Assembly (NCBI RefSeq): GCF_001704275.1
Contig: NZ_CP011533.1
Location: forward strand, 7,378,001 to 7,442,000
Direction of reading: 5' to 3'
Source of the DNA: Streptomyces noursei ATCC 11455
Lineage (GTDB): Bacteria; Actinomycetota; Actinomycetes; Streptomycetales; Streptomycetaceae
Length of the DNA stretch: 64,000 nucleotides
Under the pieces are notes generated by a model, which was given only the letters and a program-made list of their open reading frames with translations, made no database searches and was not told the DNA's origin. Positions 1 through 64,000 of the stretch are shown here, piece after piece (position 1 is the first letter of the stretch; each line of letters begins with the position of its first letter). The translations under genes and the position numbers were made by a program.

Positions 1-623
<623 letters not shown>

Positions 624-655
624 CGGCGCGGCCGGCGCGGCCGGCGCCGGCCGAC

Positions 656-691
656 GAGGGCGGCCCCACCTGATCAGGTGGGGCCGCCCTC
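656..691. terminator. Perfect 36-bp palindrome after argH
   Basis: Arms 656-673 and 674-691 are exact reverse complements (GAGGGCGGCCCCACCTGA). The hairpin begins 33 nt after the argH stop. It lacks a T-tract, as is usual for Streptomyces terminators, and isolates argH from the TetR gene. Confidence 0.8.
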
Positions 692-761
692 GCGTTTCCC
701 GCGGTGCCCGGCCCCGGTGCGGTGCCCCGGAGGGCGCTCGCATGCGACGGCGCAGAATTGG

Positions 762-801
762 ATGAGACATGAATGTCTCATCCGGGTATCCTCTGTCTCA
801 T
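762..801 (+). promoter_or_regulatory. TetR operator overlapping a leaderless promoter
   Basis: ATGAGACAT (762-770) and ATGTCTCAT (773-781) form a 9-bp inverted repeat with a 2-bp spacer. A third half site TGTCTCAT lies at 794-801. A plausible promoter is embedded: -35 GAGACA at 764-769, a 17-bp spacer and -10 TATCCT at 787-792. This would start transcription at about 799-800, on the ATG of the TetR gene itself. Repressor bound to the palindrome would cover the -35 and spacer, and the third half site would cover the start. Autorepression is inferred from geometry and family habit. Confidence 0.7.
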
Positions 802-1351
802 GCCCGTGGACAGAGAACACGTACTCACCGAAGCCGCCGCCCTGCTCACCCGGCGCGCGACGACGTCGATGGACGAGATCGCCCGCGCCGCGGGCATCAG
901 CCGGGCGACCCTGCACCGGCACTTCGCGGGCCGCGACGCGCTGATCCGCGCCCTGGAGGAGCACGGGATCGAGCGGTTCGCCCGGGCCATCGACGCCGCC
1001 CGGCTCGACGAGGGGGACGCCGCCGGCGCGCTGCGCCGACTGGTCCACGAGGCCGAGCCGGTCGCCGGCGTGCTGGCCTTCCTCTTCACCGAGAACCAGC
1101 TCTTCGAGGCCGAGCCGGTCAACGCCGGCTGGGCCCAGCTCGACGCCCGGCTCACCGCACTGTTCCGTCGCGGCCAGGAGGAGGGCACCTTCCGGGTCGA
1201 CCTCAGCGCGATCTGGCTGACCGAGGCGTTCTACGGCCTCCTCGGCGCCGGCGCCTGGGCGGTGCACGAAGGCCGCGTCGCGCGGAACGACCTCGACCAC
1301 TCGATCGCCGAGCTGCTGCTCGGCGGCATCCGACGGAGCATGGAGAAATGA
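800..1351 (+). CDS. TetR/AcrR family transcriptional repressor
   Basis: A one-component regulator, 183 aa. The N-terminal helix-turn-helix reads MDEIARAAGISRATLHRHFAGRD (residues about 20-42), the TetR DNA-binding signature; the variable C-terminal domain should bind a ligand. I chose ATG 800 rather than ATG 773. A -10 box at 787-792 predicts a transcript beginning at 800, the 773 start would lie inside the operator, and neither start has a ribosome-binding site. Its stop overlaps the next gene's start (ATGA at 1348-1351), so repressor and exporter are co-translated. The natural reading is a drug-inducible repressor of itself and the downstream efflux pump. The inducer cannot be read from the sequence. 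Confidence 0.88.
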   Translation: MPVDREHVLTEAAALLTRRATTSMDEIARAAGISRATLHRHFAGRDALIRALEEHGIERFARAIDAARLDEGDAAGALRRLVHEAEPVAGVLAFLFTENQLFEAEPVNAGWAQLDARLTALFRRGQEEGTFRVDLSAIWLTEAFYGLLGAGAWAVHEGRVARNDLDHSIAELLLGGIRRSMEK

Positions 1352-2976
1352 GCGATCCCACAGCCGAAGGGCGGGCTGGTTCAGCCCATGTGGACGACCA
1401 GCCCCGGCCGGGCCGTTGGCTCGCCCTCTCGGTCCTGGTCCTGGCGGTCCTGCTGGTCGGCGTCGACGCCACCGTGCTCGGCCTCGCCACCCCGTTCCTG
1501 AGCGAGGACCTGAAGCCGTCCGGCACCCAGCTGCTGTGGATCGGCGACATCTACTCGTTCGTCATCGCCGGACTGCTGGTCTCCATGGGCAGCCTCGGCG
1601 ACCGGATCGGCCGGAAGAAGCTGTTGCTCATCGGCTCGGTGGCGTTCGGCGCGCTGTCGGTGCTCGCCGCCTACGCCACCAGCCCGTCGATGATGATCAT
1701 CGCGCGCGGCCTCCAGGGCGTGGCGGGGGCGACGCTGATGCCCTCCACCCTCGCCCTGATCCGCAACCTCTTCCACGACCCCAAGGAACGCAGCCTGGCG
1801 ATCGGCATCTGGGGCGCCATGGCTTCGGCCGGCACGGCGGTCGGGCCGGTCCTCGGCGGCTTCCTGCTGGGCCACTTCTGGTGGGGCTCGGTCTTCCTGA
1901 TCAACCTCCCGGTGATGGCGCTGCTGGTCGTCGTCGGCGCCAAGGTGATCCCCGAGTCCCGCAACCCCGACCCCGGTCCGTGGGACGTCCCCAGCGTCGT
2001 ACTGTCGCTGGTGGGCATCGTCGGCGTCGTCTACGCCATCAAGGAAGCGGCGGTGCACGGCTTCCGCTGGGACATCGGGCCGGCCGCCGTCGTCGGCGTG
2101 CTCGCCCTGCTGCTGTTCGTCCGCCGCCAGCACACCCTCGCCTCGCCGCTGCTGAACATGCGGCTCTTCCAGCACCGGGGCTTCTCCGGCGCGGTGCTGG
2201 CCGACCTGCTGACCATCCTCGGACTGTCCGGTCTGGTCTTCTTCCTCTCCCAGTTCCTCCAGATGGTGCAGATGCGCTCGCCGTTCAACGCCGGGCTGGT
2301 CGAACTCCCGGCCGCGGTCGGCGCGGTGGGTGCCGGCCTGGCCGCCGGCTGGGTCGCCCGCCGGCTGTCGGTGCGCCTGGTGGTGGCCGGTGGCCTCGCG
2401 GTGGTCGGCCTCTCGCTCGCCGGCTGCATGGCCCTGCACGCCGACACCGGCACCCTCGCGCTGTGCGTCATCCTCTTCGTCGTGGGCGTCGGCGCCGGCT
2501 TCGCCTTCACCGTCACCGCCGACGTCATCCTCTCCAGCGTGCCCAAGGAGGAGGCCGGTTCCGCCTCCGCGGTCTCCGAGACCGCCTACGAGCTGGGCGC
2601 CGCGCTCGGCATCGCCCTGCTGGGCTCCATCGTCACCAGCATGTACCAGGGCTTCAGCGTCCCCGCCGGCGTGCCCGAACACGCCGCCGAGGCCGCCCGC
2701 TCCTCGCTCGGCGGCGCCGTGGACGCCGCCGCCCACCTCCCCGCCGAGCAGGGCGCCGCCCTGCTGAAGGCCGCCCAGGACTCCTTCGTCAACGGCGTGG
2801 ACACCGCGGCCGGACTGGGCGCGGTGGTGCTGCTGGGCGCCGCGGTGGCCGCGTGGTTCCTGCTCCGCGGCCAGACCCTGGCCGACAGCGCGGAGCCGCA
2901 GCCCGCGCCGGAGGCCGAGACCGCTCCGGTGGCCGGCTCCGGCTCCACCGCCGGTGGCCCGGCCGGGCACCCGTAA
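1348..2976 (+). CDS. MFS drug:H+ antiporter, DHA2 (14-TM) family
   Basis: An integral membrane exporter of 542 aa, the size of QacA/EmrB-type 14-TM pumps. Seen in order: a hydrophilic N-terminus of about 25 residues; TM1 with VGVDATVLGLATPFL (motif D1); motif A GSLGDRIGRKKLL after TM2; and the motif C-like stretch SAGTAVGPVLGGFLLG in TM5. Further hydrophobic segments run to about residue 510, followed by a Pro/Ala-rich cytosolic tail. The start ATG overlaps the TetR stop, so the pump is translationally coupled to its presumed repressor. The substrate is unknown; family members export cationic biocides or antibiotics. All hallmark motifs are intact. Confidence 0.9.
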   Translation: MSDPTAEGRAGSAHVDDQPRPGRWLALSVLVLAVLLVGVDATVLGLATPFLSEDLKPSGTQLLWIGDIYSFVIAGLLVSMGSLGDRIGRKKLLLIGSVAFGALSVLAAYATSPSMMIIARGLQGVAGATLMPSTLALIRNLFHDPKERSLAIGIWGAMASAGTAVGPVLGGFLLGHFWWGSVFLINLPVMALLVVVGAKVIPESRNPDPGPWDVPSVVLSLVGIVGVVYAIKEAAVHGFRWDIGPAAVVGVLALLLFVRRQHTLASPLLNMRLFQHRGFSGAVLADLLTILGLSGLVFFLSQFLQMVQMRSPFNAGLVELPAAVGAVGAGLAAGWVARRLSVRLVVAGGLAVVGLSLAGCMALHADTGTLALCVILFVVGVGAGFAFTVTADVILSSVPKEEAGSASAVSETAYELGAALGIALLGSIVTSMYQGFSVPAGVPEHAAEAARSSLGGAVDAAAHLPAEQGAALLKAAQDSFVNGVDTAAGLGAVVLLGAAVAAWFLLRGQTLADSAEPQPAPEAETAPVAGSGSTAGGPAGHP

Positions 2977-3031
2977 GGGCCCCACCCGGCGGGCGAACGA
3001 GGGACACCACCCCGCCGCCTGCCCCCGCACA

Positions 3032-3086
3032 GGCGTGTCCCGTGGATCGTGACCGCGCGCACCGGACATGATCCACAGGACACGCC
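3032..3086. terminator. Stem-loop after the MFS gene
   Basis: A 17-bp stem (3032-3048 with 3070-3086, one mismatch) closes a 21-nt loop. It begins 55 nt after the exporter stop and about 125 nt before the next gene, consistent with a terminator. Confidence 0.65.
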
Positions 3087-3211
3087 CCCGGGGGCGACTG
3101 TCCCCTGCCGTTCACGCCCGGTACGCGTCCTGGTGACCGGTTGTCCCGCACGGCTCGTTTGACTCTCGCGTCGTCCCCCCAACGGTCGGACCCGCTCAGG
3201 AGAGTGACGCA

Positions 3212-5185
3212 GTGCGCGACATCGGACGACGGTCCTTCGTAACCGCCGCGGGGGCGATGGCCACCGCCAGCGCGATCGGCAGCAACGCCTACGCCACCGG
3301 CCACGCCCGCGACGCCGCCACGGCCGACGAGTACGTCGACGTCCAGCTGCTCAACATCACCGATCTGCACGGCTATCTACAGGGCGCCCCGGGCGCCAAC
3401 TCCGTCATCACCGGCACCGGCGGCAAGCGCCACACCGTCGGCGGCGTCGCCTACATGGCCGCCCACCTGGAGCGGCTGCGCGCCGGACGGCGGAACTCCA
3501 TCTTCTTCGCCCCCGGCGACCTCTTCTCCGGCTGGGAGTTCGACGCCGCCTCCTTCGCCGACGAGCCCACCATCGAGGCCCTCAACGCCCTGCAGATGGA
3601 CTTCGCCTCGGCCGGCAACCACGAGTTCGACAAGTCGACGGTCTTCCTGCGGGAGCACATGGAGCGTGGCCGGCCCTTCCCGGTCGTCGGCCGCGACGTC
3701 TCCTTCACCGACTCCACCGGCCACCGCTTCCGCGGCGCGAACTTCCCCTACTACAGCGCCAACATGGTCTGGCACGACACCGGCGAGCGGGTGCTGCCGC
3801 CGTACAACATCGTGCACGTGGACGCCGGCCGCGGCCGCCGGCTGCCCATCGGCTTCATCCACCTGACCGCCATCGGCACAGAGTCCTTCCCCGGCTCCTA
3901 CCAGCCCCAACTGCGCACCCTGGACGAACTGGAGACCGCCAACCGCTGCGCGGCGGCCCTCAAGAGCCGGGGCGTCAACGCGATCGTCCTCAGCATGCAC
4001 GACGGCGCGGTCGCCGGCGGCAACTTCGAAAGCGGCAGCAACCCCTCCGGCCCGGCCTACGAACTGGCGCTGCGGGTCTCGCCCGCCATCGACGCCATCG
4101 TCACCGGCCACTGGCACTGCGCCTTCACCATGATGCTGCCCGACCCCAAGGGCGTGCCCCGCCCGTTCGTCGAGGCCGGCTGCTACGGCCAGATCATCAA
4201 CGAGATCAACCTGCGGCTGGACCCGGTCTCCGGCAGGGTGATCCGGGAGCTGACCACCTCCGTCAACCACCCCAACACCCGTGATGTGACGCCGGATCCG
4301 GAGCTGAAGTCGATCGCCGACTACTGGGCCGGTTACGGCGCCCGGCGCGCCCGCACCCGTATCGGCACCCAGACCGCCTCGTTCACGCGGCGGCGCAACG
4401 CGATGGGGGAGTCCACCATGGGCAACCTTGTCGCCGACTGGGCACTGTGGGCGGGCGGCCGACCGCACGGCCCGATGGACGACCGCGGAGGGCACCGCAA
4501 CGTCCCCGCCGAACTCGCCGTCATCGCGCTGGCCCCGCGGGTCGGCGCCGCGATCATCGCCGGCGACCTGGTACGTGACGAGGCGTCGGACGGGGTGGTC
4601 ACCTTCGGGCAGGCGTGGAACGCGGTCGGCTTCGGCGACCCGATCATGACCGTCACGGTCACCGGCCGACAGATCCACGACGCCCTGGAACAGCAGTGGG
4701 CCCCCACCCCCGGCGGCGGGATGTCCTTCTCCCCGCTGGCCGTCTCCGGCAACGTCCGCTACACCTTCGACGCCACCGGCCGGCCCGGCCACCGGATCGA
4801 CCCCGCCGACGTCCTCGTCGACGGCGAGCCGCTGGACCCCGCCCGCCGCTACCGCCTCGCCGCCCCCTCCTACACCCTCATCAACCAGGACGGGTTCAGC
4901 GCCTTCACCGGCTTCACCGAACCCGTCCGGCACACCCGGGACTTCGAGAGCTTCGTCTCCTACGTCCGCGCCCGGCGGAGGCTGTCCCCGTCCGAACCGA
5001 ACCGCGTCACGGCCAGGAACGCCCATCGCCCCGGTGCCCACGTCGGCTCCGTCGCCGAGCACCAGCAGCAGCTCCTGCGGGCCGACGCCAACCACGTCCC
5101 GCGCCCGGAGGTGGCCCTGCGCGCCGCGCTGACCGGCGACGCCGAGGGGCAGCGCGCGCCCGGCGGCTTCCGGGTGCCCTGCTGA
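3212..5185 (+). CDS. Tat-exported 5'-nucleotidase / 2',3'-cyclic phosphodiesterase family protein
   Basis: A secreted metallophosphoesterase of the UshA/CpdB family, 657 aa, likely releasing phosphate from extracellular nucleotides. GTG 3212 is preceded by AGGAGAG. The N-terminus carries a twin-arginine signal (GRRSFV, then a hydrophobic stretch and an AYA-type cleavage region near residue 28). The metallophosphatase domain shows NITDLHG (Asp51, His53), GNHEFD (135-140) and GHWH (299-302), which together hold the two metals. From about residue 370 the UshA-type C-terminal substrate domain follows, with GNLVADWAL, FGQAWNAVGFGDPIM and the aromatic-rich YTLINQDGFSAF. The last 60 residues are a variable tail. 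It stands alone, between two hairpins. Confidence 0.88.
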   Translation: MRDIGRRSFVTAAGAMATASAIGSNAYATGHARDAATADEYVDVQLLNITDLHGYLQGAPGANSVITGTGGKRHTVGGVAYMAAHLERLRAGRRNSIFFAPGDLFSGWEFDAASFADEPTIEALNALQMDFASAGNHEFDKSTVFLREHMERGRPFPVVGRDVSFTDSTGHRFRGANFPYYSANMVWHDTGERVLPPYNIVHVDAGRGRRLPIGFIHLTAIGTESFPGSYQPQLRTLDELETANRCAAALKSRGVNAIVLSMHDGAVAGGNFESGSNPSGPAYELALRVSPAIDAIVTGHWHCAFTMMLPDPKGVPRPFVEAGCYGQIINEINLRLDPVSGRVIRELTTSVNHPNTRDVTPDPELKSIADYWAGYGARRARTRIGTQTASFTRRRNAMGESTMGNLVADWALWAGGRPHGPMDDRGGHRNVPAELAVIALAPRVGAAIIAGDLVRDEASDGVVTFGQAWNAVGFGDPIMTVTVTGRQIHDALEQQWAPTPGGGMSFSPLAVSGNVRYTFDATGRPGHRIDPADVLVDGEPLDPARRYRLAAPSYTLINQDGFSAFTGFTEPVRHTRDFESFVSYVRARRRLSPSEPNRVTARNAHRPGAHVGSVAEHQQQLLRADANHVPRPEVALRAALTGDAEGQRAPGGFRVPC

Positions 5186-5209
5186 CCGCCCGGTAGCGGC
5201 GCACGTGCG

Positions 5210-5242
5210 AGGGGCCCCGTCCGGGATACGGACGGGGCCCCT
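5210..5242. terminator. Bidirectional terminator between convergent genes
   Basis: A perfect 14-bp stem (5210-5223 with 5229-5242) and a 5-nt loop GGATA lie between the convergent nucleotidase and plsC genes, so the hairpin can serve both. Confidence 0.8.
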
Positions 5243-5260
5243 GGTGGCGCGGGGGACGGG

Positions 5261-5932
5261 TCAGGCGGCGGCGCGGGCCTTGGTGGCGTAGACGTCGACG
5301 TACTCCTGGCCGGACAGCTCCATGACGTCGCTCATCACCTCGTCGGTGACCGCCCGCAGCACATAGCGGTCCCGGTCCATGCCCTCGTAGCGCGAGAAGT
5401 CCAGCGGCTCGCCGAACCGCACGGTCACCGGGGCGATGTGCGGACGGCCCTTGCCGCCGGGCTGCACCTTGTCCGTGCCGATCATGGCGAACGGGACGAC
5501 CGGGGCGCCGGTCATCAGCGCGAGTCGGGCGACGCCGGTCCGGCCGCGGTACAGGCGCCCGTCGGGGGAGCGGGTGCCTTCCGGGTAGATGCCGAAGGCG
5601 TGGCCCTCCTCCAGGATCCGCCGCCCGGTCATCAGCGCCGCCACCCCGCCGTGTCCGCCGTCGCGGTCCACCGGGACCATCCCGGCGGTGGTGAAGAACC
5701 AGGCCATCAGCCGGCCCTTGATCCCCTTGCCGGTGACGTACTCGTCCTTGCCGATGAAGAACACCGGGCGCTTGACCACGAGGCTGAGGAAGATCGAGTC
5801 GATGAACGTGACGTGGTTTCCGGCCATGATCACCGGGCCGGTCCCCGGAATCCGCTCGATGCCCTCGACCTTCGGGCGGAACAGGACGCGCATCATCAGT
5901 CCGAGGATCGCCTTCAGCACAATGCGGGACAA
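5261..5932 (-). CDS. 1-acyl-sn-glycerol-3-phosphate acyltransferase (PlsC family)
   Basis: Phospholipid biosynthesis: transfer of an acyl chain to lysophosphatidic acid at the inner membrane face. It has 223 aa, normal for PlsC. The acyltransferase motifs are present: NHVTFID (His40...Asp45, the H-X4-D catalytic pair), the block around YPEGTRSPDGRL, and VPFAMIGTD as the later block. The N-terminal 20 residues are hydrophobic. The start is TTG at 5932, supported by GGAGGG four bases upstream; no ATG or GTG in frame fits better. It is monocistronic and divergent from the next gene. Which of several PlsC paralogues this is cannot be decided here. Confidence 0.87.
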   Translation of the reverse strand: MSRIVLKAILGLMMRVLFRPKVEGIERIPGTGPVIMAGNHVTFIDSIFLSLVVKRPVFFIGKDEYVTGKGIKGRLMAWFFTTAGMVPVDRDGGHGGVAALMTGRRILEEGHAFGIYPEGTRSPDGRLYRGRTGVARLALMTGAPVVPFAMIGTDKVQPGGKGRPHIAPVTVRFGEPLDFSRYEGMDRDRYVLRAVTDEVMSDVMELSGQEYVDVYATKARAAA

Positions 5933-6247
5933 CGGGCCCTCCGGGTCGTGGCTGGACAGGATCAGGGCGGCGCAGCGCTCTGCAGCCCAGGACCATACTC
6001 GCGGGTCACTCCCGCGCGCACATCGGGTTCACGGGGCCGATACGCAGAGTTGACGTGCGTCACGTCCATGTTCCGCGCGGTACCCCCGCACGTCTCCCCG
6101 GCATCACCCGTCCGTGCTTACGATCAAGGCGCTTCCGTGAGAGGTGCGTATACAGCTCGCGGGACACCTTGATACACCGGAACGCCCTGGAACGCCCGGA
6201 ACGTCACCGGGCCGGTCGGGGCACGACGCAGAACGAGGAGCACGGGC
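5933..6247. promoter_or_regulatory. Divergent intergenic region plsC / GDPD
   Basis: 315 bp between two divergently transcribed genes. It must hold both promoters, but I see no unambiguous -35/-10 pair. TTGACG at 6047-6052 is a possible -35 element. GGAACG occurs three times between 6179 and 6205, resembling direct repeats. No ORF or RNA gene is supported. Confidence 0.4.
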
Positions 6248-7429
6248 ATGGAGAAGCGGCACGAGCCGGGGCGGCGGACGGTACTGGGAGCCGCCGCCCT
6301 GGGCGCGGGGGCGGCGGTACTGGCCGGCGCGGGACAGGCCCAGGCCGCCGGCCCGGCGGAGCGGGCGGCGGGCCCGGCGGCCCGGCCGGCGCCCGCCGGA
6401 CGGCCCGACAAGCTGCCGGTCCCGCTGGTCGTCGGCCACCGGGGCGCCAGCGGCTACCGCCCCGAGCACACCTTCGGCTCCTACCAACTGGCCCTCGACA
6501 TGGGCGCGGACGTCATCGAGGCCGGTGACCTCGTCCCCACCAAGGACGGGCACCTGGTCTGCCGGCACGAGAACGACATCTCCGCCACCACCGACGTCGC
6601 CGACCACCGCGAGTTCGCCGGTCGCAGGACCACCAAGACCGTGGACGGCAAGAAGCTCACCGGCTGGTTCACCGAGGACTTCACGCTCGCCGAGCTGAAG
6701 ACCCTGCGCGCCAAGGAGCGCATCCCCGACGTCCGCCAGCACAACACCCTGTACAACGGCCACTGGCAGATACCCACCTTCGAAGAGGTCCTCCAGTGGG
6801 CCGAGCGCGAGGGACGCCGCCGCGGCCGCCCCGTCTGGGTCTACCCCGAGACCAAGCACCCCACCTACTTCCGCAAGCTGGGCCTGGGCATCGAGGAGCC
6901 GCTCGCCAAGCTGCTGCGCCGCTACGGCCGGCACACCGCGCACGCCCCGAACTTCGTGCAGTCCTTCGAGCCCAGCAGCATCCAGCGGCTCGGCCGACTC
7001 GGCGTGAAGTGCCCCAAGGTCGTCCTGCTCGACGAGCCGTCCGTCAAGCCCTGGGACTTCGTCGAGTCCGGCGACCCGCGCACCACCGCCGACCTCCTCA
7101 CGCCCGAGGGGCTCAAGTGGATCTCCGGCTTCGCCCAGGGCATCGGCCCCTGGCTGCCGCAGATCATCGCGCAGGACGAACAGGGCAAGCTCGGCAAGCC
7201 CACCACCCTCGTCCGTGACGCGCACGCCGCGGGCCTGGTCCTCCACCCGTACACCGTGCGGAACGAGAACAACTTCCTGCCGCTGGACTTCAGGGTCGGC
7301 AAGAACCCGGGCGACTACGGCAACTCGCTCGCGTACTTCAAGGCGCTCTTCGCCACCGGCATCGACGGGCTCTTCTCCGACAACCCGGACACCGCGCTGC
7401 TGGCCGCCGAGGAGTTCCGCCGGCACTAG
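6248..7429 (+). CDS. glpQ: Tat-exported glycerophosphodiester phosphodiesterase
   Basis: A secreted GDPD (393 aa) that hydrolyses deacylated phospholipids to glycerol-3-phosphate plus alcohol, part of phosphate scavenging. It carries a twin-arginine signal (GRRTVLGAAALGAG, residues 9-22) with an AQA-type cleavage site near 33. The GDPD TIM-barrel signature is present: GHRGASGYRPEHT (His64, Arg65, Glu73), then the metal/catalytic segment IEAGDLVPTKDG (Glu91, Asp94) and CRHEND (His107). The usual E-x-D metal pair is spaced E-A-G-D here, one residue longer than in classical GlpQ. The RBS region CGAGGAG lies upstream of ATG 6248. It lies near a PlsC gene, but no operon is implied. Confidence 0.9.
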   Translation: MEKRHEPGRRTVLGAAALGAGAAVLAGAGQAQAAGPAERAAGPAARPAPAGRPDKLPVPLVVGHRGASGYRPEHTFGSYQLALDMGADVIEAGDLVPTKDGHLVCRHENDISATTDVADHREFAGRRTTKTVDGKKLTGWFTEDFTLAELKTLRAKERIPDVRQHNTLYNGHWQIPTFEEVLQWAEREGRRRGRPVWVYPETKHPTYFRKLGLGIEEPLAKLLRRYGRHTAHAPNFVQSFEPSSIQRLGRLGVKCPKVVLLDEPSVKPWDFVESGDPRTTADLLTPEGLKWISGFAQGIGPWLPQIIAQDEQGKLGKPTTLVRDAHAAGLVLHPYTVRNENNFLPLDFRVGKNPGDYGNSLAYFKALFATGIDGLFSDNPDTALLAAEEFRRH

Positions 7430-7626
7430 GCCGCTCCCGGACCGGCGTCCGGCCCCCATCCGCCCGCGTACTCATCTGAGTTGGGAATGTCACAGGGGAG
7501 CTTGGCGCCGGTCCGTTCCGCTTGTCCCGAATGCCTGCGCAGAATGCCCGCGGCGGAGATTGCCACCGCCGAATGCCGGGGAGTCCGGAAGCGGACAGCG
7601 AACCCACGAAGGGGAGGCAGACGCGC

Positions 7627-8115
7627 ATGGGCACGAGCGTGACCATCTCGACGGCGACCGACGACGACGGCGAGCAGATCCTCAAACTCCAGTACCTCTG
7701 TTACCAGGCCGAGGCCGCGCTCTACGACGACTACGGCATCGAGCCGCTGACCCAGACGCTGGACTCCCTGCGCGCCGAACTCGCCGAGGGCTGCGTCATG
7801 GTGGCCAGACTCGGCCGGGAGGTCGTGGGGTCGGTGCGCGGCACCGTGGACGCCGACGGCACCGCGAGGATCGGCAAGCTGATCGTGCACCCCCGGCTCC
7901 AGCGGCACGGCCTCGGCGGCCGGCTGCTGGCGGCCGTCGAGCGGCGGCTGGCCGAGGAGCGCTCCGCCAAGCGCTACCGCCTCTTCACCGGCCACCGCAG
8001 CGAGGGCAACCTCCGGCTCTACCGCAACCACGGCTACGCGCCGGTCGGCACCGAGCAGCTGACCCGCCGGCTGAGCCTGGTCACCCTGGAGAAGGAGCCG
8101 AGCGCCGCGCCGTGA
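7627..8115 (+). CDS. GNAT family N-acetyltransferase
   Basis: A 162-aa single-domain acetyl-CoA-dependent acetyltransferase. The acetyl-CoA loop reads IVHPRLQRHGLGGRLL, the R-x-x-G-x-G/A motif A, and the motif B region ends NLRLYRNHGY. The longer frame opening at 7522 was rejected because ATG 7627 has the good Shine-Dalgarno GGGGAGG at 7613-7619, and the upstream stretch lacks family similarity. The acyl acceptor is unknown. It is followed by a perfect hairpin and a convergent membrane gene. Confidence 0.85.
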   Translation: MGTSVTISTATDDDGEQILKLQYLCYQAEAALYDDYGIEPLTQTLDSLRAELAEGCVMVARLGREVVGSVRGTVDADGTARIGKLIVHPRLQRHGLGGRLLAAVERRLAEERSAKRYRLFTGHRSEGNLRLYRNHGYAPVGTEQLTRRLSLVTLEKEPSAAP

Positions 8116-8122
8116 CCAGGGA

Positions 8123-8149
8123 CCGGGCCCGCGTCCACGGCGGGCCCGG
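8123..8149. terminator. Bidirectional terminator
   Basis: Perfect 10-bp stem CCGGGCCCGC (8123-8132) with 8140-8149 and a 7-nt loop, placed between convergent genes ending at 8115 and 8165. Confidence 0.7.
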
Positions 8150-8164
8150 ACGTCCGACCGTGCG

Positions 8165-8626
8165 CTACGCCGTCGCCGTACGGGCCCGGCGCAGCCACAT
8201 CAGCCCGGTGACCGGCAGCGCGACCGGGATGAAGAGATAGTCCATGCCGAAGTACGACCAGACCGTGGAGTCCGCGAACGCCGCCGGGTCCACCAGCGTC
8301 CAGGTGCCGATGCCGACCACCCCGATCAGCTCCAGCGCGCAGCAGGCCACCGCCGCCCGCCGGGCCCCCTCGCCGCCCCGCACCAGCGAGAACGTGATGA
8401 AGCCGTAGACCAGTGCGGAGACCGCCGACAGCAGGTACGCCAGCGGGGCGCGGTCGAACTGGGCGATCAGCTGGTAGATCGAGCGGGACGCGGCGGCGAC
8501 GGTGAAGACGCCGTAGAGGGTGACCAGCAGTCGCCCCGGGCCCGCGCCCAGCTTCGTGACCGGATCCCGGCCGGTGGTCCCGTCCGCGGCACCGGCCGCC
8601 GTGGTCTTCGGCGCAGTCTCAGGCAC
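8165..8626 (-). CDS. Conserved integral membrane protein, 4 predicted TM segments
   Basis: A 153-aa protein of unknown function. After a polar N-terminus of about 30 residues there are four hydrophobic stretches (about 32-50, 60-80, 92-108 and 128-147). The second includes the motif AYLLSAVSALVYGFITFSLV. The GTG start at 8626 overlaps the stop of the upstream membrane gene by 8 bp (8619-8626), so the two are almost certainly translated together and may form a complex. No enzyme motif is visible. The pair looks like a Streptomyces-conserved membrane duo, but I cannot assign a function. Confidence 0.75.
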   Translation of the reverse strand: MPETAPKTTAAGAADGTTGRDPVTKLGAGPGRLLVTLYGVFTVAAASRSIYQLIAQFDRAPLAYLLSAVSALVYGFITFSLVRGGEGARRAAVACCALELIGVVGIGTWTLVDPAAFADSTVWSYFGMDYLFIPVALPVTGLMWLRRARTATA

Positions 8627-8987
8627 TGCCGCCTCCCCAGATGTCGAAGAGCCGTACTTCCAGGACGGCCAGCACCACGGAGCCCGCGGCGACGGTGGCC
8701 GAACCCCACCGGGTGCGCTCGGAGAGCGACATGAACCCGGTCGCCGGGACGCACGCGGCCGCCCCCAGCAGATACGCCAGGAAGAGCGCGGTGCCCTTGT
8801 CCGGCTGCTGCCCGCGCGCCAACTGCACGATGGCGATGACCAGTTGGACGACGCACAGCACGGACACCACGGCCATGCCGATGAAGTGCCAGTCCTTGGT
8901 GGGTTCGTTGCGGTACGCGGCGAGGCCGCACCAGGCGGCCAGCGCGAGAGCGGTCACGCCGACCGCGAGCGTCAGCGCGTCGATCAC
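8619..8987 (-). CDS. Conserved small integral membrane protein, 4 TM
   Basis: A 122-aa protein of four membrane-spanning segments (about 4-24, 35-58, 66-85 and 95-115) joined by short charged loops; no catalytic motif. GTG 8987 is preceded by GGAGG on the minus strand. It is the first gene of a two-gene unit, with its stop overlapping the start of the 153-aa membrane protein. It may be a subunit or chaperone of its partner. The function is not recognised. Confidence 0.75.
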   Translation of the reverse strand: MIDALTLAVGVTALALAAWCGLAAYRNEPTKDWHFIGMAVVSVLCVVQLVIAIVQLARGQQPDKGTALFLAYLLGAAACVPATGFMSLSERTRWGSATVAAGSVVLAVLEVRLFDIWGGGSA

Positions 8988-9333
8988 CGCGGCCTCCGGG
9001 CGAGGCGGCCGCGCGCCGTGGGGTTGTGGGGCATGCGCCCGATGCTAATCGGCGCCGGGTCGGGCACCGCGTCCGGCCCCGCCGCGGCCCGACGCGGCGC
9101 TCGCCGGGACGGGCGCCGTCCCGGCGGCCGTGGCGTTGGCCACAGCCCGTCCCGCACCGCACCGGCCGACCGGTCGCCGTGCCGCCGCCCCGCCGGCAGC
9201 ATCCGCGCAGGCCACGCGCGGACCGGCCGAGATCATCCGGGGCGGGCGGGGCCCGGTCCAGGCTCCGGTCGCCGCCGTCCGCTATACGGACAGGCTTGAT
9301 CGGGCCACACCGCTGTCTGGTTTACTGACCGCC
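8988..9333. other. Intergenic region upstream of the met leader peptide
   Basis: About 345 bp of very GC-rich DNA between divergent genes. It contains the minus-strand membrane operon promoter (not identified) and the plus-strand met promoter at its right end. No convincing gene is present. The open frames crossing it lack starts with ribosome-binding sites and continue only by chance. Confidence 0.5.
9296..9326 (+). promoter_or_regulatory. Candidate promoter of the met leader/metNIQ transcript
   Basis: TTGATC (9296-9301) and TTTACT (9321-9326) are spaced 19 bp, slightly long. A start 7 nt after the -10 would fall at 9333-9334, on the ATG of the leader peptide, giving a leaderless message. 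No Shine-Dalgarno precedes that ATG, which agrees. Confidence 0.5.
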
Positions 9334-9420
9334 ATGACCACGACGAGCAGCCGCACCCCTGCGACCGAGGCGCTTCCCGCGCCCGGTGCTCGTCGCATGT
9401 GTCGAATGTGTGACCGCTGA
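9334..9420 (+). CDS. Met/Cys-rich leader peptide (putative attenuator) of metNIQ
   Basis: A 28-codon frame, MTTTSSRTP...GARRMCRMCDR, ends 211 nt before metN. It is too short for most gene finders. Its last codons are ATG TGT CGA ATG TGT: two Met and two Cys, with the otherwise rare TGT and CGA codons, just before TGA. This is the architecture of actinobacterial cysteine leader peptides, where ribosome stalling for lack of the amino acid changes mRNA folding. Lack of a Shine-Dalgarno and the promoter position suggest a leaderless start. The downstream operon imports methionine, so a peptide that measures Met-tRNA or Cys-tRNA fits well. The folding partners are not established. Confidence 0.7.
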   Translation: MTTTSSRTPATEALPAPGARRMCRMCDR

Positions 9421-9631
9421 GGGCCCCCGTCCGAGCCTCGCGCCCCGAAGCGAGACCTCCCGCCATGAGCCGAACGTCGCACCCCGGCGCCATCGGCCGC
9501 CCCGCGTCACCGGAACCGGGAGCCGGGCCCCGCGCCCACCGCCGCTCCCCGTTTCCCCCTGCCGCACTCGCAAGAATGCCCCGTGCCCGGCGGGCCAGCC
9601 GCCGAGCACTCGACAGTGACGGAATTCCCCT
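9421..9631 (+). promoter_or_regulatory. Putative attenuator region between leader peptide and metN
   Basis: 211 nt without a gene. Candidate structures seen are CTCGC/GCGAG at 9438-9442 / 9451-9455; an alternative pairing of CGCTTC inside the leader (near 9371) with GAAGCG near 9449; and CGGCGG-GCCAG-CCGCCG at 9588-9604, 27 nt before the metN GTG. These could form competing folds, but I could not compute energies. Confidence 0.4.
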
Positions 9632-10690
9632 GTGATCACCACAACGGGCCTGACCAAGGTCTACCGATCGGGAGGCCGTGAGGTCACCGCCCTGGACGGC
9701 GTCGATCTGCACGTCCGAGAGGGCGAGGTGTACGGCGTCATCGGCCAGAGCGGCGCCGGCAAATCCACCCTCATCCGCTGCCTCAACCTCCTGGAACGCC
9801 CCACCTCCGGCACGGTCACCGTGGCCGGCCAGGACCTCACCGCCCTCGGCGGACGGGGGCAGCGCGCCAACGCCGCGCTGCGCGCCGCGCGCAGCCACAT
9901 CGGCATGGTCTTCCAGCACTTCAACCTGCTGTCCTCGCGCACCGTCCAGGACAACGTCGAACTGCCCCTGGAGATCCTCAAGGTCGGCCGCCGCGACCGC
10001 GCCGCCAAGGCGCTGGAACTCCTGGACCTGGTCGGCCTCGCCGACAAGGCCAACGCCTACCCCGCCCAGCTCTCCGGCGGCCAGAAGCAGCGCGTCGGCA
10101 TCGCCCGCGCCCTGGCCGGCGACCCCAAGGTGCTGCTCTCCGACGAGGCCACCAGCGCCCTCGACCCGGAGACCACCCGCTCCATCCTGACGCTGCTGCG
10201 CGACCTCAACCAGCAGCTCGGCCTCACCGTCGTCCTCATCACGCACGAGATGGACGTCGTCAAGACCATCTGCGACTCCGCCGCGCTGATGAAGGGCGGC
10301 CGGGTCGTCGAGCAGGGCACCGTCGCCGAGCTCCTCGCCACCCCGGGCTCCGAGCTGGCCCGCGAGCTGTTCCCGGTCGGCGGCGAGCCCTCCGCCGAGG
10401 ACCGCACCGTCGTCGACGTCACCTTCCACGGCGCGGCCGCCACCCGCCCGGTGATCTCCGAGCTGGCCCGCACCTACAACGTCGACATCTCCATCCTCGG
10501 CGCCGCCATGGACACCATCGGCGGCAAGCAGGTCGGCCGGATGCGCATCGAGCTGCCCGGCCGCTTCGAGGACAACGTCGTGCCCATCGGCTACCTGCGC
10601 GAGCAGGGCCTGCAGGTCGACGTCGTCGACGGCGCCGCTGCCGACGCCGCCCCGGAGACCACCCCGCTCCAGAAGGAAGATGCCAAGTGA
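9632..10690 (+). CDS. metN: Methionine ABC transporter, ATP-binding subunit
   Basis: The ATPase of the MetNIQ importer, 352 aa. Visible: Walker A GQSGAGKS (39-46), Q-loop FQHFNLLSSRTV, signature LSGGQKQRVGIARAL, Walker B VLLSDEATSALDPET and the switch histidine in VLITHEMD. The last 90 residues form the NIL domain that binds methionine in homologues and allosterically inhibits transport. GTG 9632 has only a weak Shine-Dalgarno (ACGGAA), in keeping with control by the leader region. The TGA overlaps the metI GTG by 4 bp. The NIL domain makes methionine, rather than another substrate, the confident call. Confidence 0.93.
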   Translation: MITTTGLTKVYRSGGREVTALDGVDLHVREGEVYGVIGQSGAGKSTLIRCLNLLERPTSGTVTVAGQDLTALGGRGQRANAALRAARSHIGMVFQHFNLLSSRTVQDNVELPLEILKVGRRDRAAKALELLDLVGLADKANAYPAQLSGGQKQRVGIARALAGDPKVLLSDEATSALDPETTRSILTLLRDLNQQLGLTVVLITHEMDVVKTICDSAALMKGGRVVEQGTVAELLATPGSELARELFPVGGEPSAEDRTVVDVTFHGAAATRPVISELARTYNVDISILGAAMDTIGGKQVGRMRIELPGRFEDNVVPIGYLREQGLQVDVVDGAAADAAPETTPLQKEDAK

Positions 10691-11421
10691 GCTGGAACGA
10701 CATGCAGCCGCTGCTGTCCGACGCCACCCTCGACACCCTCTTCATGCTGTGGTGGTCCACGGTCTACTCGGTCCTCATCGGCATCCCCGTCGGCGTCCTG
10801 CTGCACCTGACCGACCGCGGCGCCATGCTCCAGAACGTCGTGGTGAACAAGGTCCTCGGCGCGATCGCGAACATCGGGCGGTCCTTCCCGTTCCTGATCC
10901 TCATCGTCGTGCTGATGCCCTTCACCCGCTTCCTGGTCGGCACCGCCATCGGCCCGACCGGTGCCGTGGTCACGCTCACCATCGCCGCCATCCCGTTCTT
11001 CGCCCGCCTCGTGGAGGCCGCGCTGCGCGAGGTCGACCACGGACTGGTCGAGGCGGCCCAGGCGATGGGCGGCGGCACCTGGACCGTCATCTTCAAGGTG
11101 CTGCTCCCGCAGGCGCTGCCGGCCCTGGTCGCCGCCATCACCACCACCGTCATCACGCTGATCGGCTACTCGGCGATCGCCGGCGCGGTCGGCGGCGGCG
11201 GGCTCGGCGCCCTGGCCTACAACTACGGCTACCTGCGGTACGACACCAGGCTCATGATCATCACCGTCGTCGAGCTGATCCTCATCGTCACCGTCGTCCA
11301 GCTGCTCGGCGACCTGATCGTCCGCCGGCTCGCCGCCCGCGGCACCCGCTCCTCCGCCCTGCGGGTCGGCCTGCGCCGGGTCCGCACCGAGGAGCCGACC
11401 CCGGTCACCGAGGCCGCCTGA
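10687..11421 (+). CDS. metI: Methionine ABC transporter, permease subunit
   Basis: The membrane subunit of MetNIQ, 244 aa, with about five TM helices. The MetI-type EAA loop is visible as EVDHGLVEAAQAMGGGTWTV, which docks on MetN. The N-terminal RSFPFLILIVVLMPFTRFLVGT is typical of MetI. Start GTG 10687 overlaps the metN stop (GTGA), giving translational coupling. It is followed by 100 bp containing two hairpins and then metQ. All features are those of the family. Confidence 0.92.
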   Translation: MSWNDMQPLLSDATLDTLFMLWWSTVYSVLIGIPVGVLLHLTDRGAMLQNVVVNKVLGAIANIGRSFPFLILIVVLMPFTRFLVGTAIGPTGAVVTLTIAAIPFFARLVEAALREVDHGLVEAAQAMGGGTWTVIFKVLLPQALPALVAAITTTVITLIGYSAIAGAVGGGGLGALAYNYGYLRYDTRLMIITVVELILIVTVVQLLGDLIVRRLAARGTRSSALRVGLRRVRTEEPTPVTEAA

Positions 11422-11456
11422 CCCCACGCACCACCCGCGTCACCCGCACCCCCAAA

Positions 11457-11500
11457 GCCCGGACCCTTTGCCGGGCGCAGCCCACACGGATCCCCGTGTG
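11457..11500 (+). promoter_or_regulatory. Two hairpins between metI and metQ
   Basis: GCCCGG (11457-11462) pairs with CCGGGC (11471-11476), and CACACGG (11483-11489) pairs perfectly with CCGTGTG (11494-11500) around ATCC. They sit 5' of the metQ ribosome-binding site. Such stems commonly protect a downstream binding-protein mRNA segment, so that it is made in excess over the permease. A terminator role is less likely, since the operon continues. Confidence 0.5.
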
Positions 11501-11521
11501 CACAAGAAAGAGGCACTCTTC

Positions 11522-12379
11522 GTGCGTAACACCATCAAGATCACCGTGGCCATAGCCGCCGCCTCCGCCGTCGCCCTCGGCGCGAGCGCCTGCAGCGCCC
11601 CCTCCGACGTCAGCGCGAGCGGCGACAAGGGCGACAAGAACGCCCCGCTGGTCATCGCCGCCAGCCCCACGCCGCACGCGACGATCCTCGACTACGTCAA
11701 GGAGAAGCTGGCGCCCCAGGTGGGCCTGAAGCTGGTCGTCAAGCCCTTCAACGACTACAAGCTGCCGAACAAGGTCACCGACGACGGCCAGGTCGACGCC
11801 AACTTCTTCCAGCACAAGCCGTTCCTGGACACCTTCAACAAGGAGAACGGCACCCACATCGTCCCGGTCGTGAACGTCGAGATCGAGCCGCTGGGCATCT
11901 ACTCCAAGAAGATCCACAAGCTCTCCGACCTCAAGGCCGGCTCCACCGTCTCGGTGCCCAACGACCCGTCCAACGAGGGCCGCGCGCTCAAGCTGCTCGC
12001 CGACAACGGTGTGATCACCCTCAAGCCCGGCGTCGGCTCCGACGCCACGCTGACCGACGTCAAGGACAACAAGGGCGTCAAGATCACCGAGCTGGAGGCC
12101 GCCCAGACCGCGCCGCGCCTCGCCGACGTCGACGCCGCCGTCATCAACGGCAACTTCGCGGTCGGCGCCAACCTCAAGCCCTCCAGCGACGCGCTGGCCC
12201 TGGAGAAGGCGCAGGGCAACCCCTACGCCAACTTCCTCGCCGTCAAGCAGGGCAACGAGAACGACCCGCGGATCAAGAAGCTCGCCAAGCTCCTCAACTC
12301 CGACGAGGTCAAGAAGTTCATCGAGGACAAGTACAAGGACGGCTCGGTCATCCCGGCCTTCGGTCCCGTCAAGGGCTGA
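11522..12379 (+). CDS. metQ: Methionine-binding lipoprotein of the MetNIQ transporter
   Basis: The extracellular substrate-binding lipoprotein, 285 aa (NlpA family). Start GTG 11522 follows AGAAAGAGG with 8-nt spacing; the longer frame from 11468 has no such site and would put charged residues before the signal. The signal peptide runs to a lipobox ASAC with Cys24 as the lipidated residue. Mature motifs: VIAASPTPHATILDYVK, FNDYKLPNKV, NFFQHKPFLDTFNKENGT, VPNDPSNEGRAL and YANFLAVK, all typical of MetQ. It is the last gene of the operon, 34% of the way to a strong terminator hairpin only 72 nt downstream. The assignment is firm. Confidence 0.92.
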   Translation: MRNTIKITVAIAAASAVALGASACSAPSDVSASGDKGDKNAPLVIAASPTPHATILDYVKEKLAPQVGLKLVVKPFNDYKLPNKVTDDGQVDANFFQHKPFLDTFNKENGTHIVPVVNVEIEPLGIYSKKIHKLSDLKAGSTVSVPNDPSNEGRALKLLADNGVITLKPGVGSDATLTDVKDNKGVKITELEAAQTAPRLADVDAAVINGNFAVGANLKPSSDALALEKAQGNPYANFLAVKQGNENDPRIKKLAKLLNSDEVKKFIEDKYKDGSVIPAFGPVKG

Positions 12380-12450
12380 CGCCCCCGTTACCGGGAGGCG
12401 GGGCGCGCCCCCGCTCCACGCGGCCGCCCCACCGTGCCTCCCGTCCTCTC

Positions 12451-12489
12451 CGCACCCGCCCACCCCTTCCACAGGGGTGGGCGGGTGCG
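12451..12489 (+). terminator. Terminator of the metNIQ operon
   Basis: A perfect 17-bp stem (12451-12467 with 12473-12489) with a 5-nt loop TCCAC, starting 72 nt after the metQ stop. Confidence 0.85.
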
Positions 12490-12633
12490 GTCACGGGCCC
12501 CGGGCGCGTGGCACGCCCGCGGGCCCATGCTGCATGCTGGTGCATTCAAGACGGTCAGGACGGCCCCGGCCGCGCGGTGCACACGGCCCGCGACATCCCG
12601 GGGCACCCCAGTCAACGGCGTTGGAGCATCGGC

Positions 12634-13269
12634 ATGACATCCACCTTTCCGGACATCTCCCTCAGCACGGACCGGTTGGTGCTGCGCGCGCTCGACGAGG
12701 ACGACATCCCCGCCCTGGCCGCGATGATGAACGACGAACTGGTCGCCGCCTGGACCGCGGTGCCCCAGCCGTACACCGAGGACGCCGCCCGCACCTGGGT
12801 CACCGAGTACGCACCCACCGAACGCATCGCGGGCCGCGGCCTCGACCTCGCGGTCACCGAGTTCCTCACCCAGCGCCTGGTCGGCATCGTCCAGCTCGGC
12901 CACACCAACTGGCGGGTCCGCTCCACCGAGATCTCCTACATCGTCGCCTCCTGGGCCCGCGGCGAGGGATACGCCTCCGAGGCGGCCCTCGCCACCGCCC
13001 GCTGGCTCTTCGAGGACCAGAAGTTCGAGCGCCTGGAACTGCGCACCGCCGCCGGCAACACCGCCTCCCAACAGGTCGCCCAGAAGATCGGCTGCATCAG
13101 CGAGGGCGTGCTGCGCAACGCCTGCATAGCCCGCACCCGTGCCGACGACGGCGGCTGGACCGACGTCCGCACGGATCAGATCGTCTGGAGCCTGCTCCCC
13201 GAAGACCTCGACGGGCCGCCGGCCCGGACGGTCGACGCCAACGGCTTCGCCTACCCCGAGTGGAACTGA
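12634..13269 (+). CDS. RimJ/RimL-type GNAT N-acetyltransferase
   Basis: A 211-aa acetyltransferase. The N-terminus STDRLVLRALDEDDIPAL is the classic RimJ/RimL opening, and the region WARGEGYASEAALATARWLFE corresponds to the acetyl-CoA binding block. It continues with FERLELRTAAGNTASQQVAQKIGCISEGVLRN, as in acetyltransferases acting on protein N-termini, amino acids or antibiotics. ATG 12634 was chosen for the TTGGAG at 12620-12625; upstream in-frame codons cover the preceding intergenic region. The gene stands alone between the met operon and the cobalamin gene. The substrate is unknown. Confidence 0.85.
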   Translation: MTSTFPDISLSTDRLVLRALDEDDIPALAAMMNDELVAAWTAVPQPYTEDAARTWVTEYAPTERIAGRGLDLAVTEFLTQRLVGIVQLGHTNWRVRSTEISYIVASWARGEGYASEAALATARWLFEDQKFERLELRTAAGNTASQQVAQKIGCISEGVLRNACIARTRADDGGWTDVRTDQIVWSLLPEDLDGPPARTVDANGFAYPEWN

Positions 13270-13285
13270 CCACGCGGCACCTCCC

Positions 13286-13302
13286 ACCCCGGTCGCCGGG
13301 GT
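13286..13302 (+). terminator. Short hairpin after the GNAT gene
   Basis: ACCCCGG (13286-13292) and CCGGGGT (13296-13302) around TCG, 16 nt after the stop: a compact potential terminator. Confidence 0.5.
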
Positions 13303-13437
13303 ACCCTCGGCCTGCCGGACGGCGGCCGGGCCCGCCCCGACCAGCGCGGACCGGCACCCCGCAGCACCCCCGGACGGCGGCCACCGCACCCGTCAACCAC
13401 CCCAGGAATTCCCACCAGCCCCAGGAGACTGACGAGC

Positions 13438-14667
13438 ATGGCCGACCGGGTCACGGTGATCGGATGGGACGGCTCTCCGCTGACCGCCGCCGGCCGCTCC
13501 GCCCTCGCCGCCGCGACCCTCGTCGCCGGTGCCGCCCACCACCTCGCGCTGCCCGAAGTCCCGCCGGCCGCCGAACGGATCCGGCTCGGCAGCACCACCC
13601 TCGCCGCCCGCCGCATCGCCCAGCACCGCGGCACCGCCGTCGTCCTCGCCGACGGCGACCCCGGCTTCTTCGGCGTGGTCCGCACCCTGCGCGACCCCGA
13701 ATACGGCCTGGAGGTCGAGGTCGTACCGGCCGTCTCCTCGGTCGCCGCCGCCTTCGCCCGCGCCGGCATGCCCTGGGACGACGCCCAGATCGTCGTCGCC
13801 CACAGCCGCGACCTGCGCCGCGCGGTCAACGTCTGCCGCGCCCACCCCAAGGTCGCGGTGCTCACCTCACCCGGCGCCGGACCCGCCGAACTCGCCCTCC
13901 TCCTGGAAGGCGTGCACCGCACCTTCGTCATCTGCGAGGACCTGGGCACCGAACGGGAACGGGTGACGGTCCTCACATCCGACAAGGTCGCCGACCACGT
14001 CTGGCGCGACCCCAACGTCGTCATCGTCGTCGGCGGTTCGCCGTCCGGCGCCGCCGCCCAGGGCACCGGCTGGATCGCCGGGACCCCCGGCACCGCCGCG
14101 GGCCACCCCGCCGGCCCGCGCGGCTGGGGACTTCCGGACCGCGTCTACGGCGGAGGGCTCGGCGAGGGTGAGGCCGTCCAGCTGCGCACCGCCCAACTCG
14201 CCCGCCTCGGGCCGCGGGTGGGCGACCTGGTCTGGGACATCGGGTCCGGCAGCGGGGCCGCGGCGGTCGAGGCCGCGCGGTTCGGCGCCGCGGTCATCGC
14301 GGTCGACGCCGACCCCGACGCGTGCGGCCGCGCCACCGCCCTCGCCCGTCGGTACGGCGTCCAACTCCAGGCCGTGCACGGCCTGGCGCCACAGATCCTG
14401 GAGGACCTCCCGGAGCCCGACGTGGTGCGCGTCGGCGCCGGGGGAGCGGCCGTGGTCGCCGCCTGCGCGACCCGTCGCCCCGAACGGATCGTCACCCACG
14501 CCGCCACCCGCGACGAGGCCGAGGCGCTCGGCCGCGCCCTCGCCGACGGCGGCTACGAAGTCGAGTGCGCCCTCCTGCAGTCCGTGGAACTCGACACCTC
14601 CGTCTGGGTCGAACGTGAACGCTCTGTGGTGTTTTTGCTGAGCGGCTATCGCGTTCCTCACCCGTGA
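13438..14667 (+). CDS. cobL: Precorrin-6Y C5,15-methyltransferase (decarboxylating), CbiE-CbiT fusion
   Basis: Cobalamin corrin-ring synthesis: two SAM-dependent methylations at C-5 and C-15 plus C-12 acetate decarboxylation. It has 409 aa with two domains, as in CobL. Residues 1-210 are the CbiE tetrapyrrole methylase (VTVIGWDGSPLT, VVLADGDPGFFGV, VEVVPAVSSVAAAFAR). Residues about 220-409 are the CbiT methyltransferase, with the SAM loop VWDIGSGSGAAAVEAAR and VDADPDACGRA. CAGGAG lies just upstream of ATG 13438. No cobalamin riboswitch is evident in the 168-bp gap. Its end faces the BluB-CobT gene in the same direction, about 235 bp away. Confidence 0.92.
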   Translation: MADRVTVIGWDGSPLTAAGRSALAAATLVAGAAHHLALPEVPPAAERIRLGSTTLAARRIAQHRGTAVVLADGDPGFFGVVRTLRDPEYGLEVEVVPAVSSVAAAFARAGMPWDDAQIVVAHSRDLRRAVNVCRAHPKVAVLTSPGAGPAELALLLEGVHRTFVICEDLGTERERVTVLTSDKVADHVWRDPNVVIVVGGSPSGAAAQGTGWIAGTPGTAAGHPAGPRGWGLPDRVYGGGLGEGEAVQLRTAQLARLGPRVGDLVWDIGSGSGAAAVEAARFGAAVIAVDADPDACGRATALARRYGVQLQAVHGLAPQILEDLPEPDVVRVGAGGAAVVAACATRRPERIVTHAATRDEAEALGRALADGGYEVECALLQSVELDTSVWVERERSVVFLLSGYRVPHP

Positions 14668-14902
14668 CCAGGAAGGCCACCCGCGCGCGGTAGGCTGGCG
14701 GATCGTTGCGCCGCCGTTCCGCGTTCGGCTTCGTACGCCAATATCCGGAAATTGCCGTGGTTTTGGACGAAAATGAAGCACTTGAGTGCGGACGTGCCGG
14801 GAGGCGTGCTCGCTCGTTCTCGCTATCGGGGCGTCGGTGCGCACCGGTCGGCGCGTCGCACGAGCGGTTGGAAGGAGCACTAGCAGTGGGCGAGGGGTAC
14901 GC
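14668..14902 (+). other. AT-richer leader region before bluB-cobT with a 6-codon mini-ORF
   Basis: 235 bp, noticeably less GC-rich at 14741-14790 than the surroundings. At 14886-14906 a mini-ORF GTG GGC GAG GGG TAC GCA TGA is preceded by the strong Shine-Dalgarno AAGGAG with 8-nt spacing. Its TGA overlaps the ATG of the main gene (ATGA). This could load ribosomes onto the main gene. A longer frame through the region (14706-14906) shows poor third-position GC bias, so I do not call it a gene. Confidence 0.4.
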
Positions 14903-17900
14903 ATGACCGACACCGGCCAGGTCCCGGGCCAGGGGCAGCCGGAGAACGCAGGCGGACACCGCGGGCAGCCGCAGGCCGTGCCCACCCCTGCCGACCCCGG
15001 ACCCACCCAGCACCCCGGCGACTATCCCTACCTCGGCCCGGCCGACGGCGTCGTCGAGGACGACGACCTGCTGATGCCCGGTGCCCAGGGCGCCTGGAGC
15101 GAGCAGGGCGCCCAGCAGCTGCCGCAGCCCGCCCAGCCGCAGGCCGTACCGCCGCAGCAGGCCGTGCCGTTCGACCCCGCCGCCGGCGACCACGAGAGCG
15201 GCGGCCGGGACACCGGCGCTGTCGACCTCACCGCCGTCCGCGCCCCGCAGCCCACCGTCCCGCAGCAGGTCCGCGCGCACGCCGGCGAGCAGACCGCCGC
15301 CGCGCCCCGCCGCCCGCTCCACATGGGCCCGCCGGTTCCGGACGCGACCGGCGGCGTGGTCCGTTCGCTGGCCGACCGCGGGCCGGCCGAGGCGCCCCAG
15401 CAGGCCGTCCGCCCGACCGCCCGCCCGACCGGCGGCCCCGAGTACCTCGACGTCCCGCCCGAGACCCCCCAGCCCGTACCGCTGCCCGCCCAGGAGCAGA
15501 CCGCCGCGCAGGCCGTCGAGCCGCAGCCGGTTGACGACGGGTCGGCCGCCGCGCAAGCCGTGCCCGTCCAGCCGTTCCCCGAGCAGGCCGCCCCCGTGGA
15601 CGCCGCCCACCAGGAGCCGCCGGCCGCCCCGGTGACGCCGTACGGCCAGCAGCCCTACGAAGGCCAGTTGTACGCCGAGCAGTCCTACGGAGCCGCGGGC
15701 CAGGGCCCGTTGCCCGGCCCGCAGCTGGGCGAGATCCCGTCCCATGCGCCGGCCCAGGTGCAGCCGTGGGTCGAGGCGTCCACCCCGGTCGCCGCGGTGC
15801 CCGTCGCGGAGCCGACGGCCGCCCCGGTCGCCCCGGCCGGCGGCGAAGCGGTCGCGCCCGAGGCACAGCCGCCCGCCCAGGAGGGCACGCCCACCGAGCA
15901 GCCCACCGCCGAGCAGCCGACGGCCGAGCAGGTACCGGCCGCACAGCCGCAGGAGCAGCCCGCGCCGGCGGTCGCCGAGGTCGCGCCGATGGTCGTCGAG
16001 GACGGCGCCGCCGCCCCGGTCGTCGCGGAGCCGGCCGAGGTCGACCCCGCCGCCCAGACCCAGACCCAGGCCCCGGCGGCGGAGCCCGCTGCCGAGCAGC
16101 CGCCGGCCGTGGACGCCCCCGCCGAGCCCGTCGCCCCCCCGGACGCCGCCGCTCAGCAGCCCGCCCCCGAGCAGCCCGCACCGGAGCAGACCGCACCGGA
16201 GCAGACCGCCCCCGAGCCGGTCGCCGCCGCCCCGCAGCCGGTCGCCGACCCGCCCGCCCCGGCCCAGGCCGCCCCGGAGGCCGCGCCCGAGCAGCCCCAG
16301 GCGGCGGCGCAGGAGGCCGCGGTGGCGACCCCGGAGGCCGCCCAGTCGCCGGCCGCCGAGCCCCAGCCCGCGCCGGCCCCCGCCGAGGCGCCCCAGGCCC
16401 CGCAGGACGCGGCACAGCCCGTGGCGGAGCAGCCCGCCGAGCAGCCGGCGGCCGACGCCCCGGTCCAGGCCCCGGCGGCGGACCAGCCGCAGACCGAGGC
16501 CGCCGCGGAGCCCGCCCCGGCCGAGGCCGCCGCCCCGGCCGCGCAGCCCGAACAACTCACCGCCGAGGACCAGGCCACCGTGCCGCAGCCCGTCGAGGAC
16601 GGCACCGTGGCCGAGACCGAGCAGCCCGCCGTCGAGGTCGAGCAGGCCCCCGCCGAGGCCGAGCAGGCCCCGGCGGACGCCGCGCCCGCCCCCCAGGAAG
16701 CCGATGCCGCGCCGACCCCGGAGCAGACGCCCCGGCAGCCCGTCATAGAGGCAGCCGAAGCGCAGCCACAGGACGCCGGACAGCCGGAGCCCGCCGCCCC
16801 CGAGGACGCCGCGGGCCGGCAGCCCGCCCCGGAGGCGGCGACACCGCAGCCCGCCCCCGAGGACGCGCAGCCCGCGCCGGCCGCCGACGCCGCCCCGGAG
16901 CACCCCGCCCCGCCGGCCGAGGCCCCCGCCCCGCCGGCCACCGACGAGACCGCCGGCCAGGCACCCCGGCACGCCGCGGCGGCCGCCGCCCCGCAGGACG
17001 CCACCCAGGCGACCCCCGAGCCGGCCGACGCCGCGCCGCAGCCCGCCGCCGACCAGGCGGCGCAGGCCCCCGAAGCCGACCCCGTCGCCGCCGAAACCCG
17101 CCCGCACGAGCAGGACGACGCCCAGCTCGTCGAACACGCCGAGGGCGACGACACGCACCCGGCCCAGGCCCCCGCCGCCGAGCCGGCGCCCGCCACGGCC
17201 CCCGCGCCCGGCTACGACGACTCCGAGCGCGCCGCCGTCCACCGCGTCATCCGCGAACGCCGCGACATCCGCAACGGCTTCCGCTCCGACCCGATCCCCA
17301 ACGAGGTCCTGCTGCGCGTCCTGGAGGCGGCCCATACCGCCCCCAGCGTCGGCCACTCCCAGCCCTGGGACTTCGTCGTGATCCGGTCCGACGAGACCCG
17401 CGGCAAGATGCACGAGCTCGCCATGCGGCAGCGCGACGCCTACGCCAAGTCGCTGCCCAAGGCCCGGGCCAAGCAGTTCCGCGAGCTGAAGATCGAGGCC
17501 ATCCTCGAGACGCCGGTGAACATCGTCGTCACCGCCGACGCCACCCGCGGCGGCCGCCACACCCTCGGCCGGCACACCCAGCCGCAGATGGCCCCGTACT
17601 CCTCCGCGCTCGCCGTCGAGAACCTCTGGCTCGCCGCCCGCGCCGAGGGCCTGGGCGTCGGCTGGGTCAGCTTCTTCGACGAGCGGGAGATGGTCCGCGA
17701 ACTGGGCCTGCCCGACCACCTCGAGATCGTCGCCTACCTCTGCGTCGGCTACGTCGACGAGTTCCCGGACGAGCCCGAACTGCTCCAGGCCGGCTGGTCC
17801 AAGCGCCGCCCGCTGTCCTGGGTCGTCCACGAGGAGACCTACGGCCGCCGCGCCCTGCCCGGCGAGGACCCGCACGACCTCCTCCAGGAGACCCTCGCCG

Positions 17901-18931
17901 GCATCCGCCCGCTGGACGCCAAGGCGCTCGGCGAGGCGTGGGAGCGGCAGAAGCGGATGACCAAGCCGGCCGGCGCGCTCGGCATGCTGGAGATCATCTC
18001 CGCGCAGCTCAGCGGCCTGTCCCGCAAGTGCCCGCCGCCCATCCCGGAGCCGGCCGCGGTCGCCATCTTCGCCGGCGACCACGGTGTGCACGCCCAGGGC
18101 GTGACCCCCTGGCCCCAGGAGGTCACCGGCCAGATGGTCGCCAACTTCCTGGGCGGCGGCGCCGTCTGCAACGCCTTCGCCAACCAGGTCGGCGCCGAGG
18201 TCTGCGTGGTCGACGTCGGCGTGGCCGGCGACCTGCCCGCCACCCCCGGACTGCTGCCCCGCAAGGTCCGCCCCGGCACCGCCGACTTCACCCAGGGCCC
18301 GGCGATGACCCAGGAAGAGGCCCTCAAGGCCATCGAGGTCGGCATCGAGACCGCCCGGGACCTCGTCGCCGCCGGCAACAAGGCGCTGCTGACCGGTGAG
18401 ATGGGCATCGCCAACACCACCGCCTCGGCCGCCCTGATCGCCGTCTACACCGGCGTCGACCCGGCCGAGGTCACCGGCCGCGGCACCGGCATCAACGACG
18501 AGACGCACGCCCGCAAGGTCGAGGTGGTCCGCCGCGCCCTGGAGTTCCACCAGCCGGACCCGGCCGACCCGATCGGCGTCCTCACCGCCCTCGGCGGCCT
18601 GGAGCACGCGGCCATGATCGGCCTGATCCTCGGCGGCGCCTCCCTGCGCACGCCGGTGATCCTCGACGGCGTCAGCGCCGGAGCCGCCGCCCTGGTGGCC
18701 CGGGCCATCGCCCCCGAGGCGCTGGCCGCCTGCATCGCCGGCCACCGCAGCGCCGAGCCCGGCCACGTCGCGGCCCTCAACAAGCTGGGCCTGCGCCCGC
18801 TGGTCGACCTCGACCTGCGGCTGGGCGAGGGCACCGGCGCCCTGCTCGCCCTGCCCGTCGTGCAGAGCGCCGCCCGCGCCATGCACGAGGTCGCCACCTT
18901 CGACTCCGCCGGAGTCACCGAGAAGAGCTGA
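14903..18931 (+). CDS. cobT: Fusion protein: low-complexity N-terminus, BluB-like domain and CobT
   Basis: A 1342-aa fusion for the lower ligand of cobalamin. Residues 1 to about 770 are an extreme Pro/Ala/Glu/Gln-rich, likely disordered segment. Residues about 771-985 match BluB/nitroreductase: VIRERRDIRNGF, EAAHTAPSVGHSQPWDFVVI and EGLGVGWVSFF. BluB makes 5,6-dimethylbenzimidazole from reduced FMN. Residues about 993-1342 are CobT, nicotinate-nucleotide:DMB phosphoribosyltransferase: TKPAGALG, IFAGDHGVHAQGV, GEMGIANTT, and near the end LGEGTGALL with the probable catalytic Glu1309. One protein would thus make DMB and activate it to alpha-ribazole phosphate. ATG 14903 has GAGGGG five bases upstream; the frame from 14786 lacks a site. 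Confidence 0.9.
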   Translation: MTDTGQVPGQGQPENAGGHRGQPQAVPTPADPGPTQHPGDYPYLGPADGVVEDDDLLMPGAQGAWSEQGAQQLPQPAQPQAVPPQQAVPFDPAAGDHESGGRDTGAVDLTAVRAPQPTVPQQVRAHAGEQTAAAPRRPLHMGPPVPDATGGVVRSLADRGPAEAPQQAVRPTARPTGGPEYLDVPPETPQPVPLPAQEQTAAQAVEPQPVDDGSAAAQAVPVQPFPEQAAPVDAAHQEPPAAPVTPYGQQPYEGQLYAEQSYGAAGQGPLPGPQLGEIPSHAPAQVQPWVEASTPVAAVPVAEPTAAPVAPAGGEAVAPEAQPPAQEGTPTEQPTAEQPTAEQVPAAQPQEQPAPAVAEVAPMVVEDGAAAPVVAEPAEVDPAAQTQTQAPAAEPAAEQPPAVDAPAEPVAPPDAAAQQPAPEQPAPEQTAPEQTAPEPVAAAPQPVADPPAPAQAAPEAAPEQPQAAAQEAAVATPEAAQSPAAEPQPAPAPAEAPQAPQDAAQPVAEQPAEQPAADAPVQAPAADQPQTEAAAEPAPAEAAAPAAQPEQLTAEDQATVPQPVEDGTVAETEQPAVEVEQAPAEAEQAPADAAPAPQEADAAPTPEQTPRQPVIEAAEAQPQDAGQPEPAAPEDAAGRQPAPEAATPQPAPEDAQPAPAADAAPEHPAPPAEAPAPPATDETAGQAPRHAAAAAAPQDATQATPEPADAAPQPAADQAAQAPEADPVAAETRPHEQDDAQLVEHAEGDDTHPAQAPAAEPAPATAPAPGYDDSERAAVHRVIRERRDIRNGFRSDPIPNEVLLRVLEAAHTAPSVGHSQPWDFVVIRSDETRGKMHELAMRQRDAYAKSLPKARAKQFRELKIEAILETPVNIVVTADATRGGRHTLGRHTQPQMAPYSSALAVENLWLAARAEGLGVGWVSFFDEREMVRELGLPDHLEIVAYLCVGYVDEFPDEPELLQAGWSKRRPLSWVVHEETYGRRALPGEDPHDLLQETLAGIRPLDAKALGEAWERQKRMTKPAGALGMLEIISAQLSGLSRKCPPPIPEPAAVAIFAGDHGVHAQGVTPWPQEVTGQMVANFLGGGAVCNAFANQVGAEVCVVDVGVAGDLPATPGLLPRKVRPGTADFTQGPAMTQEEALKAIEVGIETARDLVAAGNKALLTGEMGIANTTASAALIAVYTGVDPAEVTGRGTGINDETHARKVEVVRRALEFHQPDPADPIGVLTALGGLEHAAMIGLILGGASLRTPVILDGVSAGAAALVARAIAPEALAACIAGHRSAEPGHVAALNKLGLRPLVDLDLRLGEGTGALLALPVVQSAARAMHEVATFDSAGVTEKS

Positions 18932-18989
18932 CACCGGGGCCGACCCGAGCCGAGGCCACCCCGCGTGCCCCCGGCCCGCAGCCCCAGTA

Positions 18990-19049
18990 CCTGTCGGCGC
19001 ACCCCCGCCTGTCAGCCCTCCGGGCGGACGGCGGGCGGGCGCCGACAGG
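18990..19049. repeat. Inverted repeat upstream of the siroheme gene
   Basis: CCTGTCGGCGC (18990-19000) and GCGCCGACAGG (19039-19049) are exact reverse complements separated by 38 nt. It may terminate the cobT transcript or be an operator. A -10-like TAGGCT follows immediately, at 19053-19058. Confidence 0.5.
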
Positions 19050-19184
19050 CCCTAGGCTGTGGGCCGGGGCCGTAAGCTCCCACGGGCACGCCCCGAAGGG
19101 CCGCACCACCCCTCAGCCGCTCCGGCGTCGCAGCGACTGAACGGTCGTCGAATTCGCACCACCGCACAAGGAGCCCACCCCACC

Positions 19185-20423
19185 ATGGCCGAGCCTGCTG
19201 CCGAACACGCTGCCTACCCCGTCGGACTGCGGCTGTCCGGCCGCCGTGTGGTCGTCCTGGGCGCCGGCCAGGTCGCCCAGCGCCGGCTCCCCGCGCTGCT
19301 CGCCGCGGGCGCCGACGTCCTGCTGGTCTCCCCGTCCGCCACCCCCTCCGTCGAGGCGATGGCCGACGCCGGCGAACTCCGCTGGGAGCGCCGCCGCTAC
19401 CGCGCCGGCGACCTCGACGGCGCCTGGTACGCGCTGATCTCCACCGACGACCCCGAGGCCAACGCCGCCGCCTCCCAGGAGGCCGAGGAGCGCCGCGTCT
19501 GGGCCGTCCGCTCCGACGACGCCGAGGCCGCCACCGCCTGGACGCCGGCCACCGGCCGCAGCGAAGGCGTCACCGTGGCCGTCCTCACCGGCCGCGACCC
19601 GCGCCGCTCCGCCGCCGTCCGCGACGCCATCGTCGAGGGCCTGCGCGACGGCAGCATCGCCGCCCCGCACCACCGCCGCCCGCACACCCCCGGTGTGGCG
19701 CTGGTCGGCGGCGGCCCCGGCGACCCCGACCTGATCACCGTCCGCGGCCGCCGGCTGCTGGCCGAGGCGGACGTGGTCATCGCCGACCGGCTCGGCCCGC
19801 GCGATCTGCTCGCCGAACTCCCGCCGCACGTCGAGGTCATCGACGCCGCCAAGATCCCCTACGGTCGGTTCATGGCCCAGGAGGCCATCAACAACGCCCT
19901 GATCGAGCACGCCAAGGCCGGCAAGGCCGTGGTCCGCCTCAAGGGCGGCGACCCGTTCGTCTTCGGCCGCGGCATGGAGGAGGCCCAGGCGCTCGCCGAC
20001 GCGGGCATCCCGTGCACCGTCGTCCCCGGCATCTCCAGCACCATCTCCGTCCCCGGCGCCGCCGGCATCCCCGTCACCCACCGCGGCGTCGCCCACGAGT
20101 TCACCGTGGTCAGCGGCCATGTCGCCCCGGAGGACGCGCGTTCCCTGGTGGACTGGGCGGCGCTCGCCAAGCTGCGCGGCACCCTCGTCGTCCTGATGGG
20201 CGTGGAGAACAGCGGCGCCATCGCCGCCAAGCTCATAGAGTGCGGCCGCCCCGCCGACACCCCGGTCGCCGTCGTCCAGGAGGGCACCACCGCCGCCCAG
20301 CGCCGCGTGGACGCCACCCTCGCCACCCTCGGCGAGACGGTACGGGCCGAGGGCGTCCGCCCGCCGGCCGTCATCGTCATCGGCGACGTCGTCGCCCTGA
20401 CCCCCGCCGCGCCCGCCCGGTAG
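19185..20423 (+). CDS. cysG: Siroheme synthase type enzyme: precorrin-2 dehydrogenase / uroporphyrinogen-III C-methyltransferase
   Basis: A 412-aa bifunctional protein. Residues about 15-150 are the NAD-binding Met8p/CysG-N domain with VVVLGAGQVAQRRL, oxidising precorrin-2 (and possibly inserting iron). Residues about 165-405 are the SAM-dependent uroporphyrinogen-III methylase, with VALVGGGPGDPDLITVRG, VVRLKGGDPFVFGRG and VVPGISSTISVP. It feeds both siroheme and cobalamin, which suits its place after two corrinoid genes. ATG 19185 follows AAGGAG (19168-19173), slightly far at 11 nt. At 412 aa it is a little shorter than E. coli CysG because the middle dimerisation segment is compact. Confidence 0.9.
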   Translation: MAEPAAEHAAYPVGLRLSGRRVVVLGAGQVAQRRLPALLAAGADVLLVSPSATPSVEAMADAGELRWERRRYRAGDLDGAWYALISTDDPEANAAASQEAEERRVWAVRSDDAEAATAWTPATGRSEGVTVAVLTGRDPRRSAAVRDAIVEGLRDGSIAAPHHRRPHTPGVALVGGGPGDPDLITVRGRRLLAEADVVIADRLGPRDLLAELPPHVEVIDAAKIPYGRFMAQEAINNALIEHAKAGKAVVRLKGGDPFVFGRGMEEAQALADAGIPCTVVPGISSTISVPGAAGIPVTHRGVAHEFTVVSGHVAPEDARSLVDWAALAKLRGTLVVLMGVENSGAIAAKLIECGRPADTPVAVVQEGTTAAQRRVDATLATLGETVRAEGVRPPAVIVIGDVVALTPAAPAR

Positions 20424-20476
20424 CCGGACCGCTCCCCGGCACAGGCTCCTCGACACCGACAAGGCACTATCTCCCC

Positions 20477-21298
20477 GTGGCAGAAATCATCACCGTCGAT
20501 GACCCGGACGACCCGCGGCTGCGCGACTACACCGGCCTCACCGACGTCGAGCTGCGGCGCCGCCGCGAACCGGCCGAAGGACTCTTCATCGCCGAGGGCG
20601 AGAAGGTCATCCGCCGCGCCCGGCACGCCGGCTACGAGATGCGCTCCATGCTGCTCTCGGCCAAGTGGGTCGACGTCATGCGCGACGTCATCGACGAGGT
20701 CCCGGCCCCGGTCTACGCCGTCAGCCCGGACCTCGCCGAGCGGGTGACGGGCTATCACGTGCACCGCGGCGCGCTCGCCTCCATGCAGCGCAAGCCGCTG
20801 CCCACGGCCGCCGAACTCCTCGCCGGCACCCGGCGGATCGCGGTCATGGAGGCGGTCAACGACCACACCAACATCGGCGCCATCTTCCGCAGCGCCGCGG
20901 CCCTCGGCATGGACGCGGTCCTGCTGTCCCCGGACTGCGCCGACCCGCTCTACCGCCGCTCGGTGAAGGTCTCCATGGGCGCGGTGTTCTCGGTCCCGTA
21001 CGCCCGCCTGGAGAGCTGGCCGCGCGACCTGGCCGTCGTACGGGAGGCGGGCTTCAAGCTGCTCGCGCTGACCCCGGCCGAAGGGGCCACCGGCATCGAC
21101 GAGGTCGCCCCGCACACCCTCGAACGCGTCGCCCTGATGCTCGGCGCGGAGGGCGGCGGCCTGACCACGGGCGCCCTCCGCGCCGCCGACGAATGGGTCC
21201 GCATCCCGATGGCCCACGGCGTGGACTCCCTCAACGTCGGCGCCGCCGCCGCGGTCGCCTTCTACGCGGTCTCCACGCCCCGCCGGCCTCCGGAATAA
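20477..21298 (+). CDS. SpoU/TrmH family RNA 2'-O-methyltransferase
   Basis: A 273-aa SAM-dependent ribose methylase acting on tRNA or rRNA. The N-terminal L30e-like substrate-binding part contains GLFIAEGEKVIRRA. The SPOUT domain shows motif 1 NDHTNIGAIFRSAAALG (Asn and Arg of the active site), motif 2 LMLGAEGGGLT and motif 3 IPMAHGVDSLNVGAAAAVAFY. All three knot motifs are intact. GTG 20477 has no Shine-Dalgarno but CACTAT ends six bases before it, compatible with a leaderless start. The frame beginning at 20012 is only overlap with the upstream gene. The RNA target is not known. Confidence 0.88.
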   Translation: MAEIITVDDPDDPRLRDYTGLTDVELRRRREPAEGLFIAEGEKVIRRARHAGYEMRSMLLSAKWVDVMRDVIDEVPAPVYAVSPDLAERVTGYHVHRGALASMQRKPLPTAAELLAGTRRIAVMEAVNDHTNIGAIFRSAAALGMDAVLLSPDCADPLYRRSVKVSMGAVFSVPYARLESWPRDLAVVREAGFKLLALTPAEGATGIDEVAPHTLERVALMLGAEGGGLTTGALRAADEWVRIPMAHGVDSLNVGAAAAVAFYAVSTPRRPPE

Positions 21299-21427
21299 TC
21301 CCCCCACCCGCCCCGTTGTGGCCCCGCAGGGGGCCCACACACCCCCTAGGGAATCCGTTCCCCCACCCCCTAAGGCCCCAACCCCGAGCCCCCTCCACCG
21401 CCCCCGGGCGGCCGAGGTGATGCGCCG

Positions 21428-22786
21428 TCAGGGACGCTGGGCTCCGCCACCGGGCGTGCCGCCGCCGTCGTGCGACGCGACGCTCACCGGCCGCTCCACA
21501 CCCAGCCCGCGGGTCGGCCCCTGACACCCCTGGGCCGCCGCGATCCCGAGCGCCACCAGCAGCGTCACCACCACGAACACCACGACGCGCTGCCGCAGCA
21601 GCCGACGGTCCGGGCCCGGCCGCCGGCCGCCCGCGCCGGTGCGCACCGGGGTGCGCGAACCGTTTCGCCCGGTGGGCCGGGAGGCCGGCCCCCGCCCGGT
21701 GTTCCGCCCGCCGGTCCGCGAGTTGGCCCCCGACGCCGGTCCCTGCGCCCGCGCCGCCCCGCCGCGGGACGCGGCGTCCCGGGACGCCGCCGGCCGGGCC
21801 GGCCGGGGACGCGGCGCGGGGGTGCCGTCCGCCCCCCGCTCGGTCCGCTGGCGCGCGTACTCCTCGGCGCGCTGTCCGGTCGGACGTCCCGACGGCCGCC
21901 GCTCCGCGCGCTCCCAGCCGTCCGCGCCCCCCGCACCGTTCTCCCAGGCCCCGCCCGAGTGCCCGTGCGCCTCACGGGCCGCGATCTCCTTCAGCCGCAG
22001 CGACAGCGACAGCGTGCTGGGCCGGTCCGCCGGGTCCTTGGCGAGGCATGCCGCGAGCAGCGGCGCCAGCGCGTCCGGCACCCCGGCCAGCTGCGCCTCC
22101 TCGTGGACCACGCGGTAGAGCATGACCTCCGAACTCCCCTGTCCGAACGGCGAGTCCGCGGTGCAGGCATAGGCGAGCGTGGCGCCCAACGAGAAGATGT
22201 CGGTGGCCGGTGTCACCGCGGCGCCGCGCACCTGCTCCGGCGCCAGGAAGCCGGGCGACCCGACAGCCGTCCCGACGTGCGTCAACGTGCTGGCCCCGGT
22301 GGCCCAGGCGATGCCGAAGTCGATGATCCGCGGGCCCTTGGGCGACAGCAGGATGTTGGACGGCTTCAGGTCCCGGTGCACCACGCCCGCGTCATGGACG
22401 GCCAGCAGCCCCTCGGACAGCGCCGCCCCGATGGCGGCGACCTGCGCGGGGGAGAGCGGCCCCTCCTCGTTCACCTTGTCGTGCAGCGAGGGACCGGGGA
22501 CGTACTGGGTGGCGAACCACGGGCGGTCGGCGTCCAGGTCGGCCGCCACCAGGCGCGCCGTACAGCCGCCGCGGATCCGCCGGGCGGCCGAGACCTCGCG
22601 GGCGAACCGCGACCGGAATTCCTGATCCTCCGCCAGATCCGGCCGGATCACCTTCAGGGCGACCCGCTGCCCGCGCTTGTCCGAGCCGAGGTAGACCACG
22701 CCCATCCCGCCCGCGCCGAGCCGGCGGTGCAGTCGGAACGATCCGACGACACGCGGGTCCTCGCGTCGGAGCCGCATCATCGCCAT
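21428..22786 (-). CDS. Membrane-anchored serine/threonine protein kinase
   Basis: A Hanks-type kinase, 452 aa. Residues about 17-270 form the kinase domain: glycine loop LGAGGMGVVYLG, catalytic Lys45 in VALKV, HRDLKPSN with Asp139, DFG at 156-158, and the activation segment GSPGFLAPEQV. A Pro/Arg/Gly-rich linker (about 280-400) leads to one TM helix near 415-435 and a short extracellular tail of about 20 residues without PASTA repeats. ATG 22786 is preceded by GGGGACGG; the frame upstream to 22972 has no family similarity. It is convergent with the RNA methyltransferase. The external signal and the targets are unknown. Confidence 0.9.
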   Translation of the reverse strand: MAMMRLRREDPRVVGSFRLHRRLGAGGMGVVYLGSDKRGQRVALKVIRPDLAEDQEFRSRFAREVSAARRIRGGCTARLVAADLDADRPWFATQYVPGPSLHDKVNEEGPLSPAQVAAIGAALSEGLLAVHDAGVVHRDLKPSNILLSPKGPRIIDFGIAWATGASTLTHVGTAVGSPGFLAPEQVRGAAVTPATDIFSLGATLAYACTADSPFGQGSSEVMLYRVVHEEAQLAGVPDALAPLLAACLAKDPADRPSTLSLSLRLKEIAAREAHGHSGGAWENGAGGADGWERAERRPSGRPTGQRAEEYARQRTERGADGTPAPRPRPARPAASRDAASRGGAARAQGPASGANSRTGGRNTGRGPASRPTGRNGSRTPVRTGAGGRRPGPDRRLLRQRVVVFVVVTLLVALGIAAAQGCQGPTRGLGVERPVSVASHDGGGTPGGGAQRP

Positions 22787-23396
22787 GTCCGTCCCCTGCC
22801 TGCGGTGGGGAGGCCCCACTCCGCTCAACCGTCTGACGTGGCACAGCTTACGGATTGCCGGCTCGCTGTGCTGAGAGGCCGCGCATGCGTCGGCAACCGG
22901 ATTACCCGCGGCCGTCCCGATCCCCGCCGCACGGAAGGAAATCGGCCCGCCCCCCGGCCTCGCTACCCGCACCGTCCCCCAATGATCCCTTTTCCAAGGG
23001 AGTTTGACGGTGCGAAAGGTGCGGGGGCGGCGCGGACCCCGGATCCCGCGAGCCCCGTCCCGCGGCGGGCGCGGCCGGTCGCGGGGGAGCGCCCCGAGTG
23101 ATCGAAGTCACCGTTTCGACACCCTTGCGCCCGACAAACCCGATACCCGCCGTGGCGCCGCCCACCTGCGCCTTGCGCCCCTGTCAGGGATCTCTCCGGG
23201 CCCCACCCCCGTTCTCTCCACCCAGGGGAGTACTCCGGACCCCCTCCCGTCATCCTCCCGGAGGCCCGCCAAGCGGTACGACGGCATGACGCCCGCTACC
23301 CCCACACGCGCCTAGGCTTGAGGTCAAGCGGCGGGCGCAGCTCTCGTCCCCCGAGGTCAGACGCCCGCCGCCCTGGAACACGACAGGAGCAGAAGG
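22787..23396. other. 610-bp divergent intergenic region with nested inverted repeats
   Basis: No convincing gene. The clearest structure is CGCACCGTC (22968-22976) with GACGGTGCG (23006-23014) enclosing CCCTT-TTCC-AAGGG (22987-23000), a two-part stem that could be an operator or small structured RNA. The right end carries the palindromic promoter element described separately. Promoters for the kinase (minus) and the 69-aa protein (plus) must lie here. Confidence 0.45.
23313..23329 (+). promoter_or_regulatory. -10 element overlapped by a palindrome
   Basis: TAGGCT (23313-23318) resembles a Streptomyces -10 box. GCTTGA-GG-TCAAGC (23316-23329) is a 6-bp inverted repeat overlapping it and the expected start site. 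This is a probable operator for the small membrane protein gene about 80 bp downstream; the binding protein is unknown. Confidence 0.45.
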
Positions 23397-23606
23397 ATGG
23401 CGGACAGTACGGGGCGGACGGCCCTCCGGACGCGGGGCCGCGAGGCCACCACCGCGCTCGGCGGCAGCCGGCCCGCCGGCACCCGTCATCCCCTCATAGC
23501 GGTCGCCATGGTGCTGCCGCTGGTCTTCCTCCTGGCCGTGGTCTTCGGCGGCTGGGAGGCCGTCGTCACACAGGCGTCGTCCGTGGTCGGAATGCTGGGG
23601 CGCTGA
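23397..23606 (+). CDS. Small single-TM membrane protein
   Basis: A 69-aa protein. About 30 polar, Arg-rich residues are followed by one hydrophobic helix (about 33-52, PLIAVAMVLPLVFLLAVVFG) and a short outer tail. ATG 23397 follows GGAGCAGAAGG, an acceptable ribosome-binding site, and codon usage is typical of the genome. It is followed by a perfect hairpin. The function is unknown. The strong ribosome site, own promoter-like palindrome and terminator argue that it is a real gene. Confidence 0.65.
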   Translation: MADSTGRTALRTRGREATTALGGSRPAGTRHPLIAVAMVLPLVFLLAVVFGGWEAVVTQASSVVGMLGR

Positions 23607-23693
23607 GCGGCGTCCCGGTCCTGGGAGAGCGGCCCGGGACGGGGACTTCCGGCCGAAACCCCGTGGGGACGGGGGTGCGGCGGACGGCACGAG

Positions 23694-23723
23694 TGGCCGG
23701 GCATCTGGGGAGATGCCCGGCCA
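23694..23723 (+). terminator. Terminator after the 69-aa membrane protein
   Basis: Perfect 13-bp stem TGGCCGGGCATCT (23694-23706) with 23711-23723, loop GGGG. Confidence 0.8.
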
Positions 23724-23810
23724 TCGGGCTTTCGGGAACCGCCCGTCGGGCTTTTCGGGAACTGCCTCGCAGCCCGGGGGAGTTGGTCGCCGAAACGCGA
23801 TGGCACAAAC

Positions 23811-23846
23811 GCCTGAGGGCCGGAGCTGCTGCTCCGGCCCTCAGGC
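23811..23846 (-). terminator. Terminator of the tRNA cluster
   Basis: Perfect 16-bp stem (23811-23826 with 23831-23846), loop TGCT. It lies 8 nt beyond the 3' end of the last tRNA-Val on the minus strand. Confidence 0.85.
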
Positions 23847-23853
23847 TTCGGTG

Positions 23854-23925
23854 TGGACGATACTGGGATTGAACCAGTGACCTCTTCCGTGTCAGGGAAG
23901 CGCTCTCCCGCTGAGCTAATCGTCC
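23854..23925 (-). tRNA. tRNA-Val (anticodon GAC), copy 3
   Basis: 72-nt cloverleaf on the minus strand: acceptor GGACGAT/ATCGTCC, discriminator A, anticodon loop CTGACAC and T-arm GGTTCAATCC. CCA is not encoded. Identical to the copy at 24061-24132. Confidence 0.95.
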
Positions 23926-23964
23926 TCGGGACCGCGGATCTCAAAGATCACCGCGGGCACTGCG

Positions 23965-24036
23965 TGCGCGATACTGGGATTGAACCAGTGACCTCTTCCG
24001 TGTCAGGGAAGCGCTCTCCCGCTGAGCTAATCGCGC
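23965..24036 (-). tRNA. tRNA-Val (anticodon GAC), copy 2
   Basis: 72 nt, same body and anticodon loop CTGACAC as its neighbours but a different acceptor stem (GCGCGAT/ATCGCGC), with the base pairs changed together. CCA is not encoded. Confidence 0.95.
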
Positions 24037-24060
24037 GGGGATCCGGCGTTACCGGATCAG

Positions 24061-24132
24061 TGGACGATACTGGGATTGAACCAGTGACCTCTTCCGTGTC
24101 AGGGAAGCGCTCTCCCGCTGAGCTAATCGTCC
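24061..24132 (-). tRNA. tRNA-Val (anticodon GAC), copy 1
   Basis: 72 nt, acceptor GGACGAT/ATCGTCC, anticodon GAC. Identical to the copy at 23854-23925. It starts 5 nt after the tRNA-Cys gene. Confidence 0.95.
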
Positions 24133-24136
24133 TTGG

Positions 24137-24207
24137 AGGTGGAGACGGGATTTGAACCCGTGTAGACGGCTTTGCAGGCCGTTGCCTCGCCTCTCGGCCA
24201 CTCCACC
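24137..24207 (-). tRNA. tRNA-Cys (anticodon GCA)
   Basis: 71 nt: acceptor GGTGGAG/CTCCACC with discriminator T, anticodon loop CTGCAAA, T-arm GGTTCAAATCC. The U73 discriminator is the expected identity element for Cys. Confidence 0.95.
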
Positions 24208-24247
24208 AGGAGTGTGTGCAGGGGGTTCGGGATGATCCCCCACATCG

Positions 24248-24320
<73 letters not shown>

Positions 24321-24393
24321 AGGCGGCTCTCCCTGACTGGGTCGGGAAGCTACCTGGCCTCCGGGGCGCTTCCGCGTCCCGGCGACGTGTTGA

Positions 24394-24421
24394 ACTCTAG
24401 CGGATTCCTGGGCCAGTACAA
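24394..24421 (-). promoter_or_regulatory. Promoter of the tRNA cluster
   Basis: On the minus strand, -35 TTGTAC (24421-24416), a 16-bp spacer and -10 TAGAGT (24399-24394), 74 nt upstream of tRNA-Gly: a good vegetative-sigma promoter. Confidence 0.75.
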
Positions 24422-24484
24422 AAACGCGTTTGTGCAGCGTGCTGCGGTGCTCGGTCGGCCCGGGCGATCGAGGGTGCCCCGCCA

Positions 24485-24490
24485 TAGACT
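24485..24490 (+). promoter_or_regulatory. -10 box of leaderless pabB
   Basis: TAGACT ends 7 nt before the GTG at 24498, so transcription should start on the start codon. There is no Shine-Dalgarno. It is divergent from the tRNA promoter about 65 bp away. Confidence 0.65.
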
Positions 24491-24497
24491 CACTGAC

Positions 24498-25568
24498 GTG
24501 CACGATTTCGCTCCGATGGCCCGCTTCGGCGGCCTGATAGCCACCGACCTGCGCGATGTGACCAGCGATCCGGCGGCACTGGATTCCGCGGGCTGGTGGG
24601 CGGTGACCGCCGACTTCGAGGGGGGCGTGGTCTGCGCCCGCTTCGGCGACGTACGCCCCGCCACCGCCGCGGACGCCCCGGCGCCCGGCGCCTGGCGCGG
24701 CCCCGCCCCGGCCGACTGGCGCAGCTCGCTGGACCGCGCCGCCTATACGGAAGGCGTACGGCGCATCCGGGCCCACATCGCGGCCGGCACGGTCTATCAG
24801 GTCAACCTCTGCCGGGTCCTGACCGCGCCGTTGCCCGACCCCGAGCGCGCCGACGTGGACGCGCTCTCCGTGGTCCTGGCGCACGGCAACCCCGCGCCCT
24901 ACGCAGGAACGATTCGTTTGCCCGGCCACGGCGTCGAGATCGCGACCGCCTCCCCGGAGCTCTTCCTGCGCCGGGACGGCCGCACCGTCGAGTCCGGTCC
25001 CATCAAGGGAACCGGCCGCGTCGCCGCGGACCTCTCGGGGAAGGACCGGGCGGAGAACGTGATGATCGTGGACCTGGTCCGCAACGACCTCGGGCGGGTC
25101 TGCGCCACCGGCTCGGTGACCGTCCCCGCCCTGTGCGCCGTGGAGGAGCACCCCGGCCTGGTCCACCTCGTCTCCACCGTGCGCGGTGAACTGGCCGAGG
25201 CACACGAGAAGACGGCGTGGGCCGATCTGCTCGGTGCCACCTTCCCGCCCGGGTCGGTCACCGGAGCCCCCAAGTCCAGCGCCCTGCGGATCATCGACGA
25301 GTTGGAGACCGCCCCGCGCGGTCCGTACTGCGGCGGCATCGGCTGGGTGGACGCCGACCGCCGTACCGGCTGGCTCAACGTCGGCATCCGCACGTTCTGG
25401 ATCGACCGCGCCACCACCGAGGGGCCGGTGCTCCGCTTCGGCGCGGGGGCCGGGATCATCTGGGACTCGGACCCGGAGCGGGAGTGGGCGGAGACCGAGT
25501 TGAAGGCGCGCCGGCTGCTCGCGGTAGCGTCCGGTGAGCACGAAGTGACGGAAGGACCCAAGCGATGA
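24498..25568 (+). CDS. pabB: Aminodeoxychorismate synthase component I (chorismate-binding enzyme)
   Basis: Folate pathway: converts chorismate and ammonia to 4-amino-4-deoxychorismate. It has 356 aa, the chorismate-binding domain only, so a separate glutaminase must supply ammonia. Motifs: VYQVNLCRVL, ATASPELFL, SGPIKGT (the PIKGT box with its catalytic Lys), ENVMIVDLVRNDLGRV, and TFPPGSVTGAPK near the C-terminus. I chose GTG 24498 because a -10 box lies 7 nt upstream; the longer frame from 24216 would run across tRNA-Gly. Its stop overlaps the pabC start (ATGA, 25565-25568), giving a pabB-pabC coupled pair. Confidence 0.9.
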   Translation: MHDFAPMARFGGLIATDLRDVTSDPAALDSAGWWAVTADFEGGVVCARFGDVRPATAADAPAPGAWRGPAPADWRSSLDRAAYTEGVRRIRAHIAAGTVYQVNLCRVLTAPLPDPERADVDALSVVLAHGNPAPYAGTIRLPGHGVEIATASPELFLRRDGRTVESGPIKGTGRVAADLSGKDRAENVMIVDLVRNDLGRVCATGSVTVPALCAVEEHPGLVHLVSTVRGELAEAHEKTAWADLLGATFPPGSVTGAPKSSALRIIDELETAPRGPYCGGIGWVDADRRTGWLNVGIRTFWIDRATTEGPVLRFGAGAGIIWDSDPEREWAETELKARRLLAVASGEHEVTEGPKR

Positions 25569-26389
25569 AGATCTGGCTCGACGGGGAACTGCGGGACGCC
25601 GAAGGCGCCCGCGTCTCGGTCTTCGACCACGGCCTCACGGTCGGCGACGGGGTCTTCGAGACGATCAAGGCCGAGCGGGGGCGGGCCTTCGCCCTCACCC
25701 GCCACCTGGAGCGCCTGGCCACCTCCGCTCGGGGGCTCGGCCTGCCCGAACCCGACCTCGACGAGGTGCGGCGCGGCTGCACGGCCGTCCTGGACGCCAA
25801 CCCGATGCCGCTGGGCCGGCTGCGGATCACCTACACCGGCGGTGTCTCGCCGCTCGGCTCGGACCGTGGCGAGGCCGGCCCGACCCTGGTCGTCGCCGTC
25901 TCCGCGACCAGCCGGCGGCCGGACACCACCGCCGCCGTCACGGTCCCCTGGACCCGCAACGAGCGCGGCGCCCTCACCGGCCTGAAGACCACGTCGTACG
26001 GTGAGAACGTCGTCGCCCTGGCCCGCGCCCGCGAACAGGGCGCCTCCGAGGCGCTGTTCGCCAACACCACCGGCGCGCTCTGCGAGGGCACCGGCTCCAA
26101 CGTCTTCGTCGTCCTCGACGGTGAACTGCACACCCCGCCGCTGCACTCCGGTTGTCTGGCCGGCATCACCCGCGCCCTCACCGTCGCCTGGGCCGGCGCC
26201 AAGGAGACCGACCTGCCGCTGGACGTCCTGGAGAGCGCCGAGGAGATCTTCCTGACCTCCACGTTGCGCGACGTCCAGGCCGTGACCCGGATCGACGGCC
26301 GCCAACTCGCCGACGAGCCGGGCCCGGTGACCGCCGAGGCGATGCGGATCTTCGACCGGGAGTCCGCCGCCGACTTCGACCCGCGCTGA
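25565..26389 (+). CDS. pabC: 4-amino-4-deoxychorismate lyase (class IV PLP aminotransferase fold)
   Basis: Splits aminodeoxychorismate to p-aminobenzoate and pyruvate. A 274-aa fold-type IV PLP enzyme. Seen: FDHGLTVGDGVFET near the start, Arg-rich RHLERL, the PLP lysine in GLKTTSYGENV, the phosphate-binding EALFANTTGALCEGTGSNVFVV, and FLTSTLRDVQAV. Coupling to pabB makes ADC lyase the better call than branched-chain or D-amino acid aminotransferase, which share these motifs. No in-frame disruption. Confidence 0.88.
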   Translation: MKIWLDGELRDAEGARVSVFDHGLTVGDGVFETIKAERGRAFALTRHLERLATSARGLGLPEPDLDEVRRGCTAVLDANPMPLGRLRITYTGGVSPLGSDRGEAGPTLVVAVSATSRRPDTTAAVTVPWTRNERGALTGLKTTSYGENVVALARAREQGASEALFANTTGALCEGTGSNVFVVLDGELHTPPLHSGCLAGITRALTVAWAGAKETDLPLDVLESAEEIFLTSTLRDVQAVTRIDGRQLADEPGPVTAEAMRIFDRESAADFDPR

Positions 26390-26428
26390 GGGTGACGGGC
26401 CCGCGGGCGGGCGAGTAGAAAGTCCTTC

Positions 26429-27259
26429 GTGACCACTACGCTGCGCCCCGCGGGCCCCGAAGTACGACACGACGACGGCCGCCGGTCCCGCCCCTACGAC
26501 ATCTGCGTCAACAGCCGCCGGGTCGGCGGGATCCAACTGGCCACGGACGCCCGCTTCGGGCCCACCGCGGGCCGGATCGAGGCACTGCACGTCGAGGCCC
26601 CCGACCGGCACCGGGGCCGCGCCACGGTCGCCGCGCTGGCCGCCGAGGAGGTGCTGCGCGGCTGGGGCTGCCGACAGATCGAACTGACCGTGCCCACGGA
26701 CGCCGAGGCCGCGGTGCGGCTCTCGGCGGCGCTGGGCTACATCGAACGCGGCCGGATCATGACCCGGGCCCTCACCCGCCCCGGCGGGCTGCCCGACGGC
26801 AGCGTCGACCGGCCGATGCCCGAGGACGGGTACCCGGCCTGGCGGGACGCCGCGATCGCCGAGCGCGTCCGGCAGCAGACCGCCGAGGGGATGCCCCGCG
26901 AACGCGCCGAGGCGACCGTGCCCGCCGAGCACGCGGCACTGCTCCCCGAGGGCGCGGCCACCCCCGGTCACGTCCTGCGGGTCCTCGCCCACGAGGGCAC
27001 CGACGTCGGCACCCTGTGGCTCGCCCTGCGGCTCCCCGGGCAGCCCGGCGGGTACGTGATGGACGTGCGGGTGGCGCCCGAGCGCCGCGGCGAGGGGCAC
27101 GGCCGCAGCCTGATGCTGGTCGCCGAACGGGAGACCCTGGCCGCTGGCCGCTCCTCGCTGGCGCTCAACGTCCACCCGGACAACGCCGCGGCGCTGGGTC
27201 TGTACCGCTCGCTGGGCTACCGGACCACCGCGTACCGGATGTGGAAGCCGATCCTCTGA
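26429..27259 (+). CDS. Tandem GNAT-domain acetyltransferase
   Basis: A 276-aa protein with two GNAT-like halves. The N-terminal half has HVEAPDRHRGRATVAALAAEE and ends near LSAALGYIERG. The C-terminal half has MDVRVAPERRGEGHGRSLM (the R-x-x-G-x-G/A acetyl-CoA loop, about residues 207-225) and closes with DNAAALGLYRSLGYRTTAYRMWK. The first half is degenerate in its loop and may be structural. GTG 26429 has no Shine-Dalgarno; TAGAAA at 26416-26421 is a possible -10, again suggesting a leaderless start. It is convergent with the DsbA-like gene. The substrate is unknown. Confidence 0.83.
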   Translation: MTTTLRPAGPEVRHDDGRRSRPYDICVNSRRVGGIQLATDARFGPTAGRIEALHVEAPDRHRGRATVAALAAEEVLRGWGCRQIELTVPTDAEAAVRLSAALGYIERGRIMTRALTRPGGLPDGSVDRPMPEDGYPAWRDAAIAERVRQQTAEGMPRERAEATVPAEHAALLPEGAATPGHVLRVLAHEGTDVGTLWLALRLPGQPGGYVMDVRVAPERRGEGHGRSLMLVAERETLAAGRSSLALNVHPDNAAALGLYRSLGYRTTAYRMWKPIL

Positions 27260-27328
27260 CGCGCTCCACCGACCGGCCAGCGGGGCCTGACGGGCCCGAC
27301 CGGAGCGGGCGGCCGGGCCGCGGTCGCG

Positions 27329-27880
27329 TCAGCCCGCTGCGGAGTCCGGCCCGGCCAGCAGCCGTTCGGCGATCTCCTCGATCCGGGCGCGCAGCCCCTC
27401 CTGGCTCTTGCCGCCGTCCAGCCGCTCGCCGCCGATCTCGTACGTCGGGGTGCCCGTCACCCCGATCGCCTTGCCCTCGGCCTGGTCCGCGTCCACCGCC
27501 AGCAGGTGCCGCCCGTCGACCAGCGCGGTGTCGATCTCCTCGGCGTCCAGCCCCAGCTCCCCGGCGACGTCGAGCAGCACCTTCTCGCCGTGCTTGCCGA
27601 GCTCCGCGGTCCGCGCCAGCAACGCCTCGATGTACGGCCAGCCCTGCCCCTGTTCGGCGGCCTCCTCGGCGGCCTGGGCGGCCGCGTAGGCGTGCTTGTG
27701 CTTGGTCAGCGGGAAGTGCCGCAGCCGGATCTCCAGCCGGTCGCCGAAGCGCTCGCGCAGCGCCCGTACGTCCGCGAGGGCGGTGGCGCAGTCCGGGCAC
27801 TGCAGATCGCACCACACGTCCAGGACGGGGCGGTCGGGGCTGACGGGACTGGTGGGGCCGGAGGCGGCGGCGTCGTTCAT
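27329..27880 (-). CDS. DsbA/FrnE-like thioredoxin-fold protein
   Basis: A 183-aa thioredoxin-fold oxidoreductase. The redox motif CPDC (Cys28-Cys31) follows the strand VLDVWCDLQ, and the cis-proline loop is VTGTPTYEIGG (about 145-155). A helical insertion, AYAAAQAAEEAAEQGQGWPYIEALLAR, is typical of DsbA/FrnE. No signal peptide is visible, so it is probably cytosolic. I chose ATG 27880 over the upstream frame to 28033, since AAGACT ends six nt before this ATG and could be the -10 of a leaderless message. The substrate is unknown. Confidence 0.83.
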   Translation of the reverse strand: MNDAAASGPTSPVSPDRPVLDVWCDLQCPDCATALADVRALRERFGDRLEIRLRHFPLTKHKHAYAAAQAAEEAAEQGQGWPYIEALLARTAELGKHGEKVLLDVAGELGLDAEEIDTALVDGRHLLAVDADQAEGKAIGVTGTPTYEIGGERLDGGKSQEGLRARIEEIAERLLAGPDSAAG

Positions 27881-28053
27881 ACGGCCAGTCTTCCAGCCCG
27901 CCGCCCTGGGGAGGAACCCGGACCTGCGGAGGAGGGCGACCCGGAGATCTCCCTGAGGTCCTGGCCCGGACATGGCCTGTGCGGGGTCGGAGGGGGCAGG
28001 ATGGAGGGGAGCGCGGAACGCCCGCTCGCCCATGGGACCGGCAGGAGGACCGG

Positions 28054-28500
28054 ATGCTGACCTCGACAGTCTGTGCCGCGGTGTCGGCAGCGGGCCTGGG
28101 TATCGCCGCGCTGACCGCTTATCGCAAGCGTTTCCTGGCCGCGACCCGGATCGCCGCCTTCGCCCTGATCCCGATCGGCCTGGTCATGACGGGTGTCATC
28201 GACTGGGTCACCAGCATCGTCTTCAAGCCCACGGTCTGGGCCGGGTTCGGGGTGCTCGCACTCTCCGCGGGGCTGTTCGCGATCAGCAGGCTGGTGGAGC
28301 GGCGCCGTGGGATAGCCGGTCGCAAGGAGCGCCGGGCCGCGGCGGGTTCCGGGGCGCCGGCGGTGGCGCCGGCCGCCTCTGCGCCGTCCCTCGGCCCCGG
28401 CCGGAAGGCCCCGAAGAGCACCCCCGCGCCGAGCGCGGGCAGCGCTCCCAAGGATGACTTCTCGGACATCGAAGCGATCCTGAAAAAGCACGGGATCTGA
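28054..28500 (+). CDS. Conserved membrane protein with a C-terminal acidic helix
   Basis: A 148-aa protein. Two or three hydrophobic helices occupy residues 1-90 (TSTVCAAVSAAGLGIAALTAY, FALIPIGLVMTGVIDWV, VWAGFGVLALSAGLFAIS). An Arg-rich, Ala/Pro-rich linker then leads to a short conserved tail, DDFSDIEAILKKHGI. ATG 28054 follows AGGAGG with ideal spacing, so the frame upstream of it is discarded. The tail looks like a protein-docking peptide. The family is found widely in Streptomyces as far as I remember, but I do not know its function. Confidence 0.75.
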   Translation: MLTSTVCAAVSAAGLGIAALTAYRKRFLAATRIAAFALIPIGLVMTGVIDWVTSIVFKPTVWAGFGVLALSAGLFAISRLVERRRGIAGRKERRAAAGSGAPAVAPAASAPSLGPGRKAPKSTPAPSAGSAPKDDFSDIEAILKKHGI

Positions 28501-28568
28501 TGAACTCCCGCTGCTGAGCGGCCTATCGCGGCTTCCGGGACGATCATCTGCGCGATGATGCGCGCGAG

Positions 28569-28724
28569 ATGAACGATGAGTGCGCCCTCGCCCAAGACGA
28601 CGCCCCGTCCCCCGAGCCACGCGGTTGCCTGTTCGCGCTGTCCCAGCCGCCGCTGATGCTCTTCCTAGCCGTGATCGGCCTACTGCTCCTGCTAGGCGCG
28701 GTACACGACCTCTACATCCTCTGA
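28569..28724 (+). CDS. 51-aa single-TM peptide with three CTA codons
   Basis: Below the usual length cut-off. The frame MNDECALAQDDAP...PEPRGCLFALS leads into one hydrophobic helix (about residues 28-45, PPLMLFLAVIGLLLLLGAV) and ends HDLYIL. Three Leu codons are the rare CTA. No strong Shine-Dalgarno is seen, but a perfect 10-bp hairpin begins at the base after the stop codon, which supports a real end. It lies 68 bp after a membrane protein gene in the same direction. It could be a membrane-protein regulator; the function is unknown. Confidence 0.6.
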   Translation: MNDECALAQDDAPSPEPRGCLFALSQPPLMLFLAVIGLLLLLGAVHDLYIL

Positions 28725-28749
28725 GGTCCGCACCGGCCGGGTGCGGACC
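28725..28749. terminator. Terminator abutting the 51-aa ORF
   Basis: Perfect 10-bp stem GGTCCGCACC (28725-28734) with 28740-28749 and a 5-nt loop. It lies between convergent genes. Confidence 0.7.
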
Positions 28750-28797
28750 CGGCCCGCCTGTCGCCGTGCGACCGCGGGCCGTACCCGCCGCGGTCGC

Positions 28798-29364
28798 TCA
28801 GCCCGCCGCCTCCCGCCGCCGTGCGCGGTACGCCGCGACGTGCAGCCGGTTCCCGCAGGTCCGGCTGTCGCAGTAGCGCCGCGAGCGGTTGCGGGAGAGG
28901 TCGACGAAGGCGTGCCGGCAGTCCGGTGCCTCACAGCGCCGCAGCCGCTCGCGCTCCCCGGCGACGAGGATGAAGGACAGCGCCATCCCGCCGTCCGCGG
29001 CCAGGTGGTCGGCGACCGAGGCGCCCGGCGCGAAGTAGTGGACGTGCCAGTCGTAGCCGTCGTGGTCGGTCAGTCGCGGGGTGGTGCCCGCCGAGGCGAC
29101 CAGCGTGTTCAGCCGTGCGGCGGCGGCGCGGTCGTCGCCGGCGGCGAAGACCTCAGCGAACCGCGCCCGGACGGCCCGTACGGCCGCCAGGTCGTCCGGG
29201 CCGAGGGATCCCACGTCGCTGACATCGTTGCGCCGGACGAACTCCGCGAGGGCCGCGAGGTCGGTCAGGCTGTCCGGGGCGCCGGGGGAGTCGCCCTCGG
29301 GGGCGGTGTTCAGCAGATCGACGACCGCGTCCAGCGCGCACCGGGTGTCATGGGTGATCATCAC
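28798..29364 (-). CDS. CGNR zinc-finger (ABATE domain) putative regulator
   Basis: A 188-aa protein. The C-terminal zinc finger has the pattern RRCEAPDCRHAFVDLSRNRSR then YCDSRTCGNRLHVAAYR, that is, C-x4-C...C-x4-C-G-N-R, the CGNR signature. The N-terminal part (D-T-R-C-A-L-D-A-V-V-D-L-L-N-T opening) is the ABATE domain, proposed to sense stress ligands. Such proteins are thought to act as transcription regulators. Two ATG codons (29364, 29361) start it. A -10 TAGAGT lies at 29436-29431 on the minus strand, giving a leader of about 60 nt. Confidence 0.85.
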   Translation of the reverse strand: MMITHDTRCALDAVVDLLNTAPEGDSPGAPDSLTDLAALAEFVRRNDVSDVGSLGPDDLAAVRAVRARFAEVFAAGDDRAAAARLNTLVASAGTTPRLTDHDGYDWHVHYFAPGASVADHLAADGGMALSFILVAGERERLRRCEAPDCRHAFVDLSRNRSRRYCDSRTCGNRLHVAAYRARRREAAG

Positions 29365-29430
29365 GGTTCCGCTCCCTGGCCGGGTGGGGTCGGCCGCTGC
29401 CGCCCCGGTGTCGTTGGCGAATGGTCGCCG

Positions 29431-29436
29431 ACTCTA
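29431..29436 (-). promoter_or_regulatory. -10 box for the CGNR gene
   Basis: TAGAGT on the minus strand, an exact Streptomyces -10; no matching -35 was found. It lies 67 nt upstream of the start codon. Confidence 0.45.
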
Positions 29437-29580
29437 GCGCCTGGGACAAGCCTCGGCGCCGTCCCCGCGGTGGGTCCGCGACGACGGCGCCGAAGTGTGC
29501 CGTGTGAACTTGTCGGTCCTGCGCCGTCTCCCCGAGTCGGACGGTCGCAAGTGTGAGCGGGTGGGTGTGCGTGCTGCGTC

Positions 29581-29994
29581 TCAGCTCTCCGCCAGGATGT
29601 GGGAGAGCTCGGTGTCGAGGTCGAAATGCCGGTGTTCCGTACCGGGTGGTACGGCGGCATCCGTCCGCTTGAGGAACGATTCCAGTGCCCGCGCCGGCGC
29701 CTCCAGGAGGGCTTCCCCCTCCGGGGAGCTCAGGGCGATGCAGACGACGCCCTGTCCATGGCTCCGGGACGGCCACACGCGGACGTCTCCGGTGCCCGTG
29801 GGCCGATGCAGGCCCTCGGCGAGGAGGTCGCGGGCGAAGACCCACTCAACCGTTTCCTCGGCTCCGGTGTGGAAGGTGGCGTGCACGGCATACGGATCGG
29901 CCGTGTCATACCGCAGGCCCGCGGGTACAGGCAGTGAGGACTCGCTCGACACAACGAGGCGCAGGTGCAGCTCGCAGCTGACCGTGGTGTTCAT
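29581..29994 (-). CDS. ssgB: Sporulation-specific cell division protein SsgB
   Basis: A 137-aa SsgA-like protein that recruits FtsZ to future septum sites in aerial hyphae, together with SsgA. The sequence is immediately recognisable: NTTVSCELHLRLVVSSE, AVHATFHTGAEETVEWVFA, VRVWPSRSHGQGVVCIAL and C-terminal HFDLDTELSHILAES. SsgB is nearly invariant across Streptomyces, so both the start and the symbol are secure. ATG 29994 corresponds to the known N-terminus; the frame to 30060 is excess. The only ribosome-site candidate is AAAGG, rather far upstream. The 374-bp AT-richer region upstream is likely to contain developmental promoters. Confidence 0.97.
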   Translation of the reverse strand: MNTTVSCELHLRLVVSSESSLPVPAGLRYDTADPYAVHATFHTGAEETVEWVFARDLLAEGLHRPTGTGDVRVWPSRSHGQGVVCIALSSPEGEALLEAPARALESFLKRTDAAVPPGTEHRHFDLDTELSHILAES

Positions 29995-30368
29995 AAGCGC
30001 CAGGGCCTTTCGCTCAGTGTGCGCTCGGGGATTCGCACGTCGGCGAAATCGACATGCCACCTACGGTGCCGTTGTAAACCCCTCTGACGGTTTTGTGTGG
30101 CTTCAGGTACCTCTTACGGCGGATTGCGCGAGCGTCCTCGGCGGTGAGTTCGGCCAGGCGAACATGCCGGTTGCATAGGCGATACGAATACGCAGAGTAA
30201 TGGAGCGGGGAGCGCTTCGCGATGATCTCGGTCGGTTCGGCGTGCCGGGCGTCGGGGGTCGGTGCCCGGCGCACGGCCGGGTGCCCGGTGCGTGCCGGGT
30301 GGAGATCGGCGATGTCGCGACGGTGGTCAGGAGCGCCCCCGACGTGCGGTAATGTTGTCGATGCGCCC
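29995..30368. promoter_or_regulatory. AT-richer upstream region of ssgB and tRNA-Val
   Basis: 374 bp between ssgB (minus) and tRNA-Val (plus). GC content drops at 30060-30210. An 86-codon minus-strand frame (30274-30014) runs through it but mixes A/T-ending codons and has no ribosome site, so it is not called. TAATGT at 30350-30355 is a likely -10 for the tRNA. A GTTTAC at 30083-30078 (minus) may belong to an alternative-sigma promoter of ssgB, but I cannot confirm it. Confidence 0.45.
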
Positions 30369-30440
30369 GGGCGATTAGCTCAGTGGGAGAGCGCTTCGTT
30401 CACACCGAAGAGGTCACTGGTTCGAACCCAGTATCGCCCA
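30369..30440 (+). tRNA. tRNA-Val (anticodon CAC), copy 1
   Basis: 72 nt: acceptor GGGCGAT/ATCGCCC, discriminator A, anticodon loop TTCACAC, T-arm GGTTCGAACCC; CCA not encoded. Identical to the gene at 31083-31154. Confidence 0.95.
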
Positions 30441-30447
30441 CCCCGGA

Positions 30448-30482
30448 CGACGGCCCGGAGACTTCAAGTCTCCGGGCCGTCG
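30448..30482 (+). terminator. Terminator after tRNA-Val copy 1
   Basis: Perfect stem of 16 bp (30448-30463 with 30467-30482) with a 3-nt loop TCA. Confidence 0.8.
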
Positions 30483-30527
30483 CGGTTGTTGGGCCGTTCC
30501 CGGGCGGCGGGGGCGCACACTGGGATC

Positions 30528-30998
30528 ATGCCCGACTCGTCAGGTCGATCCTGCCGCCTGCACCGCTACCGCTTCCGTAGCGTCTGGCTGCTGCATGCCC
30601 CGCCCGCCGTCGTCTACGCGGTGCTGGGGCGGGCCGAGGCGTATCCCTGCTGGTGGCCGCAGGTGCGTGAGGTCGTCCCGCTCGACGACCGCAGCGGCAC
30701 CGCGCGGTTCCGGTCCTTCCTGCCGTACGAGCTGACCGTGGTGGCGACCGAGACCCTGCGGGATCCGGGGGCCCGGGTGCTGGAAATAGGGATGCGCGGG
30801 GACCTGGCCGGCTGGGCGCGCTGGACGATCATGCCGGGGGAGGGCGGTACGCGGGCCGTCTTCGAGCAGGAGGTGGAGGTCCGCAAGCCGGTGCTGCGGC
30901 GCTGGGCGCTGCTGGGACGGCCGGTGTTCCGGATCAACCACGCGCTGATGATGCGGGCCGGGCGGCGCGGTCTGAGGGCCTGGCTGGCCCGCGGGTGA
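30528..30998 (+). CDS. SRPBCC (START-like) family protein, polyketide cyclase type
   Basis: A 156-aa protein of the helix-grip fold that binds hydrophobic ligands. Opening RFRSVWLLHAPPAVVYAVLGRAEAYPCWWPQVREV is the standard SRPBCC start (strand, helix, W-P pair). The central strands contain LTVVATETL and WTIMPGEGGTRAVFEQEVEV, and a long C-terminal helix closes the pocket. ATG 30528 was chosen; no Shine-Dalgarno is present and CACACT ends 6 nt upstream, compatible with a leaderless start. It is enclosed by two identical tRNA-Val genes. The ligand or reaction is unknown. Confidence 0.82.
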   Translation: MPDSSGRSCRLHRYRFRSVWLLHAPPAVVYAVLGRAEAYPCWWPQVREVVPLDDRSGTARFRSFLPYELTVVATETLRDPGARVLEIGMRGDLAGWARWTIMPGEGGTRAVFEQEVEVRKPVLRRWALLGRPVFRINHALMMRAGRRGLRAWLARG

Positions 30999-31017
30999 GG
31001 GGCGGCGGGACAGGAAT

Positions 31018-31047
31018 TTGATGGAAGGGCGTGACGACCTGTATCGT
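31018..31047 (+). promoter_or_regulatory. Promoter of tRNA-Val copy 2
   Basis: -35 TTGATG (31018-31023), an 18-bp spacer and -10 TATCGT (31042-31047), 35 nt before the tRNA. Confidence 0.65.
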
Positions 31048-31082
31048 TCAGGTCGTTCGCGAGGGAAACCCCGCCGACACCC

Positions 31083-31154
31083 GGGCGATTAGCTCAGTGG
31101 GAGAGCGCTTCGTTCACACCGAAGAGGTCACTGGTTCGAACCCAGTATCGCCCA
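31083..31154 (+). tRNA. tRNA-Val (anticodon CAC), copy 2
   Basis: 72 nt, identical to 30369-30440: acceptor GGGCGAT/ATCGCCC, anticodon loop TTCACAC. With its own promoter and a T-tract terminator it is an independent unit. Confidence 0.95.
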
Positions 31155-31164
31155 CCGGGATCGA

Positions 31165-31199
31165 GGACCGGGCCGCCAAAAGGCGGTCCGGTCCTTTTT
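31165..31199 (+). terminator. Rho-independent terminator with T-tract
   Basis: 13-bp stem (31165-31177 with 31182-31194, one G-T pair), loop AAAA, followed by TTTTT. It is the only classical T-tract terminator noticed in this window. Confidence 0.9.
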
Positions 31200-31291
31200 G
31201 TTGGTCGGTGCGGCCGTGATCCGGGGCGCGCGCTTGCGCGGTCGACGGCGGTGACCCTCGGGGAGAGCGCGGTGGGAGTCCTGATGAGGGA

Positions 31292-32017
31292 TCAGGCCGC
31301 GGAGGGGAGTTCCGGCCGCAGCGGCCAGTGCGGGTCGACCGGCTCGGGGGAGCCGCTGCGGGCGAACCACGCCTGGAGGCCGCGGGCCTGGGCCGCGTGC
31401 CAGACCGCCTGCCGGGTGTGCAGCTCGGCCGGCTGCAGCCCCTCCAGCCGGTCGGCGAAGCGCAGGCCCACCTCCCGGACCACCCGCAGCGCGGCCAGTG
31501 CGTCCGCCGCCGCCTCGTGGGCGTCGGTCAGCTCGACCTCGTAGTGCGCGCAGAGATCGGTGAGGGTGCGACGGCCCTTGCGGTAGCGGTCCAGGTGCTT
31601 GTCCAGGACGCGCGGGTCGAGGACGTGCAGGGGGTACGCCCCCAGATAGGTGCCCAGTGAGCTGGCGCGGTGGCGCTTCAACTCCCGCTCCAGGAGTGTG
31701 AGATCGAACGGCGCGTTCATCACCACCAGCGGCCGACCGGCCACCGCCTGGGCGGCCAGCGCGCGGGCCAGCTCCTCCAGCACCGGCGCCGGCCAGCGGC
31801 CGTGCAGCGCGAGGTGATCGGCCGTGAGTCCGTGCACCGCGGTCGCGGCCTCGGGTATCTCCACCCCCGGGTTGATCAGCCAGCGGGTGATGCGCGGGGC
31901 GGCGCGCGGGGTCTCCTGGACGACCAGGGCGGCCGAGACGATGCGATCGCGCTCCACGTCGATGCCCGTCGTCTCGGTGTCGAAGGCGGCAAGTGGACCG
32001 TCATACCAGCGCGGCAT
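31292..32017 (-). CDS. DnaQ-like 3'-5' exonuclease (DEDDh)
   Basis: A 241-aa exonuclease of the DNA polymerase III epsilon type. Motif I AAFDTETTGID (Asp, Glu), motif II around VVMNAPFDLTLLERE and motif III HEAAADALAALRV (His, Asp) are all present, so it should be active on DNA or RNA 3' ends. The first half reads as the core; the C-terminal 50 residues form an extra helical tail. GAGGAG lies 7 nt before the second of two adjacent ATG codons (32017), preferred over 32020. The frame upstream of that, to 32350, lacks similarity. It is single-gene, divergent from the DUF4365 gene. Confidence 0.87.
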   Translation of the reverse strand: MPRWYDGPLAAFDTETTGIDVERDRIVSAALVVQETPRAAPRITRWLINPGVEIPEAATAVHGLTADHLALHGRWPAPVLEELARALAAQAVAGRPLVVMNAPFDLTLLERELKRHRASSLGTYLGAYPLHVLDPRVLDKHLDRYRKGRRTLTDLCAHYEVELTDAHEAAADALAALRVVREVGLRFADRLEGLQPAELHTRQAVWHAAQARGLQAWFARSGSPEPVDPHWPLRPELPSAA

Positions 32018-32243
32018 CATCCAACTCCTCGCGGTCGTACGGGGGATGACGGTGCACGTCACCCGAGCTGGTGATACCCGAGACCAGGTCGGCTCGAACC
32101 GCCCTTGTTTGCGGCCGGTCTGACGCGGAGACAACCACAGTGACGGGCCGGCGCACACCGCGCGGCCCGGCGTCTCCCCCGCGCCGGGTCCCGCCCCGCC
32201 GCCCCGCCGCATCGATTCGCCACGGCCCGGAAGGCATCCCGCG

Positions 32244-32831
32244 ATGACCCTCGCGCAGCCCGAACCGGGCGGGCTGTCCCCCGCAAGCGGGCGGTACCCC
32301 CGGCCCTCACTCACCTCGCAGCGCGGTGGCCTGGCCACCACGGCCTGCATGGAAACACTCCAGGTGGGCTACCTGCACGCGGTCGCCGCCGCCTCCGGGT
32401 GCTCGCTGGCCCAGCCCTTCCCGGACAACGGGATCGACTGGCACGTCAGCCACGCCGCGCCCGACCACGCCGTCGACGACGAGGTGACCATCAAGGTGCA
32501 GCTCAAGTGCACCTACCAGACCGCCCCGCGCCCGCCCGGGCCCACCTTCGCCTTCACGCTCGACAACGACCACCTGGTGAAGCTGGCCCGCACGCCGGTG
32601 GCGGTGCACAAGATCCTCGTCGTGATGCTCGTCCCGCGGGATCCGGAGGACTGGCTGCGGGCCGGGCACGACCACCTCGAACTGCGGCACTGCTGCTACT
32701 GGATCAACCTCGCCGGCCATCCGGTGACCGGTCGGCGCAGGACCACTGTGCGGATCCCGACCACGCGGATCTTCGACGACCGCGCGCTCCGCGAGATCAT
32801 GACGCGGGTCGGGGCGGGAGGGAGGCCCTGA
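32244..32831 (+). CDS. DUF4365-type protein
   Basis: A 195-aa protein. From residue 37 on it shows the pattern of the DUF4365 family, a PD-(D/E)xK-like fold: METLQVGYLHAVAAASGC, NGIDWHVSHAAPDH, EVTIKVQLKCTYQ (the V-Q-L-K strand carrying the likely catalytic Gln-Lys) and DDHLELRHCCYWINL. Such proteins are suspected nucleases or restriction-related proteins. ATG 32244 follows GGAAGGC. It overlaps the next gene by one base (TGATG at 32829-32833), so the two are coupled. The function is inferred from fold only. Confidence 0.7.
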   Translation: MTLAQPEPGGLSPASGRYPRPSLTSQRGGLATTACMETLQVGYLHAVAAASGCSLAQPFPDNGIDWHVSHAAPDHAVDDEVTIKVQLKCTYQTAPRPPGPTFAFTLDNDHLVKLARTPVAVHKILVVMLVPRDPEDWLRAGHDHLELRHCCYWINLAGHPVTGRRRTTVRIPTTRIFDDRALREIMTRVGAGGRP

Positions 32832-34042
32832 TGGACCGGCCGATCGACGACTACGGCGCGCGGTCACCGGACCCCGCGCGACTCGACCCGGCGGTGCTCG
32901 GCGCCCTGCTGGCCCGGCACGGCTGGCGGCGCCGGGGCGGCCCGGCCGGCGACTACGCCCGCTGGATCCCGCCGGACGGGTCGGGCGGCACCAGCCTGCT
33001 GGTGCCCCACGACCGTCTCTTTCCGGACAGCGCCGAGCTGCTGGCCGAGGCGTTGGCGGCGCTGGAGCGGAGCGCCGCGCCCTCGGCCCGGGAGGTGCTG
33101 GTCGGACTGGCGGTGCCCAGCGACGAGGTCCGCTGGGAGCGCGAGGTGCCCGACGGCGGACCCGGCACCGCGCACTGGGTGGCGCAGGAGCAGCTGCGCG
33201 GCGCGGCCCGGGCCCTGCTGACCGCCGGCGCGCTGGGCAGCTACTCCCGGGCCGGCTTCTACGGCGCCCGGCACAAGCGGCGGGCCGAGGGGTTCCTGGG
33301 CCAGGTGCTGGTCGGCCCGGCGCCGGCGGGGCGGCACCTGGCCGCGTTCGTCCCCGTACCGGCCGGGCGGGACGTGGTCGCCGGGCTTCAGCGGGCGCTG
33401 CACGCGGCCCGGGACGCCACCGACTACCAGCGGGCCACCGGCGGCATGGAGGCGTTCGACGCGGCGGTCGGGCTGGGCGTCTGCCACGAGCTGGCGCAGG
33501 CGCTGATCGCGTTGGTGCGGGGCGCGGAGGGGGTGCGGATCAGCATCGCCTGGTCGCCCGCGGCCGGCACCCCGGCCGGCTCCGCGGCCCGCCCCGAACC
33601 CGTCGAGTTCTCCCCCGGCGACCTGCCCGCGCTCCAGCAGGCGGCCCGGCGCTACGTCCGCACCGAGCCGTCGCTGCCGGTGCGGGTGACCGGCACCGTC
33701 GTGCGGCTGCGCCGGGAACGGCCGGACGGCCCGGGGTCGGTGCGGCTGCGGGTGATCACCGGGGCGGACGTGGGGCAGGTGCGGGCCGCGCTGGAGGAGG
33801 AGGACTACCGGATCGCCGGGCACGCGCATCTGGCCGGGCTGCCGATCCGGGTCAGCGGCCGGCTGGAGAGCCGGGGCGGCTTCCGGCGGATCACCGGCGG
33901 CCGGGACGTCACCCCCGTACAGGTCGATCCGGCCGACCGCGACCGGCTGTTGAAGGCACTCTGGGAGAATCCTGCGGAGCCCGGGGACGGGGGATTCGAC
34001 GACGCCGACGCGGCGTGCGGCGGGCCGCCGGCGGACGCCTGA
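32831..34042 (+). CDS. Conserved hypothetical protein coupled to the DUF4365 gene
   Basis: A 403-aa protein with no recognised catalytic motif. It is rich in Arg and Ala. Recognisable landmarks are LVGLAVPSDEVRWERE and GAARALLTAGALGSYSRAGFYGARHKRRAEGFLG. The C-terminal part has a beta-rich feel, PVRVTGTVVRLRRERPDGPGSVRLRVI, as in an OB-like domain. There is no signal peptide or TM helix. Start ATG 32831 shares its A with the stop of the DUF4365 gene. Coupling suggests joint function, perhaps a nuclease plus a partner. I do not assign one. Confidence 0.65.
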   Translation: MDRPIDDYGARSPDPARLDPAVLGALLARHGWRRRGGPAGDYARWIPPDGSGGTSLLVPHDRLFPDSAELLAEALAALERSAAPSAREVLVGLAVPSDEVRWEREVPDGGPGTAHWVAQEQLRGAARALLTAGALGSYSRAGFYGARHKRRAEGFLGQVLVGPAPAGRHLAAFVPVPAGRDVVAGLQRALHAARDATDYQRATGGMEAFDAAVGLGVCHELAQALIALVRGAEGVRISIAWSPAAGTPAGSAARPEPVEFSPGDLPALQQAARRYVRTEPSLPVRVTGTVVRLRRERPDGPGSVRLRVITGADVGQVRAALEEEDYRIAGHAHLAGLPIRVSGRLESRGGFRRITGGRDVTPVQVDPADRDRLLKALWENPAEPGDGGFDDADAACGGPPADA

Positions 34043-34086
34043 GCGGGCGGGGGCAATCCGTTTCGCGGTGCGGTCCTGCGGCTCGG

Positions 34087-34092
34087 TACGAT
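34087..34092 (+). promoter_or_regulatory. -10 box upstream of thrS
   Basis: TACGAT, 52 nt before the GTG start of thrS. No T-box leader is visible in the 102-bp gap. Confidence 0.45.
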
Positions 34093-34144
34093 TCGGGAGC
34101 GCAGCAAACGCTGACGCGAGAGAGACATGAGTCAGGAGAGACCG

Positions 34145-36127
34145 GTGTCAGACGTCCGTGTGACCGTCCAACGCGATTCCGAGCGGGAAGAACGCGTGGT
34201 GACCACGGGCACTACGGCCGCCGACCTCTTCCAGGGCGAGCGCAGCGTCGTGGCCGCACGGGTGGCCGGCGAGCTGAAGGACCTCACCCACGAGCTGGCC
34301 GACGGCGACGAGGTCGAGCCCGTGGAGATCACCTCCGAGGACGGCCTGAACATCCTGCGGCACTCCGCCGCGCACGTGATGGCCCAGGCCGTGCAGGAGC
34401 TCTTCCCGGAGGCCAAGCTCGGCATCGGTCCGCCGATCAAGGACGGCTTCTACTACGACTTCGACGTCGAGAAGCCCTTCCACCCGGACGATCTCAAGCG
34501 CATCGAGAAGAAGATGCAGGAGATCCAGAAGCGCGGGCAGAAGTTCGCCCGCCGTGTGGTGTCCGACGACGAGGCCCGCGCCGAGCTGGTGGACGAGCCG
34601 TACAAGCTGGAGCTGATCGGCCTGAAGGGCTCCGCGGCGGACGCCGCCGAGGGCGCCTCCGCCGAGGTCGGCGCCGGCGAGCTCAGCATCTACGACAACC
34701 TCGACGCCAAGACCGGCGAGCTGTGCTGGAAGGACCTGTGCCGCGGCCCGCACCTGCCCAGCACCCGGCACATCCCGGTCTTCAAGCTGATGCGGTCCGC
34801 CGCCGCCTACTGGCGCGGCAGCGAGAAGAACCCGCAGCTCCAGCGCATCTACGGCACCGCCTGGCCGACCAAGGACGAGCTCAAGGCGTACCTGGACTTC
34901 CTCGCCGAGGCCGAGAAGCGCGACCACCGCAAGCTCGGTGCCGAGCTGGACCTCTTCTCCATCCCGGAGGAGCTGGGCTCCGGCCTCGCCGTCTTCCACC
35001 CCAAGGGCGGCGTCGTGCGCCGGGTGATGGAGGACTACTCCCGCAAGCGGCACGAGCTGTCGGACTACGAGTTCGTCAACACCCCGCACATCACCAAGGA
35101 AAGTCTCTTCGAGACCTCCGGGCACCTGCCGAACTACGGCGAGGCGATGTTCCCGCCGCTGGAGTTCGACGGGCAGAACTACCGCCTCAAGGCGATGAAC
35201 TGCCCCATGCACAACCTGATCTTCAAGGCGCGCGGCCGGTCGTACCGCGAACTCCCGCTGCGGCTCTTCGAGTTCGGCACGGTCTACCGCTACGAGAAGT
35301 CGGGCGTCGTGCACGGCCTGACCCGCGCCCGCGGCTTCACCCAGGACGACTCGCACATCTACTGCACCAAGGAGCAGATGGCGGACGAGCTGGACAACCT
35401 GCTCACGTTCGTCCTGGACCTGCTGCGCGACTACGGCCTGGCCGACTTCGAGCTGGAGCTGTCCACCCGCGACCCCGAGTCCGACAAGTTCATCGGCGAG
35501 GACGCGGAGTGGGAGGAGGCCACCGAGGCGCTGCGCCAGGCGGCCGAGAAGCAGGGGCTGCCGCTGGTGCCCGACCCGGGTGGCGCCGCGTTCTACGGGC
35601 CGAAGATCTCGGTCCAGGCGAAGGACGCCATCGGCCGGTCCTGGCAGATGTCGACCATCCAGGTCGACTTCCAGCAGCCCGCCCGCTTCGGCCTGGAGTA
35701 CACCGCGGCGGACGGCTCCAAGCAGCAGCCCGTCATGATCCACCGGGCGCTGTTCGGCTCCATCGAGCGGTTCTTCGCGGTGCTGCTGGAGCACTACGCG
35801 GGTGCCTTCCCGGCGTGGCTGGCCCCGGTGCAGGCGACCTGCATCCCGATCGGCGACGCCCACGTCCCGTACCTGGAGGAGTTCGCCGCGGAGGCGAAGG
35901 CCAAGGGGCTGCGGGTCGAGGTGGACTCCTCCTCGGACCGGATGCAGAAGAAGATCCGGAACGCGCAGAAGGCCAAGGTGCCGTTCATGATCCTCGCCGG
36001 TGACGAGGACATGGCCGCCGGGGCGGTGTCGTTCCGCTACCGCGACGGTTCGCAGGAGAACGGCATCCCGCGCGACGAGGCGATCGCCAAGCTGCTGGAC
36101 GTGGTGGAGCGCCGCGTCCAGGTCTGA
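34145..36127 (+). CDS. thrS: Threonyl-tRNA synthetase
   Basis: Charges tRNA-Thr, 660 aa. Domains in order: TGS (about 1-65), N2 editing domain with [11 protein letters not shown] and CRGPHLPST, class II catalytic core with [13 protein letters not shown] (zinc Cys), motif 2 [22 protein letters not shown], and motif 3 [15 protein letters not shown], then the anticodon-binding domain ([15 protein letters not shown]...). I start at GTG 34145 because AGGAGAG sits 6-12 nt upstream; the ATG at 34127 lies in front of that site and has none of its own. A perfect terminator follows the stop. Confidence 0.95.
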
Positions 36128-36141
36128 CGGAGTCGAGGTGA

Positions 36142-36172
36142 CGAGGGGCGGTCCCACCGGGACCGCCCCTCG
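36142..36172 (+). terminator. Terminator of thrS
   Basis: Perfect 14-bp stem (36142-36155 with 36159-36172), loop ACC, 14 nt after the stop. Confidence 0.85.
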
Positions 36173-36198
36173 CCGCTTCCCTCGCCGGCCGGGGAGAA

Positions 36199-36204
36199 TA
36201 TGCT
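36199..36204 (+). promoter_or_regulatory. -10 box of leaderless HIT gene
   Basis: TATGCT ends 7 nt before ATG 36212, so the message should begin on the start codon. The in-frame ATG at 36200 lies inside this box and cannot be used. Confidence 0.65.
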
Positions 36205-36211
36205 TCGCAAC

Positions 36212-36757
36212 ATGACGAGTGAGCCGGAACAGCAGATCGGAGTCGGGACGCAGGACGCCTTCCAGCGCCTGTGGACGCCCCACCGGATGGCCTACATCCA
36301 GGGGGAGAACAAGCCGAGCGGCCCGGGGGCCGAGGACGGCTGTCCGTTCTGCACCATTCCCTCGAAGTCGGACGAGGACGGCCTCGTGGTCGCCCGCGGT
36401 ACGTACGTGTACGCGGTGCTGAACCTCTACCCGTACAACGGCGGCCACCTCATGGTCGTCCCGTTCCGCCACGTCGCCGACTACACCGACCTCGACGAGC
36501 CGGAGACGGCGGAGCTGGCGGACTTCACCAAGCGGGCGATGACGGCGCTGCGCGGCGCGTCCGGGGCGCACGGCTTCAACATCGGGATGAACCAGGGAGC
36601 GGTCGCCGGCGCCGGCATCGCCGCCCACCTCCACCAGCACGTCGTCCCCCGCTGGGGCGGCGACACCAACTTCATGCCGGTGGTAGGGCACACCAAGGTG
36701 CTGCCCCAACTCCTCGCCGACACCCGGGCGATGCTGGCCGCGGCCTGGCCGGCGTAG
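36212..36757 (+). CDS. HIT family hydrolase/phosphorylase (Ap4A-type)
   Basis: A 181-aa histidine-triad protein that acts on nucleotidyl phosphate bonds (Ap4A phosphorylase or ADP-sulfurylase-like). The triad reads AAHLHQHVVPRW (HxHxH, middle region about 145-155), with zinc-type CPFC near residue 43 and NLYPYNGGHLMVVPFRH. ATG 36212 is taken because the -10 box TATGCT ends 7 nt earlier; the start at 36200 would lie within the promoter. It precedes the lipoprotein genes and, a few kilobases on, the phosphatidylinositol mannoside genes, but no link to either is implied. Confidence 0.88.
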   Translation: MTSEPEQQIGVGTQDAFQRLWTPHRMAYIQGENKPSGPGAEDGCPFCTIPSKSDEDGLVVARGTYVYAVLNLYPYNGGHLMVVPFRHVADYTDLDEPETAELADFTKRAMTALRGASGAHGFNIGMNQGAVAGAGIAAHLHQHVVPRWGGDTNFMPVVGHTKVLPQLLADTRAMLAAAWPA

Positions 36758-36846
36758 CCGGGGTGCGCGCCGGGTGAACGGGGCGACACGCGCACGGATG
36801 AATCGTATGAATCGCCCCGATTGGGAATTCTTGCCCCTCTAATGGG

Positions 36847-37653
36847 GTGGTGACCTCCCTGGATCGTCGCTCCGTGCTGCGCGTGGCCGCCTCGGCCGCG
36901 GCGGCCGGTGCGCTTGCGTCGGGCTGTGACCCCAAGCGATCGGCGGACTCCGCCCCCTCCGTACAGGCCGCCGGCGGACCGAGCCCCCGAGCGACGGGCC
37001 GGTCCGCCCCCGCCCGGCACCCCGCCGCCCGGCCCCCGACCCGCGCGCCCGGCCTGCCCGCGGAGATCGAACACGGGCCGCGGGACGGCCACGCGGTGGC
37101 CCTCACCTTCCACGGCCGGGGCGACCCCAAGCTGGCCGAGGCGCTGCTCGGCGAGGCCGAGCGGGCCGGCGCCAAGATCACCGTGCTCGCGGTCGGCGAC
37201 TGGCTCGACGCGCAGCCCGCGATGGCCCGCCGCATCCTGGACGGCGGCCACGAGCTGGGCAACCACACCATGCACCACCGCAACATCTGCGCGCTGCCCG
37301 CCGACGCCGCGTACGCCGAGATCAGCCAGTGCGCCGACCGGCTGCGGAAGCTCACCGGCAGTATCGGCAGCTGGTTCCGCCCCTCGCAGACCCAGCGGGC
37401 CACCGGGCAGGTGATCCGGCTGGCGCGTCGGGCGGGCTACCCGCACGTCCTGTCGTACGACGTGGACTCCCTCGATGCGAACGACCCCGGCGCCCCGGCC
37501 GTCCAGCGCACGGTCCTGGACGGCATCCGCCCGGGCTCGGTCGTCAGTCTCCACCTCGGGCACGCCGGCACGGTGGCCGCGCTGCCCCCGATCCTCGACG
37601 GCCTCCGCCGGCGCGGTCTGCGCGCGGTGACGACAACGGAGCTTGTGACCTGA
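36847..37653 (+). CDS. Tat lipoprotein with a degenerate NodB (polysaccharide deacetylase) domain
   Basis: A 268-aa exported lipoprotein. LDRRSVLRVAASAAAAG is a twin-arginine signal ending in lipobox LASGC with Cys27. A Pro-rich linker follows, and the NodB domain starts near residue 83. Motif 2 (HTMHH, His140 and His144) and the R-P region (WFRPSQTQ) are kept, but motif 1, normally TFDDG, is TFHGRGDP (87-94), so the catalytic Asp pair is lost or shifted to Asp93. The protein is probably a carbohydrate-binding or altered deacetylase. GTG 36847 and GTG 36850 are both possible starts. Its TGA overlaps the next ATG (TGATG). Confidence 0.82.
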   Translation: MVTSLDRRSVLRVAASAAAAGALASGCDPKRSADSAPSVQAAGGPSPRATGRSAPARHPAARPPTRAPGLPAEIEHGPRDGHAVALTFHGRGDPKLAEALLGEAERAGAKITVLAVGDWLDAQPAMARRILDGGHELGNHTMHHRNICALPADAAYAEISQCADRLRKLTGSIGSWFRPSQTQRATGQVIRLARRAGYPHVLSYDVDSLDANDPGAPAVQRTVLDGIRPGSVVSLHLGHAGTVAALPPILDGLRRRGLRAVTTTELVT

Positions 37654-38861
37654 TGGCTGACCGGAACCGTACCCACTCCCGTCCTACCGGCTCCCGCCCC
37701 GACCGCTCCACCCGCCGGGCCGCACTGCTGGTCGTGGCCTGCGCCCTGGTGGCGGCGGGCTGTGCCGGCGGCGGGGAGCAGTCCGCCCCCACGCGGCCCG
37801 TCGGGCCCTCGCCCCACAAGGCCGTCGCCCAGGGCCTGCCCGGGATGCCGCCGCCGCTGGACGAGCACGACCTGTACGCCGCGGACCGGCCGAACCGGCT
37901 GGCGCCGCAGGTCAAGCACTACCCGTCGCGGGTGTACGTGCCCAACACCGGCTCCGACACGGTCAGCGTCATCGACCCCAAGACGTACAAGGTCATCGAG
38001 ACGATCCCGGTGGGCGTGCAGCCGCAGCACGTGGTGCCGTCCTGGGACATGAAGACCCTGTGGGTCAACAACAACCGGGGCCACGACCTGACCCCGATCG
38101 ACCCGGCCACCGGCAAGGCCGGCAAGCCGGTCAAGGTCCACGACCCGTACAACCTCTACTTCACGCCGGACGGGAAGTACGCGGTGGTGATGGCGTCGAT
38201 GGACAAGCAGCTGGTGTTCCGGGACCCGCACACGATGGAGGTCCGCAAGACCGTCCCGGTCAGCTGCGCGGGCGTCAACCACGCCGATTTCTCGCCGGAC
38301 GGGAAGTACTTCATCGTCTCCTGCGAGTTCTCCGGCGAACTGCTCAAGGTCGACACCGCGAAGATGGCGGTGATCGGCCAGCAGAAGCTGCCGTTCGAGG
38401 GCGCCATGCCCCAGGACGTGAAGATCTCCCCGGACGGGAAGACCTGGTACGTCGCCGACATGATGGCCGACGGCGTGTGGATCCTGAACGGCGACACCTT
38501 CGGCCGGCCCAAGCTGCTGCCCACCGGCAAGGGCACGCACGGGCTCTACGTCAGCCGCGACTCCCGCACCATGTACATCTCCAACCGCGGCGAGGGGAGC
38601 ATCTCGCTGCTGAACTTCAAGACCGGCGAACTCGCCGACAAGTGGCACATCCGCGGCGGCGGCAGCCCCGACATGGGCGGGGTCTCCTCGGACGGCAACG
38701 TGCTGTGGCTGTCCGGGCGGTACAACTCCGAGGTGTACGCGCTCGACACCCACACCGGGAAGACCCTGGCGAAGATCCCGGTGGGGCTGGGCCCGCACGG
38801 ACTGGCGGTGTACCCGCAGCCGGGGCGGTACTCGCTGGGGCACACCGGGATCTTCCGCTAG
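37653..38861 (+). CDS. Lipoprotein with YVTN/NHL-type beta-propeller
   Basis: A 402-aa exported lipoprotein. It has an Arg-rich N-terminus, a hydrophobic stretch and lipobox VAAGC near residue 37. From about residue 90 a repeated propeller blade pattern (S-x-V-x-V-I-D-x-x-T) runs to the end: SRVYVPNTGSDTVSVIDPKT, FTPDGKYAVVMASMDKQL, FSPDGKYFIVSCEFSG, ISPDGKTWYVADMMADG and VYALDTHTGKTLAKIPVG. About seven blades are seen. It overlaps the NodB-like gene by one base, so the two surface lipoproteins are made together. The ligand is unknown. Confidence 0.85.
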   Translation: MADRNRTHSRPTGSRPDRSTRRAALLVVACALVAAGCAGGGEQSAPTRPVGPSPHKAVAQGLPGMPPPLDEHDLYAADRPNRLAPQVKHYPSRVYVPNTGSDTVSVIDPKTYKVIETIPVGVQPQHVVPSWDMKTLWVNNNRGHDLTPIDPATGKAGKPVKVHDPYNLYFTPDGKYAVVMASMDKQLVFRDPHTMEVRKTVPVSCAGVNHADFSPDGKYFIVSCEFSGELLKVDTAKMAVIGQQKLPFEGAMPQDVKISPDGKTWYVADMMADGVWILNGDTFGRPKLLPTGKGTHGLYVSRDSRTMYISNRGEGSISLLNFKTGELADKWHIRGGGSPDMGGVSSDGNVLWLSGRYNSEVYALDTHTGKTLAKIPVGLGPHGLAVYPQPGRYSLGHTGIFR

Positions 38862-38867
38862 CCGAAA

Positions 38868-38908
38868 GACGGGCGCGCGCACGGCGGGAGGCCGTGCGCG
38901 CGCCCGTC
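38868..38908. terminator. Bidirectional terminator
   Basis: Perfect 18-bp stem (38868-38885 with 38891-38908), loop GGGAG, between the convergent propeller and membrane-protein genes. Confidence 0.85.
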
Positions 38909-38929
38909 CGTGCGGTGCGCGGGGTGGTG

Positions 38930-40588
38930 CTACGCGTGGTACTCGTCGGCCTTCTTCGGCTCGGCGCTCTGCACCATGCCGCTGAGCACCAGGGAGCGGT
39001 TGTCGAAGCGCTCGGTGTTGACGCCGTGCTCCTGCAGGACGCTCATCGCGGCGGCGTGCACCGCCCGCAGCACCGGGGTCGCGGCGCGCAGCGCGTCATC
39101 GGCCATGAAGCGGTGGCGCCAGGGCTTGTCGGCCCAGACGTGGCGCAGGCCGAACGGCTCGGGGAGGGCGAGCTTGCCGCCGAGGAAGTCCAGCACCGGC
39201 GGGAACCACGTCAGCGGGGCGCGGGCGGCGAGCCGGACCACCTCCGACGGCTCGATCAGCGGCAGCGTCTGGGTCCTGGTCTCCCAGAACCGGACGACCT
39301 TGGCGATCTCCTTGGTCTTGGGCTCCGGCTTGCTCGTGAAGAGGGAGTTGACCGGACCGAGGGCGTGACCGCTGACCTCGATGCGCAGCGTCTCGTGCAG
39401 GACGGTGACGGTGATCATCAGCGTGAGCACCAACTGGCCGTCCCACAGGACGAATTGGACGCCGAGGTAGTGGCGGTCGCCGCTGCCGAACTGCTGCTCG
39501 TTGCAGATCCGCTCTATCTCGTGGCCGCGGACCTCGTACCCGTCGACGTGGGCGCCGTCGGGGCGGCCGACGGCCTTGGCCTTCTCGCCCACCGGGGAGA
39601 CGATCCAGTGGCGGACGGACGGCGGCTGCTGGAATCCGCCGGTGTGCAGCGGGCTGCGCTCCAGCAGGCGCAGCCGGTCGTGGATCGCGCGGATCACGTC
39701 CCAGCTGCGGAAGGGGTGGATGTCGGTGCCCTCCTGGGCCGGCCGGAGCTCCTCGGCCAGCTGCCAGCTGCCCCAGCGGGTGCCCATGCCGAGTATGCCC
39801 TTGGGGCCGGCGTAGAAGACGACGTTGCTGCGCTGCTCGGCGGAGACCTTGGCGAGGTTGTGCCGGAGGGTCTCGGCGGAGGTGTGGTTGGGGTCCTGCG
39901 GCACCGCCTCGGGGATCTTCGCGGCGACCCCGCCGCCCTCCAGTAGCCCCTTCCACGCCTCCCGCAGGGTCACCGCGGTCCGCTCGCAGATCTGCTTGGC
40001 CAGCCACCAGCCCACCACCGGGGCGATGAGCATGCCGCGGGCGTACAGCGGCCAGAAGCCGGTGAACGGCAGCTTGACCATGAAGAACAGGCCGGCCAGC
40101 GCGAGCAGGACCAGCAGCGCCCCGCCCGCCAGGGAGATGCCCTTGCCCTCGCCGTCCTTGGAGAACATCTTCCGGAGCTGGAAGGCGCCCAGCCAGAGCA
40201 GCACACCGGGCAGGAACAGCAGCCCGCACACCACCATCAGCACCGTCAGCCGGCTGTCGCGCTGCTTGCGGATGCGGGTGGCCGACAGGCAGTGCTCGAC
40301 GATCGTCTGCGGCTCCGTCCCGAAGGACTGGATCAGCGGCTTGCGGCCGCCGCCGAGCATCCGCACCTGGACGGCGCGGGAGAACGCCTCGCCGAGGTTG
40401 GGCTCGAACAGCGACAGCTTGGGTTTCTTGATCTCGGACTTCCCTGAATCGGAGTCCGCCTCGGAGATCTTGGAGAGCTTGCAGTCGCGGTAGGCGGCCG
40501 AGGCCAGGGCCTGGGTCGCCGCCGTCTGTCCGGCACCTCCCGAGATGGGGACCTGCGCCCCCGGACTGAAGTCAAAGCCGTCTGCCAC
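38930..40588 (-). CDS. Large membrane protein of unknown function
   Basis: A 552-aa protein. A polar N-terminus of about 115 residues (repeated Ser/Asp and Lys-rich, e.g. KISEADSDSGKSEIKKPKL) is followed by two or three TM segments at about 118-215 (LTVLMVVCGLLFLPGVLLWLG, ALLVLLALAGLFFMVKL, YARGMLIAPVVGWWLA). The rest is a soluble C-terminal domain with NVVFYAGPKGILGMGTRWG and VQFVLWDGQLVLTLMITVTVLH. No enzymatic motif is recognised. The GTG start at 40588 has no clear Shine-Dalgarno. It may be a signalling or surface-assembly factor. It is monocistronic, convergent with the propeller gene. Confidence 0.75.
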   Translation of the reverse strand: MADGFDFSPGAQVPISGGAGQTAATQALASAAYRDCKLSKISEADSDSGKSEIKKPKLSLFEPNLGEAFSRAVQVRMLGGGRKPLIQSFGTEPQTIVEHCLSATRIRKQRDSRLTVLMVVCGLLFLPGVLLWLGAFQLRKMFSKDGEGKGISLAGGALLVLLALAGLFFMVKLPFTGFWPLYARGMLIAPVVGWWLAKQICERTAVTLREAWKGLLEGGGVAAKIPEAVPQDPNHTSAETLRHNLAKVSAEQRSNVVFYAGPKGILGMGTRWGSWQLAEELRPAQEGTDIHPFRSWDVIRAIHDRLRLLERSPLHTGGFQQPPSVRHWIVSPVGEKAKAVGRPDGAHVDGYEVRGHEIERICNEQQFGSGDRHYLGVQFVLWDGQLVLTLMITVTVLHETLRIEVSGHALGPVNSLFTSKPEPKTKEIAKVVRFWETRTQTLPLIEPSEVVRLAARAPLTWFPPVLDFLGGKLALPEPFGLRHVWADKPWRHRFMADDALRAATPVLRAVHAAAMSVLQEHGVNTERFDNRSLVLSGMVQSAEPKKADEYHA

Positions 40589-40772
40589 TACCCGCCCCCA
40601 TCACGCGCGTATCCGCTGATGCGCTCTACCCGACTCCGCCGACGCGCACACCTGCCGGGCCGGCGTGCTCGCAGGTTGGCCCGGAACGCGCGGCGCGGCG
40701 GTGGAGTCCCAGCGTACAGCCGCCGGCCCGGCCCAAGTGGGTTGTCCGGGACAGCGGCTGACCGACCGTTAA

Positions 40773-42971
40773 CTAGGCGCTGACCGCCTCCTGTTCCCGC
40801 ATCCGGGCGGCGAGCTGGCCGGGCATCGGCTCATGCCGCAGGTAGCCGCGGCTGAAGCGGCCGGTGCCGTGCGAGAGCGACCGCAGATCGACGGCGTACC
40901 GTCCGATCTCGATCTCCGGCACCTCGGCGCGGACCAGGGTGCGGCCGGCGCCGGACTGCTCGGTGCCCACCACCCGGCCGCGGCGGCCGGAGAGGTCGCT
41001 GAGCACCGGGCCGACGTACTCGTCCGGTATCAGGACGCGCACCTCGGAGACCGGTTCCAGCAGGTCGATCCTGGTCTGCGCGGCGGCCTCCCGCAGCGCC
41101 AACGCACCCGCCGTCTGGAACGCGGCGTCCGAGGAGTCCACCGAGTGGGACTTGCCGTCGAGCAGGGTGACCCGGATGTCGACGAGCGGATTCCCGGCGG
41201 CGATCCCGCGGGCGGCCTGGGCGCGGACGCCCTTCTCCACGGACGGGATGAACTGCCGGGGGACCGCGCCGCCGACGACCTTGTCGACGAACTCGATGCC
41301 GGAGCCGCCCGGCAGCGGTTCGACCTGGATCTCGCAGATCGCGAACTGGCCGTGGCCGCCGGACTGTTTGACGTGCCGGCCGCGGCCCGCGGCGGAGCCG
41401 CTGAAGGTCTCCCGGAGCGCGACCTTGTGCTCGACGGCGTCGACCTGGACGCCGTAGCGCGAGCGCAGCCGCTCCAGGGCCACGTCGGTGTGCGCCTCGC
41501 CCATGCACCACAGGACGACCTGGCGGGTGTCCTGGTTGTGCTCCAGACGCATCGTGGGGTCCTCGGCGACCAGCCGCGCCAGGCCCTGGGAGAGCTTGTC
41601 CTCGTCCGCCTTGCTGTGCGCCCGGATGGCGACCGGCAGCAGCGGGTCCGGCATCGCCCACGGCTCCATCAGCAGCGGGTCGTCCTTGGCGGAGAGGGTG
41701 TCGCCGGTCTCGGCGCGGGTGAGCTTGGCGACGCAGGCCAGATCGCCGGCGATGGCCCGGGGGAGCGGCCGCTGCTGCTTGCCGAACGGCGCGGACAGCG
41801 CGCCGACCCGCTCGTCGACGTCGTGGTCCTCGTGGCCGCGATCCGTCAGGCCGTGCCCGGAGACGTGCACCGTGTCGTCCGGGCGCAGGGTGCCGGAGAA
41901 GATCCGGACCAGGGAGAGCCGGCCCACGTACGGGTCGGAGGAGGTCTTGACCACCTCGGCGGCCAGCGGACCCTCCGGGTCGCAGCCCAGGCTCGGCCGC
42001 GGCGAGCCGTCCGGGCCGGTCACCGCGGGGGCCTCGCGCTCCGCCGGGGTGGGGAAGCCACCGGTGATCAGCTCCAGCAGTTCGACCGTGCCCAGCCCCT
42101 GTTTGGCGCCTTCGACGGCCGGGGCGGCGGCCAGCACGGGGTGGAAGGAACCCCGGGCGACCGCGGTCTCCAGGTCCCCGACGAGCGTCTTGAGGTCGAT
42201 GTCCTCGCCCGCGAGGTAGCGGTCCATGAGGGTCTCGTCCTCGCTCTCGGCGATGATCCCCTCGATGAGGCGGTTGCGGGCCGCTTCGATCAGCGGGAGC
42301 TCGTCGTCGGTGGGCGCGCGCTCGGTGCGGGTGCCCGAGGAGTAGTCGAAGACGCGCTGGGAGAGCAGGCCGATCAGGCCGTCGACGGGGGCGTGGCCGT
42401 CGGACCCGGGGGTGCCGTACAGCGGCAGGTACAGGGGCAGGACGGCGTCCAGGTCGTCGCCGCCGAAGGTCAGCGCGCACCGCCGGGTCATCTCGTCGAA
42501 GTCGGCGCGGGCGGCTTCCAGGTGGGTGACCACCAGGGCGCGCGGCATGCCGACGGCCGCGCACTCGTCCCAGACCATCCGGGTCGCGCCGGCCACGCCG
42601 TCGGCGGCCGAGACGACGAAAAGGGCCGCGTCCGCCGCACGCAGACCGGCCCTGAGTTCCCCGACGAAATCGGCGTATCCGGGGGTGTCCAACAGATTGA
42701 TCTTGATTCCGCCCCAGTCGACCGGGACGAGGGAGAGCTGTACGGAGCGTTGCTGCCGGTGCTCGATCTCGTCGTAGTCGGACAGGGTGCCACCGTCCTC
42801 GACCCGGCCCGCCCGGTTGACCGCGCCGGACGCCTGTGCCAGCGCCTCGACCAGAGTGGTCTTTCCCGAGCCGCTGTGGCCGACCAGCACCACATTGCGC
42901 AGGGCGGCGGGCCGGTCGGCCGCCGGTGCCCTTCCGGCGGCTCCTGGGTTCGTACTCGACTTCTCGCTCAT
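40773..42971 (-). CDS. EF-G-like translation GTPase (EF-G2 type)
   Basis: A 732-aa protein of full elongation factor G length and domain order: G domain (1-300), beta-barrel II (about 320-400) and domains III-V with ALREAAAQTRIDLLEPVSEVRVLIP at the end. G1 GHSGSGKTTL (31-40) replaces the usual GHVDHGKTT, the G2 switch is HRQQRSV rather than ERGIT, and G3 DTPG is intact (95-98). G4, normally N/TKxD, reads THLE (149-152). It is therefore the divergent EF-G-like paralogue, not the main EF-G. ATG 42971 has GGAGG 8 nt upstream. The role may be ribosome recycling or stress; GTP specificity is open. Confidence 0.87.
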   Translation of the reverse strand: MSEKSSTNPGAAGRAPAADRPAALRNVVLVGHSGSGKTTLVEALAQASGAVNRAGRVEDGGTLSDYDEIEHRQQRSVQLSLVPVDWGGIKINLLDTPGYADFVGELRAGLRAADAALFVVSAADGVAGATRMVWDECAAVGMPRALVVTHLEAARADFDEMTRRCALTFGGDDLDAVLPLYLPLYGTPGSDGHAPVDGLIGLLSQRVFDYSSGTRTERAPTDDELPLIEAARNRLIEGIIAESEDETLMDRYLAGEDIDLKTLVGDLETAVARGSFHPVLAAAPAVEGAKQGLGTVELLELITGGFPTPAEREAPAVTGPDGSPRPSLGCDPEGPLAAEVVKTSSDPYVGRLSLVRIFSGTLRPDDTVHVSGHGLTDRGHEDHDVDERVGALSAPFGKQQRPLPRAIAGDLACVAKLTRAETGDTLSAKDDPLLMEPWAMPDPLLPVAIRAHSKADEDKLSQGLARLVAEDPTMRLEHNQDTRQVVLWCMGEAHTDVALERLRSRYGVQVDAVEHKVALRETFSGSAAGRGRHVKQSGGHGQFAICEIQVEPLPGGSGIEFVDKVVGGAVPRQFIPSVEKGVRAQAARGIAAGNPLVDIRVTLLDGKSHSVDSSDAAFQTAGALALREAAAQTRIDLLEPVSEVRVLIPDEYVGPVLSDLSGRRGRVVGTEQSGAGRTLVRAEVPEIEIGRYAVDLRSLSHGTGRFSRGYLRHEPMPGQLAARMREQEAVSA

Positions 42972-43248
42972 GTGTCTCGCCTCCAGGTCGACACTTTGCG
43001 GTGATTCGAGCTTTCCACCGGGTTCAGGATGCGTCCATACGTGGCACGTCCGCGCGGTGTGCTCAAGGGGGCCGTCGGCCGTCCTGCGGGGCCCGCCGGC
43101 GCGCTCGCGGGCGCGCGAGGGCCGGTCCGAGCTTGTGGGATGCACCCCGCGCCGCGATGCGTTCGCGGTGCCCCACGGCCGCGTGGCTACGATGGGCCAG
43201 CCGGTGGCCCCTTGACCGCGCGGCCCGTATCGACTTTCCGGGAAGGTC

Positions 43249-43902
43249 ATGCTGAACAAGTACGCGCGTGCGTTCTTCACGCGTGTTCTCACACCGTTCG
43301 CCGCCCTGCTCATCCGTCTCGGGGTCAGCCCGGACGCGGTCACCCTCGTCGGAACCGGCGGTGTGGTCGCCGGCGCCCTGGTCTTCTACCCCCGGGGCGA
43401 GTTCTTCTGGGGCACGGTCGTGATCACGCTGTTCGTCTTCTCCGACCTGGTCGACGGCAACATGGCGCGGCAGCTGGGGCGCTCCAGCCGGTGGGGCGCC
43501 TTCCTGGACTCCACCCTCGACCGGGTCGCGGACTCGGCGATCTTCGGCGGGCTGGCCCTGTGGTACGCCGGCCGCGGCGACAGCCTGATGCTCTGCGCGA
43601 TCGCCATCTTCTGCCTCGCCAGCGGCCAGGTCGTCTCGTACACCAAGGCGCGCGGTGAGGCCATCGGGCTGCCGGTGGACGTCAACGGCCTGGTGGAGCG
43701 GGCCGAGCGGCTGGTCATCACGCTGGTCGCCTGCGGTCTGTCCGGGCTGCACACGTTCGGCGTGCCGGGCGTCGAGGTCCTGCTGCCGATCGCCCTGTGG
43801 GTGGTCGCGGTCGGCAGCGCCGTCACCCTCGGCCAACGTGTGGTGACGGTACGGCGGGAGTCGGCCGAGGCCGACGCCGTGGCGCAAGGGGGGAACGGCT
43901 GA
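43249..43902 (+). CDS. pgsA: Phosphatidylinositol phosphate synthase (CDP-alcohol phosphatidyltransferase)
   Basis: Joins CDP-diacylglycerol and inositol-1-phosphate to form phosphatidylinositol phosphate, the first step to PIMs. It has 217 aa and about six TM segments. The full CDP-OH-P motif is intact: D66-x2-D69-G70-x2-A73-R74-x8-G83-x3-D87-x3-D91. The C-terminal charged tail (QRVVTVRRESAEAD) is typical of the actinobacterial PgsA1/PIPS. ATG 43249 follows GGGAAGG. The TGA overlaps the acyltransferase ATG (TGATG), the first of three coupled genes. Confidence 0.88.
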   Translation: MLNKYARAFFTRVLTPFAALLIRLGVSPDAVTLVGTGGVVAGALVFYPRGEFFWGTVVITLFVFSDLVDGNMARQLGRSSRWGAFLDSTLDRVADSAIFGGLALWYAGRGDSLMLCAIAIFCLASGQVVSYTKARGEAIGLPVDVNGLVERAERLVITLVACGLSGLHTFGVPGVEVLLPIALWVVAVGSAVTLGQRVVTVRRESAEADAVAQGGNG

Positions 43903-44825
43903 TGCGGATCGACACCGACAAGCTGACGGACGGGCTGTACGGCCTGGGCTGGAGCACCGTCAAGCGGCTGCCCGAAGGGGTCGCGGTGCAGCTCGGGCGG
44001 CAGCTCGCCGACCTGGCCTGGCGACGCCGCGGCAAGGGCGTCCAGCGCCTGGAGTCCAACCTCGCCCGGGTCGTCCCGGATGCCTCCCCGGAGCGACTGG
44101 CCGAGCTCTCCCGGGCCGGGATGCGGTCGTACATGCGCTACTGGATGGAGTCCTTCCGGCTGCCGGTGTGGAGCCCGGAGCGGATAAAGGCCGGTTTCAC
44201 CCCCGAGGACGTGCACCACCTGGAGGACGGCCTCAAGAGCGATCGCGGGGTGATCCTGGCGCTGCCCCACATGGGCAACTACGACCTCGCCGGCGTCTGG
44301 GTCACCACCAAGCTCGACACCCCGTTCACCACCGTCGCCGAGCGCCTCAAGCCGGAGTCCCTCTACGACCGGTTCGTCGCCTACCGCGAGGGACTGGGCA
44401 TGGAGGTGCTGCCGCACACCGGCGGCGCCGCGTTCGGCACGCTGGCCCGGCGGCTGCGCGCCGGCGGCCTGGTCTGCCTGGTCGCCGACCGCGACCTGTC
44501 CAGCTCCGGGATACCGGTGAAGTTCTTCGGCGAGGAGGCGAAGATGCCGGCCGGGCCCGCGATGCTGGCCCTCCAGACCGGCGCGATGCTGCTGCCGGTC
44601 ACCCTCTGGTACGACGACACCCCCATCATGCGCGGCCGGGTCCACCCGGAGATCGAGGTGCCGCAGAACGGCACCCGCACCGAGAAGGCCGCCCTGATGA
44701 CCCAGGCGCTGGCCGACGCCTTCGCCTCCGGCATCGCCGACCACCCCACGGACTGGCACATGCTCCAGCGCCTGTGGCTCGCCGATCTGGAGCCGCGCGG
44801 CGACGCCGGAACGGAGCCCGCGTGA
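43902..44825 (+). CDS. patA: Phosphatidylinositol mannoside acyltransferase (PatA/HtrB-like)
   Basis: Acylates the mannose of PIM1/PIM2, completing the anchor of lipomannan-type glycolipids. A 307-aa HtrB/LpxL-like acyltransferase: LALPHMGNYDLAGVW carries the H-x4-D catalytic pair, CLVADRDLSSSGIPVKFFGEEAKMP is the second block, and ALQTGAMLLPVTLWYDD the third. The first 20 residues lack a clear TM helix, so it is probably a peripheral membrane protein. Its stop overlaps the next GTG (GTGA at 44822-44825). Position between PgsA and PimA fixes the identity better than the sequence alone. Confidence 0.88.
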   Translation: MRIDTDKLTDGLYGLGWSTVKRLPEGVAVQLGRQLADLAWRRRGKGVQRLESNLARVVPDASPERLAELSRAGMRSYMRYWMESFRLPVWSPERIKAGFTPEDVHHLEDGLKSDRGVILALPHMGNYDLAGVWVTTKLDTPFTTVAERLKPESLYDRFVAYREGLGMEVLPHTGGAAFGTLARRLRAGGLVCLVADRDLSSSGIPVKFFGEEAKMPAGPAMLALQTGAMLLPVTLWYDDTPIMRGRVHPEIEVPQNGTRTEKAALMTQALADAFASGIADHPTDWHMLQRLWLADLEPRGDAGTEPA

Positions 44826-45988
44826 AGATCGGCATCGTCTGCCCGTACTCCTGGGACGTCCCCGGCGGCGTGCAGTTCCACATCCGCGACCTGGCCGAGC
44901 ACCTGATCCGCCTCGGCCACGAGGTCTCCGTCCTGGCCCCCGCCGACGACGAGACCCCGCTGCCGCCCTACGTCGTCCCGGCCGGCCGCGCCGTCCCCGT
45001 GCCCTACAACGGCTCGGTCGCCCGCCTCAACTTCGGCTTCCTCTCCGCCGCCCGGGTCCGCCGCTGGCTCCAGAACGGCGCCTTCGACGTCATCCACATC
45101 CACGAGCCGGCCTCGCCGTCCCTGGGCCTGCTCGCCTGCTGGGCGGCGCAGGGCCCGATCGTGGCGACGTTCCACACCTCCAACCCGCGCTCCCGCGCCA
45201 TGATCGCCGCGTACCCGATCCTCCAGCCCGCCCTGGAGAAGATCAGCGCTCGGATCGCGGTCAGCGAGTACGCCCGCCGGACCCTGGTCGAGCACCTCGG
45301 CGGCGACGCGGTGGTGATCCCCAACGGCGTGGACGTGGACTTCTTCGCCCGGGCCGAGCCCCGGCCGGAATGGCAGGGCCGCACCATCGGCTTCATCGGC
45401 CGGATCGACGAGCCCCGCAAGGGCCTGCCGGTCCTCATGAAGGCACTGCCCGCGATCCTCGCCGCGGTCCCCGACGCCCGACTGCTGGTCGCCGGCCGCG
45501 GTGACCAGGACGAGGCCGTCGCCGGCCTGCCCGCCGAACTGCGCTCCCGTGTCGAGTTCCTCGGCATGGTCTCCGACGAGGACAAGGCACGACTGCTGCG
45601 CAGCGTGGACGTCTATGTCGCGCCCAACACGGGCGGCGAGTCCTTCGGCATCATCCTCGTGGAGGCGATGTCCGCCGGGGCCCCCGTACTGGCCAGCGAC
45701 CTCGACGCGTTCGCCCAGGTCCTGGACCAGGGCGAGGCCGGCGAACTCTTCGCCAACGAGGACGCGGAGGCGCTGGCCGCCGCGGCCGTCCGCCTGCTGC
45801 ACGCCCCTGACCGCCTCACCGAACTCCGCGAACGCGGCACCAAGCACGTCCGCCGCTTCGACTGGACCACGGTCGGCGCCGACATCCTCGCCGTCTACGA
45901 GACGGTGACGGCGGGCGCCTCGGCCGTGGCGACCGACGAACGAGTGGGAGCCCGGGGCCGATCCGCTGCGCGGCGCGGGTCCGCCTGA
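44822..45988 (+). CDS. pimA: GDP-mannose-dependent phosphatidylinositol mannosyltransferase
   Basis: Adds the first mannose to phosphatidylinositol. A 388-aa GT-B glycosyltransferase (GT4): VCPYSWDVPGGVQFHIRDLAEHLIR at the N-terminus, IHIHEPASPSLGLL, the His of TFHTS, VIPNGVDVDFF, FIGRIDEPRKGLPVL (Arg-Lys), and the E-x7-E motif ESFGIILVEAMSAGAPV. It is the last gene of the pgsA-patA-pimA operon. The final 11 codons and the TGA (45986-45988) lie inside the 43-bp terminal inverted repeat of the downstream repeat element, so the tail (RGRSAARRGSA) is repeat-derived and ends in a stop supplied by the repeat. The catalytic domains are not affected. Confidence 0.9.
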   Translation: MKIGIVCPYSWDVPGGVQFHIRDLAEHLIRLGHEVSVLAPADDETPLPPYVVPAGRAVPVPYNGSVARLNFGFLSAARVRRWLQNGAFDVIHIHEPASPSLGLLACWAAQGPIVATFHTSNPRSRAMIAAYPILQPALEKISARIAVSEYARRTLVEHLGGDAVVIPNGVDVDFFARAEPRPEWQGRTIGFIGRIDEPRKGLPVLMKALPAILAAVPDARLLVAGRGDQDEAVAGLPAELRSRVEFLGMVSDEDKARLLRSVDVYVAPNTGGESFGIILVEAMSAGAPVLASDLDAFAQVLDQGEAGELFANEDAEALAAAAVRLLHAPDRLTELRERGTKHVRRFDWTTVGADILAVYETVTAGASAVATDERVGARGRSAARRGSA

Positions 45989-46084
45989 CGGCGGGGTCTT
46001 GCGTTGTCCGCTGCGCGGGGCGGATCCGCTGCGCGGGGCTGGGCCGTTGTGCGTTGTCCGCTGCGCGGGGCTGTTGGGTGCGGT

Positions 46085-46155
46085 GACGGGCCTGCGGGGG
46101 TGGTGTGCAGGACTGCTGCGCTTTACGTCCTGCACACCACCCCCTCCGGCCCGTC
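46085..46155. repeat. Hairpin 1 of the paired hairpins
   Basis: A perfect 18-bp stem (46096-46113 with 46127-46144), extended beyond a 3-nt internal loop by GACGGGCC/GGCCCGTC (46085-46092 with 46148-46155). The 13-nt loop is TGCTGCGCTTTAC (46114-46126), exactly complementary to the loop of hairpin 2. Confidence 0.85.
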
Positions 46156-46300
46156 CCCTCCCGTGGGTGGGTGGGAAAGACAGGTGCGCGACCGTTGATG
46201 CCGGTGGTCCGGTGACGGTCACGACTCGACGACGAACCCGCAGGGGACCACGGGCCGGCACCCTCACTCATCGTTTTCATGACCACTCACGGGAGGGGAC

Positions 46301-46369
46301 GGGGCTGCGGGGTGGGGGTTGTCCGGACGTAAAGCGCAGCAGTCCGGACAACCCCCACCCCGCAGCCCC
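46301..46369. repeat. Hairpin 2 of the paired hairpins
   Basis: A perfect 28-bp stem (46301-46328 with 46342-46369). The 13-nt loop is GTAAAGCGCAGCA (46329-46341), the reverse complement of the loop of hairpin 1. The four bases flanking each loop (GGAC / GTCC) are the same in both hairpins, while the outer stems differ but stay paired. Confidence 0.85.
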
Positions 46370-46388
46370 GGCACCGCTGCCGAACCGC

Positions 46389-46580
46389 CCCGCGCAGCGG
46401 ACCCGCAACCACCCCTGCCGTCAGGCGGACAGGCGCAGCGGCACCGTCCCGCGCAGCGGACCCGCAACCACCCCCGCCGTCAGGCGGACAGGCACAGCGG
46501 CACCACCCCGCCGTCAGGCGGCCCCGCACCACCCCGCCGTCAGGGCGGCCCCGCACCACCCCGCCGTCAGGCGGCCCCGC
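46389..46580. repeat. Tandem direct repeats: 59 bp x2 and 26-27 bp x3
   Basis: 46389-46447 and 46448-46506 differ at only four positions. 46507-46532, 46533-46559 and 46560-46580 (the last merging into the right terminal repeat) repeat the CCCGCCGTCAGGCGG-type unit contained in the longer repeats. No unique spacers separate them, so this is not a CRISPR array. Confidence 0.8.
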
Positions 46581-46687
46581 CCCGCGCAGCGGATTCGCCC
46601 CGCCGCAGGCGCAAAACGCGAACCCCTACGGCGGGAACGCCGACTACGTGCGAGGAAGCCAGCCGCAAGGCGATAACGTGACCCCGC

Positions 46688-47233
46688 GTGACCACGTTTA
46701 TCTGGATCGCCGCCGCGATCGTCCTCATCGGTGTCTACCTGAGCTGGACGGCCGGTCGGCTCGACCGACTGCATGCGCGCATCGACGCGGCGAAGGCGGC
46801 GCTGGACGCCCAGTTGCTGCGGCGGGCCTCGGTCGCGCAGGAGGTGGGCACGTCGGGGGTGCTGGATCCGGCCGCGTCGATCGTGTTGTACCAGGCCGCG
46901 CACGAGGCCCGGCAGGCGGCGGAGGATCATCGCGAGGTCGCGGAGAGCGAGCTGAGCCAGGCGCTGCGTGCGGTCTTCGAGGACGAGGCGCAGGTGGAGG
47001 CGGTGCGGGAGGCCCCGGGCGGGGAGCGGACGGTCGCGGAGCTGATCGCGGCGGTGCGCCGGGTGCCGATGGCGCGCCGGTTCCACAACGACGCCGTGCG
47101 GGCCGCGCGGGCGGTCCGTCGGCACCGGTTGGTCCGCTATCTGCGGCTGGCCGGCCATGCGCCGTTCCCGATGGCCTTCGAGATGGACGACGAGCCGCCG
47201 GCCGTCCTGGACGACCGCTCGGGCGGGAACTGA
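46688..47233 (+). CDS. LemA-like membrane protein
   Basis: A 181-aa protein with one N-terminal TM helix ([19 protein letters not shown]) and then long amphipathic helices: [25 protein letters not shown] and [18 protein letters not shown]. The tract [20 protein letters not shown] resembles the LemA signature (F-Y-N-D-A-V). Family function is unclear; some members relate to membrane stress. GTG 46688 has no Shine-Dalgarno; TAACGT at 46674-46679 is a possible -10 eight nt before it, suggesting a leaderless start. It lies directly after the repeat element. Confidence 0.7.
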
Positions 47234-47379
47234 CCGACCACGAAGCGGAAGTGGTACGTCCGGATGCCGCGACGGCAGACCCGACAAGCCACCGGCCTCT
47301 AATTGGCCCTTTTCCCGGGCCGCTGACCAACGGTTGTGTGGGCGGCGAAGTACAACCACCCGCACTGAGTGAGGTCAAC

Positions 47380-48291
47380 GTGTCCAGCACGCCCACCACG
47401 CCCCAGACCCCCGAGACCGGAACCGCGCGCGTCAAGCGCGGAATGGCCGAGCAGCTCAAGGGCGGCGTGATCATGGACGTCGTCACGCCGGAAGAGGCGA
47501 AGATCGCCGAGGACGCCGGTGCCGTCGCCGTCATGGCCCTGGAGCGGGTCCCGGCCGACATCCGCAAGGACGGCGGGGTGGCCCGGATGTCCGACCCGGA
47601 CATGATCGACGGCATCATCAACGCCGTCTCCATCCCGGTCATGGCCAAGTCCCGGATCGGCCACTTCGTCGAGGCCCAGGTCCTGCAGTCGCTCGGCGTC
47701 GACTACATCGACGAGTCCGAGGTCCTCACCCCGGCCGACGAGGTCAACCACTCCGACAAGTGGGCCTTCACCACCCCCTTCGTCTGCGGTGCCACCAACC
47801 TCGGTGAGGCGCTGCGCCGGATCGCCGAGGGCGCGGCCATGATCCGCTCCAAGGGCGAGGCCGGCACCGGCAACGTCGTCGAGGCGGTCCGTCACCTGCG
47901 TCAGATCAAGGGCGAGATCGCCAAGCTGCGCGGCTGCGACCACAACGAGCTGTTCGCCGCCGCCAAGGAGCTGCGCGCCCCCTACGAGCTCGTCAAGGAG
48001 GTCGCCGAACTGGGCAAGCTCCCCGTCGTGCTGTTCTCCGCCGGTGGCGTCGCGACCCCGGCCGACGCCGCGCTGATGCGCCAGCTGGGTGCCGAGGGCG
48101 TCTTCGTCGGCTCCGGCATCTTCAAGTCCGGCGACCCGGCCAAGCGCGCCGCCGCGATCGTGAAGGCCACCACCTTCTACGACGACCCGAAGGTCATCGC
48201 GGACGTCTCCCGCAACCTGGGCGAGGCCATGGTCGGCATCAACTGCGACACCCTCCCCGAGGCCGAGCGCTACGCCAACCGCGGCTGGTAA
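47380..48291 (+). CDS. pdxS: Pyridoxal 5'-phosphate synthase, synthase subunit
   Basis: The PdxS (SNZ) TIM-barrel that makes PLP from ribose 5-phosphate, glyceraldehyde 3-phosphate and ammonia. It has 303 aa, the family length. Nearly every landmark is seen: [43 protein letters not shown] (Schiff-base Lys), [33 protein letters not shown] and [19 protein letters not shown] 47380 follows GAGG by six bases. It is followed 14 bp later by pdxT, which supplies the ammonia, so the two form an operon. The start chosen gives a 15-residue variable N-terminus, as usual. Confidence 0.95.
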
Positions 48292-48305
48292 GGACGCAGA
48301 AACTG

Positions 48306-48899
48306 ATGAGCACCACTCCCACCATCGGTGTGCTGGCGCTCCAGGGCGACGTCCGCGAGCACCTCACGGCGCTCGCGGACGCCGGCGCCCGGGCGTTGCC
48401 GGTACGCCGTCCCGAGGAGCTCGCCGCGGTCGACGGCCTGGTCATTCCGGGCGGCGAGTCCACCACCATGTCCAAACTGGCGGTCGTGTTCGGGATGTTG
48501 GAGCCGCTGCGCGCCTTCGTCCGGGCCGGCCGGCCGGTCTACGGCACCTGCGCCGGCATGATCATGGTCGCCGACAAGCTGCTGGACGGCCGCGAGGACC
48601 AGGAGACGCTCGGCGGCATCGATATGATCGTGCGCCGCAACGCCTTCGGGCGGCAGAACGAGTCGTTCGAGGCGGCCGTCGAGGTCGCCGGGGTCGACGG
48701 TGGCCCGGTGGAGGGCGTCTTCATCCGGGCGCCCTGGGTCGAGTCGGTCGGTGCCTCCGTCGATGTCCTTGCGACGTACGGTGGGCATACGGTGGCGGTG
48801 CGGCAGGGTAACGTCCTGGCCACGTCGTTCCATCCGGAGTTGACCGGCGATCACCGCATCCACGCGTTGTTCGTGGACATGGTGCGTGCGGGGGCCTGA
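48306..48899 (+). CDS. pdxT: Pyridoxal 5'-phosphate synthase, glutaminase subunit
   Basis: The PdxT (SNO) class I glutaminase, 197 aa, that channels ammonia to Pdx[16 protein letters not shown] opens it, [13 protein letters not shown] is the second motif, the nucleophile is in [14 protein letters not shown] (Cys), and the His-Glu pair is in [10 protein letters not shown]. Only the glutaminase fold is present, consistent with the two-subunit enzyme. ATG 48306 is 14 bp after the pdxS stop; coupling is close. It ends 63 bp before yebC. Confidence 0.94.
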
Positions 48900-48910
48900 C
48901 GCAATCCCGG

Positions 48911-48916
48911 TAGGAT
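48911..48916 (+). promoter_or_regulatory. -10 box upstream of yebC
   Basis: TAGGAT, a textbook Streptomyces -10, 46 nt before ATG 48963. No clear -35 is seen. Confidence 0.45.
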
Positions 48917-48962
48917 CTAGGGCGATCGTTTCTGAAATGGGTTACGCGAAGGAGACAGGCGG

Positions 48963-49715
48963 ATGTCCGGCCACTCTAAATGGGCTACGACGAAGCACAA
49001 GAAGGCCGTGATCGATGCCAAGCGCGGCAAGCTCTTCGCGAAGCTGATCAAGAACGTCGAGGTCGCGGCGCGGATGGGCGGCGTCGACCTGGAAGGCAAC
49101 CCGACGCTGTACGACGCCGTGCAGAAGGCGAAGAAGCAGTCGGTCCCGAACAAGAACATCGACTCCGCGATCAAGCGCGGTGGCGGCCTCGAAGCCGGTG
49201 GCGCCGACTACGAGACGATCATGTACGAGGGCTACGGCCCCAACGGCGTCGCCGTCCTGATCGAGTGCCTCACCGACAACCGCAACCGTGCCGCGTCCGA
49301 CGTCCGGGTCGCGATGACCCGCAACGGCGGCTCGATGGCCGACCCGGGTTCGGTCTCGTACCTGTTCAACCGCAAGGGCGTGGTGATCGTCCCCAAGGGC
49401 GAGCTGTCCGAGGACGACGTGCTGGACGCGGTCCTGGAGGCCGGTGCCGAGGAGGTCAACGACCTCGGTGAGTCCTTCGAGGTGCTCAGCGAGGCCACCG
49501 ACCTGGTCGCGGTGCGCACCGCGCTCCAGGAGGCCGGCATCGACTACGACTCGGCCGAGGCCAACTTCGTCCCGACCCTGCAGGTCGAGCTGGAGGAAGA
49601 GGGCGCGCGCAAGATCTTCAAGCTGATCGACGCGCTGGAGGACAGCGACGACGTGCAGAACGTCTTCGCCAACTTCGACGTGTCCGACGAGGTCATGGCC
49701 AAGGTCGACGCCTGA
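48963..49715 (+). CDS. yebC: YebC/PmpR family DNA-binding regulator
   Basis: A 250-aa protein of the YebC family. The start [24 protein letters not shown] is the invariant N-terminal signature, and [13 protein letters not shown] and [23 protein letters not shown] are the middle blocks. Family members bind DNA or the ribosome and in other bacteria regulate virulence, or relieve ribosome stalling at prolines. ATG 48963 follows AAGGAG with 9-nt spacing. Placement directly before ruvC is widely conserved in actinobacteria. A terminator hairpin separates it from ruvC, so expression is partly independent. Confidence 0.94.
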
Positions 49716-49737
49716 CGGCCACGGGCTTACCGGTCTA

Positions 49738-49774
49738 CGACGGGCCGGCGGGGACACACCCCGCCGGCCCGTCG
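49738..49774 (+). terminator. Terminator after yebC
   Basis: Perfect 16-bp stem (49738-49753 with 49759-49774), loop ACACA. Confidence 0.8.
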
Positions 49775-49848
49775 GTTTGTCAGTGGCAGCCACTAACCTG
49801 CAAGAACATAAGGAACAGGCGACCGAACGACGGCGAGGGGCGGGGCCG

Positions 49849-50400
49849 ATGAAGGTGCTGGGGGTGGACCCGGGACTGACCCGGTGCGGGGTCGGCGTGG
49901 TGGACGGGGTCGCCGGGCGTCCCCTGACCATGGTCGGCGTCGGCGTCGTGCGGACCCCGGCGGATGCGGACACCGCGCGCCGCCTGGTGCTGATCGAGCG
50001 CGGCATAGACGAGTGGCTCGACACCCACCGCCCCGAATACGTCGCCGTGGAGCGGGTGTTCAGCCAGCACAACGTCCGTACGGTCATGGGCACCGCTCAG
50101 GCCAGCGCGGTCGCCATGCTGTGTGCGGCCCGCCGCGGACTGCCGGTCGCGCTGCACACCCCCAGCGAGGTCAAGGCCGCCGTCACCGGCTCGGGACGGG
50201 CCGACAAGGCGCAGGTCGGCGCGATGGTCACCCGCCTGCTGCGGCTCGCCGAGCCGCCCAAGCCGGCAGACGCCGCCGACGCCCTCGCCCTGGCCATCTG
50301 CCACATCTGGCGGGCCCCCGCGGTCAACCGCCTCCAGCAGGCCCAGGCCGCGGCCCGTCGCACCCCCGCTCCCGTACGCACGCTGAAGGGCACCCGATGA
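49849..50400 (+). CDS. ruvC: Holliday-junction resolvase RuvC
   Basis: Endonuclease that cuts Holliday junctions, 183 aa. Catalytic acids are seen in [11 protein letters not shown] (Asp7), the Glu of [13 protein letters not shown] (Glu70), and the Asp pair in [13 protein letters not shown]. Positive loop residues are retained. ATG 49849 follows GGGGCGGGG, a weak site; the frame upstream to 49777 includes a palindrome AGTGGC-A-GCCACT (49782-49794) that may be regulatory and so is not coding. Its TGA overlaps the ruvA ATG (ATGA). First of ruvC-ruvA-ruvB. Confidence 0.94.
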
Positions 50401-51017
50401 TCGCCTTTGTCTCCGGCCCGGTCGCGGCCCTCGCACCGGATCTCGCCGTCGTCGAGGTCGGCGGTGTGGGCATGGCCGTCCAGTGCACGCCGAACACCCT
50501 CTCCGGCCTCCGGGTCGGCGAGCACGCCAAGCTCGCCACCTCCCTCGTCGTCCGCGAGGACTCGCTCACCCTCTACGGCTTCGCCGACGACGACGAGCGG
50601 CAGACCTTCGAGCTGCTGCAGACCGCCAGCGGCGTCGGCCCCCGGCTCGCCCAGGCGATGCTCGCGGTGCACTCCCCGGACGCGCTGCGGCTCGCGGTGT
50701 CCACCGGGGACGAGAAGTCGCTGACGGCCGTACCGGGCATCGGCAAGAAGGGCGCGCAGAAGCTGCTGCTGGAGCTCAAGGACCGGCTCGGCGCACCGAC
50801 CGGCGCCGCCCGCCCGGTGGCCAAGGCCGCGGCGCCGGCCGGCTGGCGCGATCAGCTCCAGGCCGCGCTGATGGGGCTGGGCTATGCCGCGCGGGAGGCC
50901 GACGAGGCGGTCGCCGCGGTGGCGCCGCAGGCCGAGGCGGCCGCCTCCGCGGGCGGCACGCCGCAGGTGCCGCAGCTGCTCAAGGCGGCCCTCCGGACCC
51001 TCAACCGGGCCCGCTGA
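50397..51017 (+). CDS. ruvA: Holliday-junction branch-migration protein RuvA
   Basis: A 206-aa tetramerising DNA-binding subunit that loads RuvB. Three domains are readable: the OB-fold start [28 protein letters not shown], the double helix-hairpin-helix [17 protein letters not shown] and [22 protein letters not shown], and the C-terminal RuvB-binding helix region [25 protein letters not shown] 50397 overlaps the ruvC stop. It is 76 bp from ruvB. An Ala/Gly-rich linker separates the domains, as is common in actinobacteria. Confidence 0.94.
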
Positions 51018-51093
51018 CCGACGCGCTCCGGCGCCCCCGACCCTACGACCACGCAGGCGGCCCGGCCGCCCCGACCCCGCGAGGCAATCCGCA

Positions 51094-52182
51094 GTGAACT
51101 GGGACGACACCGCACCGTCGACCGCCGAGGAGAGCGCCGGTGCCCCGGCCGACCGGCTGGTGGCGGCCGACGCCGATGGCGAGGAGAATGCCGTCGAGGC
51201 CGCGCTGCGGCCCAAGGACCTGGACGAGTTCGTCGGCCAGGAGCGGGTGCGCGAGCAGCTCGACCTGGTGCTGAAGGCGGCCAGGGCCCGTGGCGCCACC
51301 GCCGACCACGTCCTGCTCTCCGGGGCGCCCGGGCTCGGCAAGACCACCCTCTCCATGATCATCGCGGCGGAGATGGGCGCCCCGATCCGGATCACCTCCG
51401 GTCCCGCCATCCAGCACGCCGGCGACCTGGCGGCGATCCTCTCCTCCCTCCAGGAGGGCGAGGTGCTCTTCCTCGACGAGATCCACCGGATGTCCCGGCC
51501 CGCCGAGGAGATGCTCTATATGGCGATGGAGGACTTCCGGGTCGACGTGATCGTCGGCAAGGGGCCGGGCGCCACCGCCATCCCGCTGGAGCTCCCGCCG
51601 TTCACGCTGGTCGGGGCGACGACCCGGGCGGGGCTGCTGCCGCCGCCGCTGCGCGACCGGTTCGGCTTCACCGGCCACATGGAGTTCTACGCCCCCGCCG
51701 AGCTCCAGCGCGTCATCCACCGCTCCGCCGGCCTGCTGGACGTGGCGATAGAGCCCGAGGGCGCCGCCGAGATCGCCGGCCGCTCCCGCGGCACGCCCCG
51801 GATCGCCAACCGCCTGCTGCGCCGGGTCCGCGACTACGCCCAGGTCAAGGCCGACGGCGTGATCACCCGCGAGGTCGCGGCGCAGGCCCTGGGGGTCTAC
51901 GAGGTCGACGGCCGCGGGCTGGACCGGCTCGACCGGGCGGTGCTCACCGCCCTGCTCAAGCTGTTCGGCGGCGGCCCGGTCGGGCTGTCCACTCTCGCGG
52001 TCGCGGTGGGGGAGGAGCGCGAGACGGTCGAGGAGGTCGCCGAGCCCTTCCTGGTGCGCGAGGGGCTGCTGGCCCGTACGCCGCGCGGCCGGATCGCGAC
52101 CCCGGCGGCCTGGGCCCACCTCGGGTTGGTGCCGCCCCAGCAGGCGGGCGGCGGTGGTCAGCACGGCCTGTTCGAGGCATGA
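51094..52182 (+). CDS. ruvB: Holliday-junction branch-migration helicase RuvB
   Basis: A 362-aa AAA+ motor. Walker [11 protein letters not shown], Walker B FLDEIHRM, sensor [21 protein letters not shown], arginine finger [17 protein letters not shown], and the C-terminal winged helix [18 protein letters not shown] are all seen. A 20-residue Asp/Ala-rich N-terminal extension precedes the core. The start GTG 51094 has GAGG nine bases upstream. Last gene of the ruv operon; a good promoter for yajC lies 48 bp after its stop. Confidence 0.95.
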
Positions 52183-52229
52183 CGGCGCGGAGACTCGCCC
52201 GGTCAGGAACTGCGGTGCGATGCTGGGCG

Positions 52230-52259
52230 TTGTTCCTGTGGTGCGGACTCGCTTAGACT
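52230..52259 (+). promoter_or_regulatory. Promoter for yajC
   Basis: -35 TTGTTC (52230-52235), an 18-bp spacer and -10 TAGACT (52254-52259), about 87 nt before the yajC GTG. Confidence 0.7.
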
Positions 52260-52345
52260 CCGCCGATGCCGTCCGTAAGGATCGGTATACCCACCCCGCT
52301 ATATGAGACCGCGAGAGCAGCGGTCGTGCGAAGGATTTCCGTCCC

Positions 52346-52885
52346 GTGCCCAATATCGTGACTCTCCTCCCCTTCATCGTCCTCATCGGGGCCATGTTCC
52401 TGATGACGCGGTCCGCCAAGAAGAAGCAGCAGGCGGCCCAGCAGATGCGCAATGAGATGCAGCCCGGCACCGGCGTCCGGACGATCGGTGGCATGTACGC
52501 CACCGTGAAGGAAATCCACGAGGACACCGTCCTCCTGGAGGTCGCTCCCGGTGTGCACGCCATCTACGCGAAGAACGCCATCGGCGCGGTGCTCGCGGAT
52601 GAGGAGTACAACCGCATTCTGGACGGTGCCGACCCGATCGTCGCCGAGGAGAGCCCGGTCGTACCGGACGATGTCTCGTCGCTGACCGGTGACGGTGCCG
52701 ACAAGGCCACTGAAAAGGGTGACAAGTCCGGCAAGATCGACCTGGACAAGGCCGAGGCCGGCGAGGGCACCGAGCCCGCCGCCGACAAGGCCGAGGCCGC
52801 CGAGGGCGACCAGGCCGGAAAGGCCGAAGAGCCGGCCGCCGAGACCGGCAAGGACAAGAAGGCCGGCGACGCCGACGCGAAGTAG
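52346..52885 (+). CDS. yajC: Preprotein translocase accessory subunit YajC
   Basis: A small subunit of the SecDF-YajC complex. A 179-aa protein with one TM helix (NIVTLLPFIVLIGAMFLM), the YajC core MRNEMQPGTGVRTIGGMYATVKEI and EDTVLLEVAPG, then an unusually long Lys/Glu/Ala-rich tail of about 75 residues (DKATEKGDKSGKIDLDKAEAGE...). GTG 52346 follows AAGGA. It sits upstream of secD, secF in the order known from other actinobacteria. The tail is much longer than in E. coli YajC and likely disordered. Confidence 0.92.
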   Translation: MPNIVTLLPFIVLIGAMFLMTRSAKKKQQAAQQMRNEMQPGTGVRTIGGMYATVKEIHEDTVLLEVAPGVHAIYAKNAIGAVLADEEYNRILDGADPIVAEESPVVPDDVSSLTGDGADKATEKGDKSGKIDLDKAEAGEGTEPAADKAEAAEGDQAGKAEEPAAETGKDKKAGDADAK

Positions 52886-52900
52886 TCCGTTCCGTAGCGT

Positions 52901-52940
52901 GGAACCGCGGCACGCCCCCGATCGGGCGCACCGCGGTTCC
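52901..52940 (+). terminator. Stem-loop between yajC and secD
   Basis: GGAACCGCGG (52901-52910) pairs with CCGCGGTTCC (52931-52940), enclosing an inner CGCCC/GGGCG pair. Partial termination before the secD promoter is possible. Confidence 0.6.
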
Positions 52941-52949
52941 CGGACGGTC

Positions 52950-52955
52950 TAGGCT
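52950..52955 (+). promoter_or_regulatory. -10 box of secDF
   Basis: TAGGCT, about 85 nt before the secD GTG. The -35 is not clear. Confidence 0.4.
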
Positions 52956-53039
52956 CCGGCGGGGGCACGTCCCCACAAGACTTCGTGCCCGCTCGGCAGA
53001 CAACCCAGGCCGAGGGGTTGGACAGGGAGAAACGACAAG

Positions 53040-54794
53040 GTGGCAGCACCGAAGAAGGGCCGCAGGGCGCCCGCGAGCCAGGGGCATCCGGGGCGCACCC
53101 TGATCCTGGTCCTGATCGCGATGGCGGCGCTCGTCGGAGGCATGTTCTACTCCGGCACGATGACTCCCCGCCTGGGCATCGACCTGGCGGGCGGCACCAG
53201 TTTCACGCTGGCGGCGCAGAACCAGCCGGGCAAGCCCAACGCGATCAACGAGACCAACATGAACACCGCCGCCGGCATCATGGAGCGGCGGGTCAACGGT
53301 CTCGGTGTGACCGAGTCCGAGGTCCAGACCCAGGGCAGCAACCACATCATCGTGAACATCCCCAAGGGGACGGACGCGAAACAGGCTCGCCAGCAGGTCG
53401 GTACCACTGCCCAGCTCGCGTTCCGGCCGGTGCTGACCACCGCCGCCGGCACCAAGGCCCCCGAGCCCAAGCCCAGCCCCTCGCAGGGCGGCAAGGGCAA
53501 GGAGGGCGAGAAGGCCACCGGTGGCAAGGGCTCGCAGCAGAGCGCCTCGCCGACCCCGAGCGCCAGCTCCACCAGCCAGGGCCGCGCGGTCACCGACGCG
53601 CTGAAGAAGCCGTCCGCCTCGCCCTCGGCCTCCGCGTCGGACAAGTCCTCGACGCCGCCGACTCCGCCGGTCCCCGGCGGCGCGGACATCCCGCCCGCGC
53701 TGCAGAAGCAGTTCGCGGCGCTGGACTGCTCCACGAAGAAGGGCCTGGCCCAGGCCAATGAGCAGGCCGCCGGCTCCAAGCCCACCGACCCGGTCGTGGC
53801 CTGCAAGGACGACGGTTCCCAGAAGTACGTGCTCGGCCCGGTGGGCGTCGAGGGCACGGACGTCAAGGACGCCAAGGCGGTCTTCGACAGCCAGCAGGGC
53901 CAGGGCTGGATCGTCCAGATGGACTTCACCTCCGACGGCGGCAAGAAGTTCGCGGACATCACCGGCAAGCTCGCCACCAAGACGCCGCCGCAGAACCAGT
54001 TCGCGATCGTGCTGGACGGCGCGGTGGTCTCCGACCCGCGCGTCAACGAGCGGCTCAACGGCGGCAACGCCACCATCTCCGGCGGCTTCACCCAGCAGTC
54101 CGCCGAGGACCTCGGCAACATGCTGTCCTACGGTGCGCTGCCGCTCTCGTTCAAGATCGACGACGAGACCACGGTCACCGCGGCGCTCGGTGGCGAGCAA
54201 CTGCACGCCGGTCTGATCGCCGGTGCCATCGGCCTCGCGCTGGTCATCGTCTACCTGGTCGCCTACTACCGCGGGCTGGCGCTGGTCGCGCTGGCGAGCC
54301 TGGGCGTCTCGGCGATCCTGACGTACACGATCATGACGCTGCTCGGCCCCGCCATCGGGTTCGCGCTGAACCTCCCGGCGGTCTGCGGCGCGATCGTCGC
54401 CATCGGTATCACCGCCGACTCGTTCATCGTCTACTTCGAGCGCATCCGGGACGAGATCCGCGAGGGCCGCACCCTGCGCCCGGCCGTCGAGCGCGGTTGG
54501 CCGCGGGCCCGCCGCACGATCCTGGTCTCCGACTTCGTGTCGTTCCTGGCCGCGGCGGTGCTGTTCATCGTCACCGTCGGCAAGGTGCAGGGCTTCGCGT
54601 TCACGCTCGGCCTGACCACCCTGCTCGACGTCGTCGTGGTCTTCCTGTTCACCAAGCCGCTGATGACGCTGCTGGCCCGGCGGAAGTTCTTCTCCGACGG
54701 GCACTCCTGGTCCGGTCTCGATCCCAAGCGTCTGGGCGCCAAGCCCCCGCTGCGTCGTCGTCGCACCGCCCCCACCCAGACGAAGGAGGCGTGA
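53040..54794 (+). CDS. secD: Protein-export membrane protein SecD
   Basis: An RND-type Sec accessory subunit of 584 aa that uses the proton gradient to complete protein export. One N-terminal TM, then GIDLAGGTSFTL, the large extracellular P1 domain, and five clustered TM helices after LPLSFKIDDETTVTAALGGEQL; VYLVAYYRGLALVAL and ITADSFIVYFERIRDEIREGRTLR contain the conserved transmembrane Asp. A Lys/Ser/Pro-rich low-complexity insertion of about 75 residues (KPSPSQGGKGKEGEKATGG and onwards) splits P1, common in Streptomyces SecD. GTG 53040. secF follows one base later. Confidence 0.94.
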   Translation: MAAPKKGRRAPASQGHPGRTLILVLIAMAALVGGMFYSGTMTPRLGIDLAGGTSFTLAAQNQPGKPNAINETNMNTAAGIMERRVNGLGVTESEVQTQGSNHIIVNIPKGTDAKQARQQVGTTAQLAFRPVLTTAAGTKAPEPKPSPSQGGKGKEGEKATGGKGSQQSASPTPSASSTSQGRAVTDALKKPSASPSASASDKSSTPPTPPVPGGADIPPALQKQFAALDCSTKKGLAQANEQAAGSKPTDPVVACKDDGSQKYVLGPVGVEGTDVKDAKAVFDSQQGQGWIVQMDFTSDGGKKFADITGKLATKTPPQNQFAIVLDGAVVSDPRVNERLNGGNATISGGFTQQSAEDLGNMLSYGALPLSFKIDDETTVTAALGGEQLHAGLIAGAIGLALVIVYLVAYYRGLALVALASLGVSAILTYTIMTLLGPAIGFALNLPAVCGAIVAIGITADSFIVYFERIRDEIREGRTLRPAVERGWPRARRTILVSDFVSFLAAAVLFIVTVGKVQGFAFTLGLTTLLDVVVVFLFTKPLMTLLARRKFFSDGHSWSGLDPKRLGAKPPLRRRRTAPTQTKEA

Positions 54795-54795
54795 G

Positions 54796-55920
54796 ATGTC
54801 CAAGCTCGGCAACATCGGCGCCCGGCTCTACCGCGGCGAGGTCGGCTACGACTTCATCGGCAAGCGCAAGATCTGGTACGGCGTCTCGATCCTGATCACC
54901 ATCACGGCCATCGTCGGCCTGGCGGTGCGCGGCCTGAACTTCGGCATCGAGTTCTCCGGCGGCGCGGTCTTCACCACCCCGAACACCTCCGTCTCCACCT
55001 CGGAGGCCCAGCACCACGCCGAGTCGGCCGCCCCCGGCCACCAGGCCACGGTGCAGAAGCTCGGCGGCGGCGCGCTGCGCATCCAGATCAGCGGTCTGGA
55101 CACCAAGCAGTCGCTGCCCGTCCAGGAGGAGATCGCCAAGGACCTCAACGTCCCGGTCAAGGACGTCAACACCCAGCTGGTCGGTCCGAGTTGGGGTGAG
55201 CAGATCGCCAACAAGGCGTGGCTGGGCCTGGGGATCTTCATGGTCCTCGTGGTGCTCTACCTGGCCATCGCCTTCGAGTGGCGGATGGCGGTCGCGGCAC
55301 TGGTCGCCCTGATCCACGACCTGACGATCACCGTCGGCGTCTACGCCCTGGTCGGCTTCGAGGTCACCCCGGGCACCGTCATCGGTCTGCTGACCATCCT
55401 CGGCTACTCGCTCTACGACACCGTGGTGGTCTTCGACAGCCTGAAGGAAGCCTCCAAGGACATCACCAAGCAGAGCCGCTTCACCTACAGCGAGATCGCC
55501 AACCGCAGCATCAACGGCACCCTGGTGCGCTCGATCAACACCACCGTCGTGGCGCTGCTCCCGGTCGCCGGTCTGCTCTTCGTCGGCGGTGGCGTCCTGG
55601 GCGCGGGCATGCTGAACGACATCTCGCTGGCCCTGTTCGTGGGTCTGGCCGCCGGCGCCTACTCGTCGATCTTCATCGCGACGCCGCTGGTCGCCGACCT
55701 GAAGAACGGCGAGCCGGAGATGAAGGCGCTGGCCAAGCGGGTCGCCGCCAAGCGCGCCTCGGCCGCCGCCAAGGAAGCCGCCCGCCAGGAGGAGGGCGGC
55801 GCCGGTGAGGCGGAGGGCGTCGAGGACGACGCCGAGGGCGCCGCGGTGGTCGGCCAGCGGGGACAGACCGACACCCGTGGCCGTGGCCGCGGTGGCCGTC
55901 CCTCGGGGAGGCGTCGATGA
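54796..55920 (+). CDS. secF: Protein-export membrane protein SecF
   Basis: Partner of SecD, 374 aa with six TM segments. RLYRGEVGYDFIGKRKIWYGVSILIT precedes the first TM; GLNFGIEFSGGAVF is the SecF box. GLLTILGYSLYDTVVVFDSLKEASK contains the conserved GYS.YDT-V-V motif, and NRSINGTLVRSINTTVVALL follows. The C-terminal 60 residues are charged and Arg/Gly-rich. ATG 54796 is one base after secD. The TGA overlaps the apt start (ATGA), so secDF-apt are co-translated. Confidence 0.94.
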   Translation: MSKLGNIGARLYRGEVGYDFIGKRKIWYGVSILITITAIVGLAVRGLNFGIEFSGGAVFTTPNTSVSTSEAQHHAESAAPGHQATVQKLGGGALRIQISGLDTKQSLPVQEEIAKDLNVPVKDVNTQLVGPSWGEQIANKAWLGLGIFMVLVVLYLAIAFEWRMAVAALVALIHDLTITVGVYALVGFEVTPGTVIGLLTILGYSLYDTVVVFDSLKEASKDITKQSRFTYSEIANRSINGTLVRSINTTVVALLPVAGLLFVGGGVLGAGMLNDISLALFVGLAAGAYSSIFIATPLVADLKNGEPEMKALAKRVAAKRASAAAKEAARQEEGGAGEAEGVEDDAEGAAVVGQRGQTDTRGRGRGGRPSGRRR

Positions 55921-56465
55921 GCGCCCCCGTCGAGCTGCGCGAGCTGCTGCTCAGCCGGATCTCGGACGTCCCGGACTACCCGCAGCCGGGCGTGATGTTC
56001 AAGGACATCACCCCGCTGCTCGCCGATCCGTCCGCGTTCCGCGCCCTGACCAGTGCCTTCGTCGACCTGTGCGAGCGTTTCCGGGTGGACAAGGTGGTGG
56101 GCCTGGAGGCCCGCGGCTTCATCCTCGCCGCACCGGTCGCGGTGGCCGCCGGCATCGGTTTCGTCCCGGTCCGCAAGGCCGGCAAGCTGCCCGGCGCGAC
56201 GCTCGGCCAGGCGTACGAGCTGGAGTACGGCACCGCGGAGATCGAGATCCACGCGGACGCCCTGGCGCCCGGCGACCGGGTCCTGGTGATCGACGACGTG
56301 CTGGCCACCGGCGGCACCGCGGACGCCTCGCTCCAGCTCATCCGACGGGCCGGCGCCGAGGTGGCGGGCCTGGCGGTGCTGCTGGAGCTGGGCTTTCTGG
56401 ACGGCAGGCAGCGGCTGGAGGAGGGCCTGAAGGGCGCTCCGCTGGAGGCCCTGATCACCGTCTGA
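55917..56465 (+). CDS. apt: Adenine phosphoribosyltransferase
   Basis: Purine salvage: adenine and PRPP to AMP. It has 182 aa, the normal length. VVGLEARGFILAAPVA, FVPVRKAGKLPG, EYGTAEIEIHADAL and the PRPP-binding loop RVLVIDDVLATGGTADAS are intact. The N-terminus LRELLLSRISDVPDYPQPGVMFKDITPLL is diagnostic. ATG 55917 overlaps the secF stop. A terminator-like hairpin follows 49 nt later, ending this unit before the RelA gene. Confidence 0.94.
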   Translation: MSAPVELRELLLSRISDVPDYPQPGVMFKDITPLLADPSAFRALTSAFVDLCERFRVDKVVGLEARGFILAAPVAVAAGIGFVPVRKAGKLPGATLGQAYELEYGTAEIEIHADALAPGDRVLVIDDVLATGGTADASLQLIRRAGAEVAGLAVLLELGFLDGRQRLEEGLKGAPLEALITV

Positions 56466-56513
56466 GAGCCCGCTTGAGGGCTCGTCGCCGGCACCGTCCG
56501 GCACCCGTGACGA

Positions 56514-56551
56514 CAGCGGGGGCATTCGGAACATTCCGGATGCCCCCGCTG
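56514..56551 (+). terminator. Terminator after apt
   Basis: CAGCGGGGGCAT (56514-56525) pairs with ATGCCCCCGCTG (56540-56551), with a further inner CGGAA/TTCCG pair in the 14-nt loop. Confidence 0.8.
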
Positions 56552-56662
56552 CTGTGTCATGTACGGACCCATGGCCGCGGGGCAGTCATGGCCATGGGCT
56601 CGATACCATGGCACCCCGGCCGCTTCGAGGCCCTGGGGTCCGTACCCGCATGAGGAGTGCCC

Positions 56663-59203
<2,541 letters not shown>

Positions 59204-59260
59204 GCACGGCGCGGGGCGGACGGCGGGGGGCGGACGGCGGGGGAGACGAGGGGGAGGGCG

Positions 59261-60556
59261 ATGGGGGAGGACGTGCTCGGCGGGCGGTACCGCCTCGTCC
59301 GGCTGATCGGTCGGGGCGGGATGGGCGCCGTCCACGAGGCGGTGGACACCGGCCTGGACCGCCGGGTGGCGGTCAAACGGCTGCTGTCCGTGGGCGGTCC
59401 GGACGCGGCCTCGACGGCCCTGCGGCGCTTCCGGCGGGAGGCCCAGGGGCTGGCCCGGATCAGCCACCCGGGAGTGGTGCACGTCTACGACAGCGGCGTC
59501 CACGAGGGCACGCCGTACATCGTGATGGAGCTGCTGGACGGGGTGGGGCTGGCGGAACTGGTCGAGAGCCACGGGCCGCTGCCGCCACCGCTGGCCGCCG
59601 AGGTCGGGCTGGGCATGTGCCGGGCGCTGGCCGCCGCCCACGCGGCCGGTGTGCTGCACCGCGACGTCAAACCGACCAACGTCGCGATCACCCGCGCCGG
59701 CCGGGTGGTGCTCCAGGACTTCGGCCTGGCCCGGCTCGTCGAGGAACCGGCCATCACCCAGGCCGGTGCGCTGATCGGCACCCCGCAGTACATGGCCCCG
59801 GACCTGATGCGGGGCGAACTCCCCGGCACCGCCGCCGACTTGTACGGGCTCGGCGCCTGCCTGTACCTGATGCTGACCGGCACGCCGCCACTGGGCACCG
59901 AGGCCGTCGACGTCGGCGCGCTGGTGGAGCTGGCGGTCGGCCCGGGCGTCCCGCGGTTGGCCGGCCGGGCCGACGGCGGGCTCCCGGAGGAGCTGGCGCG
60001 GCTGGTGGACGCGCTGTGCCGGCAGGATCCGCGGGACCGGCCGTCCGCGGCGGAGACCGAGGCGGCGCTCGCGGAGCTGCTGGACGCGGACGACGGGCAG
60101 GGGCTGCGGGAGTTGGTGGCGCGCTGCGTCCGCGAGCAGGCCGTGGAGTTCGTCTACAGCCCGCCGGCCCTGGACGCCTCCGCGCCGGAGCTGCTGGACT
60201 GGGCGGCGATCCCGCAGTCGGAGACGGCCGGCCCGGACGTCCACCGGCCGCTGACGCTCAGCGACGGCACCCGCCAGTTGCTGCTGCGCAGCATGACGCC
60301 GGAGAGCGCCCGGTCGCGCCAGCGCGAGGCGGTCAACCTCGTCCTGCGCGGCGACATCCAGGAAGCGGTGCGGATGATCACCGCGGTCGCCCAGGTCTGC
60401 GCCTCGGCCCTGGGGCCGGATCATCCGACCACCCTGACCAGCCAGTACTGGCAGGCGGTGTGCCTGGCGCGGCTCGGGGCCGGCGCGGAGGCACTGGAAC
60501 TGTTCTCACGGGTCAACGCGGCAACCGAACACAGGAGGGGGCGGGATCGTGACTGA
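59261..60556 (+). CDS. Ser/Thr protein kinase with C-terminal TPR region (kinase-EACC1-caspase operon)
   Basis: A 431-aa Hanks kinase. Residues about 10-275 are the kinase: IGRGGMGAVHEA, Lys39 in VAVKR, HRDVKPTN with Asp135, DFG 153-155, and GTPQYMAPDLM. There is no TM helix, so it is cytosolic. Residues about 350-425 form a TPR-like segment, QREAVNLVLRGDIQEAVRMI and LGPDHPTTLTSQYWQAVCLARLGAGAEALELFSRV, the type found in conflict-system proteins. ATG 59261 follows GGGGGAGGG. Its last 8 bp overlap the EACC1 gene. It may sense a signal and phosphorylate the neighbouring protease or adaptor; this is inference. Confidence 0.87.
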   Translation: MGEDVLGGRYRLVRLIGRGGMGAVHEAVDTGLDRRVAVKRLLSVGGPDAASTALRRFRREAQGLARISHPGVVHVYDSGVHEGTPYIVMELLDGVGLAELVESHGPLPPPLAAEVGLGMCRALAAAHAAGVLHRDVKPTNVAITRAGRVVLQDFGLARLVEEPAITQAGALIGTPQYMAPDLMRGELPGTAADLYGLGACLYLMLTGTPPLGTEAVDVGALVELAVGPGVPRLAGRADGGLPEELARLVDALCRQDPRDRPSAAETEAALAELLDADDGQGLRELVARCVREQAVEFVYSPPALDASAPELLDWAAIPQSETAGPDVHRPLTLSDGTRQLLLRSMTPESARSRQREAVNLVLRGDIQEAVRMITAVAQVCASALGPDHPTTLTSQYWQAVCLARLGAGAEALELFSRVNAATEHRRGRDRD

Positions 60557-60944
60557 TCTCGACGTACGGGCGGCAACGGAACCGGGCGGCGACCCGGAGG
60601 AGGAACTCCGTTCCCTGATGCGGTGGTTGCACGAGGACGAGGGGCTGCACCGCCAGGTGCGCGGCACCCTCACCGCCTCTCGCGGCCCCCGGCCCGGCGA
60701 GATGGGCCTCGGCTTCGACCTGCTCCAACTGGCCCTCGGCACCGCGGTCTCCGGCGGCTCGCTCGCGGTGTCGGTCCTCCAGTGGCGGGACGCCCGCCGC
60801 CGCGCCCCGGAACTCACCCTGCGCGCCGGCGAGATCGAGATCCGCATCCCGCGCGACGCGGCCGGCGACCCGGAGACGGTGCGCCGGATCGCCGCCCTGC
60901 TGGACGAGGCCCGGGAGCCCGGGGGCGATGACCGGACTGCCTGA
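60549..60944 (+). CDS. EACC1-type adaptor protein
   Basis: A 131-aa protein with the pattern of the effector-associated constant component 1 (EACC1) family: EEELRSLMRWLHEDEGLHRQV at the N-terminus, a Pro-rich GPRPGEMG joint, then one hydrophobic segment LLQLALGTAVSGGSLAVSVLQWR, ending in ELTLRAGEIEIRIPRDA and an acidic helix. EACC1 proteins were described as adaptors joining effector proteases to sensors in bacterial conflict systems. GTG 60549 has AGGAGG about 10 nt upstream and overlaps the kinase end. The caspase gene starts within its last 17 bp, so the three genes are tightly coupled. Confidence 0.8.
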   Translation: MTDLDVRAATEPGGDPEEELRSLMRWLHEDEGLHRQVRGTLTASRGPRPGEMGLGFDLLQLALGTAVSGGSLAVSVLQWRDARRRAPELTLRAGEIEIRIPRDAAGDPETVRRIAALLDEAREPGGDDRTA

Positions 60945-62070
60945 TCCGGCCACCTCCCGGGCCGTACTGCTCGGCACCGCCTCCTACCACCACCTCGACG
61001 CGCTCCCGTCCGTCGAGGCCAACCTGCGCGACCTGGCGGCCACCCTCGGCGACGCCACGGTCTGGGGCCTGCCGGAGCCGCACTGCGAGGTGGTGCTCGA
61101 CCCGGGCAGTGCCGACGCGATGCTCGACCCCGTGCACCGCGCCGGCGACGAGGCCACCGACACCCTCGTCGTCTACTACGCCGGCCACGGCATGCGGGAC
61201 ACCGAGTCGGCCGACCTCTACCTCGGCCTGACCGGCTCCCGGGACGGCGTCGGCTACACCGCGGTCGCCTACCAGCACCTGCGCGGCGCCATCCGGTCCG
61301 CCCGGGCCCGCCGCAAGATCATCGTCCTGGACTGCTGCTTCAGCGGCCGGGCCGTCCGCACGCTCGCCGGCCAGGGCGACGTCCTGGCCGCCCGGGCCGC
61401 GGTGGACGGCGCGTACGTCCTGACCGCTTCCCCACGGGACCGGGTCGCCCTGGCCCCGGACGGCGAGCGGCACACCGCCTTCACCGGCGAACTGCTCGGC
61501 ATCCTCCGGCACGGCCTGACCGACGGCCCCGAACTGCTCGACCTCGACACCCTCTACCGGGCGCTGACCGAGCGGCTGGGCGCCAAGAACCGGCCCCTGC
61601 CGCAGCGCGCCCAGGAGAACGGCGTGGGACGGCTGCCGCTGGCCCGCAACCGGGCGCTGGCGCAGCGCCGCGCCCCCGCCGGGCCGGTGCTCGACGCCGA
61701 GGTCCGCGCCGCCATGGTGGCGTCCGGCCTCGGCCTGGCGCGGATGCTGCGGGCGGCCGGCAACAGCCGTGACGCGCTGCCGGTGCTCCGGCTCGCCCTC
61801 AGGGAGCGCGGCCCGAAGGACGCGGGCAGCCTGCTGCCGGTGCAGCTGGAGCTCTCCGAACTCCTCGCCGAGACCGGGCAGATCAAGGAGGCCATCGAGG
61901 TCCTGGAGCAGGCGTTCCACCAGGCCCGTCAGGTCTACGGACCGGAGGCCGTGCTGGTCTGCCGGCGGCTGGCCGACCTGCTCCAGGAGTCCGGTAACCA
62001 CATCCAGGCGTGCGAGGTGCTCAAGCACGCCCTCGACCTGATGGAGCCGGGCCACCGCAGCCGGCTGTGA
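60928..62070 (+). CDS. Caspase-like (C14) protease with C-terminal TPRs
   Basis: A 380-aa caspase/metacaspase-fold protein. The p20-like domain spans residues about 10-230. VLLGTASYHHLDALPSVEAN is the first strand region, the catalytic His87 lies in VVYYAGHG, and the nucleophile is in IIVLDCCFSGRA, probably Cys137. YVLTASPRDRVA follows. Residues about 245-375 are TPR repeats: GLARMLRAAGNSRDALPVLRL, AETGQIKEAIEVLEQAFHQA and LLQESGNHIQACEVLKHALD. This protease is the likely effector of the kinase-EACC1 operon, acting on unknown proteins, perhaps to stop growth. ATG 60928 overlaps the adaptor by 17 bp. Confidence 0.85.
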   Translation: MTGLPDPATSRAVLLGTASYHHLDALPSVEANLRDLAATLGDATVWGLPEPHCEVVLDPGSADAMLDPVHRAGDEATDTLVVYYAGHGMRDTESADLYLGLTGSRDGVGYTAVAYQHLRGAIRSARARRKIIVLDCCFSGRAVRTLAGQGDVLAARAAVDGAYVLTASPRDRVALAPDGERHTAFTGELLGILRHGLTDGPELLDLDTLYRALTERLGAKNRPLPQRAQENGVGRLPLARNRALAQRRAPAGPVLDAEVRAAMVASGLGLARMLRAAGNSRDALPVLRLALRERGPKDAGSLLPVQLELSELLAETGQIKEAIEVLEQAFHQARQVYGPEAVLVCRRLADLLQESGNHIQACEVLKHALDLMEPGHRSRL

Positions 62071-62089
62071 AACGCCCCGGAACAGGCGA

Positions 62090-62118
62090 ACGGCCCGCCG
62101 GGAAGCCCGGCGGGCCGT
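62090..62118. terminator. Bidirectional terminator
   Basis: Perfect 13-bp stem (62090-62102 with 62106-62118), loop AAG, between the convergent caspase and DUF349 genes. Confidence 0.85.
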
Positions 62119-62134
62119 CAGCAGGGGTGGCGGC

Positions 62135-63364
62135 TCAGCCGCCGAACTCCTCCAGGCCCTTCAGTGCCTGGTCCAGCAGCGCCTTGCGGCCCTCCAGCTC
62201 CCGACCGAGCTTGTCGGCCTTGGCGGTGTTGCCGGCCGCCCGGGCCTGGTCGATCTGCTTCTGGAGCTTGTCGACGGCGTCCTGGAGCTGACCGGTCAGC
62301 CCCGCGGCGCGGGCCCGCGCCTCAGGGTTGGTCCGCCGCCACTCGGCCTCCTCGGCGTCCTGGATGGCCCGCTCGACGGCGTGCATCCGGCCCTCGATCT
62401 TGGGACGCGCGTCCCGCGGCACGTGGCCGATGGCCTCCCACCGCTCGTTGATCCCGCGGAACGCGGCCCGGGCCGTCTTCAGGTCGGTGACCGGGAGCAG
62501 CTTCTCCGCCTCGGCGGCCAGCTCCTCCTTGCGGGTCAGGTTCTCCCCCTGCTCGGCGTCGCGCTCCGCGAAGACCTCGCCGCGCGCCTGGAAGAAGACG
62601 TCCTGCGCACCGCGGAAGCGGTTCCACAGGTCGTCCTCGTGCTCGCGCTGGGCGCGCCCGGCGGCCTTCCAGTCCTGCATCAGCTCGCGGTAGCGGGCGG
62701 CGGTGGCCCCCCAGTCCGTGGAGCCGGACAGCGACTCGGCCTCGGCGACCAGCTTCTCCTTGGCCTTGCGGGAGTCCTCGCGCTGCGCGTCCAGCGAGGC
62801 GAAGTGCGCCTTGCGCCGCTTGGAGAACGCCGACCGGGCGTGCGAGAAGCGGTGCCACAGCTCGTCGTCGGTCTTGCGGTCCAGCCGCGGCAGGCCCTTC
62901 CAGGTGTCCACCAGCGCCCGCAGCCGCTCGCCGGCCACCCGCCACTGCTCGCTGGCGGCCAGCTCCTCGGCCTCGGCGACCAGCTTCTCCTTGGACTGCC
63001 GGGCCTCGTCCGTCTGTCGGGCCTTCGCCGCCCGGCGCTCCTCGCGCCGCGAGTCGACCACGGCCACCAGCGCGTCCAGCCGCTTGCCCAGCGTCGCCAG
63101 ATCGCCCACCGCGTGGTGCTCGTCCACCTGCTGGCGCAGGTGGTCGATGGCGGTCTGTGCGTCCTTCGCCGAGAGGTCGGTGGTCTTGACCCGCCGTTCC
63201 AGGAGGTCGATCTCCACGACCAGGCCCTCATACTTGCGCTCGAAGTAGGCGAGGGCCTCCTCGGGGGTTCCCGCCTGCCACGATCCGACGACCTGCTCGC
63301 CGTCGGCGGTACGCACGTACACGGTCCCCGTCTCATCGACGCGGCCCCATGGGTCGCTGCTCAC
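62135..63364 (-). CDS. DUF349 coiled-coil protein
   Basis: A 409-aa protein of long, charged helices. The N-terminus SSDPWGRVDETGTVYVRTADGE is a small beta domain. It is followed by repeated DUF349 units, each about 75 residues: SKEKLVAEAEELAASEQWRVAGERLRALVDTW, AKEKLVAEAESLSGSTDWGATAARYRELMQDWK and KEELAAEAEKLLPVTDLKTARAAFRGINERW. No enzyme motif. The unit recurs in proteins of unknown function; a coiled-coil scaffold is likely. GTG 63364 follows GAGGAGG. The frame upstream to 63508 has no such site. It is downstream of the cyclophilin gene on the same strand. Confidence 0.85.
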   Translation of the reverse strand: MSSDPWGRVDETGTVYVRTADGEQVVGSWQAGTPEEALAYFERKYEGLVVEIDLLERRVKTTDLSAKDAQTAIDHLRQQVDEHHAVGDLATLGKRLDALVAVVDSRREERRAAKARQTDEARQSKEKLVAEAEELAASEQWRVAGERLRALVDTWKGLPRLDRKTDDELWHRFSHARSAFSKRRKAHFASLDAQREDSRKAKEKLVAEAESLSGSTDWGATAARYRELMQDWKAAGRAQREHEDDLWNRFRGAQDVFFQARGEVFAERDAEQGENLTRKEELAAEAEKLLPVTDLKTARAAFRGINERWEAIGHVPRDARPKIEGRMHAVERAIQDAEEAEWRRTNPEARARAAGLTGQLQDAVDKLQKQIDQARAAGNTAKADKLGRELEGRKALLDQALKGLEEFGG

Positions 63365-63605
63365 AGCGCCTCCTCCACATGATGCCGACGCGGGCCTGTG
63401 GCCCCCCGGCATCGTCCACAGTTTCTGTCCGGCGGGGCAGCGCCCCGGCCGGTCCGACGGGCTGAATTGCGGTGAGGGTGGCAGGCCGTCGGAGCAGGCA
63501 CCCTTCACAACGCCAATCTAGGCGACCGGAGGTCGGCTGTCCGCATCCAGCACGACCGAAATTGCAGCCGGGACGCCGGAACGCGCCCTCGGTCGGCCCG
63601 ATCGC

Positions 63606-64000
63606 TCAGGATTTCCCGACCGTCGCCCGGTCGATGACCACCGTGGCGTTGGGCGCGGTGTTGCCGGTCGCCGGCTCGGGGTGCGAACCGGCGTCGGCGA
63701 TCTTCTTCAGGACGTCCATCCCGCCGGTGACCCGGCCGAACGGCGTGTAGTTCGGCGGCAGCTGGCTGTCCTTGTAGACGAGGAAGAACTGACTGCCGCC
63801 GGAATTGCGGGTCTTGGGGTTCGTGCCGTCGTAGCGGTTGGCCATGGCGACCGTGCCCGCCGGATACACATTGCCCTTGATCCGTGGGTCCTTGAGGTTC
63901 TCGTCCGGCAGGGTGTAGCCGGGCGTGCCCTCGCCGGTGCCCTTGGGGTCGCCGCACTGCAGGACGTAGATGTTCTGGTCGACCAGCCGGTGGCAGCGGC
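63606..64000 (-). CDS. Peptidyl-prolyl cis-trans isomerase (cyclophilin), N-terminal part outside window
   Basis: Protein-folding enzyme of the cyclophilin type. The frame reads in from the right edge: RCHRLVDQNIYVLQCGDPKGTG, YTLPDENL, AGTVAMANRYDGTNPKTRNSGGSQFFLVYKD (the conserved M-A-x...S-Q-F-F core) and PPNYTPFGRVTGGMDVL, ending with VGKS and TGA at 63606-63608. The N-terminal end, where a signal peptide or lipobox would be, is missing, so its location cannot be said. Internal ATG 63869 is not the start. Confidence 0.93.
   Translation of the reverse strand, partial: RCHRLVDQNIYVLQCGDPKGTGEGTPGYTLPDENLKDPRIKGNVYPAGTVAMANRYDGTNPKTRNSGGSQFFLVYKDSQLPPNYTPFGRVTGGMDVLKKIADAGSHPEPATGNTAPNATVVIDRATVGKS

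Follow-up and report, generated by a model that had tools for sequence, protein, structure and literature searches.

A dispersed palindromic repeat of Streptomyces noursei with a little-varying hairpin tip and stems that apparently covary through DNA copying

Introduction

Several described systems resemble the element reported here. REPINs (REP-BIMEs) are dispersed, mostly extragenic, inverted pairs of palindromic units and, in REPIN/RAYT systems, carry a conserved GTAG/CGTC-type tag at the palindrome end. MITEs are short, non-coding inverted repeats present in many copies. Palindromes II and III of Streptomyces telomeres are described as GCA-loop hairpins closed by a sheared G:A pair on the 3′ strand and bound by Tap (PMC4513846). 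Quasipalindromes corrected by template switching show matched changes in their arms and inversion of the spacer; in yeast genes, template switching makes the two arms of an inverted repeat alike and turns the spacer round (PMC8604942).

The element described here shares with REPINs their arrangement and placement but differs in its size (~0.7 kb), in its 60–70 nt hairpins with a 13-nt, little-varying loop, in its nested mirrored arms, in stems that change freely, and in the absence of a Y1 transposase from 14 of 15 carriers. Its likeness to MITEs extends to short, multicopy, non-coding inverted repeats, but its inner units differ at persistent sites rather than appearing as simple insertions, and a search with PF01797 found no parent transposase. 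Like Streptomyces telomeres, it bears GNA caps mostly in the 3′ half of each strand; unlike them, it is multicopy and internal (1.17–7.55 Mb of 9.8 Mb) rather than placed at replicon ends, and a functional link between its GNA caps and the Tap-bound telomere hairpins would be speculation. It shares matched arm changes and spacer inversion with quasipalindromes, but is an entire family of dispersed copies, in which the tip is conserved and sites apparently exchange sequence. The family is real, unusual and, as far as the open-access literature searched, undescribed: 15-mers around the loop are not mentioned there, and the consulted parts of the open-access literature on Streptomyces repeats, MITEs, REPINs and gene conversion describe no such family.

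Results

Two inverted hairpins form the centre of a nested palindromic element

The starting point was a pair of hairpins in a 64,000-nt stretch of the S. noursei ATCC 11455 genome (the window; contig NZ_CP011533.1, 7,378,001–7,442,000). Hairpin H1 (46085–46155, plus strand) has 27 of 29 stem pairs, comprising 18 uninterrupted pairs followed by mismatches at stem positions 19 and 21, and a 13-nt loop, TGCTGCGCTTTAC (46114–46126, plus strand). Hairpin H2 (46301–46369, minus strand), inverted with respect to H1, has 29 uninterrupted stem pairs and a loop, GTAAAGCGCAGCA (46329–46341, minus strand), that reads GTAAA-GC(GCA)GC-A on the plus strand and contains a d(GCGNAGC) mini-hairpin. The initial annotation had described the 13-nt loops as exact reverse complements, which is borne out at these positions, and the stems as fully paired, which holds for H2 and fails for H1 at the two mismatches. 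Its reading of H1 and H2 as two inverted copies of one structured unit also stands, and many other copies carry the same loop on different paired stems.

The window holds four perfect hairpins (arm ≥18 bp, loop 4–18 nt), two of which are H1 and H2, and none occurs in any of 10 dinucleotide shuffles of the window. The other two lie at 12468 and 38886, and each has a 5-nt loop. Single-stranded DNA folds of either strand of H1 or H2 have z scores of −9.2 to −12.2 (0 of 200 shuffles as good), and a 341-nt RNA fold has a z score of −13.8 (0 of 100 shuffles as good).

The interval first delimited, 46085–46369, contains real hairpins but is only the centre of a larger element. A mirrored-repeat search defines a nested inverted repeat of ~0.7 kb at ~45959–46672, with ends set by eye and no strand assigned, an extent supported by the own-genome copies L003, L007 and L009, which share 545–635 bp at 89–92% identity. 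The left outer arm (45963–46070, plus strand) consists of small palindromes with TN(N)C loops on this strand, comprising CCGCTGCGCGG at 45963, 46008, 46026 and 46058 and CCGCCTGACGGCGG at 45981. The core between the hairpins (46156–46300, unstranded) is an imperfect inverted repeat with arms at 46134–46170 and 46283–46319, and the right outer arm (46370–46672, minus strand) carries the small palindromes CCGCGCAGCGG, CCGCCGTCAGGCGG, CGCCGCAGGCGC and CCCCTACGGCGGG, which mirror the left arm. Within the 64 kb, the small palindromes CCGCTGCGCGG, CCGCCTGACGG(CGG), CGCCTGCGGCG and CCCGCCGTAGGGG are confined almost wholly to the surroundings of the hairpins, in one orientation to their left and in the other to their right; the sole outliers are a CCGCTGCGCGG (3943) and a GCCTGCGGCG (50923).

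The element is non-coding; mechanical ORFs cross the stretch, and we claim no conserved ORF. It sits between a gene for a glycosyltransferase of family 4/group 1, assigned by Pfam (44756–45988, start approximate, plus strand), and a 181-aa ORF with no Pfam match (46688–47233, plus strand) that has a match in every genome searched (41 of 41 and 29 of 29). The left end of the element overlaps the 3′ end of the glycosyltransferase gene. The encoded C-terminus is RRWLAKD-like in several relatives and RSAARRGSA in the window copy, and from this comparison with relatives the C-terminus here (45950–45988) appears to have been overwritten by the outer arm of the element.

The same intergenic gap was located in other species at 29 loci representing 26 distinct genomes, the own genome excluded. 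At least one large hairpin is present in 11 of the 26; both hairpins are collapsed to a GGAC-TTC-GTCC-like triloop hairpin in two and outer or partial arms alone are present in four, both classes having been read by eye; the gap holds nothing comparable in seven and meets a contig edge in two.

The element belongs to a dispersed family carried by a minority of Streptomyces

Searching for the loop motif with paired arms, as the initial annotation had proposed, returned many further copies, both in the own genome and in other Streptomyces. In the own genome (9.8 Mb, one contig) the exact 13-mer loop occurs 15 times (backwards control, 0), and 21 places match with up to three mismatches over 21 nt (backwards control, 1), the matches spanning 1.17 to 7.55 Mb. 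Differences in the six inexact matches are confined to two loop positions, namely the third T of TTTAC and the N of GNA, and further copies have 14-nt or shorter loops. Across the genus, 15 of 392 genomes, including the own genome, carry the motif with at most one mismatch, with 1–50 matches each and none in the backwards control. A scan of named genomes returned at least 120 stretches; among the 80 matches listed, 79 are from Streptomyces and one is from an Acidobacteriia MAG, the last not being a real hairpin (stem of just 3 bp). The element is carried by a minority of Streptomyces.

Wide spread beyond the genus was rejected: the exact pattern with two free positions was found in 2 of 296 genomes of a class sample and 1 of 396 of a phylum sample, two overlapping samples that both include the own genome. 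The own genome is the only carrier in the phylum sample, and the one other carrier in the class sample is genome G482, from another actinobacterial family, which has a single copy and is the one carrier among three genomes of its family. That copy (locus L318, 1500–1540) consists of one long hairpin, just past a likely gene end, whose loop and GGAC/GTCC are those of the family but whose stem is unrelated; the G482 genome is 84% complete, and a misplaced contig is possible. A phage or plasmid origin was likewise rejected, with no match in phages, no exact match in viral contigs, and one plasmid record with eight places. The latter is a 2.8-Mb replicon listed as a plasmid (Streptomyces sp. BHT-5-2, NZ_CP081497.1), whose best element-like place, at 580099–580585, matches 70% of the query at 73% identity.

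Paired hairpins nearly always lie in plus-then-minus order, mostly 85–280 bp apart, with the reverse order at locus L054; many loci show one hairpin, some owing to a contig edge. Genes lying between hairpins comprise a glyoxalase-like gene, a short-chain dehydrogenase (SDR) gene and one Cas1-encoding provirus. The glyoxalase-like gene lies between inverted hairpins spaced 711 bp apart (L037, 1500–2230), and the SDR gene between inverted hairpins ~1 kb apart (L277, 1500–2570); S. noursei A-2-1 also has the SDR gene there but has lost the right hairpin. The provirus, also in S. noursei A-2-1 (L317, from the same genome as L061, 2232000–2250500), is an insert of ~16 kb in the core of one element copy, with, by eye, terminal inverted repeats of ~100 bp and a ~15-bp duplication, CCCACTCACGGGAGG. 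It encodes Cas1 (PF01867, 104 bits) and a polymerase with a viral type B family match below the Pfam cut-off and matches to two PHROG DNA polymerase families. Toil-like proviruses that encode Cas1 have already been described from S. noursei (PMC5894146); the position of a provirus inside a palindromic element may be new.

Stem arms covary almost perfectly, with few G-U pairs

From 196 unique contexts we obtained 94 distinct 16-bp arm pairs, reduced to 85 after nine contexts with fewer than 12 of 16 pairs were dropped ahead of pair counting. In these 85 arm pairs, Watson–Crick pairs occupy 1328 of 1360 cells, G-T pairs two and other combinations 30, where these counts, and the mismatch and comparison counts that follow, are drawn from related sequences and are not independent events. 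Random re-pairing of arms lowers the mean from 15.6 to 10.1 pairs of 16. In an alignment of the 84 distinct arm pairs with 13-nt loops, 97.8% of cells are paired, as compared with 66.7% after shuffling, and, among its 1344 cells, both sides are changed in 349 and one side, by a standard change, in one. Comparison of hairpins that differ at exactly one stem pair gave 53 two-sided and 30 one-sided differences (83 comparisons), the two-sided ones including C-G to G-C (9) and A-T to T-A (6).

RNA helices drift through G-U. A small control, the stems of 10 distinct tRNAs from the same loci, has G-U in 13 of 219 pairs. The covariation suggested in the initial annotation is present and strong, but its value as a sign of compensatory evolution in RNA is undercut by the single one-sided standard change in 1344 cells: with almost no G-U and almost no one-sided change, compensation in an RNA helix is unsupported, and copying of one arm from the other in DNA is expected to look this way. 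We rejected RNA-helix compensation on the missing G-U. From the pattern of changes, the covariation apparently arises from DNA copying and not from selection on RNA, and a folded-DNA or cruciform reading would fit it better. Non-pairs comprise 14 C-A/A-C and two G-T/T-G, an asymmetry hinting that it is chiefly the complementary strand on which wobble would be tolerated.

Kissing between the two loops, also proposed at the outset, is not maintained. The loops are exactly complementary in 50 of 63 distinct hairpin pairs, and the 13 in which they are not indicate that complementarity follows from the inversion of the two hairpins and is not kept for kissing. In a search of Rfam, the sole matches in the window at gathering score are seven tRNAs, and the 59 matches at E ≤ 1 all fall below gathering score.

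Sites persist while inner units change

Ten own-genome sites and the window site were matched to their orthologues in S. noursei A-2-1 (G408). Longer alignments of flanks between the two genomes are 91–99% identical, and 97–99% at most sites, and the flanks of sites with near-identical inner units are inherited vertically. Within the own genome, the inner units (~350 bp) of L003, L007 and L009 are 97–99% alike and those of the window site and L015 are 97% alike; within A-2-1, those of L003 and L009 are 98% alike. By comparison, orthologous inner units of the two genomes are 81% (L003), 80% (L009) and 86% (L002) identical. At the window site, the fourth comparable pair, identity is 89% inverted and 74% direct, so that the unit lies in opposite orientation, which may reflect inversion or replacement. 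Homogenisation is not general, since no other own-genome copy comes closer than 88% to own-genome L002. At site L003, the left outer arm goes with the site but the inner unit belongs to a paralogous type, and in the alignment the switch falls near repeated CCGCTGCGCGG palindromes.

Differences between the own genome and A-2-1 look mostly like collapse. At least one large hairpin is kept in A-2-1 at seven of the 10 sites and at least remnants at all 10, L005, L006 and L007 having remnants alone (an outer palindrome at L007) and L011 having lost one hairpin along with the 100 bp that separate CCCCAC repeats. When eight A-2-1 sites were compared in the other direction, the own genome proved to lack one half-element, which has no clear duplication. 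At none of the sites compared has an element been cleanly inserted into unrelated sequence and flanked by a target-site duplication. Sites thus persist and inner units change; true mobility, or transposition, is unproven.

The loop is little-varying and presents a GNA tip

Because the loop pattern was the criterion by which most loci were chosen, loop constancy among them is in part by construction. A loop-blind scan downstream of 139 unique anchors, in which a pair can contribute two anchors, found a partner hairpin (arm of at least 14) in 90 and none in 49. The loops of the 90 partners comprise 74 that fit the selection pattern, six close variants (the same loop placed on a GGC stem in three, a 14-nt loop in three) and 10 other loops. 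An earlier loop-blind scan, with arms of at least 17, found 180 hairpins with the two 13-nt loops, three with 14-nt loops, and otherwise single loops. Variants outside the main pattern are TGCTGCGCGTTAC, GTAGAGCGAAGCA and a 12-nt loop.

Read on the opposite strand, the loop is GTAAA-GC-GNA-GC-A. Its two common variants (130 T and 61 G in the 196 contexts) differ at the N of GNA, and the five contexts with 14-nt loops give GNNA. DNA mini-hairpins in which a GNA or GNNA loop is closed by two G-C pairs are extraordinarily stable, GCGAAGC having a Tm of 78 °C (PMC4686876). In 223 unique outer arms, palindromes with stems of at least 4 have TN(N)C loops 547 times, GN(N)A loops 18 times and other loops 420 times. 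With stems of at least 5, TN(N)C and GN(N)A occur 192 and 10 times (9.9 and 2.8 in shuffled arms), and other loops, at 144, are no commoner than in shuffles (150). Counted as distinct sequences, TN(N)C and GN(N)A caps number 52 and 15, or 34 and 9 with stems of at least 5. The TN(N)C excess places GNA caps mostly on the strand opposite TGCT..., that is, in the 3′ half of each strand, and the small arm palindromes share the polarity of the main loop tip. The tip GGAC-GTAAA-GC(GNA)GC-A-GTCC is most likely the recognition site of a putative hairpin-DNA-binding protein, and a dedicated tip-binding protein is plausible but unproven.

Gene context and candidate machinery

Gene context was called with a crude gene caller in loci L052–L171 of at least 5 kb. 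The 71 classified places comprise 36 convergent, 28 tandem, two divergent and five inside a called ORF, as compared with 154 convergent, 341 tandem and 105 divergent neighbouring gene pairs in the same loci. In the own genome the same caller gave 10 tandem, five convergent, one divergent and one inside an ORF (n = 17); it misreads the window copy as divergent, the true arrangement being tandem.

Two protein families were searched, PF01797 (Y1 transposase) and PF13558 (SbcC Walker B domain). PF01797 is present in one of 15 motif carriers (G194, which has a single hairpin match) and in two of 14 other genomes, and has no match in the remaining 14 carriers, including all with two or more hairpin matches; the search control was positive in five of 14 control genomes. 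Loss of SbcC as the reason for survival of long palindromes was rejected, PF13558 being over cut-off in all 35 genomes (19 carriers and 16 others).

Discussion

We favour, with moderate confidence, the interpretation that the element is a DNA-level, recombining extragenic palindromic repeat with a conserved hairpin tip. Its basis is the combination of many copies, a little-varying loop, stem changes on both sides, near-identity within a genome, opposite orientation at an orthologous site, collapse, and cap polarity. In the mechanism we propose, the H1-core-H2 unit would be active while folded as single-stranded DNA in the course of replication. Within each hairpin, template switching would keep the arms complementary and could turn the spacer round. 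Copies would recombine, by gene conversion or by copying of H1-core-H2, and so replace units from site to site, with exchange points near CCGCTGCGCGG palindromes; and a putative hairpin-DNA-binding protein would, most likely, recognise the GGAC-GTAAA-GC(GNA)GC-A-GTCC tip. Considerations that count against this interpretation are the lack of any clean insertion with a target-site duplication among the sites compared, the selection bias in loops, the loop variants, the 49 of 139 anchors with no partner hairpin and the 10 whose partner has another loop, the uneven homogenisation, the derivation of pair and mismatch counts from related sequences, and the one-sided differences in 30 of 83 comparisons.

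A more far-reaching version, which we hold only tentatively, is that the element represents a new class of bacterial element, in which a putative Tap-like protein or recombinase would recognise d(GCGNAGC)-tipped single-stranded DNA and drive copying, inversion and replacement of H1-core-H2 between fixed palindromic landing sites, as a Y1-independent counterpart of REPINs.

Conversely, the family could be a passive by-product that arises where GC-rich intergenic palindromes undergo ordinary template switching during replication and RecA-type gene conversion. It would then have neither a function nor a dedicated protein, and the loop would be kept only through shared ancestry and exchange. No special enzyme is required for matched changes, opposite orientation or collapse, given the mechanism set out in PMC8604942; Y1, the sole transposase family searched, is missing from 14 of 15 carriers; and the selection bias in loops weakens the case for constraint. 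We nonetheless regard this account as rather doubtful, in view of the 80 of 90 loop-blind partners that have the family loop or a close variant while stems differ, the same loop on an unrelated stem in another actinobacterial family (G482), and the one-sided cap polarity.

Selection by the host for a 3′-end element (a terminator, a stabiliser of mRNA 3′ ends or a topological, gyrase-type site at gene ends) would account for the convergent arrangement of 36 of 71 places against the background of neighbouring gene pairs, and for at least one large hairpin in the window gap of 11 of 26 genomes. It is unlikely, because the own genome shows no convergent excess, the window gap holds nothing comparable in seven of 26 genomes and merely collapsed or partial forms in six, and the near absence of G-U speaks against selection on RNA pairing. 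A structured RNA with kissing loops has in its favour the exact loop complements in 50 of 63 pairs and the very stable fold; the broken complementarity in the other 13, the origin of complementarity from inversion alone, the scarcity of G-U and the Rfam result, with no match at gathering score except the window tRNAs, make it very improbable. Least credible is a REPIN-type element moved by a RAYT/IS200-like Y1 transposase, which would share the two inverted palindromic units, the multicopy state and the mostly extragenic placement (inside a called ORF at just 5 of 71 and 1 of 17 places, many loci being one-hairpin) but which, with PF01797 in one of 15 carriers, is largely excluded for proteins that PF01797 detects.

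Near-perfect "compensatory" covariation that probably derives from DNA copying, as in this natural example, is a warning for covariation-based RNA discovery, and such covariation can be told apart by its missing G-U intermediates. The family also makes it possible to test, in Streptomyces, how ultra-stable GNA DNA mini-hairpins may be connected with palindrome instability and with concerted evolution, and its defined loop offers a bait for the candidate binding protein.
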